A DNA stretch of 54,127 nucleotides, from NCBI GenBank assembly GCA_026713825.1, contig JAPONS010000061.1, forward strand, positions 1 to 54,127, written 5' to 3'. The notes under the pieces were generated by a model. The model was not told the origin of the DNA. It made no database searches and was given only the letters and a program-made list of their open reading frames with translations. Of this stretch, positions 1-54,127 are shown piece by piece. The stretch's first letter is position 1. Every line of letters starts with the position of its first letter. This stretch comes from Chloroflexota bacterium. GTDB taxonomy: Bacteria > Chloroflexota > Dehalococcoidia > Lucifugimonadales > UBA1127. The position numbers and the translations under genes are program-made.

Positions 1-1
1 C

Positions 2-796
2 GGCCGGTGGGCGGTGGTGTGCGGCGGCGGCGCGCCGAAGGGCACCGCGGCGTTGCCGCCCGTCGAGGGCGTGACCGTCGAGTACCCGGAGCGCCCGGGG
101 CGGAACGGCGCCGACGACCACATCGTGCGGCTGCTGGCAGGGCTGCCCCGGGGCTCGGACGCCCTGCTGTACACGTCGGACCGGAACCTGCGCGAGCGGG
201 CGGCTGCCACGGGCGTCAGGGTCGAGGGCGCCCGCGCGCTGCTGTCGCGGCTGGAGGAGCTTCCGCTGCAAGGGAGCGATTCACAGGATGCGACGGTGGC
301 CACGCAGCCCAGGCTCTCGGTCCGGCCCGCCACGCCCGGCGACGTGCCGCTGGTTCTCGCGTTCATCCGCGGCCTCGCGGAGTACGAGCGGCTGACGCAC
401 CTGGTCGAGGCGACGGAGGAAAGCGTGCGCGCAACGCTGTTCGGCGACGCGCCGAGCGCCGAGGCGCTGCTGGGATTCGTGGACGACACGCCCGCGGGGT
501 TTGCCGTGTACTTCCACACGTACTCGACGTTCCTTGCGCGGCCGGGGCTCTACCTGGAGGACATCTACGTGTCGCCCGAGCATCGCCGGCAAGGGCTTGG
601 ATCGCTGCTGATGCGGCGCGTCGCGGCCATCGCCGTCGAGCGCGGCTGCGGCCGGTTCGAGTGGGCGGCGCTCGACTGGAACACGGATGCCCACCGCTTC
701 TACGAGGGACTCGGCGCGGAAATGCTCTCGGAGTGGCGCCTCTTCCGCATGACGGGCGAGGCGCTGCGCAGGCTGGGCGAGAGAAGTGGAGATTAG
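2..796 (+). CDS. NYN/YacP-like domain fused to GNAT N-acetyltransferase (5' partial)
   Basis: The frame is open from the left edge, so the N-terminus is missing. The first ~90 visible residues look like the end of a YacP-type NYN/PIN-like RNase domain: an acidic ADDHIV motif is followed by TSDRNLRERA. After a short linker a complete GNAT domain begins (RLSVRPATPGD) and runs to the end. It has the acetyl-CoA loop RRQGLGSLLM and a C-terminal NTDAHRFYEGLGAE segment typical of the diamine/SSAT-like group. No stop codon separates the halves, so a fusion is the simplest reading. A GTG at 296, with a weak CAGGA upstream, could also start the acetyltransferase on its own. The GNAT assignment is secure. 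The NYN part is inferred from motifs, and the acyl acceptor is unknown. Confidence 0.75.
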   Translation, partial: GRWAVVCGGGAPKGTAALPPVEGVTVEYPERPGRNGADDHIVRLLAGLPRGSDALLYTSDRNLRERAAATGVRVEGARALLSRLEELPLQGSDSQDATVATQPRLSVRPATPGDVPLVLAFIRGLAEYERLTHLVEATEESVRATLFGDAPSAEALLGFVDDTPAGFAVYFHTYSTFLARPGLYLEDIYVSPEHRRQGLGSLLMRRVAAIAVERGCGRFEWAALDWNTDAHRFYEGLGAEMLSEWRLFRMTGEALRRLGERSGD

Positions 797-798
797 TG

Positions 799-1140
799 AT
801 GGCACGGACCGGCTGGTACAGGGACCACCCGCCGCACTGCACCTGCTACTGGTGCAATGAAGGCCGACGGAAGGCAGGCGACCGCCGGCCGTTCTGGCGT
901 CGATTCGCCCGCATACGCCGCCAACGCCCCACGACGCCGCTGCCGGACTGGGTGCTAGAGGGGCTGGGGGAGCCGACGGCCGAGGAGTCGGGCGGCATCG
1001 CGACGGAGGACCGGCCGGCGCGGGGGGCACGGCCGAGCCGCAGCAAGGGCGGCGTTGGGCGGGTTGTCGTGTGGGCCGTGGTCATCGCGGTGGCGGTTGT
1101 CGCGGGGTGGGTGGCGGCGATGGGGTTTGGGGCTGTGTAG
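799..1140 (+). CDS. Small Cys-rich single-pass membrane protein
   Basis: A 113-aa protein starting 2 bp after the preceding stop, so probably co-transcribed with it. The N-terminus has a compact Cys/His cluster (HPPHCTCYWCNEGRR) that could bind zinc. A charged, low-complexity middle follows, then one C-terminal hydrophobic helix (about residues 87-108) with the pattern VVVWAVVIAVAVVAGWVAAM. The helix and its flanks resemble the membrane segment of the next two genes (GFDRVLLWALLIALAGFGGW), but this protein ends right after the helix and has no CAP domain. It may be a shortened paralogue of those proteins. No function can be assigned. Confidence 0.6.
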   Translation: MARTGWYRDHPPHCTCYWCNEGRRKAGDRRPFWRRFARIRRQRPTTPLPDWVLEGLGEPTAEESGGIATEDRPARGARPSRSKGGVGRVVVWAVVIAVAVVAGWVAAMGFGAV

Positions 1141-1179
1141 GGACGTCACGGGAACGCCAGCTTATTATGGCAATTTGCG

Positions 1180-3081
1180 ATGAATCGTTTTGATAATCGT
1201 GCCGGAAGTGACCTCGTATGGTGCCGCCAATGCGGACGGCAATATACGAGAACGCAATTCCGGTGCCACGGGCACAACGCCAACCAGGCCAAGTGCGGCG
1301 ACCGTCAGTGTGATCGTCCGGCTGTGGGCTACCTTCTTGGCGCAGACCTGACTCTCTATGGCAGTGGAGGCTCTGCACTCCTCTGCGGCCCTCACTTGCT
1401 TGAGCAGAGACGCCGAGGATGGGAAGTCTATATCGTCGATGGCTCGCGATGCCGCCAGTGTGGAGGCACCGGGCAAGTTCAGACCCAGACAGAGGTCGTC
1501 GGTAGCGCCTCCGTTCAATGGCTGCGTTGCCCCCATTGCCAGGGCACGGGGTACGATCCCGACCCGCCTCGTCAGACGCCCCCAAGCCCTCCAACACGTC
1601 AAGCGCCCGCAAGTCCTCCACCGCGCCGCGCTCCTCCCAAGGTTGGCCCCAGCATTGAAGACGCTGTCAGGGACGCTGAACGGCTGCTCCGCCGGAGGCC
1701 GCCGGAACCCCCGCCCGCGCCGCCGGAACCTGTACCCGCCCCGCCCGCGCCACCGGAACCTGCGCCCGCGCCGCCTGCTCGTCCACCCGCGCTGCGGCCG
1801 GAGCCGCCGCGGCAGACGCCTCCGCCCCTTCCGCTGCCTACGCCCGCCAGAGAGGCTCCTCCCGGTGGCGGCTTTGACCGCGTGCTGCTGTGGGCGCTGC
1901 TGATCGCGCTTGCTGGGTTTGGCGGGTGGGTTGTCGCAGACGGCAGGTTTTTGGACGGCGGCGGAAGCGCGGAGACGCCCGTCGCGGCGATCGTGCCGCC
2001 TGTGCCGACGCCCACGCCGACGCCCGCGCCCACTCCTGTCGCAACGCCCCTGCCTGCGCCGACGCCGTCTCCCTCGGCTACGCCGATGCCTGCCCCGCTC
2101 GCCACTGCGCCACCAACGCCCGCGCCGACACCCACGGCGACGGCCCCTGCACCTCCGACGGTCGTGCCGACGATGGCCAGAGACGCCCGGCTGACGCATC
2201 TCCGTCAATTGTCTCTGGAACTCATCAATAGCGATCGCGCAAATGAGGGGCTGCAACTCGTCGTGTTGGGCGACAATCCGGCGGCGCAATTGCACGCTGA
2301 CGAAATGCTCAAGCACAACTATGCCGGCCATTGGTGGGTCAATGGAAGCAAACCATATATGGTGTATTCCCGGACCGGAGGCACAAGCTACGCCTTGGAA
2401 AATGCAGTGGCTGAGGGCTACACGGACCAGAAATGGGCTGCAATGGGGTGTGGCGATTCTCAGGCAAATTGCCATACACCTGTGCCGGAAGCGGCAATCG
2501 AGGACCTGCATCGCGCCATGACTGACTCCGAAGAAGACTCGGGAGGGGTGCGTCGCGACAGAATCCTGGGGCCGGGTCATCGAACGGTCAACATCGGCAT
2601 TGCATGGAATGACCGCCGCGTGGTCTTTGTGCAGCACTTTGAAGGAGGTTCGGCGGAGGCGCTCGGCCCCCCAATTCTCATAGACAAGCGCACCTTGATC
2701 TTTTCCATGGTGAAACGGGAACCGGGGGTCAAGGTTGCGGGCGTGGTCAGCGTTTTCTACGACCCTCCCCCGCAGTCGTTGTCGCCGTCCGCGATCAATG
2801 CGCTCGCGAGCTACTGCACGGGCGGGGGGCCGACTGTGGAGTGCGGAGCGCCGGCGATGCGGGTCCTCCGTAGGCTGGAAGCCGGCCACTTCTATACAGA
2901 TCTGAGTCCCAATGAAATTGTTGCCACGGACTGGCAGGACTCGGATAACGCCTTCACGTTCTCGGCTGAGGTTGGACACCTCATGCAGAAGCCGGGGGTC
3001 TACACCATTGTAGTGTGGCGGGACAGGGGCGACGGGGAGCTTGAGGAGAAGCTGGTGGAGCTTTCAGTGTTTGTGGAGTAG
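1180..3081 (+). CDS. Zinc-finger/TM/CAP-domain surface protein
   Basis: 633 aa with an unusual domain order. Residues ~15-55 hold several CxxC pairs (WCRQCGRQ, KCGDRQCD). Residues ~90-125 hold two DnaJ-type CxxCxGxG knuckles (CRQCGGTG, CPHCQGTG). A Pro-rich linker comes next, then one TM helix near 230-250 and a Pro/Thr/Ala repeat stalk (~265-330). From ~340 there is a CAP/SCP (PR-1-like) domain with LINSDRANEG, LGDNPAAQLHADEML and a GHRTVNIGIAW segment. This predicts a cytoplasmic zinc region and an extracellular CAP domain. The start ATG has no Shine-Dalgarno, but the only in-frame codon boundary upstream is the previous gene's TAG and there is no other NTG, so 1180 is the start. The CAP assignment is firm; the substrate or role is unknown. 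Confidence 0.8.
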   Translation: MNRFDNRAGSDLVWCRQCGRQYTRTQFRCHGHNANQAKCGDRQCDRPAVGYLLGADLTLYGSGGSALLCGPHLLEQRRRGWEVYIVDGSRCRQCGGTGQVQTQTEVVGSASVQWLRCPHCQGTGYDPDPPRQTPPSPPTRQAPASPPPRRAPPKVGPSIEDAVRDAERLLRRRPPEPPPAPPEPVPAPPAPPEPAPAPPARPPALRPEPPRQTPPPLPLPTPAREAPPGGGFDRVLLWALLIALAGFGGWVVADGRFLDGGGSAETPVAAIVPPVPTPTPTPAPTPVATPLPAPTPSPSATPMPAPLATAPPTPAPTPTATAPAPPTVVPTMARDARLTHLRQLSLELINSDRANEGLQLVVLGDNPAAQLHADEMLKHNYAGHWWVNGSKPYMVYSRTGGTSYALENAVAEGYTDQKWAAMGCGDSQANCHTPVPEAAIEDLHRAMTDSEEDSGGVRRDRILGPGHRTVNIGIAWNDRRVVFVQHFEGGSAEALGPPILIDKRTLIFSMVKREPGVKVAGVVSVFYDPPPQSLSPSAINALASYCTGGGPTVECGAPAMRVLRRLEAGHFYTDLSPNEIVATDWQDSDNAFTFSAEVGHLMQKPGVYTIVVWRDRGDGELEEKLVELSVFVE

Positions 3082-3120
3082 GGCAACACTCCCCGCAAGT
3101 TCGGGAGGGAAGGGGCGTTG

Positions 3121-4437
3121 ATGGTGGGCTTGGGCCGGCACAGGGACCGCCAAAGGGCGGACTTGCCGGACGAGATGTGGGATCCGATGCGTAGGCCCAG
3201 AGGGGTATTGAACCGTCAGCCGCAAAAGCGCGACGGCCCCGTTCGCATTCCGCTGCTGCTGCTCTGCATGGCGCTGGCTGCGGCAGTTGGCTGGGTGATA
3301 GGTGATGATGAACTGCAGGCTCGCATCGGAGACATGCCGGACAACATCGCGGACTGGTGGGAAGAGCAGAGCGCATCCTGGGCGGCAATGCCCACACCCA
3401 CCCCGACTCCTGCAGGACCACCCCACCTTCGGCATCTAGAATATAAGCAGCAAATGCTGGGCCTGATCAATGCGGAGCGTGAACGTGCAGGTGTTGGTCT
3501 CGTCACCCTAGGTGATAACAACGCCGCCCAGTTACACGCAGAGTCTGGCTTGAAGCACTGCATCAGTTCCCATTGGGGCGTAGATGGCCTGAAGCCATAC
3601 ATGAGATACACCTTGGCAGGCGGGTATCAGTCCAATGGAGAGAATGGGAGAGGGCTGGACTACTGCATCTCTGCGAGTGATTGGGTGAGGAGCCTCGATA
3701 GCCTTGATGTTGAGGTTGAGGATGCCGTGCGGGGATGGATGGGCAGCCCAGGCCATCGCCGCAACATTCTTGATCCCACGCACCAGAAGGTGAACATCGG
3801 GCTGGCATGGGACCGGTACAACATCAACGCCGTCCAGCACTTTGAAGGCGACTATGTTGTCTATGATGCGTTGCCGGCCATAGCGGGCGGGACCCTCAGC
3901 CTCCAGGGAACGCTCAAAAACGGCGCGGTCATTCGTGGCGAGGACGACTTGGGCGTCCAAGTCTACTTTGACCCGCCGCCGCACCCGCTGACCGCAGGCC
4001 AGCTTTCAAGAACCTACTGCTACACCAACGGGCTGCAAGTCGCCTCATTGCGCCCGCCCTTGACTGGCGGGTGGTTCTACGATACGCACGAGTTCACTCA
4101 GGAGTACGGCCAGTGCCCAGACCCCTACGCTGTACCATTGGATGCATCCGCGCCCGGCTCGCCTGATGAAGCCAGCCTGCACTATGACGCCGCCAAGGCC
4201 GCAAGCGGGTCGCTCCCTCCGGTACTACATACCGTCCCCTGGATCACCGCGCAGACTTGGCGCCTGGGCGGTGATTCCTTCACTGTAACCGCTGACATTA
4301 ACAGCATCCTCAACCAATACGGCCCCGGCGTTTACACCATCGTGGTCTGGGCGCGCCTCATGGGTGACGACAACGTAGTCTCAGAGTATTCCATCTTTCA
4401 CGAGGTCACGCCGCCGGACACGTATTCCTGGCCGTAG
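3121..4437 (+). CDS. Membrane-anchored CAP-domain protein
   Basis: 438 aa, a paralogue of the preceding gene without the long zinc region. A basic N-terminus leads into one TM helix (~residues 40-58, PLLLLCMALAAAVGWVIGD), a short PTPTPTPAG stalk and a CAP/SCP domain from ~residue 103. That domain shows LINAERERAGVGLVTLGDN, SHWGVDGLKPYMRYT, GEN and the C-terminal GHRRNILDPTHQKVNIGLAW motif, closer to consensus than the upstream copy. The remaining ~170 residues align in outline with the upstream protein's C-terminus and end in a VYTIVVWARL strand. A strong GGGAGGGAAGGGG box precedes a TTG-ATG pair at 3118/3121; I chose the ATG. It probably sits outside the membrane. CAP ligands vary, so no activity is assigned. 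Confidence 0.82.
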   Translation: MVGLGRHRDRQRADLPDEMWDPMRRPRGVLNRQPQKRDGPVRIPLLLLCMALAAAVGWVIGDDELQARIGDMPDNIADWWEEQSASWAAMPTPTPTPAGPPHLRHLEYKQQMLGLINAERERAGVGLVTLGDNNAAQLHAESGLKHCISSHWGVDGLKPYMRYTLAGGYQSNGENGRGLDYCISASDWVRSLDSLDVEVEDAVRGWMGSPGHRRNILDPTHQKVNIGLAWDRYNINAVQHFEGDYVVYDALPAIAGGTLSLQGTLKNGAVIRGEDDLGVQVYFDPPPHPLTAGQLSRTYCYTNGLQVASLRPPLTGGWFYDTHEFTQEYGQCPDPYAVPLDASAPGSPDEASLHYDAAKAASGSLPPVLHTVPWITAQTWRLGGDSFTVTADINSILNQYGPGVYTIVVWARLMGDDNVVSEYSIFHEVTPPDTYSWP

Positions 4438-4446
4438 TTGATCCCC

Positions 4447-5712
4447 CTACCCCCGCACCACCCGCCCCGGCGCGCGGCTCAGCCACACCAGCAGCGCCGT
4501 GATGAGCCAGAACACCAGCACCATGAGGAACGCCGCGTTGTAGTCGCCGCGCCAGGCGTGCAGTCGCTCCAGCGCGAGCGGCGCGATGCCCGCCGCGAGG
4601 TTCATCGGCATCCACATCATCCCTCGGATTGCGCCGATGTGCTGCCGGCCGAAGTAGATGGGTGTCAGGATGGCCTGCAGCTGGAAGAATGAGCCCATGG
4701 TCAATCCCTGCGCCACCGCCCACACCAGCAGCATCGCCTCGTTCTTGATGAGCAGGATGATCACGACGCCGACGGCAGACAGGAGCATCTGCACGGCAAA
4801 GACCGGTCGCACCTCGAACCTCGACGCGAGGTAGCCCCACACGAAGCGCGAGCTCACGGAGAAGACGCCGAACACGAAGACGCCGAAGGCCGCAGTCGCC
4901 GCGTCGAAGCCGATCTCGCGGAAGTAGGGCACCCAGTGCGACTGGTAGCCCGGGAAGCCGAACATGCCAACGAATGCCGCAATGGTCAGGAGCCAGAAGG
5001 CTTGCGTCCGCAATGCCTGCTTGGCCGTCAGGCCGGTGTCGTAGTTGGCCGGGCGCTCCGGGCCTCGAGTGGGCGGCGGGGCGGCGTCGCCGTCGGGCAG
5101 GAGGCCCATGTCCTCGGGCTGCGAACGGACCAGGAACGTGAGCGGCAGCATGACCACCAGGATGCTCAGGCCGCTCCACAGCCACGCGTCGCGCCAGCCG
5201 AGCCACGCGATGAGCGCCGTCAGCACGACAGGAAACGCCAGTACCCCCATGGGCGGGCCGACCTGGAACCACGTCATTGCGGCGGCGCGGCGGCGGACGA
5301 ACCACTTGACCGCGATGGCCTCCAGGACGACGGGGCTCGCCAGCGCGGTGCCCGCCGCCCCGACGATGCCGTACCAGAGGACAAAGTGGAAGGGGGTCTC
5401 CGCCCACTTCACCATGATGAACGAGAGGGCCATGAGCACGGCGCCCACGGGCATGATGGCGCGCGGGGCCCATCGGTGTTCGGCGAGCGGGCCGAGCGTC
5501 GCGCCGGCGATGCCGCCCGCCATCATCCGCAGCGACAACGTGCCGAAGATGAGCGACGCGCTCCAGCCCAGCTCGTCCCGCATGGGTATGTAGAAGACGC
5601 CCGCGGCGAAAGATGCCCCGCCGACGGCGTAGAAGCCCTGCACGGCGGCCACGACCACCTGCCACCAGCCGAAGAAGAATCGCGGGGCGGTTGTGGTCGC
5701 GGGAGCGGTCAT
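4447..5712 (-). CDS. MFS transporter (oxalate/formate- or monocarboxylate-like)
   Basis: 421-aa, twelve-helix major facilitator. It opens with FFFGWWQVVVAAVQG, has the cytoplasmic loop WFVRRRAAAMTW and the central-loop signature VRSQPEDMGLLPDGD shared with the two other MFS genes here. The start at 5712 follows a GGAGG box with 3-bp spacing; the upstream ATG at 5742 has no box. The gene converges on the CAP-domain gene with 9 bp between them. Its 5' side faces the palindromic repeat block at 5870-6019. The oxalate/formate-antiporter-like clade is inferred from overall motifs; the substrate is probably a small organic acid but is not determined. Confidence 0.85.
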   Translation of the reverse strand: MTAPATTTAPRFFFGWWQVVVAAVQGFYAVGGASFAAGVFYIPMRDELGWSASLIFGTLSLRMMAGGIAGATLGPLAEHRWAPRAIMPVGAVLMALSFIMVKWAETPFHFVLWYGIVGAAGTALASPVVLEAIAVKWFVRRRAAAMTWFQVGPPMGVLAFPVVLTALIAWLGWRDAWLWSGLSILVVMLPLTFLVRSQPEDMGLLPDGDAAPPPTRGPERPANYDTGLTAKQALRTQAFWLLTIAAFVGMFGFPGYQSHWVPYFREIGFDAATAAFGVFVFGVFSVSSRFVWGYLASRFEVRPVFAVQMLLSAVGVVIILLIKNEAMLLVWAVAQGLTMGSFFQLQAILTPIYFGRQHIGAIRGMMWMPMNLAAGIAPLALERLHAWRGDYNAAFLMVLVFWLITALLVWLSRAPGRVVRG

Positions 5713-5869
5713 GGTCCTCCAGAGGAGTATCGGGTTGCCCAAAGCACGAGTGTAGCAGATATGCCCGCGATGGCCCTGACACGGGCCCGTTGCGCGAGAG
5801 CGGCATGCGCCGATACCGTGGTCTCACGCCGTCGTGCCGACCGCGGGTCGCAGAGGGGAGGGGGTGCAA

Positions 5870-6019
5870 ATTCTTGGAACTATTCAAATCGTAGCTGGGA
5901 GTCCGATGGTCAGCTACGCATTGATTCGGAAACAATCCCGGTCGCAGCTAGGGATTGTTTCCGATTGTTTCCCGATCCAAGGTACAGATTGTTCCAAAAC
6001 AATGCCGAAAAACCAGCTA
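5870..6019. repeat. Tandem palindromic repeats, locus A
   Basis: The 372-bp gap 5713-6084 has no gene. It carries about four degenerate copies of a ~34-bp unit built on a palindrome ATTGTT-N4/5-AACAAT followed by a TAGCTG/CAGCTA tag. Copies start near 5870, 5920, 5954 and 5988, and the last three are exactly 34 bp apart. GAAACAATCCC at 5928-5938 is the exact complement of GGGATTGTTTC at 5951-5961, so the block can also form a larger hairpin. The same unit occurs at 37586-37680 and more loosely at 33073-33144. Confidence 0.75.
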
Positions 6020-6084
6020 CGGGGTGACGATTGACCCGGCAAACAATGCGCTGGCCGTCGATGGCCGGAGCCGCGAGCGCCGCG

Positions 6085-6702
6085 CTAGTTGATGGGCTCG
6101 GTCATCCGCAGCCGCAGGTACTCCTGGAACTTGCTCTCCAGCCCGGGGTTGGACTGGAAGGCGCCCCGGCGCGCGGTGGTGATGGTGGTGCTGGAGCGCT
6201 GCTGCACCCCCCGCGAGATCATGCAGTAGTGGATGGCCTCCACCACGACGATCACCCCCAGCGGGTCGAGGCTGTCGTCGATGGCGCGGGCGATCTGCTG
6301 CGTCATGCGCTCCTGCACCTGCAGCCGCCGCGCAAAGACCTCGACCACGCGGGACAGCTTGGAGAGGCCGGTGATGACACGGCTCCGCCCGTTGGGGATG
6401 TAGGCCAGGTGCACCACCCCGCGAAAGGGCGCGATGTGGTGCTCGCAGGTGGACGTGAACTGGATGTTGTCCTGGATGATCATGTCGTCGGAGCCCTGCG
6501 GGAAGTCGTCCTCGTCGAGCTGGAAGATCACCTTCAGGTGGTCGTGGGCCAACTCCTCGGAGCCCTGCGTGTAGGTGAGGAGGGCGTCGGCCCAGCGCTC
6601 CGGCGTCCGGCGCAGCCCCTCGCGATCGGGGTCCTCGCCCAGGATCTCCAGCACCTGCCGGAGCAGCGGCATCAGGCATTCGATACGTTCCTGTCGGTCC
6701 AT
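6085..6702 (-). CDS. folE: GTP cyclohydrolase I
   Basis: 205 aa, near full family length. It converts GTP to 7,8-dihydroneopterin triphosphate, the entry step to folate, pterins and 7-deazaguanines. Family hallmarks: EGLRRTPERWADALL (~28-42), the zinc/catalytic segment STCEHHIAPFRG with Cys86 and His89, GLSKLSRVVEVFARRLQVQERMT, and HYCMISRGVQ supplying the third zinc ligand at Cys160. The start at 6702 is 7 bp after the queC stop, so it is the last gene of a queD-queC-folE operon. This is a logical set, because FolE makes the precursor that QueD consumes. Confidence 0.97.
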   Translation of the reverse strand: MDRQERIECLMPLLRQVLEILGEDPDREGLRRTPERWADALLTYTQGSEELAHDHLKVIFQLDEDDFPQGSDDMIIQDNIQFTSTCEHHIAPFRGVVHLAYIPNGRSRVITGLSKLSRVVEVFARRLQVQERMTQQIARAIDDSLDPLGVIVVVEAIHYCMISRGVQQRSSTTITTARRGAFQSNPGLESKFQEYLRLRMTEPIN

Positions 6703-6709
6703 GCGGGTG

Positions 6710-7360
6710 TCATTCCTTTGCGTAGGCTGTCTTGTCCGGCACGCCGGCCTCGACGAAGGCCTCCCGGCGCTCGCGGCACTTGTTGCAGTCGCCGCAGTGC
6801 CGCCCCTCGGACGGCGCGATGCAGGTGAGGCTGAGCTCCAGCGGCAGGTGGCTGTGGGTGCGGATGAGCTGCGACTTGCTGCCGCCCCGGTACGGCGTCT
6901 CGACGATGACCCGGTGCCCAAGCCCCTGCGACAGCACCGAGGCGTAGCTCTCGAAGAATGAGGGCGTGGCGTCGGGGAAGGGGTTGCCGCCCAGCGTGCC
7001 GATGGCGATGCGCGAGACACCGTGGGTGCTGCACCAGACTGCGGCCAGTCCGAGCAGGAGGATGTTGCGTCCCGGCAGGAACACGGCCTCGTCCGGCGCC
7101 TGGTAGCCGGGGACGTCCTTGCCCGTCACGCTCCAGTGGCGGCCGTAGACGTTGCGAACGGGGATGCTGAGCGTCGTCACGGGGCGCACGTTCGGGTTGC
7201 CGAGGGCCTTGACGAAGGCGACCAGCGCCGCGTGTTCGGCGTCCTCCCATGCGAGGCCCTTGCGCACGTAGATGGGCGTGACGATGGCGTCCTCGGCCAT
7301 GTCCGCAACGAGGATACAGCTATCGAGGCCGCCGCTGGCCAGGGCTGCTACGTCGTCCAG
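6710..7360 (-). CDS. queC: 7-cyano-7-deazaguanine synthase, apparent CTG start
   Basis: 216 aa. QueC makes preQ0 from 7-carboxy-7-deazaguanine with ATP and ammonia. The C-terminus shows the zinc cluster CIAPSEGRHCGDCNKCRER. The obvious ATG at 7300 would remove the ATP-binding P-loop, but the reading continues upstream through SGGLDS at residues 9-14, so the true start lies further 5'. Between the queD TAG (7364-7366) and the P-loop the only NTG codons are CTG. The first, at 7358-7360, sits 8 bp after a GGGAGG box and gives the normal N-terminal length. queD and queC are in the same frame, separated only by that TAG. QueC identity is secure; the CTG start is an inference. Confidence 0.9.
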   Translation of the reverse strand: MDDVAALASGGLDSCILVADMAEDAIVTPIYVRKGLAWEDAEHAALVAFVKALGNPNVRPVTTLSIPVRNVYGRHWSVTGKDVPGYQAPDEAVFLPGRNILLLGLAAVWCSTHGVSRIAIGTLGGNPFPDATPSFFESYASVLSQGLGHRVIVETPYRGGSKSQLIRTHSHLPLELSLTCIAPSEGRHCGDCNKCRERREAFVEAGVPDKTAYAKE

Positions 7361-7363
7361 TGT

Positions 7364-7774
7364 CTAATCCTCCCGGTAGACTGCATAGCTCGACGGGGTC
7401 TCCCACAGGCGGACCTCCGTCAGGGGCAGGCCGTTCTCCCGCGCCTGCTCGAAGATGTGCCTGGCGATGTTCTCGGCCGTCGGGTTCACGTCGAGGAGGT
7501 ACAGGGGCTCGCCCAGCTCCGACAGCGCGGGAATGACCGGGTCGTCGCGGCGGAGGAGCATCTTGTGGTCCAGGTGCTCGTCGACCCAGCCCTTGACGAT
7601 GTCGCGGACCTCCGTGAAGTCGCGCACCATGCCGAGGCGGTCGAGGGTGCCGGACTCAAGGTCGACCTCGATCAGGCCGTTGTGGCCGTGGAGCTGCTTG
7701 CACTTGCCGTCGTACTCCAGCAGGCGGTGGCCGTAGCAGAAGTCGATGGTCTTGGTGATCCTGTGCCGCGCCAT
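7364..7774 (-). CDS. queD: 6-carboxytetrahydropterin synthase (QueD/PTPS family)
   Basis: 136 aa, standard QueD length. It turns dihydroneopterin triphosphate into 6-carboxytetrahydropterin. The zinc ligands are visible as His16 in CYGHRL and His29/His31 in QLHGHNG, with the catalytic Cys25 just ahead (KCKQLHGH). The C-terminus has the family motif VRLWETPSSYAVY. It lies between an SDR (9 bp upstream) and queC (directly after the stop). No queE lies in the window, so the 7-carboxy-7-deazaguanine step must be encoded elsewhere. Confidence 0.95.
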   Translation of the reverse strand: MARHRITKTIDFCYGHRLLEYDGKCKQLHGHNGLIEVDLESGTLDRLGMVRDFTEVRDIVKGWVDEHLDHKMLLRRDDPVIPALSELGEPLYLLDVNPTAENIARHIFEQARENGLPLTEVRLWETPSSYAVYRED

Positions 7775-7782
7775 GGCGCCTC

Positions 7783-8547
7783 CTATGCCAGGGGACCCGG
7801 GCCCGCCAGGTGCCGCCCTGCGTCAACGCGGATGGTTTCGCCGGTGATGGTCTCGCTCTTGAGCAGCGTGATGAGCAGGTCCGCAATCTCGTCGGCCGAC
7901 GACTCGCGGCGCAGGGGAGCCTGCGCAATGATGTCGTCGCGCCACTCCGCCTCGGTGATGTCCTCCGGGCGCATCGTCGGTCCGGGCGCCACGGCGTTGA
8001 CGAGGATGCCGTGCGACGCCAGCTCAGTGGCAAAGGCCTTGGTCATGAACTGTACCGCGGACTTGGCCGTCAGGTAGGGGAGGCACTCACGGTAGGGCGT
8101 CTCGCCGGCGGCCCAGTCGCCGAAGAGGACGATGTGGCCGCGCGTGGGCCCGGCGTTGAGCGCCATGGCGCGGGCGGCGTGCACGGCCAGCAGATAGCTC
8201 CCCTTCGCCGTGCTCATCGCGTGGTCCCAGGCGACGGAGTCCAGCAAGGGCAGCGGCACGCGGGGGAAGTCGGAGGCCAGGTTGACAACGAAATTGAGGT
8301 TTCCAAGGGTGGCGACGGACTGTTCCACCATCGCCTGCACATCGGCCTCGTGGCTCAGGTCGCCCTGCACGGTGAAGGCCATCGATCCCGTTCCTGCCAG
8401 GGAATCACGCAGGGCCTCAGCCTCCGATGCGGAACTCCGGTAGCCGATGGCGAGGTTGATGCCTTCCTGCGCCATGCGGCGCGCGACCACGGCGCCGACG
8501 CGCCGCGCGCCCACGATGAGCGCGCCTTTGCCCTGCAGGGTTATCAA
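7783..8547 (-). CDS. Short-chain dehydrogenase, possibly pteridine reductase-like
   Basis: About 254 aa of SDR fold. The cofactor loop reads VGARRVGAVVARR rather than the classical TGxxxGIG; the GARRVG form is seen in the pteridine-reductase/FolM group. The catalytic YxxxK is present (PYLTAKSAVQFMTKA). The C-terminus ends GETIRVDAGRHLAG, typical of SDRs. Lying directly upstream of queD-queC-folE, it may reduce a dihydropterin, but this rests on context and loop similarity only. The start is uncertain: the frame is open to 8694. I chose TTG 8547 because GGAG lies 8 bp before it and the SDR fold begins a few residues later. Confidence 0.8.
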   Translation of the reverse strand: MITLQGKGALIVGARRVGAVVARRMAQEGINLAIGYRSSASEAEALRDSLAGTGSMAFTVQGDLSHEADVQAMVEQSVATLGNLNFVVNLASDFPRVPLPLLDSVAWDHAMSTAKGSYLLAVHAARAMALNAGPTRGHIVLFGDWAAGETPYRECLPYLTAKSAVQFMTKAFATELASHGILVNAVAPGPTMRPEDITEAEWRDDIIAQAPLRRESSADEIADLLITLLKSETITGETIRVDAGRHLAGPGPLA

Positions 8548-8693
8548 CGGGCATGCTCCAAGGGGGGAGGAGAGAGTAGTGGTATGACGGCTGCATTGTA
8601 GCATAGGGGGGAACTTGGGGTATGCCCAACCCCGTTTTATGGAGTGCGGGGGCGACGGCGCGCCCCGTCGCTCCCGAGCAACATGGAGGCGCA

Positions 8694-9458
8694 ATGGAAC
8701 AGCTCCCCGTCCCGTCCTACATGGAGTTCTTTCGCGATGACTACCTTGGCGCGTACCGGGAGACGATCTCCCCGGAGAACGCCGTGGTGGAGTCGGCGTT
8801 TGTGCACCGCGTGCTGCAGCTGTCGCGCGACGCGGAGGTGCTCGACCTGTGCTGCGGGCATGGGCGGCACGCCGTCATCCTCGCGCTGACGGGACTGCGC
8901 GTGACGGGCCTCGACCTGAGCGACGCGTACCTGGAGCGCGCGGCGGCCATTGCGGCGGGGGCGGGCGTCGACCTGCCTCTGGTGCGCAACGACATGCGGA
9001 AAATCCCGTTCGAGGGCCGGTTTGACGCGGTCATCAACCTGTTCACGTCCTTCGGCTACCTGAACTCGGACGCTGAGGACATGAAGGTGCTCCACCAGGT
9101 GGCCAAGGCGCTCAAGCCGGGCGGCCAGTTCCTCATCGACCTCATCAACCGCGAGTGGGTGGTGTCCAACTATGTGCGCGACGAGCGCAAGGTGGCGCCC
9201 AACGGCACGGTCTACCAGGAGCGCAGGGAGATAGACCTGCTGCACAGCCGCATCAACAACAGCTTCCATGTGACCTCGCCCGACGGCGAGACGCACCACA
9301 CGGACGGGCTCACCATTCGCCTGTACTCGCTGACGGAGCTGGTGCGGATGCTGGACACGGCGGGCCTGGTCTACCGCACCGTATACGGCGGCTACGAATT
9401 GGAACGTTACGGCGTCGAATCTCGTCGTATGATTGTGGTGGCTGACAAACCACAGTGA
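8694..9458 (+). CDS. Class I SAM-dependent methyltransferase
   Basis: 254 aa. Motif I is VLDLCCGHGRHAVILAL (~residues 46-62), with the acidic ribose-binding end TGLDLSD after it and a post-I/II region DAVINLFTSFGYL. The later strand VYGGYELERYGVESRRMIVV is usual for the Methyltransf_25/11 group. ATG 8694 has a GGAGG box 5 bp upstream; in-frame codons reaching back to 8622 have none. It diverges from the SDR operon. The substrate cannot be read from the sequence. Confidence 0.85.
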   Translation: MEQLPVPSYMEFFRDDYLGAYRETISPENAVVESAFVHRVLQLSRDAEVLDLCCGHGRHAVILALTGLRVTGLDLSDAYLERAAAIAAGAGVDLPLVRNDMRKIPFEGRFDAVINLFTSFGYLNSDAEDMKVLHQVAKALKPGGQFLIDLINREWVVSNYVRDERKVAPNGTVYQERREIDLLHSRINNSFHVTSPDGETHHTDGLTIRLYSLTELVRMLDTAGLVYRTVYGGYELERYGVESRRMIVVADKPQ

Positions 9459-9530
9459 CCGCGGCCGTTACAGCCGGGCGCCCAGGCTCCGCCGGCTGCG
9501 AAAAACGCGACTTCGCGGTGGTCTCCACGT

Positions 9531-9559
9531 TTGACACATAGTACAAACAGGTATTAAAT
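9531..9559 (+). promoter_or_regulatory. Sigma-70-type promoter for the ABC exporter operon
   Basis: TTGACA at 9531-9536, a 17-bp spacer and TTAAAT at 9554-9559. The ATG of the first ABC gene is only 12 bp after the -10 box and has no Shine-Dalgarno, so the transcript leader would be about 6 nt, close to leaderless. Confidence 0.6.
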
Positions 9560-9571
9560 TTACATATTGTC

Positions 9572-11398
9572 ATGCCTACAATCATTCGCATCGTTGGCCT
9601 GGTTCTCAAGAAATACAAGCGCCGTCTCGCTATGGGCTACCTCTCTGTGTTCGGCGCAGCCGCGGTCGCCCTGGCGGTGCCGCGCATCCTTGGCCAAAGC
9701 GTCGACAGCGTTCTCAGGTCCGGTGACCGCGATGTTGAGGCGCTGTGGCTGCTGGCGTTTGCGCTGCTGCTCGCCGGTGCAGCGAGGGGCATCTTTGCCT
9801 TTGGGCAGACCTATTTCGCGGAGTCAACGTCGCAGAAGGTGGCGTACGACATCCGCAACAACTTCTACAACAAGCTACAGCACCTGAGCTTCGCCTTCCA
9901 CGACAAGCAGAACACGGGAGATCTGATGTCGCGGGCCACGGCCGACGTCGAGGGCGTGCGCATGTTCGTGAACATGGGCGCCGTCCGGTTCGGTTTCGTC
10001 GTCGCCATGATGGTCGGCATCGCCATCGCAATGTTCCTGACGGACGTGACGCTGGCGCTGGTGAGCCTGGCCTTCGTGCCGCCTCTGGGCTGGCGCGCCA
10101 TCGACACGAGCAGGGGCCTGCGCCGCAAGTGGATGCAGGTGCAACGGCTCACAGGCGACATGGTCACCACAATGCAGGAGAACCTCTCCGGCATGCGCGT
10201 GGTCAAGGCCTTCTCCGCAGAGAAATACGAGCAGGAGAAGTTCGAACGCCGCGCCGAACTTGTGCGTGAGGCTACGTACGAGGCTCAGCGCGTCTGGGCG
10301 AGGAACTTCAGCGTGATGAATTTCTTCTTCCTGGGCGCGCTGGCGGCAATCCTCTACGTCGGCGGCAACCAGGTCATCGACGGCCGGGTCGTCGACCCGT
10401 TCACCAACCAGGTGCAGTACAACGGCCTGACACCCGGCGAGCTGACGGCCTTCATCTTCTACATGGGACTGCTGACCATGCCTGTCCGCATGATGGGATG
10501 GATGGTCAACAGCTTCTCCCGCGCCATCTCCTCCGGCCAGCGGCTCTTCCAGATACTCGACTGGGAGTCGCCGGTGTCCGAGAGGACGGACGCGACGGAG
10601 TGGGGGCGCGTCAAGGGCGCTATCGAGTTCAAGAACGTGTCGCTGTCCTACGACGGCGATGCACACGCCCTGCAGGACATCAATGTCTCGATCTCCCCGG
10701 GCGAGGTAGTTGCGCTCGTGGGCCGGCCGGGAAGCGGCAAGACCACCTTTGCGCACCTGCTTCCCCGGTTCTACGACCCCACCTCGGGCGAAATCACCGT
10801 TGATGGGAGGGACATCCGGGATGCGACGCTGGAGTCGTTGCGGCGCAACATAGGCGTCGTGCAGCAGGACGTATTCATCCACACGGCGACCATCGCGGAG
10901 AACATCGCCTACGGCAAGGGCGACGCCTCCGACGAGGACATCCGCGAGGTGGCCTCCATCGCGCAGTTGCACGAGTTCATTTCCGGCCTGCCCGACCAGT
11001 ATGAGACCATTGTGGGCGAGCGGGGCGGAGGCCTCTCCGGAGGGCAGAAGCAGCGGCTCTCCATCGCCCGCACTATTCTGATGAACCCGCCTGTGCTCGT
11101 CCTTGACGACTCCACATCCAGCGTCGACGCGCACACGGAACACCTGGTGCAGGAGGGGTTGGAAGAGGTCATGAGCGGCCGCACCACCATCGTGGTGACG
11201 AACCGCCTAAGCGCCATTCGCAACGCCGACTTCATCCTCGTCTTCCGCGACGGCGGCATCGTGCAGCGAGGCACGCATGAGGAGCTCCTCGCCAAGGGCG
11301 GCGAGTACCTCAGCTTGTACGAGTCGCAGCTCAAGCCCATGGAAGAGGCGGCGCTGCAAGAGGTCCAACTGGCAGGCGAATTGGAGGGCTCGGATTGA
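9572..11398 (+). CDS. ABC exporter half-transporter, degenerate-site subunit
   Basis: 608 aa: an N-terminal six-helix membrane domain (to ~330) and a C-terminal nucleotide-binding domain. Walker A is GRPGSGKTT (~384-392), the signature is the canonical LSGGQKQRLS (~487), and Walker B is VLVLDDSTSSVD (~507), where the catalytic Glu is replaced by Asp. The H-loop reads VVTNRLSAI, with Asn in place of the switch His. This is the degenerate-site half of a heterodimeric type IV (BmrCD/TM287-288-like) exporter; the partner is the next gene, whose start overlaps this stop. Likely role: drug, lipid or peptide export. The substrate is not assigned. Confidence 0.92.
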   Translation: MPTIIRIVGLVLKKYKRRLAMGYLSVFGAAAVALAVPRILGQSVDSVLRSGDRDVEALWLLAFALLLAGAARGIFAFGQTYFAESTSQKVAYDIRNNFYNKLQHLSFAFHDKQNTGDLMSRATADVEGVRMFVNMGAVRFGFVVAMMVGIAIAMFLTDVTLALVSLAFVPPLGWRAIDTSRGLRRKWMQVQRLTGDMVTTMQENLSGMRVVKAFSAEKYEQEKFERRAELVREATYEAQRVWARNFSVMNFFFLGALAAILYVGGNQVIDGRVVDPFTNQVQYNGLTPGELTAFIFYMGLLTMPVRMMGWMVNSFSRAISSGQRLFQILDWESPVSERTDATEWGRVKGAIEFKNVSLSYDGDAHALQDINVSISPGEVVALVGRPGSGKTTFAHLLPRFYDPTSGEITVDGRDIRDATLESLRRNIGVVQQDVFIHTATIAENIAYGKGDASDEDIREVASIAQLHEFISGLPDQYETIVGERGGGLSGGQKQRLSIARTILMNPPVLVLDDSTSSVDAHTEHLVQEGLEEVMSGRTTIVVTNRLSAIRNADFILVFRDGGIVQRGTHEELLAKGGEYLSLYESQLKPMEEAALQEVQLAGELEGSD

Positions 11399-13269
11399 CG
11401 ACCCGCGTTAGCGGTTACGGGCACCTGGGGCGTTCGGCGCTTGACGACGTGCTCATGGGCAACCTGTATGACCACGGCGTGGTCATGCGCCTTGCCAAGT
11501 ACGCGCTGCCCTACAAGTTCTGGGTAGCGACGTCCTTCATCGGCATGGCCGGCCACATCGTCACGATGGTGATGCAGCCCCTCATCATCGGCTGGGCCAT
11601 CAACAACTTCGTCGATGGAGTCACCGGGGCGGACGCCGCCTGGGGCAACCTCGAGATTGCCGCTATCCTCTTCATCATCAACGTGCTGTTCAACATGTTG
11701 TTCAACTTCATGCAGTTGGTGTCCCTGGCCCGCGTGACGGTGAACGTGCTGCATGACCTGCGGACCTCGATGTTCGAGCACCTGCAGAACCAGGCCACAT
11801 CGTTCTACGACCGCAACGAGGTCGGCCGCATCATGTCGCGCATCCAGAATGACGTCTTCCAGCTTCAGGAGTTCATGGACGTCGGCATCACCACCATCGG
11901 CGACATCATGATGCTGGTGTTCATCGCGGGCACAATGATCTACCTGGACCCGCTGCTGGGCATCGTGACGCTCTCGGTCATCCCGTTCCTCGGGGTCATT
12001 CTCATCTTCTGGCAGAAGAAGTCGCGGCCCACGTTCCTTGGCGTGCGAGTGGCCATCTCGGCGGTGAACGGGAACCTGCAGGAGAACGTCTCCGGCGTGC
12101 GGGTGACGCAGAGCACCAACCGGCAGGACAAGAACCTCACCAACTTCAACACCCTGAACCAGACGCACCTTAACCGGACCATTCGTGCGTCCTTCCTCTC
12201 CGCCTCGCTCATGCCGGTGGTGGAGACGCTGACGGTCGTGTCGATGGGCCTCGTGGTGGTGGTCGGCGGCATCCGGGTCTTCGACGGCGCGCTTGAGATC
12301 GGATTCCTCGTCGCCTTCCTCATCTACGTGCAGCGGTTCTTCGAACCCATCCGGACGCTGACCCTGCAGTACACGATGTTCCAGCGGGCCATGGCTTCCG
12401 GCGCACGCATCTTCGAGATGCTGGACATCTCGCCGGAGATGCAGGACAAGAAGGACGCCCATACGCTGCCGCCGATCAGGGGCGAGGTCGTCTTTGACGA
12501 CGTTTGCTTTGGATACACGTCCGAGGAGCAGGTGCTCCACAACATCAACCTGACCATCGAGCCCGGGCAGAACGTGGCCCTCGTGGGGCTGACGGGCGCG
12601 GGCAAGACGAGTCTCGTGGCGCTGATGCACCGCTTCTACGACGTTACCGGCGGCTCCATCCGCGTCGACGGCTACGACGTGCGTGACGTCACACGGGAGA
12701 GCCTGGCCGGGCAGATGAGCATGGTGCTGCAGGAGCCGTACCTCTACTCGATGAACATCCGCGACAACATCCGCTACGCCCACACGGAGGCCACCCACGA
12801 GCAGGTGGAGGCCGCCGCCCGGGCTGTCGGCGCGCACGAGTTCATCATGGAGCTCGACCACGGCTACGACACGATGCTCCAGCAGCGCGGCAACAACCTG
12901 AGCATGGGCCAGCGGCAGCTCATCAGCTTCGCCAGGGCCGTCGTGGCTGACCCGCGCATCATCGTGCTGGACGAGGCGACCGCCAACATCGACTCGCGGA
13001 CGGAGAAGATCATCCAGGAGAGCCTGAAGGCGGTGCTGCGCGGCCGCACGTCGGTTGTCATCGCGCACCGGCTGTCGACTATCACCAGCGCCGACGTCAT
13101 CGTCGTGCTGGACCACGGGCGCATCATCGAGACCGGCAACCACCGGGAGCTGCTGGCCAAGGGCGGCCTGTACGCGGCCCTCTACGCGATGAACTTCGGC
13201 GAGCCGATCACGACGCACTCCAACGGCTCCGACGATGTCCTGTCCCTGCTAGGGCGTGTGGACATCTAG
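11395..13269 (+). CDS. ABC exporter half-transporter, catalytic-site subunit
   Basis: 624 aa with the same membrane-domain plus NBD plan as its partner. Walker A is GLTGAGKTS (~398), Walker B is IIVLDEATANID with the catalytic Glu intact, and the H-loop IAHRLSTI keeps its His. Its signature motif is altered to LSMGQRQ. The canonical ATP site would therefore pair this protein's Walker motifs with the partner's LSGGQ, and the degenerate site the reverse. It starts at TTG 11395, inside the upstream TGA (TTGA overlap), with GGAGGG 6 bp before it, indicating translational coupling and equal dosage. Confidence 0.92.
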   Translation: MTTRVSGYGHLGRSALDDVLMGNLYDHGVVMRLAKYALPYKFWVATSFIGMAGHIVTMVMQPLIIGWAINNFVDGVTGADAAWGNLEIAAILFIINVLFNMLFNFMQLVSLARVTVNVLHDLRTSMFEHLQNQATSFYDRNEVGRIMSRIQNDVFQLQEFMDVGITTIGDIMMLVFIAGTMIYLDPLLGIVTLSVIPFLGVILIFWQKKSRPTFLGVRVAISAVNGNLQENVSGVRVTQSTNRQDKNLTNFNTLNQTHLNRTIRASFLSASLMPVVETLTVVSMGLVVVVGGIRVFDGALEIGFLVAFLIYVQRFFEPIRTLTLQYTMFQRAMASGARIFEMLDISPEMQDKKDAHTLPPIRGEVVFDDVCFGYTSEEQVLHNINLTIEPGQNVALVGLTGAGKTSLVALMHRFYDVTGGSIRVDGYDVRDVTRESLAGQMSMVLQEPYLYSMNIRDNIRYAHTEATHEQVEAAARAVGAHEFIMELDHGYDTMLQQRGNNLSMGQRQLISFARAVVADPRIIVLDEATANIDSRTEKIIQESLKAVLRGRTSVVIAHRLSTITSADVIVVLDHGRIIETGNHRELLAKGGLYAALYAMNFGEPITTHSNGSDDVLSLLGRVDI

Positions 13270-13325
13270 CGCTTGCCGCCTCGCCGACGGATAATCGGGT
13301 CACCCGCAGGGGCAGCGACGGCAGG

Positions 13326-13351
13326 GCGGCTTCCCGCCTCCGGGAAGCCGC
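13326..13351. terminator. Hairpin after the ABC operon
   Basis: A perfect 11-bp stem (GCGGCTTCCCG / CGGGAAGCCGC) with a CCTC loop between the ABC genes and the VOC gene. There is no U-tract, so it may be a weak terminator or an mRNA-stability or attenuating hairpin ahead of the next ribosome site. Confidence 0.45.
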
Positions 13352-13367
13352 GGGCAAAGGAGGCGTC

Positions 13368-13751
13368 ATGAGCACTGAACAGTACACCGATCCGCGTCCG
13401 CCCGTCTGGATTGGGCACGTCAGGATGAACACCAACGCCCTCGCGGAGTCCATCGCCGCCATGCTGGACATCGGCATGCGTCCCATCGTGCAAGGCGATG
13501 CCATGGCCGTGCTGGAAATGCGGGGCGGCACGCACATCGTGCTTCGGCAGGACGAAGCCGCCGGGCCCGCGGACGCCGAGTTTGACCTGATGGTGGAGGA
13601 CGTCGACGCCACCCACGCCGAGTACAGCGCCAAGGGGTTGAATGTGTCGGAGATCCGCCGCGGCCGCATCCACGACTCCTTCACGCTGACCGAGCCCGGC
13701 GGCAACCGCATCACGGTCAACTCCACGCACGTTTCGGACCAGCCGGTCTAA
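13368..13751 (+). CDS. VOC (glyoxalase/bleomycin-resistance) family protein
   Basis: 127 aa, one pair of beta-alpha-beta modules. The first strand begins WIGHVRMNT, where His is a potential metal ligand. Later strands include GTHIVLRQDE and the C-terminal FTLTEPGGNRITVNS typical of VOC proteins. An AAAGGAGG box lies just before the ATG. It is single-domain, so it probably works as a dimer. Metal-dependent isomerase, dioxygenase or binding roles are all possible; the substrate is unknown. Confidence 0.8.
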   Translation: MSTEQYTDPRPPVWIGHVRMNTNALAESIAAMLDIGMRPIVQGDAMAVLEMRGGTHIVLRQDEAAGPADAEFDLMVEDVDATHAEYSAKGLNVSEIRRGRIHDSFTLTEPGGNRITVNSTHVSDQPV

Positions 13752-13803
13752 AGCGAAGGGGTTGTCCGTATCGCTCTTCGACATGCAAGGCATGTCTGCC
13801 AGG

Positions 13804-13830
13804 GCCCCTTCCCCAATGGAGGGGGGCTTT
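13804..13830 (+). terminator. Probable rho-independent terminator
   Basis: GCCCCTTCC pairs with GGAGGGGGGC across a short loop and is followed by TTTGT. It lies between the VOC gene and the dehydroquinase-like gene. The U-tract is short. Confidence 0.45.
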
Positions 13831-13863
13831 GTATGCTCAGAGTAAATCATAGAGGGGGAAGGT

Positions 13864-14295
13864 ATGGCCAAGCTTCTGGTTATCCACGGCGCCGGCATGA
13901 ACATGAGGGGCAAGGTGGACGTCGAGACGTTCGGGCCCATGACGCTGCCGGAGTACGACGAGAAGATTGCGGAATTCGGGAGAGAGCTCGAGGTGGAGGT
14001 GCGGTGCTACCACTCGAACATCGAGGGCGAGGTGGCCAACGCCATCTACGAGGCCCACGGCGACGGCACCAACGCCATCCTCATCAACCCCGCGGGTTGG
14101 ACGCGTGACGCCAACATCCTCGTTTCGGCCATGCGGCAGGTGCGCCTGCCCGCCGTCGAAGTGCACATGACGAACCCGACGGCGCGGGGCGGCAACTCCG
14201 TCGTGCTGCCGGTGTGCAAGAGCTCGGTCTACGGCTTCGGCATCTACGGGTACTACATGGCGATGAAGGGCGTGCTGGAGACGTACGGCTTGTAG
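13864..14295 (+). CDS. Type II dehydroquinase-like protein with altered active site
   Basis: 143 aa, the usual AroQ length and fold pattern: LLVIHGAGMNMRG at the N-terminus, HSNIEGEVANAIYEA (50-64), ILINPAGWTR (72-81), VEVHMTN (99-104) and a GFGIYGYYMA end. Type II 3-dehydroquinate dehydratase needs the lid Arg and Tyr, Asn75, His81, His101 and an Arg near 112. Here Asn75 and His101 remain, but the lid Tyr position is Phe23, the lid Arg position is Val or Lys, and the His81 position is Arg81. Dehydration of 3-dehydroquinate by the normal mechanism looks unlikely. It sits between VOC and cupin genes, not with shikimate genes, so a different substrate or role is likely. Confidence 0.8.
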   Translation: MAKLLVIHGAGMNMRGKVDVETFGPMTLPEYDEKIAEFGRELEVEVRCYHSNIEGEVANAIYEAHGDGTNAILINPAGWTRDANILVSAMRQVRLPAVEVHMTNPTARGGNSVVLPVCKSSVYGFGIYGYYMAMKGVLETYGL

Positions 14296-14342
14296 ACCTG
14301 CTCAGGCAGTCCGGCGCCCTCACTTTGCAGCAAGGACGGGCC

Positions 14343-14681
14343 ATGTACATCAAGTTCAGCGATACTCAGACCGACACGCAGGGCGAGCGGCCCCTGGTCC
14401 TCAAGCGCATCATCAACCAGAGCGTCACGCCGAGCATCAGCCTGACGTGGGTCTCGCTCTACGGTCGCCACGAGAAGGTGGTCAACGACATCAGCGACCG
14501 CGTCTACTACATCATCGACGGCGAGGCGGACTTCGACGTTGGAGGCGAGCTCGGCAGCGTGACCGGCGGCGACGTCGTCTACATCCCCAAGGGTGTCCCC
14601 TACGTTTTCACGGGACACATGACGTACGTCGTCATGAACAGCCCCGGCTACGTGCCGGACTCGGACCGAGTGGTGGACTAG
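14343..14681 (+). CDS. Cupin-domain protein
   Basis: 112 aa, one conserved barrel. It shows a DRVYYIIDGEADFDVGGE strand (motif 1 region), GDVVYIPKGVPYVF and a MTYVVMNSPG end. The metal-binding His/Glu pattern of classic cupins is reduced: Tyr occupies positions where His is usual in motif 1. Start ATG 14343 with an AAGGAC box. It lies 47 bp after the dehydroquinase-like gene, so the two are probably co-transcribed. Function unknown. Confidence 0.75.
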   Translation: MYIKFSDTQTDTQGERPLVLKRIINQSVTPSISLTWVSLYGRHEKVVNDISDRVYYIIDGEADFDVGGELGSVTGGDVVYIPKGVPYVFTGHMTYVVMNSPGYVPDSDRVVD

Positions 14682-14763
14682 GGGGCGGGGAAGGGAGTTA
14701 TACCGAAGTTAGCGAGTTTATCGGATATTACTAAACTTGGCATAAACGACGCGGCGATCAGTC

Positions 14764-15612
14764 TCATACCCGCTTCACCAGCTCCCAGACGACGACGATG
14801 GGCAGGCCTCTGACTGCGGCGTCAAGGAGGCCTGGCACGTGTCGGCCTATGTCAGCGAACGCGGTTAACTCCTCGTCACTCCACAACGGTTCCACACATT
14901 GGACGACGTCGAGCCCAGCGGTCTGGAATGCGGCAAGGTAGTCGGAGTGAAGGTGGATGTAGTTGCGCGTGAATCCGCTGGTGTCGTCTTCCATGTCCAC
15001 GGCCTGCGAACCCAGCATTACCATGAACGGGTGAACATCCGAGAGGACTACACGGCCGCCGGGCCGCACTACTCGTGCTAGTTCCGCAAGAGGCTGTCCC
15101 AAGTGGGTGAAATGGGTCAGCGCCAGCGTGCAGACCGCTAGGTCTACAGCGTTGTCCGGTAGGGGAAGCGCCAAGAGGTCGGCAGTCTCAAAGCGGGCTG
15201 CTGGCGTCTTGGCCTTCGCAACGTCAAGCATTTCGGGTGTGCAGTCGATGCCGATGACTTCGTGACCGAGAGACGACAAGTAGGCAACGTGTCTTCCCGT
15301 TCCACACGCCGCATCGAGTACCATGCCCACTGGATAGGAAGCGAGAAGGCTATGGACGATCGGCTCCTCGGCCATCACCATGGGATTCCCCGGCGCATCG
15401 TATCCGGCGGCCCACGCTGCATACTGGGCTCGCACCGTGCGCTCTTCCGCGTGCCACGGTTCCGACCATGGTTCTTCGTCAATCCTGGTGGCGACCTCCG
15501 CGATGCTGCGTGTCCAAGCCCTCACTGCTGCGGGGTCAATCCAATGATTGCGGAGAATGGCAACCCCCTGTAGTCCAAGTATGAAGTCGCCCAATCTGCT
15601 GTAATTAGACAT
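14764..15612 (-). CDS. SAM-dependent methyltransferase (Methyltransf_11 type)
   Basis: 282 aa. An N-terminal ~85-residue extension precedes motif I, VLDAACGTGRHVAYLSSLGH, with IGIDCTPEMLDVAKAK for the SAM ribose contact. DNAVDLAVCTLALTHF is motif II/III and LAELARVVRPGGRVVLSDVHPF the typical late strand. The C-terminal half after ~190 (HLHSDYLAAFQTAGLDVVQCVEP) is also usual for this group. It diverges from the MFS gene at 15790. Substrate unknown. Confidence 0.87.
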   Translation of the reverse strand: MSNYSRLGDFILGLQGVAILRNHWIDPAAVRAWTRSIAEVATRIDEEPWSEPWHAEERTVRAQYAAWAAGYDAPGNPMVMAEEPIVHSLLASYPVGMVLDAACGTGRHVAYLSSLGHEVIGIDCTPEMLDVAKAKTPAARFETADLLALPLPDNAVDLAVCTLALTHFTHLGQPLAELARVVRPGGRVVLSDVHPFMVMLGSQAVDMEDDTSGFTRNYIHLHSDYLAAFQTAGLDVVQCVEPLWSDEELTAFADIGRHVPGLLDAAVRGLPIVVVWELVKRV

Positions 15613-15789
15613 GCTACCTAACTCCCGTATTCAGTGGCCGCGAATTCGACTCATGCGCCATGCCTACATAAATTGTACCGCGACCGTTAGGCGTATGCGG
15701 GTCAACTCTGGTACAGTCACGGACACGGCTGATGGCTGACATTTATACCGAACGGCAGCGGTCCTCTTTCGACTTCAAGGAGCAATCCA

Positions 15790-17055
15790 CTGAAACGCCC
15801 GAGAATCTTCTACGGCTGGATCATCGTGCTGATTGCCGCCACCGGCGGCGTGTTCACCCTTGGCACCGGCCTGTGGAGCATGGGCGCCTTCGTCGTCCCG
15901 ATGGAGGAGGAGCTCGGGTGGAACCGGACCACCCTCTTCGCCGGCCTGACGATTCGCGCCCTCGCCGCCGGCGCTATAGCGCCCTTCATCGGCCCGGTTT
16001 TCGACACCAGGAATGGCCCAAGGTACCTCACCATCAGCTCGGCGATAATTCTTGGGGTATCGCTCATTGGGCTTCGATGGGTGGACGAGGTCTGGCAGTA
16101 CTTCATCCTCTTTGGGGGTGTCGGGGCGCTCGCAAACGTGACCAGCGGCATCGTGCTCATTGAAGCCGTTGTCCCTAAATGGTTCATTCGACAGCGGGGC
16201 AGGGCTGTCGCGGCGGCCAGCATGGGAGGAGTGCTCGGCCCGGTCTTTCCGCTGGCCATCCAGTGGGCAATCTCGGCCTACGGCTGGCGCGATGCCTGGG
16301 TGGCGATGGGGGTGGTCTCCGTGGTGATCCTGCTTCCGCTGGCATTCCTCGTCCGTACCCAGCCCGAAGACATGGGGCTCAGTCCGGACGGCGACACGGG
16401 GGCCTCGCCCCAACCGTCGGCGCGGCGAGCCCGCAACGTCTCCCCGGAGGCGGACCACACCCGAGGTCAGGCCATTCGGACCAGCACATTCTGGATACTC
16501 ATTGCCACGTTCAGCCTGACGTCGCTGGGCGTGCAAGGTTTCATTTCCAACTGGCTGCCGTATTTCCAGGACATTGGATTCTCCGCGAACACGGGGGCCC
16601 TGGCGCTCACAGTCTTTGGGATTGCCGTACTGCCGGCAAGGTTCTTCTGGGGGGCCCTGGCGGACTCTTTCTCCGTGCGGCATCTGCTGATGGTCCAGCA
16701 CATCCTGACGGGACTGCTGGTGGTGCTGCTCCTGTACATCGGCAACTATACGCTGCTCATGGTCTTCGCAGTGCTCATGGGATTCGCCTATGGCGGGTAC
16801 GTCCCTCTCCAGCGGCTCATCTACCCCATCTACTACGGCCGCTCGCACCTGGGAGCCATCCGGGGCGCCATGCGTCCGGCCATCACCACGGCCTCCGCTG
16901 CGGGGCCGCTGATCATTGCGGGGATCTATGACCTCAATGGCTCGTACGAGATAGCCTTTGTGTTTGTCATGATGATGTGGTTCGCGGCCGGTATGATGTT
17001 CCTGCTGGCTCGGCCTCCAAGGCCGCTGTCGCTGGGTGACCGGCCGACGGCGTAG
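15790..17055 (+). CDS. MFS transporter, apparent CTG start
   Basis: 421-aa, twelve-helix major facilitator of the same clade as 4447-5712: loop WFIRQRGRAVAAASMGG and signature VRTQPEDMGLSPDGD. The first GTG (15826) would cut into helix 1. Reading back in frame gives KRPRIFYGWIIVLIAATGG, the usual N-terminus of this clade, with CTG at 15790 placed 7 bp after a clean AAGGAG box. No ATG, GTG or TTG exists upstream before the in-frame stop at 15730. I therefore start it at CTG 15790. It converges on a second, frameshifted MFS gene. The substrate is probably an organic acid but is unproven. Confidence 0.87.
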   Translation: MKRPRIFYGWIIVLIAATGGVFTLGTGLWSMGAFVVPMEEELGWNRTTLFAGLTIRALAAGAIAPFIGPVFDTRNGPRYLTISSAIILGVSLIGLRWVDEVWQYFILFGGVGALANVTSGIVLIEAVVPKWFIRQRGRAVAAASMGGVLGPVFPLAIQWAISAYGWRDAWVAMGVVSVVILLPLAFLVRTQPEDMGLSPDGDTGASPQPSARRARNVSPEADHTRGQAIRTSTFWILIATFSLTSLGVQGFISNWLPYFQDIGFSANTGALALTVFGIAVLPARFFWGALADSFSVRHLLMVQHILTGLLVVLLLYIGNYTLLMVFAVLMGFAYGGYVPLQRLIYPIYYGRSHLGAIRGAMRPAITTASAAGPLIIAGIYDLNGSYEIAFVFVMMMWFAAGMMFLLARPPRPLSLGDRPTA

Positions 17056-17072
17056 GGCGTCGCGTTCTCGAC

Positions 17073-18354
17073 CTAGGAGCCGCGCAGCCGGGGCGGCTTG
17101 GCGAGCATGATGACGGCGCCCGTCACCGCGAAGCCGATCATCACCATGACGAAGCTCCAGTAGTACGAGCCGTGCAGGTCGTAGACGGCGGCGACGAAGA
17201 CGGGGCCAATGGCGCCGGTGAAGCCGTTGAACGGGCGCATCAGGCCCGTGATGGCACCGAGGTGGTTCCTGCCGAAGTAGTTGGCGACGATCAACGGCCG
17301 CAGGATGAATGAGCCGCCCATCGTCACGCCAAAGAGAATCATAAAGGCGAACAGCATCGGCAGGCCGACGACGTAGATGAGGAGCAGGACGCTGGACGCC
17401 GTCAGGAATGATTGAACGACGATGAGTAGCCTGACGTTGAAGCGTTCGCCAAGCAAGCCCCACAGGGGTCGGACGCTGACGGAGAAGATGCCGTAAACCA
17501 TTATGGCGAAGGCGCCCACGCCCGTCCTGAAGCCCACGTCCTGCAGGTACGGAATCCAGTTGACCTGGAAGCCGCGCATACCGAGGCCGCCGAGGGCGTA
17601 GGCAAGGATGATGAGCCAGAACGCCGGGCTGCGGATGGCCTCGCTGCGGGAGAGGCTGCGCTCGTCCGGGGCCCGCGCCGGCGCTGCGGGCTGCGACGGC
17701 TCCTCGACGGGGGTGAGCTCGCCGTCCGGCAACAGGCCCATGTCCTCCGGGCGCGTTCGCACCAGGAAGGACAGCGGCACAAGAACGGCGATGACGAAGA
17801 TGCCCATGATGAGCCACGTGTCGCGCCAACCCACGACGCTCATGATGGTGTGCAGCGTCAACGGGGCGAAGAGCGGCCCCAAGCCGCCCGCCCATGACCG
17901 CAAAGCCCAGGGCCCTGCCCCGTTTGCGCACGAACCACTTGGGGAGGATGGCCTGCGTCAGGGCCTCGCCGATGCCGAGGCTGCCGATGGCGGCCAGCAC
18001 TCCATAAAAGAAGTAGTATTCCCAGAGACTGTCCACCCACTTGAGGGTGATCAGCGAGACGCCGATGAGGATGGCGCCGCCGAACATGAGCGCCCGCGGC
18101 CCGTTCTTGGTGTCACGCCAGGGACCGACGATGGGCGAAAGGAAGCTGGCGACTGCGGTGTAGACGGTCAGGGCGCCGAAGAAGGCAGTGCGTGACCACT
18201 CGAGTTCTTCGGTCATGGGCTTGGCGAAGACGGTGAGCGCCCAGGTGCCTACGCCGGTATTGAACCCTCCCGTGATGACGGCAACGCCCACCAGGACCCA
18301 GCCGTAGTAGATCCCCTTCTTGGCTTGCTGCCCGCGCTCTCCACTCTCCGGCAT
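17073..18354 (-). pseudogene. MFS transporter interrupted by a single-base frameshift
   Basis: Two frames together encode one full MFS protein. Frame one runs from ATG 18354 through KGIYYGWVLVGVAVITGG, WFVRKRGRALGFAVMG. Frame two continues with GGLGPLFAPLTLHTIMS, the signature VRTRPEDMGLLPDGE and the remaining helices to 17073. The break is in the C-run at 17887-17889: removing one C restores GRALGFAVMGGGLGPLF and a ~427-aa protein. Everything else is intact, so this is either a very recent mutation or a sequencing error. Paralogue of 4447-5712 and 15790-17055, and convergent with the latter. Confidence 0.85.
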
Positions 18355-18540
18355 AGCCCGTGCATGGTACAGCATTTGGGGATGCCGGGGACTGTACAAG
18401 AGGCCCGGCTGGGGGTGGCGGTGCGGCGTTCTCTGCCTTCCTGTGCGCCGCCGCCCATCGTCCCTTCCGCGCCGGGCCAGTGGCAATCATGCCCCGACGG
18501 CGCCCGCGCACATGTGAAATTTTGCGGTCAGAGGGGGGTG

Positions 18541-18655
18541 AACCTTATGATTGGACGGGGTCCAATCTTGCGATTGGACGGAGTTGAACCTTGCGATTGG
18601 ACGGCATCTAATCTTGCAATTGGACGATGGTAAAGGTTACACTTGGACGATGACG
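18541..18655 (+). repeat. Five 23-bp tandem repeats over a promoter and start codon
   Basis: Five head-to-tail copies of exactly 23 bp at 18541, 18564, 18587, 18610 and 18633. Each has the core AAYCTTGCGATTGGACG followed by about six variable bases; copies 1 and 5 are the most diverged. A possible promoter (TTGCAA 18614-18619, 18-bp spacer, TACACT 18638-18643) lies within copies 4-5, and the ATG of the ATPase at 18650 lies inside copy 5. The 18355-18540 part of the gap shows nothing else. Confidence 0.8.
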
Positions 18656-19936
18656 CAGAACGCGCTGCATCCACGCTTCATCACGCCCCGGCTTGCCGAG
18701 GCCCTGGAGGACTCGCCCGTCGTCCTGATCCAGGGGCCCCGGCAGAGCGGGAAGACGACGCTGGCCCAAATGATGTGCGCGCCCGCCAACCTTCAGGGGT
18801 TGGACGCGGCTGCCGGGCCGGCATACGGCTACCTGAGCTTTGACGACGATGTAGTCCGCGCGGGCGCCGAGGCGGACCCCATGGCCTTTGTGGACCGTCT
18901 GCCGGACCGCGTTGTGCTGGATGAGGTACAGCGGGCGCCCGGCCTCTTCACCGCCCTGAAGCTGGAGGTCGACCGGCGGCGGACGCCCGGCCGCTTTCTC
19001 CTGACCGGCTCCACAAACGTGCTGGCCGTGCCCACCGTGCAGGAGTCCTTGGCCGGACGCTTGGAGACCATCCATCTCCATCCCCTTTCCCAGAGTGAAC
19101 TCCACACCGGCGCGCCCGCCGCCCCAAGCTTCCTCGATGCTCTGTTCACGGATGGCCCCAGAGCGCGGAGGACGGCGCGGTTGGGGCCAAAGCTGGCCGA
19201 CCTCATCGTTTCCGGGGGATACCCTCCTGCCCTCGCCAGGCCCCCCGGACGGCGGCGGGCCAACTGGTACCGCAACTATATCTCGGCCCAGATGCAGCGC
19301 GACGTCGCCGACGTCTCGCGCATCCGCGGCCTGGATGTCCTGCCGCGCCTCCTGGCCTTGGCGGCGACCCAGACGGCGCAGCTGTTCAACGTCAGCAGCC
19401 TGGCCGCGCCCTTTCAGCTCAGCCGGCCGACCATCGGAGACTACGTCACCCTGTTGGAGCGGGCGTATCTGTTGGAACGGCTGCCGCCCTGGTACAGCAA
19501 TCGGGGCAAACGCCTGGTCAAGACCCCCAAGCTGCACGTGGGCGACACGGGAGTGGTCTGCAGCTTGTTGGGCGTCTCCGCGCAAGCGCTGCTGGACGAC
19601 CGTACGCTGTTGGGGCAAGTGGCGGAGACCTTTGTTTTCCAGGAGTTGCGGCGGCAGGCCGGTTGGCACGCAGACCCCGTGGAGTTCTACCATTACCGGG
19701 ACAAGGACCAGTATGAGGTGGACGTTGTCATGGAGTGCGCCGGTCGTGTTGCCGGCGTGGAGGTCAAGGCGGGCGCCACAGTGACCCAGTCCGATTTTCG
19801 CGGGTTGCGGCGGCTCAAGGAAGCCTGCGCCGAGCGCTTTGCCGCGGGAGCCGTCCTGTACGATGGTGAAGCGGTTGTCGGCTTCGGGGAAAGCTTGTTT
19901 GCCGTGCCCATGCAAACCTTGTGGGAAGGGGAATAG
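18650..19936 (+). CDS. AAA ATPase with DUF4143 and PD-(D/E)XK-like C-terminus
   Basis: 428 aa. The N-terminal P-loop GPRQSGKTTL (~residues 30-39), Walker B RVVLDEVQRAPGLF and sensor-type LLTGSTNVL mark the AAA_14 domain. The middle, with SGGYPPAL and WYRNYISAQMQRDVADVS, is a winged helix-containing part. The DUF4143 C-terminus carries a nuclease-fold signature: EVDVVM, then GVEVKAGATV (D...ExK), and LRRLKE. These solitary ATPases are common in bacteria and archaea and are poorly understood; suggestions include roles with mobile or toxin systems. The ATG lies 6 bp after a -10-like TACACT and has no ribosome site, so the mRNA may be leaderless, and the 23-bp repeats overlap this start. Confidence 0.88.
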   Translation: MTQNALHPRFITPRLAEALEDSPVVLIQGPRQSGKTTLAQMMCAPANLQGLDAAAGPAYGYLSFDDDVVRAGAEADPMAFVDRLPDRVVLDEVQRAPGLFTALKLEVDRRRTPGRFLLTGSTNVLAVPTVQESLAGRLETIHLHPLSQSELHTGAPAAPSFLDALFTDGPRARRTARLGPKLADLIVSGGYPPALARPPGRRRANWYRNYISAQMQRDVADVSRIRGLDVLPRLLALAATQTAQLFNVSSLAAPFQLSRPTIGDYVTLLERAYLLERLPPWYSNRGKRLVKTPKLHVGDTGVVCSLLGVSAQALLDDRTLLGQVAETFVFQELRRQAGWHADPVEFYHYRDKDQYEVDVVMECAGRVAGVEVKAGATVTQSDFRGLRRLKEACAERFAAGAVLYDGEAVVGFGESLFAVPMQTLWEGE

Positions 19937-20009
19937 TCCCTGTCTCTTGCATTCGCGCCTTTTTTCACGAATAATAGGCCTTCAAGCGCCCGGCGCGCTC
20001 GCGGGGGCG

Positions 20010-20038
20010 TTGACCGCGCATTCCTGCGCGTGTAGAAT
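20010..20038 (+). promoter_or_regulatory. Promoter of gltBD
   Basis: TTGACC at 20010-20015, 17-bp spacer, TAGAAT at 20033-20038. The leader to the gltB ATG is about 120 nt. I see no clear riboswitch fold in it. Confidence 0.6.
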
Positions 20039-20164
20039 CTCAGTTTCTACGGATAGGCACAGGTTTTTCGGGGTCTGGGACGGATGCAGCGTCGGTTTTC
20101 TTCACTGCTGGACGATTTACCCAAGAGTTAAGCATCGGTCGCGCCATTTTCTGAAAGGGGCCTC

Positions 20165-23100
20165 ATGGTAAGGGAACAGGACATCACCAGCCGCCGGCGC
20201 CGCTACCTGCAGCAGTTGGAAGCTGCGCAGCGAGCCGCCGCCGAGCGCGGGCTGTACTCCCCTGCCCATGAGCACGACAGCTGCGGCGTTGGCATGGTCG
20301 CCAACATCCGCGGCAACCGCACGCACACCATCATCGAGCAGGGCATCGAGGTGCTGATCAACCTGGAGCACCGCGGCGCCGAGTGCTGCGACCCGGACAC
20401 CGGCGACGGCTCAGGCATCCTGTTCCAGGTGCCCGACGCCTTCTTCCAGCGCCACGCCCACTCGCTGGGCATCGCGCTTCCGAAGGAGGGCGAGTACGGC
20501 GTCGGCATGGTCTTCCTGCCGCAGGACGCGCGCCAGCGGGCTGAGTGCGAGACCGTCATCCGCGAGACCGTTGAGGCCGAGGGCCAGCGCTTCCTCGGCT
20601 GGCGTGACGTGCCCGTAGACGACACGCAGATCGGCTGGTTGGCGCGGACGCGGCAACCCGTCATCCGGCAGTTCTTCGTGGGCAGCGCCGCCGGCATCCC
20701 GGACTCCGCCGCCTTCGAGCGCAAGCTGTATGTGGTGCGCCGCGTCATCGAACAGGCCTGCTTCGAACGCAAGCTCGGCGACGGCGAGAACTTCTACATC
20801 TGCAGCCTCTCCTGCAACCGCATCATCTACAAGGGGTTGATGAAGGCCTCGCAGATGGCGCAGTTCTACCAGGACATGCAGGAGCCGGAGGTGGCAAGCG
20901 CCTTCGCGATGGTCCACTCGCGCTTCAGCACCAACACGCTGGGCGCATGGCCTCTGGCGCACCCCTACCGCATGATCTGCCACAACGGCGAGATCAATAC
21001 GCTGCGCGGCAACATCAACTTCATGCACGCCCGCTCGGCGTACTTCGATTCGCCGCTGTTCGGCGATGACATGGAGAAGCTCAAGCCCATCATCGGCGAC
21101 AACCAGAGCGACACTGCAAGCCTCGACAACGCGCTGGAGCTGCTATGCAGCACCGGCCGCTGGCTGCCCCACGCCATGCTCATGCTCATCCCCGAGGCCT
21201 GGAGCGACCACATCCCCATGGCCCAGGAAAAGCGGGACTTCTACGAGTACCACTCCTGCCTGATGGAGCCATGGGACGGGCCTGCCATGGTCGCCTTTAC
21301 CGACGGCCACAGCATCGGCGCGATTCTCGACCGGAACGGCCTGCGCCCGATGCGGTACCTCGTCACCAGCGACGACCTGCTGGTCATGGCGTCGGAGACG
21401 GGTGTGCTGGACGTGCCGCCGGACTCGGTCCGCTTCAAGTCCCGGCTGCAGCCCGGCAACATGTTCTACATCGACTTTGACCAGGGCCGCATCATCGAGG
21501 ACGCGGAGATCAAGCACACGCTGGCAACCCGGCAACCCTACGGCGAGTGGCTGCACGAGAACGTCGTGGACCTCGAAAGCCTGCCAACGCCGCGCCACAT
21601 CAACGGCAACGACTTCGATACGCTGGTGGAGCGGCAGCGCGCCTTCGGCTACACGACGGAGGAGCTTGGCATCCTGATGCAGCCCATGGGTGAGACGGGG
21701 CAGGAGCCCGTTGGCTCCATGGGGAACGACGCCGCGCTGGCCATCCTCTCAGACCGACCGCAGCCCCTGTTCAACTACTTCAAGCAGCTCTTTGCCCAGG
21801 TCACAACCCCGCCGCTCGACGCCATACGCGAGGAGTTGGTGACCTCCGTGGTGACGTTCATCGGCTCGGAGCAGAACCTCTTCGAGGAGACGCCGCTTCA
21901 CTGCCGGCAGCTCCGCATCCAGGAACCAATTCTGACGAACGAGGAACTGGAGAAGATCCGCGCGGCCGACCAGCCGGGCGTGAAGTCCGCGACCATCTCC
22001 ACCATCTTCCGCGCCGACGGCAGCGACGGCGGTCTCCATGAGGCGATCGAGCGGGTGCGCCGGCAGGCGACGCGGGACATCGAGGACGGGGCCACGGTCC
22101 TCATCCTGAGCGACCGCGGCGTCAACCGGGACTACGCGCCCATCCCGAGCCTTCTCGCCGTTTCGGCAGTGCACCACCACCTCATCCGCGAGGGCACCCG
22201 CGTCAAGGTGGGTCTCGTTCTCGAGACGGGAGAGCCGCGGGAGACGCATCACTACGCGTCGCTCATCGGCTACGGTGCTGGCGCCATAAACCCGTACCTT
22301 GCATTGGAGAGCATCGCCGGTCTGGTGGAGGAGGGCCGCATTGGGGGCCTCTCCGCGGAGAAGGCGCGGGACAACTACATCAAGGCGGTGCATAAAGGCG
22401 TCATCAAGGTGATGTCCAAGATGGGCATCTCCACCGTGCAGAGCTACCGCGGCGCGCAGGTCTTTGAGGCCATCGGCCTGAGCAAGGAGCTGGTGGACGA
22501 GTACTTCACATGGACGTCCTCCCGCATTGGCGGCCTTACGCTGGAGTCGCTGGAGGAAGAGGTCGTGCGGCGGCACCGGCGCGCCTACCCGGAGCGCCGG
22601 CCTGTCGGCTTGCTCGACCTTGACAACCCCGGCGTCTACTACTGGCGGCGCAACGGCGAAGAGCACATGTGGAACCCGGACTCCATCTCCAAGCTGCAGC
22701 ACGCGTCGAGCCTGAACTCGCGCCGGATGTATGACGAGTTCGCGGTGATGTCCAACGAGGAAGAGGAGCACCGCAAGACGCTGCGCGGGCTGCTCAAGCT
22801 CAAGCCCGCCGAGGGTGGCCCCATCCCCATTGATGAGGTGGAGCCGGTACAGGAGATCCTGAAACGGTTTGCGACGGGCGGAATCTCCCTCGGCTCCATC
22901 AGCCGCGAGGCGCACGAGGCGCTGGCCATCGCCATGAACCGCATGGGCGGGCGCAGCAACACCGGCGAGGGCGGCGAGGACCCGTCACGCTACGATCTGG
23001 ACCCCAACGGCGATTCCCGCAACAGCGCCATCAAGCAGGTGGCATCGGGGCGCTTCGGCGTTACGACGGAGTACCTGGTCAACGCCAAGGACCTGCAGAT

Positions 23101-24778
23101 CAAGATCGCGCAGGGGGCCAAGCCCGGCGAGGGCGGGCAGTTGCCCGGCCACAAGGTCAGCGAGTACATCGGGTGGATTCGGCACACCACGCCCGGCGTG
23201 GAGCTGATCTCGCCGCCTCCGCACCACGACATCTACTCCATAGAGGACATTGCGCAGCTCATCCATGACCTGAAGACGGCCAACCAGGACGCGCGCATCC
23301 ATGTGAAGCTCGTCGCCGAGGTGGGCGTGGGCACGGTGGCGGCGGGCGTCGCCAAGGCCAAGGCCGACGTCGTGCTTATCAGCGGCGACAGCGGCGGCAC
23401 AGGCGCATCGCCCGAGTCGTCCATCAAGCACGCGGGCGTAGCGTGGGAGCTGGGGCTGGCTGAGACGCAGCAGGTGCTCGTCGCCAATGACCTGCGCAGC
23501 CGCATCGTCGTGCAGACGGACGGCCAGATCAAGACGGGCCGCGATGTCGCCATCGCCGCGATTCTGGGCGCGGACGAGTATGGCGTCGCGACGGCCGCGC
23601 TCATCGTGCTTGGCTGCATATACCTGCGGAAGTGCCACCTGAACCTCTGCTCGGTCGGCATCGCCACGCAGGACGAGGAACTGCGCAAGCGCTTCGCGGG
23701 CGACCCGCAGCACGTCGTCAACTACTTCACCTTCATGGCGGAGGACATGCGCCAGGTCATGGCGGAGATGGGCTTCCGCACCGTCAATGAAATGATAGGG
23801 CGCACCGACAGGCTGGACTGGAGCGGAGCGGAGGCGCACTGGAAGGCGAAGGGCCTGGACTTGAGCTCCATCCTGCATCGTGCGGAGACCATTCCGAGCA
23901 TGGGCCCCGGCACTGGAACGTACCAGTGCGAAATGCAGGACCATAAGCTGGAGCTGTCCATCGACCACGAGTTCATCCGGCTGGCGCAGCCTGCGATTCT
24001 GCGCAAGGAGCCGGTGGAGATCGTCCTGCCCGTCAGCAACAGCGACCGCGCCGTCGGCGCCATGCTCGCGGGCGAAATCACGAAGAAATACCGCGGCGAC
24101 GGGCTGCCGCAGGACACCGTCTCCATCCGCCTCACGGGCTCCGCGGGGCAGAGCTTCGGCGCATTCCTCTCGCGGGGTATCACCCTCTACCTGGAGGGCG
24201 ACTCAAACGACTACCTGGGCAAGGGGCTCTGCGGCGGGCGCATCGTAGCGGTGCCGCCCGCGCAGTCGACGTTCACGCCGGAGGAGAACGTCATCGTCGG
24301 GAACGTGCTCTTGTACGGCGCGACGGGAGGCGACATCTACGTCCGCGGCGTCGCGGGCGAACGCTTCGCGGTGCGCAACAGCGGCGCCAACGCCGTCGTC
24401 GAGGGCGTCGGCGACCACGGCTGCGAGTACATGACAGGCGGGCGCGTGGTCGTGCTCGGTCCCACCGGACGAAACTTCGGCGCGGGCATGAGCGGCGGCA
24501 TCGCCTATGTGCTCGACGAGCAGGGCGACTTCGCCGACCGCTGCAACATGGACATGGTCGAGCTTGGCCCTGTGCAGGAGGAGTCAGACCTCGCGACGGT
24601 GCGGCTGCTCGTCGAAAACCAGGCGCAACTGACCGGCAGCAGCCGCGCGCGCATGGTGCTCGACACATGGGACACGGTTATCGAGCGCTTCGTGCGGGTC
24701 ATGCCGCTGGCATACAAGGAGGTCCTGGAGCGGGAACGGCAGCAAAGTGCGCACTCCGACGTGGTGGCGCATGGGTAA
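20165..24778 (+). CDS. gltB: Glutamate synthase large subunit
   Basis: 1537 aa, full length. The N-terminal class II glutaminase domain has its nucleophile at Cys40 (HEHDSCGVG), implying a ~39-residue propeptide that is cleaved. Further along are HRGAECCDPDTGDGSG and HSRFSTNTLGAWPLAHPYR. The FMN/synthase domain has GRSNTGEGGEDPSRY, GAKPGEGGQLPGHKV and the segment CIYLRKCHLNLCSVG, whose Cys residues bind the 3Fe-4S cluster. The C-terminal GXGXG beta-helix domain follows (GAMLAGEITKKYRGDG, GAGMSGGIAYVLD). With GltD it makes two glutamates from glutamine and 2-oxoglutarate using NADPH, so it serves central ammonia assimilation. ATG 20165 follows a GAAAGGGG box. Its stop overlaps the gltD start by 8 bp. 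Confidence 0.97.
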   Translation: MVREQDITSRRRRYLQQLEAAQRAAAERGLYSPAHEHDSCGVGMVANIRGNRTHTIIEQGIEVLINLEHRGAECCDPDTGDGSGILFQVPDAFFQRHAHSLGIALPKEGEYGVGMVFLPQDARQRAECETVIRETVEAEGQRFLGWRDVPVDDTQIGWLARTRQPVIRQFFVGSAAGIPDSAAFERKLYVVRRVIEQACFERKLGDGENFYICSLSCNRIIYKGLMKASQMAQFYQDMQEPEVASAFAMVHSRFSTNTLGAWPLAHPYRMICHNGEINTLRGNINFMHARSAYFDSPLFGDDMEKLKPIIGDNQSDTASLDNALELLCSTGRWLPHAMLMLIPEAWSDHIPMAQEKRDFYEYHSCLMEPWDGPAMVAFTDGHSIGAILDRNGLRPMRYLVTSDDLLVMASETGVLDVPPDSVRFKSRLQPGNMFYIDFDQGRIIEDAEIKHTLATRQPYGEWLHENVVDLESLPTPRHINGNDFDTLVERQRAFGYTTEELGILMQPMGETGQEPVGSMGNDAALAILSDRPQPLFNYFKQLFAQVTTPPLDAIREELVTSVVTFIGSEQNLFEETPLHCRQLRIQEPILTNEELEKIRAADQPGVKSATISTIFRADGSDGGLHEAIERVRRQATRDIEDGATVLILSDRGVNRDYAPIPSLLAVSAVHHHLIREGTRVKVGLVLETGEPRETHHYASLIGYGAGAINPYLALESIAGLVEEGRIGGLSAEKARDNYIKAVHKGVIKVMSKMGISTVQSYRGAQVFEAIGLSKELVDEYFTWTSSRIGGLTLESLEEEVVRRHRRAYPERRPVGLLDLDNPGVYYWRRNGEEHMWNPDSISKLQHASSLNSRRMYDEFAVMSNEEEEHRKTLRGLLKLKPAEGGPIPIDEVEPVQEILKRFATGGISLGSISREAHEALAIAMNRMGGRSNTGEGGEDPSRYDLDPNGDSRNSAIKQVASGRFGVTTEYLVNAKDLQIKIAQGAKPGEGGQLPGHKVSEYIGWIRHTTPGVELISPPPHHDIYSIEDIAQLIHDLKTANQDARIHVKLVAEVGVGTVAAGVAKAKADVVLISGDSGGTGASPESSIKHAGVAWELGLAETQQVLVANDLRSRIVVQTDGQIKTGRDVAIAAILGADEYGVATAALIVLGCIYLRKCHLNLCSVGIATQDEELRKRFAGDPQHVVNYFTFMAEDMRQVMAEMGFRTVNEMIGRTDRLDWSGAEAHWKAKGLDLSSILHRAETIPSMGPGTGTYQCEMQDHKLELSIDHEFIRLAQPAILRKEPVEIVLPVSNSDRAVGAMLAGEITKKYRGDGLPQDTVSIRLTGSAGQSFGAFLSRGITLYLEGDSNDYLGKGLCGGRIVAVPPAQSTFTPEENVIVGNVLLYGATGGDIYVRGVAGERFAVRNSGANAVVEGVGDHGCEYMTGGRVVVLGPTGRNFGAGMSGGIAYVLDEQGDFADRCNMDMVELGPVQEESDLATVRLLVENQAQLTGSSRARMVLDTWDTVIERFVRVMPLAYKEVLERERQQSAHSDVVAHG

Positions 24779-26225
24779 GCCAACGGGGTTTACGGAGTTC
24801 AATAGGGCGGGGCCCCCGCGCGAGCCAACCACGGAACGGGTCAAGCACTACCGCGAGATCTACCTGCCGTGGGCCGAGGAGCAGAGCCGCACCCAGGGCG
24901 CCAGGTGCATGAACTGCGCCATCCCCTTCTGCCACAACGGTTGTCCCCTCGGCAACCTGATCCCTGACTGGAACGACCTGGTGTACCGGGGCCGTTGGCG
25001 TGAGGCGCTGGAAGCGCTGCACGCCACCAACAACTTCCCGGAGTTCACTGGCCGTATCTGTCCCGCGCCGTGTGAGGCCGCCTGCACGCTCGCAATCAAT
25101 GCCGACCCCGTCACCATCGAGTACATCGAGAAGGCGATCGCGGACAAGGCGTGGGAGGAAGGCTGGGTCACGCCAAAGCCGCCTGTGAGGCGCACCGGCA
25201 AGCGCGTGGCCGTCGTCGGCTCCGGTCCCGCGGGCATGGCGGCCGCGGCGCAGCTCAACCATGCCGGCCACCTGGTCACCGTCTACGAACGCAGCGAGGT
25301 CATCGGCGGGCTGCTGCGCCTGGGCATCCCGGACTTCAAGCTGGAGAAGCACGTTGTACAGCGGCGCGTTGACCAGATGGCGGAGGAGGGCGTCACCTTC
25401 GTCACCAACGCCAACGTCGGCGTGAACATTCTCGCGACAGACCTGCTGAACGAATTCGACGCCATCGTCCTGACGGGCGGCTCGACGGTCGCCCGGGACC
25501 TGCCGGTGCCCGGCCGCGAGCTCGACGGCGTCCACTTCGCGATGGACTACCTCAGCATGCAGAACCGCGCCAACGCAGGCGTGGAGTACTCCGAGGAAGA
25601 GTTCATCACCGCCAACGGCAAGCGCGTGGTCATCCTCGGCGGCGGCGACACTGGCGCGGACTGCCTCGGCACGGCGCACCGTCAGGGCGCGCTGTCGGTC
25701 CACCAGTTCGAGTTGCTGCCGGAGCCGCCGGAAGAGCGCGCCGCCAACAACCCGTGGCCCCAGTGGCCGCTTATCATGCGCTCGTCGGCCGCGCACGAGG
25801 AAGGCGGCATCCGCGATTACAGCATTCAGACCAAGTCATTCTCCGGCAGCAACGGGGTGGTCGAGCGTCTGCACGCCGTGCGGCTCGAGTGGGGCCCGCC
25901 GGACGCCTCCGGCCGCCCCGCCATGACGGAGGTCCTCGGTTCCGAGTTCGAGGTGGAGACGGAGTTGGTGCTGTTCGCGCTGGGCTTCCTCTACCCGGAG
26001 CGGGAGACCATGCTGACACAGCTTGGGGTGGAGCTGGACGGGCGCGGCAACGTCGCCACCAACCGCGACCGGATGACCAACGTCCCCGGCGTATTCGCGG
26101 CGGGCGACATGCACCGGGGACAATCGCTGGTGGTGTGGGCGTTGGCCGAGGGCCGGCAGGCGGCCCACGGCGTCGACAAGTACCTCATGGGCGCCACGGA
26201 GCTACCTGCGCCGCTGGCGCTGTAG
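24771..26225 (+). CDS. gltD: Glutamate synthase small subunit
   Basis: 484 aa. The N-terminal cysteine segments CMNCAIPFCHNGCPLGN and CPAPCEAAC bind the 4Fe-4S clusters. The FAD-binding dinucleotide fold GSGPAGMAAAAQL lies near 150 and the NADPH-binding GGGDTGADCLG near 290. The C-terminal GVFAAGDMHRGQSLVVWA is typical. It passes electrons from NADPH to GltB. The ATG at 24771 overlaps the gltB stop (ATGGGTAA), which couples translation. Confidence 0.97.
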   Translation: MGKPTGFTEFNRAGPPREPTTERVKHYREIYLPWAEEQSRTQGARCMNCAIPFCHNGCPLGNLIPDWNDLVYRGRWREALEALHATNNFPEFTGRICPAPCEAACTLAINADPVTIEYIEKAIADKAWEEGWVTPKPPVRRTGKRVAVVGSGPAGMAAAAQLNHAGHLVTVYERSEVIGGLLRLGIPDFKLEKHVVQRRVDQMAEEGVTFVTNANVGVNILATDLLNEFDAIVLTGGSTVARDLPVPGRELDGVHFAMDYLSMQNRANAGVEYSEEEFITANGKRVVILGGGDTGADCLGTAHRQGALSVHQFELLPEPPEERAANNPWPQWPLIMRSSAAHEEGGIRDYSIQTKSFSGSNGVVERLHAVRLEWGPPDASGRPAMTEVLGSEFEVETELVLFALGFLYPERETMLTQLGVELDGRGNVATNRDRMTNVPGVFAAGDMHRGQSLVVWALAEGRQAAHGVDKYLMGATELPAPLAL

Positions 26226-26304
26226 GGGCCTGCCCGTTCGCCCTGAACCTGTTGAAGGGCCGCTAACCCGAAATCTCTGTTTATACCCGTTCAGGCATGC
26301 GGCA

Positions 26305-26727
26305 TCATCCCTGAGCTTCCCTCAGCAGGGCGGTAAAACCCGCCTGCTCGAAGTCGCGATCATAGGCCAGCGCCTCAGTAATGCCGCGTTCCTCCATGAC
26401 AAGGAAGCTCGCGCAATCCGTAAGGCTCCATCGCTGATCGCCCCGGGATGCGTACCGTTCTACAGCGCTCCCGAACTGCGCATCCGTCTGCGGGACAATC
26501 TCGACGTTGGGGTTGCTTTCAAGGTCTTCGAGCAGACCCGCAGCAGAGAGCCTTGTACGGGGACCCATTCTCGAAACATGGTTGAGCACTTCGGTCAATA
26601 CCATCTGTGTTGTGACTACTTCTGCTGCGTCGTATGTTGTTGCCATAGCTGCGACCCGACTATATAGATGATCCCCGGGAAGCAGTACCGCTATCCAGTA
26701 GCCCGTATCTGCAAAGACGGCACTCAC
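26305..26727 (-). CDS. PIN-domain toxin (VapC-like)
   Basis: 140 aa. PIN RNase-like acidic residues: Asp in VFADTGYWIAVL (~residue 6), Glu in TEVLNHVSR, Asp in WSLTDCASFLVM and Asp in ALAYDRDFEQAG, the usual four-acid order. The start is GTG 26727, 4 bp after the antitoxin stop; the frame runs further upstream but would overlap the antitoxin. Likely toxin of a two-gene toxin-antitoxin module, cleaving RNA. Its target is unknown. Confidence 0.82.
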   Translation of the reverse strand: MSAVFADTGYWIAVLLPGDHLYSRVAAMATTYDAAEVVTTQMVLTEVLNHVSRMGPRTRLSAAGLLEDLESNPNVEIVPQTDAQFGSAVERYASRGDQRWSLTDCASFLVMEERGITEALAYDRDFEQAGFTALLREAQG

Positions 26728-26731
26728 CGGC

Positions 26732-27010
26732 TCAGTCCTCTTCCTTGGGGTGGCCGTACAAGTAATGCTTGTGGTTCTTGGCCAGGTCGGGAGGGACATC
26801 CTTCCACTCTTCCGGAGGGATGTCCCTCTGTCGTTCTTTCGCTCGCTCCACGATACCCGCTAGCCCCTGCCTGGGCGCCGGGGTCTCCCGCAGCGCCTGC
26901 GGAGGCGCCTCTTCCACCGACACAGTCACCTCAACCCCCTCTTCCAAGTCCAGGGGTTCCAGGGGTGTGAGGACACCGTTCTCGTACCTTGCTTTCACGT
27001 GCGCAATCAT
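26732..27010 (-). CDS. DUF104/AF2212-like antitoxin
   Basis: 92 aa. The N-terminus MIAHVKARYENGVLTPLEP with LDLEEGVEVTVSVEE is the AF2212-like (DUF104) beta fold found in antitoxins paired with PIN toxins. The C-terminal ~50 residues (VERAKERQRDIPPEEWKDV) are charged and probably wrap the toxin. The ATG at 27010 has a purine-rich GAGGGGG box. First gene of the pair; diverges from the hydrolase at 27148. Confidence 0.8.
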   Translation of the reverse strand: MIAHVKARYENGVLTPLEPLDLEEGVEVTVSVEEAPPQALRETPAPRQGLAGIVERAKERQRDIPPEEWKDVPPDLAKNHKHYLYGHPKEED

Positions 27011-27147
27011 CCCGGCCCCCTCTGTGGAGGTGTTGGTGGCTTGCCAGTATACCAGTGTACACGATGGGGTGATGCCTCCGAGAGTGGCATCGGCGAACTT
27101 CCCTTCGCACTCTTCACCCACCCCTTGCGCTGCGGTATGATTCCCCC

Positions 27148-28011
27148 ATGAACACGGACACCCGGTACGCCGACGTCAACGGCATCCGCATAGCCTACGA
27201 GCGCGACGGGAACGGCTTCCCGCTCCTGCTGCTCCACGGCTATCCCGAGACCCGCCGCATGTGGCGTGTTGTGGCGGGCGCTCTCACCGAACGCTTCGAC
27301 GTCGTGAACATGGACCTGCGCGGCTACGGCGAGTCCGATCGCCCCGACGATCCCGAAGGCTACGACAAGCGCAAGATGGGCGAGGATGCCCTCGCCGTGG
27401 CGCGGAGCCTTGGTTGGGAGCGCTTCCTCATTGCCGGCCATGATCGCGGCGGGCGCGCGTCGCGGCGTCTGGCGGCGGACCACCCGGAGGCCCTCGTTGG
27501 CGCATCCCTGCTGGACATCCTCCCGATGGAGTACGTATTCGACCAGGGCAGGGACGGGTACGCTCGACGCTACTGGCACTGGTATTTCTTCCTGCAGCGC
27601 GGCCTCCCCGAGCGGCTCATCAAGCAGGACCCGACTGGTTTCCTCACGCAGCTCTTCCACCGCCGAGGCGAAGTGCTGGACCCGGAGAACGTCGCCCACT
27701 ACATCGAGTCCTTTGCGACGCCCGGCAGCGTCGAGGCCATCCTGTCCGACTACCGCACCGCCTTTGAGGTGGACCGGCCGCGATGGACCGAGGAGGTTGC
27801 CGCGGGCCACAGGATCAAGGTGCCGCTGCAGATCCTCTGGGGCGAACTCGGCAACATCAACGACGAGCCGGCGCTGGACTTGTGGCGAAACGTCGCCGAG
27901 GATGTTCGCGGCACGGTGGTCCCCGGTTCCGGGCACTACATACCGGAGGAGCAACCGGAGCATGTCGTCCGCCTCCTGAACGAGTTTGCTGACGAGCTTG
28001 GGCTGCCGTGA
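27148..28011 (+). CDS. Alpha/beta hydrolase, haloacetate dehalogenase-like
   Basis: 287 aa. The oxyanion motif LLLLHGYPETRRMWR (~residues 27-41) and nucleophile elbow GHDRGGR, with Asp where esterases have Ser, are as in fluoroacetate/haloacetate dehalogenases. ARRYWHWYFFLQ matches the halide-binding His/Trp region of that family, and GSGHYIPEEQP carries the catalytic His. This predicts hydrolytic dehalogenation of a 2-haloacid or a related C-X hydrolysis; epoxide hydrolases share part of the pattern. No Shine-Dalgarno is present. A TATGAT box ends 6 bp before the ATG, suggesting a leaderless transcript. Confidence 0.85.
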   Translation: MNTDTRYADVNGIRIAYERDGNGFPLLLLHGYPETRRMWRVVAGALTERFDVVNMDLRGYGESDRPDDPEGYDKRKMGEDALAVARSLGWERFLIAGHDRGGRASRRLAADHPEALVGASLLDILPMEYVFDQGRDGYARRYWHWYFFLQRGLPERLIKQDPTGFLTQLFHRRGEVLDPENVAHYIESFATPGSVEAILSDYRTAFEVDRPRWTEEVAAGHRIKVPLQILWGELGNINDEPALDLWRNVAEDVRGTVVPGSGHYIPEEQPEHVVRLLNEFADELGLP

Positions 28012-28081
28012 TTCCGTAGTGGAAGCGAGTCTTGCCGCGCGGCGCGGGTGAAGAAATCTGTCGCGGCGGGAGGGAGGGTGT

Positions 28082-28513
28082 ATGGACCACCCGGATTTTG
28101 ATCGAGTAGAGCTGCCGGAGCTTGCCAATTACGTGGCAATGTGGCTCCTCGGCATGCGTGATTGGTGTTCCGCCTGCCACGGCCGCGGCAACGTCGCCGA
28201 CGTCATGGCCCCCGCCGACTCCACGAAGACCGTCCGGTGCGACAAGTGCCTGGGCCGCCGATGGCAGGGCGCCATCGATCTGGAGCGGCTGCTGGTGGCC
28301 CTGACCCACCACCGCAGGAAGATGTCGTTGAGCGTCACGTACAGCCCGCACGGCTACGTTGTTTGGTCGGCGGAGGACACCGATGGCGGCGAATTCGTGC
28401 AGGAAAGCGACCCGCTGCACGCGGCCTATCGGCTCGGCGCAAAGGTCATCGCGAAGCTGGAGGCTGCGGGCACGCTGACGCGCGCGCACCCCTCGGACTA
28501 CATCGACCACTAG
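28082..28513 (+). CDS. Small zinc-knuckle protein
   Basis: 143 aa, not assigned to a family. Two cysteine pairs, CSACHGRGN (~residues 29-37) and CDKCLGRRW (~53-61), resemble half of a DnaJ-type zinc-binding region. The C-terminal half (MSLSVTYSPHGYVVWSAED... AYRLGAKVIAKLE) looks like a small alpha/beta domain. It has a GGGAGGG box. The CxxCxGxG style recalls the zinc part of the CAP-domain protein at 1180-3081, but there is no TM helix or CAP domain. Confidence 0.65.
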   Translation: MDHPDFDRVELPELANYVAMWLLGMRDWCSACHGRGNVADVMAPADSTKTVRCDKCLGRRWQGAIDLERLLVALTHHRRKMSLSVTYSPHGYVVWSAEDTDGGEFVQESDPLHAAYRLGAKVIAKLEAAGTLTRAHPSDYIDH

Positions 28514-28733
28514 GCGATACCCGTCATCACCCGGACTAGGCGCCCTCGCCGAGGAAACAACGAGTTGAGCGCCCATTCGGCCTGCATTTTGGGTCGCTTT
28601 GCGCGCATTCCCTTTGAAGACCCCTCCGAAACTCCCGAATCCGTATTGAGTTGCCGGCTACAGTAAACCCCTCCGGTTGGTTTTTCATAAAGTGACGAAA
28701 ATCACACACTCGTTCACAGGATGAGGGTGAATT

Positions 28734-28753
28734 ATTGTGATAATCGTAACAAT
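28734..28753. promoter_or_regulatory. Possible operator upstream of the lipoprotein promoter
   Basis: ATTGT-N10-ACAAT with an inner GATAATC palindrome, ending 12 bp before the -35 box at 28766. The rest of the 28514-28863 gap holds only the promoter and AT-rich sequence. Confidence 0.35.
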
Positions 28754-28765
28754 ATTGACGAGTTC

Positions 28766-28794
28766 TTGACAGCTGTGGTGTTGATGTGTAGGGT
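28766..28794 (+). promoter_or_regulatory. Promoter of first peptide-binding lipoprotein
   Basis: TTGACA at 28766-28771, 17-bp spacer, TAGGGT at 28789-28794. The architecture is nearly identical to the promoter of the second lipoprotein at 30834-30862. Confidence 0.65.
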
Positions 28795-28863
28795 ATCGTG
28801 AAAATGAGTTGCGCCGGGAGCGGTTCCCTATGCGCATGGGTTCACGGATTGAGGGAGGATGCC

Positions 28864-30645
28864 ATGAATAGGCGATACCACCCCACCCTTCTGACCCTTT
28901 TCGTCTGCATGCTGGCCGCTGCGTTGGTCTTTTCCGCGTGCGGCGGCGACGATGAAGGCGCCGCAGCCCCCGACGGTGACGGTGGCGTTACGCAACCTGA
29001 CACCGGCGCCGTTTCGCCCACCGCCGAGCCCGGCGCCACCACCACGGATCCCGCTCCGGTCGAAGCCACGGGTGACCCCGTGGCGAAACGACTCATCATC
29101 TCCACGGCTGCCCCGACGACGGAGTCAAGCAACCCATGGCGCTATGAAAGCCCTCGCGGCCCGTGGTTCTTCGCGGCCACGCACGAATCGCTCATCGGCG
29201 CCGACGCTGACACGGGCGAGCACGTGCCGCAGCTCGCCGAGTCATGGACTATTGAGCCGGACGGCAGGTCCGTGCGCTGGAAGCTGCGTGAGAACATCCG
29301 GTTCCACGGCGACAACGGCGTGTTCACTTCCGCCGACCTGGTGGCGATGCTTGAAAACGCCACCGCGGACGACTCCACGCACAGCCACCGGACGCAGTAC
29401 CGCGCAGTCACCCCTGATGTGATCAGCGACTACGAAATTGTCTACCGCATTGAGAGGACCAACCCGGAGATTCTGAACAACACATCGTCCTGGAACGTCA
29501 TCTCCGGTGAGCCGTACAGCTCCAAGGACATGGCGTCGCTCGGCGGCAATCCTGACCTGACCATGCGCCCGCCGGCGGGCACGGGCGCGTACCAGTTCGT
29601 GGAGCGCGCCCAGGGTGTCAACTTCATTGTCGAGCGAGTGCCGTACGAGCATTGGCGCTACCAACCCGATTGGGAGGAAATAGAGTTCCGTTTCAGCAAT
29701 GAGGCGTCAACCCGGTTGGCCTCTCTGCTGACGGACGAGATTCACGTGACCGTGCTTCCGCTGGACCTGCAGCAGCAGGCGGAGGAAGCCGGCATGGGCG
29801 TCGCCACCGGGCAGGTGCTCACGCGGGAACGGTCAGGAATGTTCCAGGGGCCGATCCTCGACAAGAACTACGCAGACTACGAAGCGCAGGGAACTCCTTG
29901 CGGCTACGCCAACTGTGACGATGCTCTTCTGGACGTCCGCGTACGAAAAGCCCTCGCCAAGGCCGTCGATCGCGGCGCCATGAATGAGGCCTTCTTCGGC
30001 GGCAGGGGCGTCGAGGTCCACAACCCGCACTTCGTGCCCACCAGGTCCTACTGGAACCCTGAGTGGGACGCCAGATTCGATGAGGAATACGGGTACAACC
30101 CGGAGGCCGCCATGGCGTTGTTGGCCGAGGCCGGCTACGGCCCCAACAATCCCCTGCAATTGCAGGTTGACGTGACGGGTTCCAGCGGACTTCCTGAGAA
30201 GCAGGACGTCATGGAAGCGATGGCCGGGTACTTCAACGACATCGGCATCAAGACCGAGCTTGACGTCCGGGACCCCACCATCACCAGGGCCGCGTCCCGG
30301 CGTTTCGACTTCGGCAACCGGATCATCTACATGACCAGCAACATCGTCGACCTCCAGGCCTTCCGCGTCCACCACTGTTCATGTGAATCGCCGCGCAGCG
30401 GCTTCGAGTTGAAGGAGCTGGACGAAACGATTGCCTACCACCGGTCGGTAATCGAGACCGAAGAGGTGTTCCGCCGCTTGAGGGAAACCGGAGACATCAC
30501 CTTCGACCTCCACATCGCAATCCCGATTGTGTGGAGGCCCGAGCAACTGCTCTACAACCCCAATGTTGTCGCTTCCTACGAATGGTCAGGGGTGCCTCTG
30601 GGGACGGTCAGCCACTTTGAGCGCTTCATAGCGGTCAGGAAGTAG
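28864..30645 (+). CDS. ABC transporter substrate-binding lipoprotein (family 5)
   Basis: 593 aa. A lipoprotein signal peptide ends in LVFSAC (lipidated Cys26), followed by an acidic, Pro/Thr-rich linker to ~75. The rest is SBP_bac_5: LAESWTIEPDGRSVRWKLREN with FHGDNGVFTSADL near the N-lobe, VRKALAKAVDRGAMNEAFF and GYNPEAAMALLAEAGY in the C-lobe. It would capture oligopeptides or similar solutes outside the membrane. No permease or ATPase genes are adjacent. ATG 28864 has GGGAGG 5 bp upstream; the frame runs upstream to 28798 but lacks a box. Paralogue of 30946-32802. Confidence 0.92.
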   Translation: MNRRYHPTLLTLFVCMLAAALVFSACGGDDEGAAAPDGDGGVTQPDTGAVSPTAEPGATTTDPAPVEATGDPVAKRLIISTAAPTTESSNPWRYESPRGPWFFAATHESLIGADADTGEHVPQLAESWTIEPDGRSVRWKLRENIRFHGDNGVFTSADLVAMLENATADDSTHSHRTQYRAVTPDVISDYEIVYRIERTNPEILNNTSSWNVISGEPYSSKDMASLGGNPDLTMRPPAGTGAYQFVERAQGVNFIVERVPYEHWRYQPDWEEIEFRFSNEASTRLASLLTDEIHVTVLPLDLQQQAEEAGMGVATGQVLTRERSGMFQGPILDKNYADYEAQGTPCGYANCDDALLDVRVRKALAKAVDRGAMNEAFFGGRGVEVHNPHFVPTRSYWNPEWDARFDEEYGYNPEAAMALLAEAGYGPNNPLQLQVDVTGSSGLPEKQDVMEAMAGYFNDIGIKTELDVRDPTITRAASRRFDFGNRIIYMTSNIVDLQAFRVHHCSCESPRSGFELKELDETIAYHRSVIETEEVFRRLRETGDITFDLHIAIPIVWRPEQLLYNPNVVASYEWSGVPLGTVSHFERFIAVRK

Positions 30646-30663
30646 ATTCCCAAACACAACTGC

Positions 30664-30711
30664 ACAGGAAAGAAGGGGGCTTCCCGCTGATGGGAGGCCC
30701 CCCTTTCCTGT
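30664..30711 (+). terminator. Terminator after first lipoprotein gene
   Basis: A long stem: ACAGGAAAG plus GGGGGCTTCCC pair with GGGAGGCCCCC plus CTTTCCTGT around a GCTGAT loop, 19 bp after the stop codon. Confidence 0.75.
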
Positions 30712-30833
30712 GGACTCCACCTGTGCGCCGCCAACCGTTCGCAAGGAATCGGGGCGATGACGCTGCACGCCGGGAACCTATTGTTTGAAGATTGCGTTAA
30801 AAAATGAAAGTCTTGAGAAAGGAGGCACAAGTA

Positions 30834-30862
30834 TTGACAAGCATATAGCTGTAGTGTAGCGT
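30834..30862 (+). promoter_or_regulatory. Promoter of second peptide-binding lipoprotein
   Basis: TTGACA at 30834-30839, 17-bp spacer, TAGCGT at 30857-30862, followed by a T-run. Same spacing and similar -10 as the upstream paralogue, so the pair was likely duplicated with its control region. Confidence 0.65.
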
Positions 30863-30945
30863 TTTTTGGGTTAAGGGCGGCAGACCCCTGTAGTGTGCCG
30901 TCAATACTGTCCACACGGACAAGACATTGTGAGGGGGGTATCCAC

Positions 30946-32802
30946 ATGAGGCGTTTCTATCGTGGCGGGTTCGCCACACTTGTGTTGTTGCTGAGCATGT
31001 TGCTTGTCTTTGCAGCGTGCGGCGGCGACGATGAAGATACCGGCAGTGGGGCGAGCACGCCGGCTGACCCGGTAGTTGTACCAACGGTCGCTGACACCGG
31101 CAGCATCAGTTCGTTGCCAACTGCGGTGCCGTCCGACACCTCGTCGTCCTCAGGTTCTTCGGACACGAGCGCGCCCGCGCCGGAACCCACGGCCGCGATG
31201 ATGGAGGACAAGGAGCCGGTGGTGGAACGGCTGGTTCTTGCAGACGGTCCGCCCTCAGAAGAGACCAACAATCCTTGGGGCTTTGAGAGCCCGCGTGGCC
31301 CGTACTTCATGAACGCCATCTACGACTCCCTGATCGCGGTCGACCCGCTGGACGGCTCCTTCCTCCCCGGCTTGGCCGAGGAGTTCAGCGTGGAGCCTGA
31401 CGGCACGTCCATCCGGTTGAAGCTGCGCCAGGGCGTCCAGTTCCACGGAGGCAACGGCGAGTTCACAGCCGCAGACGTTGTTGCGACCCACATTCAGCAA
31501 ACGCGTGATGATGCCGACCACACCCACCGGTCCCAGTACCGTGCGGTCGAACCTATCGTGATAAATGACTACGAGGTAGTGCTTAAGACAGACCAGCCCA
31601 ACCCGGAGTTGGTGCCAAACCTGTCAGAGCGGAACGTGATCTCCTTTGAGATCTTAAGCGGCAAGGACATGGAGGCCCTGGGTGGCCTAATCATTCCGGG
31701 CGACACACCCACCCTGGCCGACCGGCTCCCGGCCGGCACGGGCCCCTATGAGTTCGTGGAGCGCGAGCAGAGCGTCAGATTCGTGATGCAGGCAAGCGGC
31801 ATCGAGCACTGGCGCTACCAGCCGCAGTTCCCGGAGATTGAGTACCGGTTCATCGGTGAGGCTTCTACGAAGTTGGCGGGCGTTGTCACCGGTGAGATCC
31901 ACATGGCCCAGTTCCCGCAGGACCTCAAGGAACAGGCGGTTGGCCAGGGCATGGCCATCGCTCGCTCCCTGACCCTTGCACGGGAGCGCGCGCTCTTTGT
32001 GAACCATCACGTATTCGACAAGTCGTATTCCAACTACGAGACTCAGAACACTGCTTGTGGCTTCGTCCACTGCGACCAAGCCTTCCGTGACGTCCGGGTG
32101 CGCCGAGCAATGAGCAAGGCCATCAACAGGGACGAGATCAATGACGTATACTACGGCGGTCAGGGCACAGAAGTGCACAACCCGCACTTGGTGCCGACCG
32201 CCAGCTACTGGAACCCCGAGTGGGACCGGGACTTCGAGTCTGAGTACGGCTACGACCCGGTTGCTGCCCGCCAGCTGCTGGCTGACGCCGGCTACGGCCC
32301 GAACAACCCGCTGGAAGTGCTGATTGACGGCACGCCCAGCAGCGGTGTCGCTGAGAAGGCTGACCAGGCGGAGACGATCCTGGGCTACTTCCAGGACATC
32401 GGCATTAAGGCCGCTCTCGACCAGCGCGACGCCGCCACCACCCGGGCAATCGCAAGGTCATTTGGTGAGACCAATCGCATCACTTTCATGACCTCGAACA
32501 TCTACGAGACCCAGGCCTTCCGGGTGCACCACCACTCCGGCACCACGCCGCGCGGCGGCCCGGAGTTTGAGGGGTTGGAAGAGGCAATTACTGCCCAACG
32601 GTCCACGGTGAACCCGGTGCTGGCGCTCGACGGCCTCCGCAACGTGGGTGACGTCTCGTTCCCGCTGCACATCGCTGTCCCCATGTTCTGGGCGCCTGAC
32701 GACATCGTATACAACCCGACTGTCGTGGCGTCCTACGAGCGGTCTGGAGTCCCATTGGGCGTGTTCCACAGCATTCAGCAGATCATCCCGGTCTACAAGT
32801 AG
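30946..32802 (+). CDS. ABC transporter substrate-binding lipoprotein (family 5), paralogue
   Basis: 618 aa. Signal peptide with lipobox VFAAC (Cys25), then a Ser/Pro/Ala-rich linker to ~100. The SBP_bac_5 lobes follow the same order as 28864-30645 and share many blocks (PWGFESPRGP, FHGGNGEFTAADV, VRVRRAMSKAINRDEIND, GYDPVAARQLLADAGYGPNNPLE). Extracellular solute capture for an ABC importer encoded elsewhere. ATG 30946 has a GAGGGGGG box. The two proteins differ throughout, so this is an old duplication with likely different specificity. Confidence 0.92.
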   Translation: MRRFYRGGFATLVLLLSMLLVFAACGGDDEDTGSGASTPADPVVVPTVADTGSISSLPTAVPSDTSSSSGSSDTSAPAPEPTAAMMEDKEPVVERLVLADGPPSEETNNPWGFESPRGPYFMNAIYDSLIAVDPLDGSFLPGLAEEFSVEPDGTSIRLKLRQGVQFHGGNGEFTAADVVATHIQQTRDDADHTHRSQYRAVEPIVINDYEVVLKTDQPNPELVPNLSERNVISFEILSGKDMEALGGLIIPGDTPTLADRLPAGTGPYEFVEREQSVRFVMQASGIEHWRYQPQFPEIEYRFIGEASTKLAGVVTGEIHMAQFPQDLKEQAVGQGMAIARSLTLARERALFVNHHVFDKSYSNYETQNTACGFVHCDQAFRDVRVRRAMSKAINRDEINDVYYGGQGTEVHNPHLVPTASYWNPEWDRDFESEYGYDPVAARQLLADAGYGPNNPLEVLIDGTPSSGVAEKADQAETILGYFQDIGIKAALDQRDAATTRAIARSFGETNRITFMTSNIYETQAFRVHHHSGTTPRGGPEFEGLEEAITAQRSTVNPVLALDGLRNVGDVSFPLHIAVPMFWAPDDIVYNPTVVASYERSGVPLGVFHSIQQIIPVYK

Positions 32803-32848
32803 ACGCGTTCTCCAAGGAGAGCGTTGGGATAGCTGACAGAGGCTAAAG

Positions 32849-32880
32849 GAAGCCCCCGGCCCGTCTGGGCCGGGGGCTTC
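32849..32880 (+). terminator. Strong rho-independent terminator
   Basis: A perfect 14-bp stem GAAGCCCCCGGCCC / GGGCCGGGGGCTTC with a GTCT loop, followed by TCTTTC, 47 bp after the second lipoprotein stop. The rest of the 32803-33265 gap holds palindrome copies (33073-33144) and a REP-like fragment near 33192. Confidence 0.85.
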
Positions 32881-33072
32881 TCTTTCAATGCGCCGCCCTG
32901 CATCGTCATGCCGGCGAACCGCCTGCTCTGTGCCTTGATACGGGGCAGGTATCCGGCAGCGCCAAGGCAACACCCTAATGCCGCGCCGCGAGACCCCCTG
33001 CCATTTCCCTCTTGCGCTACTGCAGCATACCTCCTTACCTTACCCCCATGGGTTCTTCATGCTGCGACAACG

Positions 33073-33144
33073 TGAATTGTTCCTCCGTACCCACGGTGAC
33101 GGAAAGCTCCGCAAATATCCGTGAATTGTTACGAAAAACAATTC
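33073..33144. repeat. Palindromic repeats, locus B
   Basis: Two units: GAATTGTTCC at 33073 and a perfect hairpin GAATTGTT (33123-33130) / AACAATTC (33137-33144) with loop ACGAAA, continuing as AACAATTCATATG. The second matches the first unit of locus C (AACAATTCATAGCTG) closely. A third weak copy may start near 33172. Confidence 0.6.
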
Positions 33145-33265
33145 ATATGCAAAGACGGCAATTTTGGATAGGAATTGATTTCCATATAGAGGGTTGTTCG
33201 TCCTGAGGGACACCGAGGGGCAAGCCCTCGCCCATGTAGGTGCAGGCGTGCGCAATATGGCCGGG

Positions 33266-33625
33266 CTAGGACTCCTTGGCCGTGAGGGGCTTGAAGAAGC
33301 TGTGCAGGAATGAGTGCGTGTGCGCCCATGCATGGGCGCGCTTGAGGCCCGCGCTGGGGATGATTTCGCCGGCATTGGTGATCTTGACGGCCTGGTGCCG
33401 CGGCCCCGGTGACAGCGGCGCGATGGCAGGAAACTCGACCTCGCAGCCGAGGCCGTTCAGGAAGCTCTTCAGCCCGTCATAGCCCTTGGTCGACATGTTC
33501 GGCGCGACGTAGATGAAGAACTCGCTGGAGCCGTCCACCTCGTCGAAGTGCTCGCTGCCGTTGCCGCCCATGCGCTGGCGGCGCGCCTTCCTGTCGTACC
33601 CGGGGCCCCTGGCGTCGAGGGTCAC
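33266..33625 (-). CDS. Hypothetical protein
   Basis: 119 aa of unrecognised family. It starts at GTG 33625, 4 bp after a strong AAGGAGG box, which makes it a likely real gene. The sequence is soluble, with a basic N-terminus, a central GSSEFFIYVAPNMSTKGYD segment, LKSFLNGLGCEVEFPAIAP and a His-rich end (KRAHAWAHTHSFLHSFF). No TM helix or known motif. It shares its strand with the GNAT gene upstream (92 bp gap). Confidence 0.55.
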   Translation of the reverse strand: MTLDARGPGYDRKARRQRMGGNGSEHFDEVDGSSEFFIYVAPNMSTKGYDGLKSFLNGLGCEVEFPAIAPLSPGPRHQAVKITNAGEIIPSAGLKRAHAWAHTHSFLHSFFKPLTAKES

Positions 33626-33697
33626 GTTGCCTCCTTGCTGTGGCAATGCCTGGATTCTACCGTCGCGTCGATGGCCGTTCAACAGTCTGGATGCTGC

Positions 33698-33729
33698 CGT
33701 TCGTCCTTCGATTTCCCTCAGGGCGAACG
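33698..33729. repeat. REP-like inverted repeat
   Basis: CGTTCGTCCT and AGGGCGAACG flank TCGATTTCCCTC. Nearly the same 32 bp recurs at 38894-38925. The stop codon and last codons of the GNAT gene (ends at 33718) lie inside this repeat. Confidence 0.65.
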
Positions 33730-34173
33730 GGCGGGCGGTGCGAGACGCTTCCGCATCATGATGTGCTCGATGCCGGCTTCCTCGAAGGGCTCACCCTCCT
33801 CCGCGTAGCCGTGCGTGAGGTAGAAGGCCGTCACGTAGCGCTGCGCGTGGAGGGTGACTTCGACGGCCCCCACGGCGGCGGCAGCATCCTCCAGGAAGTG
33901 CAGCACCCGCCCGCCGATGCCCTGCCGGCGGACGTCGGCGCGGACGGCCATGCGGCCTACACGGGCCTCGCCGCCGTCGAGCATCGCGAACCGCCCCGTG
34001 CCGACGGCCGCGCCTTCCGCCCACGCCAGCGCCAGGCAGGCCGTCTCGTCGAGCTCGTCGCTCTCCAGCTTCGGCGGCACGCCCTGCTCCTCCACGAACA
34101 CCTGCCAGCGCAGGGCATGCAGGGCGTCGAGGTCCTCGGGGGTGGCGGCACGCCGCACGTCGACTTCCGGCAC
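33718..34173 (-). CDS. GNAT family N-acetyltransferase (ElaA-like)
   Basis: 151 aa. LRWQVFVEEQGVPPKLESDELD is the N-terminal pattern of the ElaA/YjcF-like group; VGRMAVRADVRRQGIGGRVL is the acetyl-CoA-binding motif A; TLHAQRYVTAFYLTHGY closes the domain. The start at GTG 34173 has GGAGG 6 bp upstream. The last codons fall in a REP-like element, so the C-terminus may have been altered by it. Substrate unknown. Confidence 0.87.
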   Translation of the reverse strand: MPEVDVRRAATPEDLDALHALRWQVFVEEQGVPPKLESDELDETACLALAWAEGAAVGTGRFAMLDGGEARVGRMAVRADVRRQGIGGRVLHFLEDAAAAVGAVEVTLHAQRYVTAFYLTHGYAEEGEPFEEAGIEHIMMRKRLAPPARSP

Positions 34174-34299
34174 CGTTGGCCTCCATGAATTAGTACAGCC
34201 ATCGTAGCGGAGGGGGCGGCTGTGGGCAACGCTTCGCGCTGGCCCGCGCACCGCCCGTCGACTATCATGGCGCCACGACAGGTGCGGAAGGGAGCAGAC

Positions 34300-35277
34300 A
34301 TGGCGGACGTGAAGATACGGCTCGGGTTCGGCATTGGCGCGTGGCCCTTCGGGGAACGCACCGCCGGACGCTTCTTCCACTTCGTCGACCGGTGCGAGGA
34401 GTGGGGCGTGGACTCGCTCTGGTTCAGCGACCGCATCGTCGGGTCGGGCGGCACGCTGGAGCCGGTGGTCACCATGGCGGCGCTGAGCGGCCGCAAGGGG
34501 ATGATGAAGTTCGGCACCAACGCGCTGATCATGTCCGTCCGCCATCCCGTGCTCATGGCCAAGGAACTCGCGACCCTCGACTTCCTCTCCGAGGGCCGTC
34601 TTCTGCTCGTGGCAGGCCTCGGAGGCGAGGACCCGCTGGAGTACGAGGCGCTCGGCGCGAGCAAGCCGCAGCGCGCCCGCCGCACCGACGAGGCGCTGGA
34701 GGCGCTGCGGCTGCTGTGGTCGCAGGACAAGGCTTCCTTCGAGGGGCGCTACTACAGCTTTACGGATTTGACCGTGACGCCGAGGCCCGTGCAGCAGCCC
34801 GGCCCGCCCATCTGGATCGGCGGGCGGAGCGACGCCGCGATGCGCCGCACCGGCCGCCTCGGCGACGGCTGGCTGCCCTCCGCCATCACGCCGGGGGAGT
34901 GCGCGGTCGGCATCGCGGCCATCAACGGCTACGCCGCCGAGGCGGGCCGCGAGATCCCCGGCGACCACTTCGGCGTGTCCATTACGTGCGCCGTCGCGGA
35001 ATCGCCGGAGGAGGCGCGGGAGCTGACGGCCTCGGCGCTGCCACGCCGCCGCGACGACGTGGCGCTCGAGGACTACTCGGCGATGGGCACGCCGGAGCAG
35101 ATCATCGCCAAGCTGCGAGAGTATGTGGACGCGGGCATCACCAAGTTCGTGCTGCGGCCGCCGGGACCGCCGAACGTATGGATGCGGCAGGCGGATCTGC
35201 TCGCCCGCGAGGTCATCGCGCCGATGCAGACGCCGTTCAGCGAGTCCGAGGTGCGGGAGCGGATGGGCGCGCGGTAG
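34300..35277 (+). CDS. LLM-class (luciferase-like) oxidoreductase, probably F420-dependent
   Basis: 325 aa TIM-barrel. LGFGIGAWPFGERTAGR at the N-terminus, WGVDSLWFSDRIVG, FGTNALIMSVRHPVLMAKELATLD and a FLSEGRLLLVAGLGG block are typical of the bacterial luciferase-like F420/FMN families. WIGGRSDAAMRRTGRLGDGWLPS marks the C-terminal cofactor-binding part. Start ATG 34300 with an AAGGGAG box; in-frame codons back to 34222 have none. It could be an F420-dependent dehydrogenase or an FMN monooxygenase. Substrate unknown. Confidence 0.88.
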   Translation: MADVKIRLGFGIGAWPFGERTAGRFFHFVDRCEEWGVDSLWFSDRIVGSGGTLEPVVTMAALSGRKGMMKFGTNALIMSVRHPVLMAKELATLDFLSEGRLLLVAGLGGEDPLEYEALGASKPQRARRTDEALEALRLLWSQDKASFEGRYYSFTDLTVTPRPVQQPGPPIWIGGRSDAAMRRTGRLGDGWLPSAITPGECAVGIAAINGYAAEAGREIPGDHFGVSITCAVAESPEEARELTASALPRRRDDVALEDYSAMGTPEQIIAKLREYVDAGITKFVLRPPGPPNVWMRQADLLAREVIAPMQTPFSESEVRERMGAR

Positions 35278-35284
35278 TCGGGCG

Positions 35285-35995
35285 TCAGTCCTCTATCTGG
35301 ATACGCAGGCGCTTGTTGATGCGGCCTTTGCTCTCATGGCCGACGATGCGGATGCGGCCGACATCACGGGTGTTGGCGAGGTGGGTGCCGCCGTCGGCCT
35401 GCAGGTCGAGGCCTTCGATCTCCACGACGCGCACTTCCTCGATGCCCGCCGGCAGCAGGTTGATCTTGGTGCGGATGAGGTCGGGGATGGACATCGCCTC
35501 GTCGCGCGGGAGGATACGTTGCGTGATGGGCCGGCCCTCGGCGACCTCTTTGTTGACGAGCTCCTCAACCTCTTCGGCGAACGTTGCCGTCATGTGCTCG
35601 AACTCGAAGTCCATGCGCGCGGCGAGGGGCTGCATGTCGCCGCCGGTGACCTGCGCGCCGTAGTCCCGCCAGATGACGCCGCACAACACGTGCAGCGCCG
35701 TGTGCGTCCGCATGAGGTTGTGCCGCCGCTCCCAGTCGATGACGCCCGTTACAGCGTCGCCGACGGCAGGTGTGCCGCCTTCGAGCTGGTGCACGACTGC
35801 GCCGTCCTTACGCTCAACCTTCGTGACCCGCCACGTGTGCCCGCCGGCCGACAGCGTTCCGACGTCGTTGGGTTGGCCGCCGCCGCCGGGGTAGAAGGCG
35901 GTGCGGTCCAGCACCACGCCGTCGTCACGCACCTCGGTGACCGTGGCCTCAAAGGTCTGGATGTAGCTGTCCTGGTGGTAGAGCGCTTCCGTCAC
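35285..35995 (-). CDS. Alanyl-tRNA editing protein (AlaX-like)
   Basis: 236 aa. It matches the editing domain of alanyl-tRNA synthetase: YHQDSYIQTFEATVTEV, the substrate loop TAFYPGGGGQPND, the zinc HxxxH in MRTHTALHVL and ADGGTHLANTRDVG near the C-terminus. It would hydrolyse Ser-tRNA(Ala) or Gly-tRNA(Ala) in trans. The start is GTG 35995 with GGAGGG 5 bp upstream. It lies 17 bp after manC on the same strand, so probably co-transcribed. Confidence 0.9.
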   Translation of the reverse strand: MTEALYHQDSYIQTFEATVTEVRDDGVVLDRTAFYPGGGGQPNDVGTLSAGGHTWRVTKVERKDGAVVHQLEGGTPAVGDAVTGVIDWERRHNLMRTHTALHVLCGVIWRDYGAQVTGGDMQPLAARMDFEFEHMTATFAEEVEELVNKEVAEGRPITQRILPRDEAMSIPDLIRTKINLLPAGIEEVRVVEIEGLDLQADGGTHLANTRDVGRIRIVGHESKGRINKRLRIQIED

Positions 35996-36012
35996 GCGTC
36001 CCTCCGTCGCGA

Positions 36013-37464
36013 TTAGCCGTCCACGTGGCGGCCGTACTTGTCGTCGATCCGCACGATATCGTCCTCGCCGAGGTAGTCGCCCTGCTGCACCTCGATGATG
36101 TCGAGCGGACCGCTGCCCTGGTTCTCGATGCGGTGCACGGTTCGCACGGGGATGTCGACCGAACCGCCCTCGCCGAGGGTGAACACGTCGTCGCCGCGAG
36201 TGACCGTCGCCTCTCCGCGCACGACCACCCACCGCTCGGCGCGATGGTGGTGCCACTGGAGCGACATTGCCGCGCCGGGGTGCACGGTGAGCCGCTTCAC
36301 CTGGAAGCCGGGGCCGCTGTCCACAACGCTGAACGTGCCCCACGGCCGGTGCACGTGCGGGTATGACTCCGGCTCCGTACGGCCGGCTTCTCCGAGCGAT
36401 TCCACCACCTGTTTGACCTCCTGTACGCGGTCTTTGTGTGCGACGAGCACGGCGTCCGCCGTCTCCACGACAACGATGTCCTCCAGTCCCACGCCCGCCA
36501 ACAGGCGCCGCCGTGAGACCAGCAACGAGTTCTTGGTGTCCCGCAGGAAGACGTCCCCCTGCGTCCGGTTGCCCTGCGCGTCCCGGCTGCCCATCTCCCA
36601 CACGGCCGTCCACGCGCCCACGTCCGACCATCCGACGTCCAGCGGCACCACCGCGTAGCGCGACTGCTTCGCCGCCGCCTCTCTGCCCGCGCGCTCCATG
36701 ACGGCGTAGTCGATGGACTCGCTGGGGCACGATGACCATGCTTCGCTTTCGGGACGCACGAAGGGCTCGGCCCGCTGCGCGCCCGCCATGGCGCCGGCGC
36801 ACGCGGCGGCGATGTCCGGGCGGCTGCGCTCCAACTCCTCGATCCATAGGGCCGCGGGCATGAGGAACATGCCGCTGTTCCAGAGATACTCGCCGGAGTC
36901 GAGGAAGGTCTGCGCAGTCTTGGCGTCCGGCTTCTCCACGAACTGTACGAGCTCGAGCGCCGCGCCCTCGACGGCCGCGCCGGTGCGAATGTAGCCGTAG
37001 CCTGTCTCGGGCGAGTTTGGCGTCACGCCGAATGTGACGAGGCTGCCTCTTGACGCAACCTCTGCCCCGGCGAGGACCGCGGCGCGGAAGGCCTCGACAT
37101 CGCCGATGGCGTGATCGGCGGGCATGGCCAGCAGCAGCGTCGGGCCGTCCGGCGACGCTTGTGCCGCCTCGTGAGCCGCCAGCGCCAGCGCGGGCGCGGT
37201 GTTGCGGCCCTGCGGCTCGAGAACCACGGCCAGCGGCTCGATCCCGGCTTCGCGGAGCTGGTCAAGCACGAGGAAGCGGTGGGACTCGTTGCAGACGACG
37301 ATGGGGGGCTCGCAGCCGTCGAGGCCGACGAGCCGGAGCGCGGTCTCCTGCAAGAGGGAACGCTCGCCCATGAGGGGGAGGAACTGCTTGGGCATGTCCT
37401 GGCGAGACAGGGGCCAGAGCCGGCTGCCCGAACCGCCGGCAAGGATTACCGGCTGTAGGCGCAT
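36013..37464 (-). CDS. manC: Mannose-1-phosphate guanylyltransferase / mannose-6-phosphate isomerase
   Basis: 483 aa, the usual bifunctional length. The N-terminal nucleotidyltransferase starts with ILAGGSGSRLWPLSR and MPKQFLPL, with FVEKPDAKTA further on. The C-terminal cupin isomerase domain has HRPWGTFSVVDSG, SLQWHHHRAERWVVVRG and a GDYLGEDDIVR end. It makes GDP-mannose for glycans or glycolipids; the second domain interconverts mannose-6-P and fructose-6-P. ATG 37464 follows GGAGGGG. No other polysaccharide genes are nearby. Confidence 0.95.
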   Translation of the reverse strand: MRLQPVILAGGSGSRLWPLSRQDMPKQFLPLMGERSLLQETALRLVGLDGCEPPIVVCNESHRFLVLDQLREAGIEPLAVVLEPQGRNTAPALALAAHEAAQASPDGPTLLLAMPADHAIGDVEAFRAAVLAGAEVASRGSLVTFGVTPNSPETGYGYIRTGAAVEGAALELVQFVEKPDAKTAQTFLDSGEYLWNSGMFLMPAALWIEELERSRPDIAAACAGAMAGAQRAEPFVRPESEAWSSCPSESIDYAVMERAGREAAAKQSRYAVVPLDVGWSDVGAWTAVWEMGSRDAQGNRTQGDVFLRDTKNSLLVSRRRLLAGVGLEDIVVVETADAVLVAHKDRVQEVKQVVESLGEAGRTEPESYPHVHRPWGTFSVVDSGPGFQVKRLTVHPGAAMSLQWHHHRAERWVVVRGEATVTRGDDVFTLGEGGSVDIPVRTVHRIENQGSGPLDIIEVQQGDYLGEDDIVRIDDKYGRHVDG

Positions 37465-37585
37465 CCGCCCCTCCTGGAGCTTTCCGCAGCGGGTGTCATT
37501 GCCGTACCAGTATACAGAATCGGCGCAGACGGCGGGGATGGAAAGGCATCAAAACAAACGGCATCCTTGTAGGTGGCCCTCAGCC

Positions 37586-37680
37586 ATTGTTCCTGGAACA
37601 ATTCATAGCTGTTCCCCATGGATTGTTCCTGAAACAATCCCTAGCTGAGGTAGGCTTGTTTGGGAAACAATGTGTAGCTG
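37586..37680. repeat. Tandem palindromic repeats, locus C
   Basis: Three clear 26-bp units at 37586, 37622 and 37655, 36 and 33 bp apart. Each is a palindrome (ATTGTTCC-T-GGAACAAT in unit 1, TTGTTTGGGAAACAA in unit 3) followed by 3 bases and TAGCTG. The 37465-37847 gap between manC and the Asp-box gene holds nothing else that I can identify. Confidence 0.85.
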
Positions 37681-37847
37681 TATGGCGGGGACTCAGATAC
37701 ACATTGAATTGTTGCACTTTTTCATGCCTCCCGCTCTAACTCCTCTCAACCTTCCGGTACACTCCACTTTCGTTGCAAATGCCAGCGTAGCTTTCAGCGC
37801 CAAGGAGGGGCAAGGAGGATGTGGCAGGGTGACCGGCAGGGTTGCGC

Positions 37848-38828
37848 CTATTCCAGCGTCGTCACCGCCATGGAGCCGACGGCCACGGTCGGCAGAGCGT
37901 CGCAGATGACGCTCCACGTAGCGCCCCGGTCAGCGCTCGAGTAGATGACGCCTTGGTCCGTGCCCGCGAAGACACGGTTGGCGTCCGAGGGGTCCCACGC
38001 AAGAGCGACGACCATGTTCTCGTCGGCGCCGAGGTTTTCCAAACGTGTCCACGACTGCCCGCCGTCGGTGGAACGCACGGCCTGCGCCTCCTTGCGGCGG
38101 GCGCTGCTCGCGACGCCCGCGATGACCAGGTTGTGGTCATCGGGCGACGGCACGATGGGGATGTTGTGACGGCGCTCGAGGCCCTCGCCGATGTCCAGCC
38201 AGGTGTCGCCGCCGTCATCGCTGCGGTATGGGCCGTGGGCAGTCGCGGCGTAGACCGTTCTCGGCAGCGACGGGCTTGCGATGAGCTTGTGGACGTCCGG
38301 GTGGGCGCCCTGCAGGTGCTCCCACGTGTCACCGCCGTCGCAAGAGCGAAGGATGCCGCCGACCTCGATTCCCGCGTACAGGACGTCGGGGTCTTCAGGC
38401 GAGAGGCAGAGCGAACGGACGTGGGCGTGGCGGCCCTCCCAGTGGAAGGTCCACTCGTCGGAGCCTGGCACCTCGCGGAAGGCCGAGCACTCCTCCCAGG
38501 TCTCTCCGCCGTCGGACGTGCGGTAGACGGTCGCGGGCTCGCTGCCGACGTAGACGCGGTCCGGGTCGCCGGGGTGGACGGTGACGCTGTGGGCGTGGTC
38601 GGTCGGGTAGGCCGAGAGCTGTCGCCACGTCAGCCCGCCGTCGTCGCTGCGGTGGACGCCGGCCTCGTAGGCGACGAGGTACGCTCGCTGCGGGTCAGAC
38701 GGCGCGACTGCCACCTTGGCCGCCGCGTGGTCGAGGGGCGAGACTGGCCCCTGTGTCCAAGAGCCGCCGTCGCTCGAGAGGGTGGTCACGCCGTCATGCA
38801 TGCCTACAAGTAGTCGCGTTGTCGCCAT
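37848..38828 (-). CDS. Asp-box (BNR/sortilin-type) beta-propeller protein
   Basis: 326 aa built from about six repeats with Asp-box signatures: RSDDGGLTW, TSDGGETW, SCDGGDTW, SDDGGDTW, STDGGQSW and SADRGATW. Repeat linkers such as DPDRVYVG, DPDVLYAGI and DANRVFAGT mark the propeller blades. No signal peptide, so probably cytoplasmic. These proteins resemble photosynthesis-assembly Ycf48 and sialidase-like propellers without catalytic residues, and often act as binding scaffolds. ATG 38828 has a GGAGC box. Confidence 0.85.
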   Translation of the reverse strand: MATTRLLVGMHDGVTTLSSDGGSWTQGPVSPLDHAAAKVAVAPSDPQRAYLVAYEAGVHRSDDGGLTWRQLSAYPTDHAHSVTVHPGDPDRVYVGSEPATVYRTSDGGETWEECSAFREVPGSDEWTFHWEGRHAHVRSLCLSPEDPDVLYAGIEVGGILRSCDGGDTWEHLQGAHPDVHKLIASPSLPRTVYAATAHGPYRSDDGGDTWLDIGEGLERRHNIPIVPSPDDHNLVIAGVASSARRKEAQAVRSTDGGQSWTRLENLGADENMVVALAWDPSDANRVFAGTDQGVIYSSADRGATWSVICDALPTVAVGSMAVTTLE

Positions 38829-38893
38829 TTCACTTGCTCCTTTTCCGTTGGCTGCGCCCATTATACGGAAGGGCGTCCGGCACTGCGAGCCGC

Positions 38894-38925
38894 CGTTTGT
38901 CCTTCGATTTCCCTCAGGACGAACG
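38894..38925. repeat. REP-like inverted repeat, second copy
   Basis: CGTTTGTCCT and AGGACGAACG around TCGATTTCCCTC, matching 33698-33729 at nearly every base. Lies between the Asp-box gene and the asparaginase-like stop. Confidence 0.65.
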
Positions 38926-38934
38926 AGCGCTCGC

Positions 38935-40509
38935 TTAGTGCGTCTCGAAGATATCCTGGTACTCGGCCACCTTGGTGACTAGCGCGTCACGCTCTGCCGC
39001 CGTCGGGTTGCGCGGGTCGGCGGCGCGCGGCATCCGGCCGAGCTTCATCATCGCGGCGATCAGGAGCAGCCGCGCCTTGTTGGCGTCGAGGTTGCTGCCC
39101 TCGATGAAGGCGTCGTTTGGGTTGCTGGGTACGCGGCCGCCGGGGTCGGCGCGGCCGACCTTGACGACGGGCAAGCCGCTGTACGCCGCGAGGGTGAGGG
39201 CGGCGACCTGCCCCTCGGTGCCGAACCCGTACGGCGACGCGCCCTCGAGCACGAAGCCGTGCAGCTTGCACGAGGCTACGTCGGCGCTGTTGCGCTCGGC
39301 GAGGCCCTGTTCGATGCGGGCGAGGACGTCGACCTCCGTGTCCGCGGAGCCCTCCACGTCCGCCTGCATGTACGCGCCGTACTTAACGATGTGCACCTTG
39401 GGAATCACGTGGCCGAGGAGCGCGCCGTCCCCGTCCTTGATGTCGATGCCCGTCGTCGAGGCGTCCCCGGCGGCGTCGAGGAACTCCAGCCGCGAGGGCA
39501 GCGCCGTCAGCTTGACGGAGGACGAGGATGTGTGGCGGTAGTTGGGGCGGTACCAGACCGTCACCGGCGGGCCCACGCTGCCGAGGATGCCGCCGTGGCC
39601 GCCCGTCGCCTTGTAGTTGCCGGGGCGGTCGTCCGCCTTTTTGAACTCGCGGCTGGCGAAAAGCTGCTCGTCGAGCACGCCCACGGCGCCGACGCCATTC
39701 CCCTGCCCGGAGAGGATGTAGTCGACGGCGTCGACGAGGTTGCGGTCGCCGTCGTTGGCGAGCTGCCCGTGGGGCCGCTGCGACGCCGCGCCCGCGATGG
39801 GCAGGTCCGTGTCGACGAGCAGGTTGAGCCAGTAGAGCGTCTCCTCGACGGTCGGGCTGCCCTCCAGCCAGAGGCCGCCCGCATACTCGCCGGTGGCGAG
39901 GGTGGCGTTGACCATGTTCGCGGCCCGCGCGAGGCCCGCGCTGGTGGGGAACTTGCTGTACGGCGGGCCGCCACTGGCGAAGAAGTCGACGCCGGGGACC
40001 TCGCCCTTCTGCGTGTAGCCGGAGGGCGGGAGCACGCGGATAAAGTCGTAGTCCGCGCGGGTGTCGAGGGCGTTGCCCGTGCCGCCGTCGTGGCGGCCGC
40101 TGATGGTGCGGTCGATGTCGGCGAAGACGCGCGACGCGTCGGGGTAGTGGTGCTGCCGGCCGTCCTCGCCGGGGCCGCTGCCGAAGGGAGCGCCGTTCGG
40201 CGAGCCGTCGTTGCGGCGGGCCATGTACGGCAGCAGGTAGGGACCGTCCTCGGGCCGCAGCTCGACCTCGTAGTAGTCGAGGCCGTTGTCGTGGTAGAGG
40301 CGCTGGGCGTCCTCCTCGAGCGGGTGCGCGGTCCACTTCCGGATGCGCACCGTGACGGGTTCGTGCAGGAGCTGGCCGACGAGATGATCGAAGCGGCCGG
40401 AGAGCAGGGGCTCGCCGGGCAGCCGCGCCTTGTTGCTCGTCACCAGCGGCGGCGAGTTGGTGACGGTGGCGCGCGGGCCGGAGAAGACGGCAATCTTCGG
40501 CTTTGGCAT
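38935..40509 (-). CDS. Asparaginase-superfamily protein with divergent catalytic motifs
   Basis: 524 aa against ~330 for normal asparaginases. KIAVFSGPRATVTN replaces the first catalytic motif, and residues ~25-190 include a long insertion. The core then matches the family: GLWLEGSPTVEETLYWLNLL, LANDGDRNLVDAVDYI, VLDEQLFASREFKKAD, and a C-terminal domain GLPVVKVGRADPGGRV followed by KARLLLIAAMMKLG. In true asparaginases the GLWLEGSPT segment reads THGTDT; here the catalytic Thr-Asp pair is Ser-Pro. The fold is convincing but ordinary asparagine hydrolysis is doubtful. ATG 40509 has GGAGG 5 bp upstream. Confidence 0.75.
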   Translation of the reverse strand: MPKPKIAVFSGPRATVTNSPPLVTSNKARLPGEPLLSGRFDHLVGQLLHEPVTVRIRKWTAHPLEEDAQRLYHDNGLDYYEVELRPEDGPYLLPYMARRNDGSPNGAPFGSGPGEDGRQHHYPDASRVFADIDRTISGRHDGGTGNALDTRADYDFIRVLPPSGYTQKGEVPGVDFFASGGPPYSKFPTSAGLARAANMVNATLATGEYAGGLWLEGSPTVEETLYWLNLLVDTDLPIAGAASQRPHGQLANDGDRNLVDAVDYILSGQGNGVGAVGVLDEQLFASREFKKADDRPGNYKATGGHGGILGSVGPPVTVWYRPNYRHTSSSSVKLTALPSRLEFLDAAGDASTTGIDIKDGDGALLGHVIPKVHIVKYGAYMQADVEGSADTEVDVLARIEQGLAERNSADVASCKLHGFVLEGASPYGFGTEGQVAALTLAAYSGLPVVKVGRADPGGRVPSNPNDAFIEGSNLDANKARLLLIAAMMKLGRMPRAADPRNPTAAERDALVTKVAEYQDIFETH

Positions 40510-40621
40510 GACATCCTCCGGGCGGGAATGGCGCTATGGTACTCGCGAAGCCGAGGCGCCGAAAGGCCTGTCGCCTGAACGGTGTATCATGGCCGAGACT
40601 CGAACTGACGGAGGGATTCCC

Positions 40622-41239
40622 ATGACCACGCAGGAAAACCGCCACCCGACCGGCGGCCACCACGACTGGCACTCGCAGGAGTACGTGGACCACTGGATCA
40701 ACTACGACCTGACGCGCGACGGCGAGCGGCGGCCCATCCTGAGCGACATGATGCAGCACGCGCCCTTTCCGGCAGACGCGGCAGTCGAGGTGATCGACAT
40801 TGGCGCGGGCTACGGAGTGGTGGCGGAGGAGGCGCTGAAGGCGTTCCCCAACGCGCGGGTCACGCTGCTCGACTACTCGGCGCCGATGCTGGAACACGCG
40901 CGGCAGCGGCTCGCCGCCTACGCGGACCGGACGGAGTTCGTGACGGCGGACCTGTCGACGCCCACGTGGACGGAGGGGTTGGTGCACCGTTTCGACCTGG
41001 CGGTCTCCGGGCTGGCGCTCCACAACCTCGCGAACGAGAGGCACTTCCAGGACATGTACAAGGAGACGTTCAGCGTGCTGCGGGCCGGCGGAGCGTTCCT
41101 CGATTACGACCTCGTGAGCTTCACAGGCGGCCTCGACGCGCACTTGCAGTGGCTGCTCGACGCGGGATTCGGCACGGCGACGAGCCCGTGGAACGGCGGC
41201 ACGCCCGCGGTGCTCGTTGCGACGATGCTGCGGAACTAG
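40622..41239 (+). CDS. SAM-dependent methyltransferase
   Basis: 205 aa. VEVIDIGAGYGVVAEEALKAFPNARVTLLDYS gives motif I and the acidic loop. FDLAVSGLALHNL and YKETFSVLRAGGAFLDYDLV complete the Rossmann pattern. GGAGGG lies 6 bp before ATG 40622. Its stop overlaps the opposite-strand M20 stop: the four bases CTAG at 41236-41239 serve both strands. Substrate unknown. Confidence 0.87.
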   Translation: MTTQENRHPTGGHHDWHSQEYVDHWINYDLTRDGERRPILSDMMQHAPFPADAAVEVIDIGAGYGVVAEEALKAFPNARVTLLDYSAPMLEHARQRLAAYADRTEFVTADLSTPTWTEGLVHRFDLAVSGLALHNLANERHFQDMYKETFSVLRAGGAFLDYDLVSFTGGLDAHLQWLLDAGFGTATSPWNGGTPAVLVATMLRN

Positions 41240-42567
41240 CCGCTGTAGGTCTCCTGGCGCAGCGTGTTGCCCTGCACCTGCAGGTACTCCGAAATGGTCA
41301 TGTTCGGTTTGTGGTTGGCCTTGATTGCATTCGCGCCCGTCGCGCCGTCGGCGAGCAGGTCCACGACCGTGAGAGCCATCGCCTTGGCCGCGTTCAGGAC
41401 GGCGTTGTCCCAGTCCTCGATGAGGTAGTCGACGCCGTGCCCTGAACCGACGGCGCCGCTGACGTACGGGTGGATGGTCGGCATGACCTGCCCGACGTCG
41501 CCCATGTCCGTCGAGCCAGTGCGGTGTCCGGCGCGGCCGACGTGCTCCTCTCCCACGACCGACGCGGCGTTTGCGCTGTAGACGGACATCATGCCGTCGT
41601 CGTTGCGCATGGGCATGTAGCCGGGCAGCGTCGTGATCTCCACCTCCGCGCCGACGGCCATCGCGGCGGCCCGCAACGCCCGGTCAACCTTCATGTCGGC
41701 GTCGGCGATGGCTGCGAGGTTGTTGCCGCGCACGAAGGTTTCCATGCGCACGTCGGCGGGCACGGAGTTCACGGACGCGCCGCCTCGTGTGATGATCGGG
41801 TGTACGCGCACGGTGTCCTTGTCCTGGAACGTCTCCCGCTGGGCGTGGATGGCGGAGAGGGCGAGCATCGCGGCGTTGAGCGCGTTCACGCCCATGTGCG
41901 GCGCGCCGCCGGCGTGGGCGGCTCGGCCCTGGTACTGGATGAACTTGGCGATCATGCCGTTGTTGGTCGACGAGAGCGCCAGCTTGCCCTCGTTCGGCGT
42001 ACTGGAGGTGTGCGTCATCATCGCGAGGTCGATGTCGTCGAACTCGCCGAGACGCAGGAACTCCGCCTTGCCGGCCAGGAACTCCAGCTTGCCCTGCTGC
42101 CGGAGCTCATTGCGGTACTCGATCTCGATGTACTCCTCGGCCGGGACGGCGATGAGGGCGACGCGACCGGTGAGGGAGTCGAGGACGCCGGGCGCCTGCA
42201 GGCCCATGCCGACGCCGAGCATCATGGCGATCTGCGCGTGGTGCCCGCAGGCGTGCGCCGCGCCCGTCGACGGGTCGGCGTGGGGGTGCCCCGGCACCAG
42301 CAGCGAGTCGAGCTCGCCCATGACGCCGACGGTGGGGCCGGGGCCCGCGCCGCCCTCGAGGTGGCCCTTCACGCCGGTGATGGCGATGCCCGTGCGGCGC
42401 TGCACGCCCATCTCGCCCATGACGCGGTCGACGACGGCGGCGGTCTTATGCTCGCGGAAGCCGGCCTCCGGGTGCTCCAGGATGGTCTTCGCGACGTGCA
42501 CCAGCTCCTCGCCGCGGCGGTCGATCTCCTCGGCAACGCTGCGCTTCAGGTCCTCACGGGTCGGCAT
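41236..42567 (-). CDS. M20-family amidohydrolase (AbgB-like)
   Basis: 443 aa zinc amidohydrolase. HPEAGFREHKTA, GELDSLLVPGHPHAD and the metal site HACGHHAQIAMMLG lie in order. PAEEYIEIEYRNEL carries the catalytic Glu pair. The dimerisation lid domain follows (YQGRAAHAGGAPHMGVNALNA), and the C-terminus has STDMGDVGQVMPTIHPYVSG. It is closest in motif style to p-aminobenzoyl-glutamate/indole-acetyl-amino-acid hydrolases, so it likely cleaves an N-acyl or aminoacyl amide. Start ATG 42567. It diverges from the double-VOC gene. Confidence 0.88.
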   Translation of the reverse strand: MPTREDLKRSVAEEIDRRGEELVHVAKTILEHPEAGFREHKTAAVVDRVMGEMGVQRRTGIAITGVKGHLEGGAGPGPTVGVMGELDSLLVPGHPHADPSTGAAHACGHHAQIAMMLGVGMGLQAPGVLDSLTGRVALIAVPAEEYIEIEYRNELRQQGKLEFLAGKAEFLRLGEFDDIDLAMMTHTSSTPNEGKLALSSTNNGMIAKFIQYQGRAAHAGGAPHMGVNALNAAMLALSAIHAQRETFQDKDTVRVHPIITRGGASVNSVPADVRMETFVRGNNLAAIADADMKVDRALRAAAMAVGAEVEITTLPGYMPMRNDDGMMSVYSANAASVVGEEHVGRAGHRTGSTDMGDVGQVMPTIHPYVSGAVGSGHGVDYLIEDWDNAVLNAAKAMALTVVDLLADGATGANAIKANHKPNMTISEYLQVQGNTLRQETYSG

Positions 42568-42658
42568 GGCGACACCCCTGTCTCGGTTTCGGGTGATGCT
42601 ATGGCGGGCGCGGCGGGCGGTCAAGCTTTTGCAGTAGCGGAGTGGCTCAAGGTGCGTG

Positions 42659-42704
42659 ATATACTGGGCGCACCATATACTGGGCACAGAATACTGGGCA
42701 CAGA
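42659..42704 (+). repeat. Direct repeats containing an extended -10 element
   Basis: Three head-to-tail copies of a 14-16-bp unit (ATATACTGGGCGCACC, ATATACTGGGCACAGA, ATACTGGGCACAGA) just upstream of the double-VOC gene. The first creates TGATATACT, an extended -10 motif at 42657-42665, and the second repeats the TATACT box. Confidence 0.55.
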
Positions 42705-42743
42705 ACCCGCATTACCCTGGTGTTGACTGACGGGAGGCACACG

Positions 42744-44036
42744 ATGGCAACGGATACCGGTCGCAAGTTGTACAACGTTGGCGGGGTTATGCTGAGGCAG
42801 CCCTTCAAGATCCGGCGGCTGGGCCACTTCGGATTCAACGTGCACAACATGGACGAGTGCGTCGTCTTCTACCGGGACCTGCTCGGCTTCAAGGTCTCGG
42901 ACGAGAATGACTTCAAGAACAACCCGAGCCCGCAGGTGCAGGAGTGGCTCAAGGACATCGACAACGGGAAGGGTTACTTCATGCGCTACGGCGCCGACCA
43001 CCACGCCTTTGTGCTGTTCAACGCGAAGGTGATGGACGCGATGGCCGCAGGCCGCGCCGCAGCCTCGGGCAAGTCGACGGAGGGCATGACCGGCGCGCAC
43101 GGCATCAACATCAACCAGATCACGTGGCAGACCGGCGCGCTCTCCGAGGTCATCGGCGCGTACCACTACTTCAACGAGCGCGAGGTCCCCATCATGCGCG
43201 TGGGCCGCGACATGCCCGGCAGCAACTGGCACGTCTACTGCTACGACCCCGACGGGCACGTCAACGAGCTCTACTACGGCATAGAGCAGGAGGGCTGGAA
43301 CGGGCGCAGCAAACCCCGAGACATGTACTACCGCGGGTTCCGCGAGGAGCCCGGCCTACCGCAGATGTCCGAGGAGGACGAGGTCGACGAGGCTCTCGAG
43401 AAGGGCATCGACATCCACTCCGGCTACCGCAGCAAGGAGATGCTGGCGCAGACGTTCGAGGTCGGCGGCGTGATGATTGCGCGGCCGTTCAAGATCACGA
43501 AGATCGGGCCGGTCAACCTCTTCGTAAAGAACGTGGGCGCGTCCATAGAGATGTACACAGAGGACCTGGGCTTCACGGTCACCGAGGAGGTCGGGTACAA
43601 GGGCCGCCGCGTCGCATTCCTGCGCAACGGCGCCGAGCATCACACGCTTGGGTTGTTCCCGGAGGAGCTGCGAGGCGAGCTCGGCTGGCCGGATGTCTCC
43701 ACCTGCATGTCCTTCGGCATCGAAGTGGGCAGCTACCAGCAACTCCGGGACGCGGTCGCCTTCCTGAAGGAGCACGGCGTGCGGTTCCTCGACCTGCCCG
43801 CCGAGCTGCACCCCGGCATCGACTACGCCGCCTACGCGCTCGACCCTGAGGGCAACGGCATCATGCTGTACTACTACATGGAGCAGCTTGGCTGGGAAGG
43901 TAAGCCTCGTCCGGCGGAGCTGCGCCGCGCCCTCGGACCGGCGGCGTCGACGCACCGGGTTGAGGACTGGCCGGAGGCGCTGGAGCCGTTGTCCGACACG
44001 TACGTGGACCAGGTCTTCCAGGGGCCGATAGGGTAA
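42744..44036 (+). CDS. Two-domain VOC protein, extradiol-dioxygenase-like
   Basis: 430 aa made of two VOC domains (four beta-alpha-beta modules). Domain 1 (~25-190) has RRLGHFGFNVHN, GADHHAFVLF and GHVNELYYG, which together offer a His/His/Glu metal set. Domain 2 (~250-390) repeats the pattern, but GPVNLFV and GIMLYY replace likely ligands, with only EHHTLGLF kept, so domain 1 is the probable active half. Catechol 2,3-dioxygenase-like ring cleavage is a reasonable guess given the Rieske and ACMSD-like neighbours, but other VOC chemistry is possible. ATG 42744 has GGGAGG 6 bp upstream. Confidence 0.82.
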   Translation: MATDTGRKLYNVGGVMLRQPFKIRRLGHFGFNVHNMDECVVFYRDLLGFKVSDENDFKNNPSPQVQEWLKDIDNGKGYFMRYGADHHAFVLFNAKVMDAMAAGRAAASGKSTEGMTGAHGININQITWQTGALSEVIGAYHYFNEREVPIMRVGRDMPGSNWHVYCYDPDGHVNELYYGIEQEGWNGRSKPRDMYYRGFREEPGLPQMSEEDEVDEALEKGIDIHSGYRSKEMLAQTFEVGGVMIARPFKITKIGPVNLFVKNVGASIEMYTEDLGFTVTEEVGYKGRRVAFLRNGAEHHTLGLFPEELRGELGWPDVSTCMSFGIEVGSYQQLRDAVAFLKEHGVRFLDLPAELHPGIDYAAYALDPEGNGIMLYYYMEQLGWEGKPRPAELRRALGPAASTHRVEDWPEALEPLSDTYVDQVFQGPIG

Positions 44037-44139
44037 CGGAGGGCGCACCCCCATCCCAGCCTTCCCCCATCAAGGGGGAAGGGGCTGTTGACGGTAGCAT
44101 TTGGGAGGCTTGTGCCCTCGGCCCTGAAGGAGCATCGCA

Positions 44140-44469
44140 ATGTGGTACCTGACGTTCTCGCGCCCTGCTGCGCCACGCGAGCAGATCACGCCGCACCTGC
44201 AGGAGCATCTGGACTGGCAGCGCAGGATGCACGACAACGGCCGGGTGCTCTTCTCCGGCCCGTCCGGCGACCGCACGATGGGCATCATCCTCATTCGCGC
44301 CGGGTCGCTGGACGAGGCGAAGGAAGTGCTCGACTCGGAGCCGTTCCACGCTCTCGGACTCCGCACATACGAGGTCATCGAGTGGGACGTCCACCAGGGT
44401 CTCGGCCTCGGCGGGTTCTCGGGCGAAAGTCTGGCGCTGCTGGCCAAGGAGAAGGAAGCGTCGGCATAA
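44140..44469 (+). CDS. YciI-like protein
   Basis: 109 aa. EHLDWQRRMHDNGRVLFSGP and GIILIRAGSLDEAKEVLDSEPFHALGLRTYEVIEW follow the YCII ferredoxin-like fold closely, with His/Asp residues in the usual pocket. Members are lyases or isomerases in some aromatic pathways, but most have no assigned reaction. AAGGAG box ahead of the ATG. Lies 103 bp after the double-VOC gene and 37 bp before the amidohydrolase. Confidence 0.82.
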   Translation: MWYLTFSRPAAPREQITPHLQEHLDWQRRMHDNGRVLFSGPSGDRTMGIILIRAGSLDEAKEVLDSEPFHALGLRTYEVIEWDVHQGLGLGGFSGESLALLAKEKEASA

Positions 44470-44506
44470 CCAGCAGGGGTCAATCACAAACACGAAGGAG
44501 CAACAC

Positions 44507-45412
44507 ATGCGGACCATCGACACCCACGCCCACATCGTCCCTGAAGAGGTAATCGACCTGCTGCCGGAGCCGTTTGGGACGTTCAATATGGTGGGCAACA
44601 TCACGGACATTGGGGCGCGGCTGGCGTACATGGACTCCCACGGCGTGCAGGTGCAAGCGCTCTCGGCGTGGCTGGGGCTGCTGAGCAAGGGAACCGAGGC
44701 GGCGCAGCGCTTCAACGACGCCCTTGCCCGTGTGGTGGAAGCGAACCCTGATCGCTTCGTTGGGCTTTGCATCGCGCCTATGAGCGAGCCGGAGAAGGCT
44801 CCGGCGGAAGTCGAGCGCGCCGTCAGGGAGTTGGGCATGGTCGGCGTCGGCATCGCGTCAAACGTCAACGGCACGAACCTCGACGCCAAGGAATTCGGGC
44901 CGTTCTGGGCGAAGGTGCAGGAGCTGGACGTGCCCGTCTTCATCCACCCGGCCAACGTCCTGGGGCCGGACCGGCTGGAGAGCTGGTTCCTCAACAACAT
45001 CATCGGCAACGTCACGGACACGGCCGTCGCGGCGGGGAGCATCATCTTCGGCGGCGTCTTCCATGAGTTCCCCAACCTCAAGATCTATCTGGCCCACGGC
45101 GGTGGAAGCTGCCCGTACATCCGCGGGCGGTGGGACCACGCTTTTCGCTCGGGCCTGACGGGGTCGTCGGTTACCAAGCTGCCGAGCGAGTACATGAAGA
45201 TGTTCTACTTCGATGCGCTGACGCACTCCCACCAGACGCTGCACTACCTGATCGACTCGTTCGGCCACGACAGGGTGATGCTGGGCACGGACTACCCCTT
45301 TGGGATGGGGGACTACGACCAAGTGGCGTTCATCAACCAACCGGAGTACCTGTCCGACGAGCAGAAGGCAGACATGCTCGGCGAGACGGCGGCCAAGCTG
45401 TTCAAGATGTAA
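44507..45412 (+). CDS. Amidohydrolase-2 family protein (ACMSD-like decarboxylase)
   Basis: 301 aa TIM-barrel. The metal HxH is in TIDTHAHIVPEEV at the N-terminus; VPVFIHPANVLG provides a third His (~144); YLAHGGGSCPYIRGRWDH is the ACMSD-type segment; GTDYPFGMGD supplies the metal Asp. Such enzymes decarboxylate ring-cleavage products or aromatic acids without oxygen. With VOC dioxygenase and Rieske genes around it, a role in a meta-cleavage-like route is likely. The substrate is not fixed by sequence. GAAGGAG box before the ATG. Confidence 0.9.
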   Translation: MRTIDTHAHIVPEEVIDLLPEPFGTFNMVGNITDIGARLAYMDSHGVQVQALSAWLGLLSKGTEAAQRFNDALARVVEANPDRFVGLCIAPMSEPEKAPAEVERAVRELGMVGVGIASNVNGTNLDAKEFGPFWAKVQELDVPVFIHPANVLGPDRLESWFLNNIIGNVTDTAVAAGSIIFGGVFHEFPNLKIYLAHGGGSCPYIRGRWDHAFRSGLTGSSVTKLPSEYMKMFYFDALTHSHQTLHYLIDSFGHDRVMLGTDYPFGMGDYDQVAFINQPEYLSDEQKADMLGETAAKLFKM

Positions 45413-45461
45413 GGCAGTTCGGGCGCCCAACGGTGTTTGCGGAGCTCAGAGGAAAGGGCAA

Positions 45462-46076
45462 ATGACTGAAGACCTCTGGGTTGTGGCTGTCACGGCGGTT
45501 GCCGCTTACCTGGCGGGCAGCATCTCACCGTCCTACATCCTTGCCCGCTACGTGAAGGGCGTCGATATCCGCAAGACGGGGACGCTGAACGCGGGCACCC
45601 TCAATGCCTTCAACGCCCTCGGGAAGAAGGGCGGCGCTTCCGTCTTCCTGTTCGATCTGGGCAAGGGCTTCCTTGCAACTCTCGTCCCCGGCTGGCTTGG
45701 TCTGCCCGATGAAGCAACCTATGCGGCGGCGATTGCGGTGGTCGCCGGGCACAACTGGCCTGTGTGGCTGAAGTTCGTCGGCGGCAAGGGCGTCGCGACG
45801 ACCGCCGGCGTCGCGCTGGGGCTGATCCCGCTGCTGGCGGTGGCCGCCCTGGTTCCCGCGATCATTCTGCTTGTTACACTCAAGAAGTTCGCCATCGTCG
45901 GGATGGGCGCCGGCTTCGTGCTGCTGGTGGCGCTGACCTACTTCACGGGGGAGCCGGCCGGCGTCTTCATCGTCATCTTCGCAGTCGCCGCGCTCGTGGC
46001 CATCGCCCAGTTCACACGCCCGACGTGGGTGCGCGATGCGGGAGACTCGTCAACCGACACTGCGGAGGCGTCGTAG
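45462..46076 (+). CDS. plsY: Glycerol-3-phosphate acyltransferase (PlsY-like)
   Basis: 204 aa, integral membrane with about five TM helices. AGSISPSYILARYVKGVDIRK, TGTLNAGTLNAFNALGKKGG and GHNWPVWLKFVGGKGVATT are the three PlsY motifs, though the second reads LNAGTLNA where GSGNxGATN is usual. It would transfer an acyl group from acyl-phosphate to glycerol-3-phosphate for membrane lipids. ATG 45462 with GGAAAGGG upstream, 49 bp after the amidohydrolase. The altered motif leaves room for a related acceptor. Confidence 0.85.
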   Translation: MTEDLWVVAVTAVAAYLAGSISPSYILARYVKGVDIRKTGTLNAGTLNAFNALGKKGGASVFLFDLGKGFLATLVPGWLGLPDEATYAAAIAVVAGHNWPVWLKFVGGKGVATTAGVALGLIPLLAVAALVPAIILLVTLKKFAIVGMGAGFVLLVALTYFTGEPAGVFIVIFAVAALVAIAQFTRPTWVRDAGDSSTDTAEAS

Positions 46077-46099
46077 GCCCTTGCCGGTAGCTGCTGCGC

Positions 46100-46128
46100 T
46101 TGACTTTGGATACGCCTGCCCATACCCT
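46100..46128 (+). promoter_or_regulatory. Possible promoter of the first Rieske gene
   Basis: TTGACT at 46100-46105, 17-bp spacer, TACCCT at 46123-46128; the ATG is 53 bp downstream. The -10 is a weak match. Confidence 0.4.
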
Positions 46129-46181
46129 CAGCTACAGTCGCACACGGGCAACCATAAATCTACATTCACTCGGGAGGAGTC

Positions 46182-47579
46182 ATGCTCACCAGGGAAGAGA
46201 ACGAGCTGCTAACCAGGGTTGGGCCGGGTACGCCCATGGGGAACCTGATCCGCGAGTTCTGGATTCCAGCGCTCCCGTCCAATGAGTTTCCCACGCCGGA
46301 CTCGCCCGCCAAGCGCATGCGGCTGCTCAGCGAGAACCTCGTCATGTTCCGCGACAGCGACGGCAACGTCGGGTGCTTCCCGGAGTCCTGCCCCCATCGC
46401 GGTGCGAGCCTCTACTTCGGCCGCTCCGAGGAGGGTGGGCTTCGCTGCATCTACCACGGCTGGAAGTTCAAGGTCGACGGCCAGTGCCTTGAGATGCCCT
46501 CGGAGCCGGAGACCAGCAACTACAAGGACAAGGTGCGCATCCGCGCCTACCCCTGCCGCGACGTCAACCACATGATCTGGATCTACATGGGCCCGCGCGA
46601 GACGCCGCCGCCCTTCCCGGCCTTCGACGTCAACCTCATTCCCGAGGAGAACGCCTTCCCACCCATCATCATGATGGAGGAGGCCAACTGGTTCCAGAAC
46701 CTGGAGGGCGACACGGACTCCGTGCACCTCGACTGGCTGCACGCCCGGTTGCGCGCCGACGTGCCGGTGATCGGACGCGGTCACATCCGGGGAACCTTCA
46801 GCCCGATGAAGAACCCCTTCGTGCAGGCCAAGCCCGCGGAATACGGCGCTTTCTACACTGCCAGGCGGAAGGTTGGCGACACAGACCGGTACTGGCACCG
46901 CATCAACCAGTTCATCTTCCCCATCTTCACCATGGTGGGCGGCGACTCCGAACAGGCGCACCTTCGCGCGCACGTGCCCGTCGACGACACGCACTCGATG
47001 CTCATCTCCCTCGGCGGCTACCGGAATCGCGCCATGACGGAGGAGGAGCGCAACAGCCGCATTTTCCAGGACCCCTTCCACCCAACCGGCGGCTACGTCG
47101 AGCGCACCAGCAACCCGCTCACCTACTTCCACACCGTCGCGAACAAGGACTCGGACTACTGGCGCGACATGGAAGTCGAGAAGACGGAGATGATGAGCGG
47201 CGTACCATTCGTCATGAACCTGCAGGACAGGGCGATGACTGAGCTCATGGCCAATGCCGCGGGTGAGCCGATCTACGACCGGACCCGTGAGCACCTGGGC
47301 ACCACCGACGGCATGTGCATCATCGTCCGGCGGCAACTCATCCGGGCCGCCAGCGCCCACCTGGAGGACGGCACCGTGCCGCCCAACGTGGACGACGCCG
47401 AGCTCAACCACGTGCGCCACGCCTGTGTCGGCCTCGACATCGACGGCGACTGGGTGGCGGCCAGCGAGGCACAGCGGTACTCGCAGGAAGAGCACAAGTG
47501 CCTGTGCAACCACGTCCTCAGCATGGGCGAGGACACGGACCCCGCCAATATGCCGGCCGAGGTGCTTGGGCTGGCGTAG
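46182..47579 (+). CDS. Rieske non-haem iron oxygenase, alpha subunit (phthalate dioxygenase-like)
   Basis: 465 aa. Rieske 2Fe-2S ligands are Cys70-His72 (ESCPHRGA) and Cys89-His92 (RCIYHGW). The mononuclear iron site shows as NLEGDTDSVHLDWLH, giving the bridging Asp and the two His. Length and motif order fit the phthalate 4,5-dioxygenase/vanillate demethylase-like oxygenase group. It would hydroxylate or O-demethylate an aromatic acid using electrons from a separate reductase, and no reductase gene lies in the window. A GGGAGGAG box precedes ATG 46182. Shares its N-terminal pattern with 48276-49556. Confidence 0.92.
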   Translation: MLTREENELLTRVGPGTPMGNLIREFWIPALPSNEFPTPDSPAKRMRLLSENLVMFRDSDGNVGCFPESCPHRGASLYFGRSEEGGLRCIYHGWKFKVDGQCLEMPSEPETSNYKDKVRIRAYPCRDVNHMIWIYMGPRETPPPFPAFDVNLIPEENAFPPIIMMEEANWFQNLEGDTDSVHLDWLHARLRADVPVIGRGHIRGTFSPMKNPFVQAKPAEYGAFYTARRKVGDTDRYWHRINQFIFPIFTMVGGDSEQAHLRAHVPVDDTHSMLISLGGYRNRAMTEEERNSRIFQDPFHPTGGYVERTSNPLTYFHTVANKDSDYWRDMEVEKTEMMSGVPFVMNLQDRAMTELMANAAGEPIYDRTREHLGTTDGMCIIVRRQLIRAASAHLEDGTVPPNVDDAELNHVRHACVGLDIDGDWVAASEAQRYSQEEHKCLCNHVLSMGEDTDPANMPAEVLGLA

Positions 47580-47613
47580 GGGCACATGGCTAAAGCCGAA
47601 ATAATATACGGAG

Positions 47614-47643
47614 GGGCAAGTGCGGAAGGCAGGGCGCTTGCCC
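47614..47643 (+). terminator. Terminator after first Rieske gene
   Basis: GGGCAAGTGC pairs with GCGCTTGCCC (one G-U) around a 10-base loop and is followed by TTCTTC. Confidence 0.65.
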
Positions 47644-47697
47644 TTCTTCACGATTAGGGCATAAGGTAAAAGCGAGCGCTTGGAAAGGAGATTGGCT

Positions 47698-47979
47698 ATG
47701 GCCGTGCAAGGTCGCGTCATTCCGGCGGTACGGTTGCCGTTATTGTTGGAGCCGCAGCCTGAGGGCGGATTCACCGTCACATCTCCGCTGGTGCCGGAGT
47801 TGATAACGGAGGGGGACAACCTGGACGAGGTCATCGAGCATGTTCAGGACGCTTGGGCTACTGTGCTGGAGTTCTACGAAGACGATGGTCGACCCTTGCC
47901 TCCCGAGTTGTTCGTCACCGATAGAGAAGGCCCTATATCTGTTGTTGCCCTGATACCCGCCGTGCAGATGGAGGAGTGA
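47698..47979 (+). CDS. hicB: HicB-family antitoxin
   Basis: 93 aa. LLLEPQPEGGFTVTSPLVPELITEGDNLDEVIEHVQDAWATVLEFYEDDG gives the HicB partial RNase-H-like fold (GGFTVTSP, then a helix with acidic residues). The C-terminus is short, without an obvious DNA-binding helix. AAGGAG box 7 bp before ATG 47698. Its stop overlaps the hicA start (GTGA), so the two are translated together, antitoxin first. Confidence 0.85.
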   Translation: MAVQGRVIPAVRLPLLLEPQPEGGFTVTSPLVPELITEGDNLDEVIEHVQDAWATVLEFYEDDGRPLPPELFVTDREGPISVVALIPAVQMEE

Positions 47980-48197
47980 GGTATCGTGAATTAACCCGGC
48001 AGCTGACCGATCTGGGTTGCAGGGAATTGCCTTCACGGCACAGAGGTTCACATCGCAGGTGGGTGAACGACGCCACGGGTGGAAGGGCTTCCATTCCTGA
48101 TTGGGGCAGCAAAGACTTGCGGCTCGGAACCATCCGCTCAGCGCTACGACAGCTAGGGATTGACTGGAGGGTCGTCCTCCGAGACCGCAACGACTAG
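47976..48197 (+). CDS. hicA: HicA-family toxin
   Basis: 73 aa. A double-stranded-RNA-binding-like mRNA interferase: the catalytic His lies in HRGSHRRWVND, and the fold continues RASIPDWGSKDLRLGTIRSALRQLGID. It starts at GTG 47976, which overlaps the hicB TGA, with GGAG just ahead. Normal HicA length. It would cleave mRNA until bound by HicB. Confidence 0.88.
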   Translation: MRYRELTRQLTDLGCRELPSRHRGSHRRWVNDATGGRASIPDWGSKDLRLGTIRSALRQLGIDWRVVLRDRND

Positions 48198-48211
48198 ACG
48201 GCGCAGACAAG

Positions 48212-48262
48212 AGAGCAGCCCAATCTTCTCACCCTACAGAAATGAGGAGATCGGGCTGCTCT
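48212..48262. terminator. Bidirectional terminator between hicA and second Rieske gene
   Basis: A 20-bp stem, AGAGCAGCCCAATCTTCTCA with TGAGGAGATCGGGCTGCTCT (two wobble pairs), between convergent genes. Confidence 0.75.
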
Positions 48263-48275
48263 GATTTACGGCTCC

Positions 48276-49556
48276 TCACCACAAATTCGCGGTGATCTCC
48301 GCCTGCACCTCCGGGTCCTCGTCGAAGAGGACGTCACGTGGGAGAACCGCGCTGCTGGAGCGCTGGCGGTAGTACTCCGGGTGGTGCGCCTGCGCCGGCT
48401 CGATGCCCTCCTGCAGCTCCTGCGCGCCCTTGATGAGGCGGCGGCGCATCGCGATGATCGCCAGGTCGCTGGTTCCGAGGTGCTCGACGCGGCGGTCCAC
48501 CACCTTGCCCATCGTCTCGATCATCGCCGCGTCCTCGACTCGCCCGGTACCCCGCGGCAAGCCCGCGTACGTCTTCGTCTTCTGCATCTCGCGGTCGATG
48601 AGGTAGTCGTTCTCGATGTTCGCCTTGGCCCGCCATGTGCCCGGGATGAGGTTGCGGCACGAGGCGATCTCGCGGCGGTCCTGCTCGTACATGGGGCGCC
48701 TGGGGTGCCAGTGGCTCAGGTAGACCCACGTGGTCTCGTCGTCGCGGGGCACCCACATGCGGCAGCGCACGTAGGAGTTCTCGCCGGTGCCGGGCTCGCG
48801 CGGCGTCATGGTGTAGAAGGGGTGCAGCCACTGCGAGATGCGCCAGTAGTAGCTGTCGTTCTCGGCAGGCCGGCGCGCGCCGATGAGCAGCCCGTAGTCC
48901 TTGTTGCGGACGAAGAAGTTGGCCCACCGCTCGTTGTACATATAGCGGCTGCCGCTGGTGGTGGCGGTAGGGGCCACGGCCTGAGCGTCCAGGTTGCTGT
49001 GCAGGAAGCTGGCGTGGACGGTGTCGATCTCGCCCTCCACGGACTGCACGAAGTTGCACTCATAGATGAACTTGGCGAAGCCGCGGTTCTCCTCCGGCAC
49101 GTGCATCCACTCGAAGTCCGGCATCTGCGGCGTCTTGTCCGCCGGGCCCATGTACGTCCACACGAAGCCGGAGCGTTCCCGGCACGGATATGCGGCAATC
49201 TTGACCTTGTCCTTGAAGTTGGACTCGGCGGGTTCAGAGGGCATGTCGACGCAGTCGCCGTTCACGTCGAACTTCCAGCCGTGGTAGACGCAGCGGATGC
49301 CCGACTCCTCATTGCGGCCGAAGAAGAGGCTGGCCCGCCGGTGAGGGCAGTAGTTGTCGACGAGGCCGACGTTGCCGTCGGTGTCGCGGAATGCGACGAG
49401 GTCCTCGTCCATTAGGCGCACGCGCACGGGCGGACAGTCAGGCTCCGGCAGCTCCTCGGACATCATCGCGGGGACCCAGAAGCGCCGCAGGTACTCGCCC
49501 ATGGGCGTGCCGGGACCGACACGGCACATGAACTCATTTTCCTCGTGGGTAAGCAT
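48276..49556 (-). CDS. Rieske non-haem iron oxygenase, alpha subunit, second copy
   Basis: 426 aa. Cys70-His72 (NYCPHRRA) and Cys89-His92 (RCVYHGW) form the Rieske site, at the same positions as in 46182-47579. The mononuclear iron motif is SVEGEIDTVHASFLH, with Glu at the start of the usual bridging segment and both His present. The central substrate region (TTSGSRYMYNERWANFF) differs strongly from the other copy, so the substrate should differ. ATG 49556 with GGGAGG upstream; a GTG at 49559 is next to it. Convergent with hicBA. Confidence 0.92.
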   Translation of the reverse strand: MLTHEENEFMCRVGPGTPMGEYLRRFWVPAMMSEELPEPDCPPVRVRLMDEDLVAFRDTDGNVGLVDNYCPHRRASLFFGRNEESGIRCVYHGWKFDVNGDCVDMPSEPAESNFKDKVKIAAYPCRERSGFVWTYMGPADKTPQMPDFEWMHVPEENRGFAKFIYECNFVQSVEGEIDTVHASFLHSNLDAQAVAPTATTSGSRYMYNERWANFFVRNKDYGLLIGARRPAENDSYYWRISQWLHPFYTMTPREPGTGENSYVRCRMWVPRDDETTWVYLSHWHPRRPMYEQDRREIASCRNLIPGTWRAKANIENDYLIDREMQKTKTYAGLPRGTGRVEDAAMIETMGKVVDRRVEHLGTSDLAIIAMRRRLIKGAQELQEGIEPAQAHHPEYYRQRSSSAVLPRDVLFDEDPEVQAEITANLW

Positions 49557-49621
49557 CACAACCTCCCTCGTTCAACTGGCATGAGGCTAGACCGGAGAGA
49601 GGTGAACGTCAAGGGACTCGA

Positions 49622-50005
49622 CTAGGCGTCGGCGAGCTGCTCCGCTTCTTTGATGAAGTCGTCGGATTCTCGGATGAGCTGGATGATGTAGTCAATTGGC
49701 TGGCATATGCCGTAGTAGAAGCAGTCCCCGTGAAGCGTGCCGAGTCGTTCCCTGTATGTTTGACGCAACGCTTGTACGTCTGCGTCTGTGTTTGCGAGGT
49801 CGCGCAGCTTCATGCTGGTGCCGGCCGATGTCGGAGGTTCCTCACCTGTGCGGGCGGTGATCATCCCGTCGGCTGCGCGCTTGGTTGCGCACCATGCCTT
49901 TTCTGCGGCGTCACGGATGTCGCCCGTGTTCATGAGAGTCAAGGCGGCATTGTGCATCAGCCGGGCGTCTTCAAAGATGCGGGCCACGTTTGCGGTCATT
50001 GTCAT
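49622..50005 (-). CDS. HEPN/PaREP1-like protein
   Basis: 127 aa, mostly helical. ARLMHNAALTLMNTGDIRDAAEKAWCATKRAADGMI is the long first helical hairpin of HEPN/PaREP1-type proteins, and RERLGTLHGDCFYYG holds an Rx4H pair like the HEPN RNase motif. No nucleotidyltransferase (MNT) partner is next to it. GGGAG lies 9 bp before ATG 50005; 49999 is a second possible start. It could be an RNase toxin or a ligand-binding helper; I cannot decide. Confidence 0.6.
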   Translation of the reverse strand: MTMTANVARIFEDARLMHNAALTLMNTGDIRDAAEKAWCATKRAADGMITARTGEEPPTSAGTSMKLRDLANTDADVQALRQTYRERLGTLHGDCFYYGICQPIDYIIQLIRESDDFIKEAEQLADA

Positions 50006-50069
50006 TCGGGCGCGCTCCCTTGGGTGGTGCTTTGAGCCTAGTCTCCCTGACGCTGAGCGTCAAGCCACG

Positions 50070-51461
50070 CTAGGCGTACATGGGGAGTGTGCCGCGTTCC
50101 AGGCCATCTCCCACGCTGTCCAGGAGGGCGTCCAGCATGTCGATGTCCCACTCGGTGACGAAGGTGATGGCGGTGCCGTCAGCCTCCATGCGGGCCGTCC
50201 GGCCGATGCGGTGGACGTACTCCTCCATATTCTGCGGCATGTCGTAGTTGATGACATGCGAGACCTCGGGGATGTCCAGCCCGCGCGCCGCCACGTTCGT
50301 CGCCGCCAGCACCTTCAACCTGCCCTCCTTGAAGGAGCGCATGACGCCGCTGCGCTGCGGCTGCGTCATGCCGCCGTGGATGCCGGCCACCGTGACGTTG
50401 TGCCGCTGCAGCGAGCGCACCAGGTGGTCGACGCCCGCCTGCGTGCGCAGAAAGAGCAGCGCCTTGCCGCCGTTGAGGTCCTGGTGAAGGAGGCCTGCGA
50501 GGCCGCGGACCTTGTCCTTTTCCCATACCTCGTAGTAGACCTGCTGCACCTTGGGAGCAGTCTGTAGCTGCTCGCCGATGCTCACCCACGATGGCGACCG
50601 CAGGTGCCGGTGCACGATGCCCCGCACGGCGGCGTGCATGGTCGCCGAGAAGAGGGCCGTCTGCCGCTCGCGCGGCGTCTGGCGCAGGATGCGCTCGATG
50701 TCCGGCAGGAAGCCGATGTCAAGCATCTCGTCGGCCTCGTCCAGCACGACGGCGCGGACCTCGGCGATCGACAGCGTGCGGCGTCGGAGGTGGTCGAGCA
50801 CCCGTCCCGGCGTGCCGACGACGATGTGGACACCCGCGTTGAGCGCGTTAATCTGCGTGCTGAGGGCCTGTCCGCCGTAGCAGGCGACCACTCGGACGCC
50901 CTTGAACTTCCCCAGCCGGTGCAGCTCGTCACTCACCTGGACGGCCAACTCCCGCGTCGGCGCGAGCACGATGGCCTGCACCGACTTGCGCTCAGTGTCC
51001 ACCTTCTCCACGAGGGGTATGCCGAACGCGGCCGTCTTCCCAGTGCCGGTCATCGCCTGCGCGACGACGTCCTTGCCGTCGTTCATCAGGGGAATGCATT
51101 GCTCCTGCACGGGTGTGGGGCTCTGGTAGCCAATGACGTGAAGGGCTTGGGCAACTTCCCTGCTGACGGAGACGGGGCCGAAGGTGGCGGGAACGTCCGG
51201 AGGTGGGGCTTGGATGGATTCGATGGGCTTGGCGGCCTTGCGGCGACGGCGGCGCTTGGGCTTGGTCTCGTCCGGTGAAGCGGGGAAGGTCGCGTCGAGG
51301 ACGGGAGAGTCGGTGACAGCGGCGGCTGTGGCGCCGGAGGGCGGTGAGTCTTGTAACGGCTCGGCCTGGTCCGGCTTGCGGCGCCACCGTTTGAAGAATC
51401 GAAGGAACGTGTGCTCAACCTGGTCGGGAGCCTGAGTGGGGTTCGGAGTCTTGGAAGCTAT
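50070..51461 (-). CDS. DEAD-box RNA helicase, 5' end unclear
   Basis: About 463 aa. Q-motif GYQSPTPVQEQ, motif I AMTGTGKT, Ia PTRELAVQ, II VLDEADEMLD, III FSATM, then the second RecA lobe with ATNVAARGLDIP and VI HRIGRTAR. It unwinds RNA. The first standard start, GTG 51110, would cut the Q-motif. The frame stays open to a TAG near 51485, passing a basic linker (KPKRRRRRKAAK), but has no ATG, GTG, TTG or CTG. An ATG exists in the next frame (51475 region). I placed the 5' end at ATA 51461, 8 bp after GAGG, only as a best guess. Confidence 0.88.
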   Translation of the reverse strand: MASKTPNPTQAPDQVEHTFLRFFKRWRRKPDQAEPLQDSPPSGATAAAVTDSPVLDATFPASPDETKPKRRRRRKAAKPIESIQAPPPDVPATFGPVSVSREVAQALHVIGYQSPTPVQEQCIPLMNDGKDVVAQAMTGTGKTAAFGIPLVEKVDTERKSVQAIVLAPTRELAVQVSDELHRLGKFKGVRVVACYGGQALSTQINALNAGVHIVVGTPGRVLDHLRRRTLSIAEVRAVVLDEADEMLDIGFLPDIERILRQTPRERQTALFSATMHAAVRGIVHRHLRSPSWVSIGEQLQTAPKVQQVYYEVWEKDKVRGLAGLLHQDLNGGKALLFLRTQAGVDHLVRSLQRHNVTVAGIHGGMTQPQRSGVMRSFKEGRLKVLAATNVAARGLDIPEVSHVINYDMPQNMEEYVHRIGRTARMEADGTAITFVTEWDIDMLDALLDSVGDGLERGTLPMYA

Positions 51462-51592
51462 GACATCATCCTCATTTTGTAACTATGTCTATTGTGGGGG
51501 ATAAGAAGATGTTTGGCAAGGCGATGACATTATCCGCACTGATTGAAGGGTTGGAGGTGGGCAAGGCTAGTCGTCTTTTTTCGGTAATCCTT

Positions 51593-51702
51593 GCCCTGCC
51601 CTGCCTTGCCATGCCGTGCGGTACCGGGCCACACCATGCCCTACCACGCCGTGCGGCACCCTGCCCCAACTTGCCCTACCGGGCCGAGCCGTGCCTTGCA
51701 TC
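51593..51702. repeat. Pentanucleotide array 1 (RCCNN)n
   Basis: 22 consecutive 5-bp units without a phase break. Most read GCCNN or ACCNN (GCCCT, GCCTT, GCCAT, GCCGT, ACCGG, GCCAC...), a few deviate (GCGGT, AACTT). The array begins right at the stop codon of the RAMP-like gene. Nothing else stands out in 51462-51592. Confidence 0.8.
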
Positions 51703-52297
51703 AGGATTCTGCCGTCAGGTTCTCAACCTCAAACCGACCATACTCGCCTGACTTTTCCGGTCGCCAGTCACCCAAGCCAATACGACGGCCAGCAATGTCC
51801 AGCCATTGCCGGAGTTGCGCTTCATCCACAAGATCGTCTTCCGTATCCACTTGGAATGTCACTGCCCACGGTAGTCCAAACATGGGCCGTGTTCGCATCA
51901 TGCGACTGCGTTGTACCACGACCACTGCGCGAAACTGAGTGCTGGCCTGGAGCGTCTCCAAGTCCGTCCCGTATCTCTCTTCATCGTACTCAAGGCGGGT
52001 GTTGATCACCGTCAACCCTTCCCGTACTTGGCCACCCTGCTTCAGCTTTTTTGCGGCGGTCTCAAGGCATGAGCGGATCGCCGCAGCCGGGACCGTCGGG
52101 CGGTTACCGGAGTCGAGCCAGAATCCGAGGAGGGTGTCGAGTTCGGCGATTCTGGCGTCGTCGGACGCAGTTCGGTTGCTCCCCTTCTTCCGCGTGATCT
52201 CTGCCTTCTCAATGTTGGCTGGGTGCTTGGAGTCGACTCCAAGGGATGAGTGTTGGATAAGCGGAGAGAGGCCTTTGATCCTGACGTCGTATAGCAT
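51701..52297 (-). CDS. Unassigned protein with RAMP-like features
   Basis: 198 aa. I cannot name a family. It begins YDVRIKGLSPLIQHSS, has a PTVPAAAIRSCLETAAKKL helix segment, and ends with a glycine-rich stretch IGLGDWRPEKSGEYGRFEVE. The order (LSPL..., an IPxxxLR-like segment, terminal Gly-rich loop and GRFEV strand) resembles Cas7-type RAMP proteins, but no cas gene is near and the resemblance is by eye. ATG 52297 follows a GAGAGG box. It overlaps the end of the HNH frame and ends exactly where pentad array 1 starts. Confidence 0.6.
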   Translation of the reverse strand: MLYDVRIKGLSPLIQHSSLGVDSKHPANIEKAEITRKKGSNRTASDDARIAELDTLLGFWLDSGNRPTVPAAAIRSCLETAAKKLKQGGQVREGLTVINTRLEYDEERYGTDLETLQASTQFRAVVVVQRSRMMRTRPMFGLPWAVTFQVDTEDDLVDEAQLRQWLDIAGRRIGLGDWRPEKSGEYGRFEVENLTAES

Positions 52298-52566
52298 TCC
52301 TGAACCGTCCTCTCAATAATGCTGATGACTTCCCAGATGTTCCCGTGAAACCGCCTTACCGTCGTTGCCATCTTGTGGCAGATGCCGCAAAGGGCGGTCA
52401 GGTCCTCGGCTGTCGTCTCGGCGGCGGGCAGGTAGCGTTCACGCCAATGATGCGCCTCCGTCGCTTCCCGCTGGCCACAGAACTGGCATTTGCCGTCCGA
52501 GCGACGAAACGCATCCGCTTTGGCGGAGAGGTATGCCGGATGCGAGTAGTCAAAGGAGTTGCTCAC
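52042..52566 (-). CDS. HNH endonuclease-like protein
   Basis: 174 aa as read. RRSDGKCQFCGQREATEAHHWRERYLPAAETTAEDLTALCGICHKMATTVRRF contains the HNH site: two CxxC pairs for zinc, AHH for catalysis and the final CxxCH. That lies in residues ~15-75. Start GTG 52566 with GAGG 8 bp upstream; a GTG at 52602 lies inside pentad array 2. Beyond ~residue 90 the frame overlaps the RAMP-like gene by 256 bp, and its translation (Ser/Arg/Thr-rich) looks like a shadow. The HNH protein may really end earlier after a frameshift. The domain is secure; the extent is not. Confidence 0.7.
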   Translation of the reverse strand: MSNSFDYSHPAYLSAKADAFRRSDGKCQFCGQREATEAHHWRERYLPAAETTAEDLTALCGICHKMATTVRRFHGNIWEVISIIERTVQECYTTSGSKASLRLSNTHPLESTPSTQPTLRRQRSRGRRGATELRPTTPESPNSTPSSDSGSTPVTARRSRLRRSAHALRPPQKS

Positions 52567-52587
52567 ACTTGCCGCCTCGTTTTCCTT

Positions 52588-52672
52588 GCCATGCCGGGCC
52601 ACGCCTAGCCATGCCTTGCCGTACCATGCACTGCCACGCCTCGGCGGGCCTGGCCGCGCACTGCCATGCCGC
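52588..52672. repeat. Pentanucleotide array 2 (RCCNN)n
   Basis: 17 units in perfect 5-bp phase (GCCAT, GCCGG, GCCAC, GCCTA, GCCAT, GCCTT, GCCGT, ACCAT...), ending GCCAT GCCGC as array 3 does. It lies directly upstream of the HNH start; GTG 52602 falls inside it. Confidence 0.8.
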
Positions 52673-52714
52673 GGGTGCTCAGGATACGATCTTCAGTGCG
52701 GACCAAGTCAAGGG

Positions 52715-52740
52715 GTTTTAGAATATTTTTTCTCTAAAAC
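52715..52740. repeat. AT-rich inverted repeat
   Basis: GTTTTAGA (52715-52722) and TCTAAAAC (52733-52740) around a T-rich loop, 4 bp before the GC-rich hairpin at 52745. Confidence 0.5.
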
Positions 52741-52744
52741 ACAA

Positions 52745-52780
52745 GACGGGGCTGGCCGGAGATATCCGGCCAGCCCCGTC
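52745..52780 (-). terminator. Strong hairpin, terminator-like on the minus strand
   Basis: A perfect 16-bp stem GACGGGGCTGGCCGGA / TCCGGCCAGCCCCGTC with a 4-base loop. Read on the minus strand it is followed by TTGTGTTTTAGAG. No protein gene lies upstream on that strand within the window's reliable part. Confidence 0.55.
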
Positions 52781-52930
52781 GTAGTACGTCGTAGTACGAT
52801 GTTCCCGTCCGCGTGCACGCCCTTACGACAAGCTCAGGGGGACGGGTTTCGCGCGGAGGCCATATGAAGAATCCTCCTGATCCTTTATCGCACCCTGGAT
52901 TTTCCGGCCTCGCCGTGAGGAGTTAACCAA

Positions 52931-53015
52931 GCCATGCCGTGCCACGCCCAACCTTGCCTGACCGGGCCATGCCGTGCACTACCATGCCGCGCCTCACCAT
53001 GCCATGCCATGCCGC
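52931..53015. repeat. Pentanucleotide array 3 (RCCNN)n
   Basis: 17 units in perfect phase: GCCAT, GCCGT, GCCAC, GCCCA, ACCTT, GCCTG, ACCGG and so on, ending GCCAT GCCAT GCCGC. The 52567-53354 stretch has no protein gene; besides arrays 2 and 3 it holds two hairpins and REP-like sequence. Confidence 0.8.
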
Positions 53016-53071
53016 AGGGTTAAAGGATATAGCTGCCTTGCATAGATTTTCAAGGCAGAAAGCACCTGATT

Positions 53072-53085
53072 TACGAACATTCGTA
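53072..53085. promoter_or_regulatory. Short palindrome, LexA-box-like
   Basis: TACGAA-CA-TTCGTA, a perfect 14-bp dyad apart from its centre. It resembles the GAAC-N4-GTTC SOS box loosely; no target gene is obvious. Confidence 0.25.
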
Positions 53086-53096
53086 CAAAAAGAGAA

Positions 53097-53125
53097 GAGG
53101 CCAGCTACAAATAGCAACTGGCCTC
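53097..53125 (-). terminator. Rho-independent terminator, minus strand
   Basis: GAGGCCAG / CTGGCCTC stem with a 13-base loop, followed on the minus strand by TTCTCTTTTT. No minus-strand gene is visible upstream before the unreliable contig end. Confidence 0.55.
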
Positions 53126-53270
53126 AACCTTAGGGATACTGAGTGGTCGACGAGAAAACCCACAGGCCATTTCAGCAGCCCTGCCGACTAGTCCTATTGT
53201 AGTGTAGTATAGCGTCCCCGGTGAAGCACCCCCCGTAGTACAATGGCACTCCGTCCCTGCGGGTATCTGG

Positions 53271-53290
53271 ATACCGGCCTGCGCCGGTAT
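53271..53290. repeat. REP-like palindrome
   Basis: ATACCGGC-CTGC-GCCGGTAT, preceded by GGGTATCTGG and followed by GACGGG. It has the form of the common intergenic REP-type element that ends in a genome's ...GGAATGACGGG motif. Confidence 0.55.
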
Positions 53291-53354
53291 GACGGGCGTT
53301 TGATGTGTGTGTATGCGCCCGTGGGGGCGAATCCGTTGTTGCGAGGCTGTTGAT

Positions 53355-53830
53355 ATGGGCGCGACTGAAACCCTTGCCCGCTTCATCCTGAACACGCCGG
53401 CAGAGGCCATTCCGGCCCCCATCCTGCATGAGGGCAAGCGGTGCATCATCAACTACATGGCCGTGGCGCTGTACGCCTCGGCGGACCCGTCCGCAGAAAT
53501 ACTCACGGGGTTGTTCGAGGAGGAGGGCGGCGCCGCGAGCGCCTCGCTCATCGGCGTCGGCGGCCGCACCAACCTGCAGAACGCCGCGCTGGCCAACGGC
53601 TACCTGGCCCACCTCGAGGACTACGACGACACGCACTTCCCGACCGTGATCCATCCCTCGGCGCCGACGATCCCGGCGGCCTTCGCCGTTGCCGAGCGCG
53701 AGGGCGCGACGGGACTCGACGTCCTGGCCGCGACCGTGCTCGGGGTCGAGGCGTGCTGCCGTGTCGGGCTCTCCGTCTACCCCAACCACTACGACGCGGG
53801 GTGGCACATCACGGGCACCTGCGGGGTCTT
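53355..53830 (+). CDS. MmgE/PrpD family protein (3' end lost)
   Basis: About 158 residues are readable from ATG 53355. LARFILNTPAEAIPAPILHEGKRCIINYMAVALYAS, NAALANGYLAHLEDYDDTHFPTVIHPSAPTIPAAFAVAE and HYDAGWHITGTCGVF are the N-terminal pattern of the MmgE/PrpD (2-methylcitrate dehydratase-like) family, normally ~450 aa. At GVF, where the family usually continues GAAAAA, the sequence runs into 28 G residues, so the rest is missing. Family members dehydrate small carboxylic acids; this one's substrate is unknown. Confidence 0.85.
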
Positions 53831-53832
53831 TC

Positions 53833-53940
53833 GGGGGGGGGGGGGGGGGGGGGGGGGGGGCGGGGGGGGCGGCGCGGCGCGGGCGCCGCGCGGGGGGCGG
53901 GGGGGGCGGCCCCCCGCGCCGCCCCCCCCCCCCCCCCCCC
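53833..53940. other. Poly-G/poly-C tract, probable assembly artefact
   Basis: 28 consecutive G (53833-53860), more G-rich sequence, then 19 consecutive C (53922-53940). It breaks a conserved gene mid-domain and looks like low-quality or misjoined reads. In the 187 bp after it I see no gene I can support and no continuation of MmgE/PrpD in either strand. Confidence 0.75.
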
Positions 53941-54127
53941 GCAGCATCGACCCCCAGAGCCGGTCCCCCTCGGAGATCTCCGCGCCCCGGACGAGATTGC
54001 GCGCGACCGAGAGAACAGCCAACACGTCTACTCACCAGAGTACACCAAGGGAACGCCCCGGGTGAACGCCAGGGGAACCGCCCCGGGGGCCGTTTCTTCG
54101 CTCAACCACGGCGTGCCGGTGCCCACG

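What the first reader, a model, noticed from the sequence alone, without database searches (positions are those of the whole stretch)
51593..53015. Three degenerate 5-bp-period arrays (RCCNN)n around an HNH/RAMP-like pair
Arrays at 51593-51702, 52588-52672 and 52931-53015 keep strict 5-bp phase over 17-22 units while the last two bases of each unit vary freely. Two frame the HNH and RAMP-like genes exactly: one starts at the stop codon, the other covers an HNH start. This is not simple slippage of a fixed repeat; selection seems to keep CC every half helical turn. Possible roles: a protein-binding track, a recombination or insertion target, or a structured RNA (GGY every 5 nt on the minus strand). 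I know of no described element of this form.
Basis: seen in the sequence. Interest (0 to 1): 0.75.

Follow-up and report, generated by a model that had tools for sequence, protein, structure and literature searches.

The report
Chromosomal VIPR guide-RNA locus with HNH
The three odd 5-base-period arrays are guide-RNA genes of a VIPR system, a CRISPR-like RNA-guided DNA-recognition machine first described in a 2026 preprint, here sitting in a bacterial chromosome beside its guide-binding protein and an HNH nuclease.

Summary
Three arrays of RCCNN (GGYNN on the minus strand) lie at 51589-51695, 52584-52670 and 52927-53013. They are far beyond chance and are the only ones in this genome. They sit beside a RAMP-fold protein and an HNH protein on the same strand. 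Searching viral contigs with the DNA pattern alone returned 120 contigs; 91 encode a homologue of the RAMP protein within the fetched locus, and 6 more elsewhere in the record. None of 91 array-independent viral loci does. The family is PHROG 4652; its solved member is 'SUSP1 Vipr protein' (PDB 36pp). So this is a VIPR system (PMC13142463, preprint 2026): Vipr binds vrRNAs built of GGY/NN repeats whose NN letters specify a DNA target with a 1-nt skip. This copy is a 1.3-1.8 kb insertion between a DEAD-box helicase gene and an MmgE/PrpD gene; four same-genus genomes lack it. An HNH-Vipr pair with arrays recurs in two relatives of the same class. The kind is now described; this is a new chromosomal member with an HNH accessory gene. 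No natural target was found.

The parts
52927..53013 (-). vrRNA-like array 3, 18 units; NN (5'->3'): GC AT AT AT GA GC AT AG AC AT CC CA AA TG GT AC AT TT
   Evidence: phase score 15.5, 17/18 units
53024..53053 (-). sigma-70-like promoter TTGAAA-18-TATCCT, 10 nt before array 3
   Evidence: consensus match only
52745..52780 (-). terminator-like hairpin (16 pairs) between array 3 and array 2
52584..52670 (-). vrRNA-like array 2, 18 units; NN: GC AT AG GC CA CC GA GT AG AT AC AA AT TA GT CC AT AA; preceded by TTGACT-19-TATCCT
   Evidence: phase score 10.5; promoter-like boxes read from sequence
52042..52566 (-). HNH endonuclease-like gene, candidate vap; HNH domain about 52345-52524; C-terminal part of the frame overlaps vipr
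   Evidence: Pfam HNH 21.5 bits vs cut-off 21.4; PHROG HNH families; recurs directly upstream of vipr in 7 other loci
51701..52297 (-). vipr gene, 198 aa, RAMP fold
   Evidence: phmmer to PDB 36pp SUSP1 Vipr E=3.1e-10; profile E=1.9e-38; PHROG 4652 E=3.3e-32; AF2 pLDDT 96.6, fold hits Csm3/Cas7 Z 12.6
51589..51695 (-). vrRNA-like array 1, 22 units; NN: AA AC TC CC AG AA GG AG GC AC GT AG AT GT CC AC AC AT AA AG AG AA; starts about 6 nt after the vipr stop
   Evidence: phase score 14.5, 19/22 units
51501..52786 (.). first inserted segment (array 1, vipr, HNH, array 2, terminator), absent from same-genus genomes
   Evidence: collinearity with G001/G002 stops at 51500 and resumes at 52787 (G001)
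52864..53329 (.). second segment (array 3 and its promoter) between ancestral-looking 52787-52863 and 53330; repeat-rich, boundaries approximate

Best explanation
The arrays are vrRNA genes of a chromosomal VIPR system. Each is transcribed on the minus strand into an RNA of 18-22 YNNGG repeats. Vipr, a single-domain RAMP related to Cas7/Csm3, coats the RNA with a 5-nt register set by GGY, leaving each NN to pair with target DNA, one target base being skipped between dinucleotides. The HNH protein encoded just upstream is the likely accessory nuclease that cuts the bound DNA, so the locus most likely acts as guide-directed defence against a phage or other mobile element. Shown here: the arrays, the protein family, the fold, the strand and neighbourhood association across many phages, the insertion. 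Taken from PMC13142463 for homologues: RNA expression, binding to Vipr, 1-nt skip code, DNA targeting. Inferred: expression here, cleavage by HNH, defence role.
For: Vipr identity. RAMP fold. Array-Vipr association found by DNA pattern alone: 91/120 viral loci plus 6 records against 0/91 control viral loci. Same strand for 306 of 311 array segments (a few loci are duplicates, one 'opposite' is a poly-G artefact). Unit composition GG-Y(95%)-N-N over 5095 units, matching the published GGY/NN. Vipr found by protein similarity alone also has arrays beside it: Gordonia phage Trine, LESphi2, a Bradyrhizobium plasmid, MakoManhole, SAR202 bin22, G177, G337, G215, G183, and SUSP1 itself. HNH-vipr pair in 8 loci, three in one 100% supported clade. 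Promoter and terminator matches on the minus strand framing array 3.
Against: No natural target for any of the three guides: none of 91 seed matches in IMG/VR extends beyond chance, flank match 0.246; none in 250 genomes of the order. The arrays (18-22 units, 1-3 off-consensus) are longer than the 9-16 reported, and no conserved 3' tail is evident among the three. My own test of the skip rule on fetched viral loci was at best suggestive (12 one-skip matches at 4 mismatches against 4, 4 and 2 for the other skips). HNH is a borderline Pfam hit. An Azospirillum locus has Vipr without a detectable array. The source is one preprint.
Confidence: 0.9

Rival explanations
1. VIPR locus acting as a transcriptional silencer rather than a cutting immune system: Vipr-vrRNA blocks transcription of a resident or invading element and HNH is incidental or regulatory.
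For: Published type II VIPR represses without cutting (PMC13142463). HNH is absent from the sister Vipr locus in SAR202 bin22, so it is not essential to the clade.
Against: HNH is directly upstream with 54-63 nt spacing in three related loci; the preprint links nuclease-bearing types to host defence.
Confidence: 0.3
2. DNA-level element: the array is a protein-binding track, origin or recombination site for the RAMP-like protein.
For: Phage viprs often lie among recombination and replication genes (Sak4-like, RecT-like, YqaJ-type exonuclease, DNA pol I; most names from my reading of the sequences). Helical half-turn spacing.
Against: Array strand follows gene strand 306:5; homologous arrays are transcribed and co-purify with Vipr (PMC13142463); closest fold is crRNA-binding Csm3/Cas7; NN letters vary freely, which a DNA-binding track would not need.
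Confidence: 0.04
3. A decayed, inactive VIPR remnant.
For: 1-3 off-consensus units per array, no targets found, HNH frame runs into vipr.
Against: Vipr and HNH frames are intact, G-loop GLGDWRP..GRF kept, AF2 confidence high, promoter-like boxes before arrays 2 and 3.
Confidence: 0.12
4. Simple-repeat slippage or assembly error.
For: The same contig has a poly-G/poly-C artefact at 53833-53940.
Against: Free variation at two of five positions with fixed phase; same pattern in unrelated phages; Vipr linkage.
Confidence: 0.01

Closest known systems
VIPR systems (Viral Interference Programmable Repeat; PMC13142463, SUSP1 Vipr PDB 36pp)
   Same: Vipr protein homologous over its full length; GGY/NN arrays flanking vipr on the coding strand; minimal locus with one extra gene; occurrence in prokaryotic chromosomes is stated in the preprint (25.5%).
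   Different: Longer arrays (18-22 units vs 9-16 reported for the studied clades), no evident shared tail, HNH accessory gene; the preprint's type could not be assigned because its supplement was not readable here.
Class 1 CRISPR RAMPs (Csm3/Cas7)
   Same: Fold, G-rich loop (VIA Z 12.6 with Csm-complex subunits).
   Different: No cas genes and no CRISPR repeats at the locus; single small RAMP; 5-nt register instead of 6.
PHROG 4652 (phage protein, unknown function)
   Same: Window Vipr matches over residues 4-192 at 3.3e-32.
   Different: Only a family label; function not annotated there.

Membership tests
VIPR system | Vipr-family RAMP protein | tested here: met
   phmmer to 36pp E=3.1e-10, profile E=1.9e-38; fold
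VIPR system | GGY/NN tandem repeat arrays next to vipr | tested here: met
   three arrays on the vipr strand
VIPR system | 9-16 repeats per vrRNA | tested here: inconclusive
   18, 18 and 22 phased units; processed ends unknown, and the preprint allows a related consensus and other array architectures in other types
VIPR system | invariable structured 3' tail | tested here: inconclusive
   no clear common tail among three arrays, no significant folding; the structured tail is shown in the preprint for the SUSP1 clade
VIPR system | vap accessory gene in the locus | tested here: met
   HNH gene directly upstream, recurring in 7 other vipr loci; whether HNH is one of the preprint's six named vaps could not be checked
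VIPR system | vrRNA transcription and co-purification with Vipr | not testable with these tools
   needs RNA-seq and pull-down; only promoter/terminator-like sites seen
VIPR system | 1-nt skip DNA targets | tested here: inconclusive
   no extending match in IMG/VR or in 250 genomes of the order
CRISPR-Cas class 1 | CRISPR array with identical repeats and spacers, cas genes at the locus | tested here: not met
   only degenerate 5-nt units; neighbours are DEAD helicase, Rieske and MmgE/PrpD genes
Structured RNA family in Rfam | match above gathering score | tested here: not met
   none in the window

The most novel reading that the evidence does not exclude
An HNH-armed chromosomal VIPR lineage in this bacterial class (relatives include a SAR202 Chloroflexota MAG), moving as a small insertion between housekeeping genes without phage genes, that cuts DNA under a noncontiguous guide code: a host-domesticated immune VIPR with long guides.
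Probability: 0.35. Interest if true: 0.65.

Novelty: new member of a known kind. Interest (0 to 1): 0.5.

Why it matters
VIPR is months old and known from a preprint. A compact chromosomal HNH-Vipr locus with three guides and clean empty sites in sister genomes is a good test case for the claim that hosts turned viral VIPRs into immune systems. The pattern-first search also shows, without starting from protein homology, that GGYNN arrays and Vipr travel together.

Tried and rejected
Rfam scan of the window: nothing. Plasmid DNA search: nothing. PADLOC (2023) has no model for Vipr or this HNH. Target decoding with the 1-nt skip rule: six IMG/VR seed scans gave 91 seed matches, with chance-level flanks; three 12-unit patterns with up to 3 mismatches in 250 order genomes gave none; own genome none for array 3. 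Skip-rule test with 503 array pieces against 1.18 Mb of fetched loci: only copies of the same phage and a weak excess for one skip. Rejected: structured RNA, simple repeat, CRISPR array. One script failed on a bookkeeping error. Foldseek/VIA did not list PDB 36pp itself, whose entry is probably newer than that library (April 2026).

Full report
Observation. On the plus strand CC recurs every 5 bases in three tracts, 51589-51695 (19 of 22 units), 52584-52670 (15/18) and 52927-53013 (17/18). In 200 Markov sequences of the same length and dinucleotide make-up the best such score never exceeded 6, against 14.5, 10.5 and 15.5 here. In the whole 2.64 Mb genome all matches to the phased pattern, with up to three mismatches, lie in these tracts. 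On the minus strand, which codes for the neighbouring genes, the unit is GGYNN.

The neighbours. The 198-aa protein (51701-52297, minus) matches PHROG 4652, a phage family of unknown function, and homologues in many phages and a few plasmids. The HNH protein upstream has the CxxC...HH...CxxCH pattern. The window's flanking genes are a DEAD-box helicase, a Rieske oxygenase and MmgE/PrpD, not phage genes; the window holds no tRNA.

Recurrence. A homologue in another genome of the order (G052) is followed by about 1 kb of GGYNN arrays separated by related linkers in a phage-like contig. Over 5095 units the third base is C or T in 95%, and the last two are near free. An HMM of the RAMP family finds it in 91 of the 120 loci and in 6 more of the whole records; three of the rest are simple repeats. 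Ninety-one viral loci fetched for other reasons contain no such protein and no array. Arrays and gene share a strand in 306 of 311 segments, the nearest downstream array lying at a median of 76 bp.

Identification. A profile of 75 family members matches one solved protein, 'SUSP1 Vipr protein', PDB 36pp, at 1.9e-38; the window protein alone matches it at 3.1e-10. The AlphaFold2 model (pLDDT 96.6) resembles Csm3/Cas7 subunits (Z 12.6). The preprint PMC13142463 describes VIPR: Vipr plus vrRNAs of 9-16 YNNGG repeats, NN read with a one-base skip on double-stranded DNA, mostly in viruses and proviruses but 25.5% in prokaryotic chromosomes; seven types, with predicted nucleases or helicases as accessory proteins in types III-V. 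My array detector, run on SUSP1 as a positive control, finds an array upstream and another downstream of its vipr; the preprint reports one upstream and three downstream, so the detector misses some.

This locus. Array 3 has a promoter-like site 10 nt upstream and a strong terminator-like hairpin downstream; array 2 has TTGACT-19-TATCCT upstream and ends 18 nt before the likely HNH start (GTG at 52566); array 1 follows the vipr stop. Same-genus genomes have the helicase and MmgE genes adjacent: collinearity with G002 breaks at 51500 and resumes at 53330, with 78 bp in place of 1.83 kb; G001 retains a piece equal to 52787-52863, so array 3 may be a separate insertion; G003 and G004 also lack it. 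The sister Viprs are in G177 and G337 (both HNH-vipr-arrays; in G337 between what read as ribonucleotide reductase subunit genes) and in SAR202 bin22 (59% identity, arrays upstream, no HNH); the four form a fully supported clade. In this sample HNH directly precedes vipr in 8 loci and needs several gains or losses on the tree. Vipr is rare in the class: 6 of 393 genomes.

Mechanism. By homology the RNAs should load Vipr subunits every 5 nt and read NNxNN in DNA. HNH makes cutting the likely outcome, which is inference. The arrays do not fold beyond shuffled controls, as expected for guides. No target was found in IMG/VR or the order, which leaves the direction of attack open; the relevant phages may simply be undersampled.

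Verdict. Real, strong, but of a kind described in 2026. New member, with HNH accessory, long guides and a chromosomal insertion as its points of interest.

Noticed in passing
window 53833-53940: Long poly-G then poly-C run inside the MmgE/PrpD gene, breaking similarity with relatives; looks like a sequencing or assembly artefact.
   Followed up: no
L277, L278, L279 (G183 C1 near 246670, 269028, 816440): Three near-identical copies (99.99% over at least 7.7 kb) of an element with a primase-like gene, a serine recombinase, vipr and one array in one 1.47 Mb genome: an apparently mobile VIPR carrier.
   Followed up: partly
window 52042-52297; L274 4247-4783; L275 3429-4055: The HNH reading frame stays open far into vipr in all three relatives (about 255 nt in the window); overprinting or a GC-rich open frame by chance.
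   Followed up: no
L039 6054-7007: G052 phage-like contig has about nine GGY arrays separated by similar TTCTYYCAY...AA-TTCAACG linkers, a long guide array.
   Followed up: partly
window 52787-52863 and 53233-53330: Dispersed repeat-like palindromes (CGTAGTACAATG..., CTTACGACAAGCTCAGGG, GGATACCGGCCTGCGCCGGTATGACGG) lie in and beside the insertion.
   Followed up: partly
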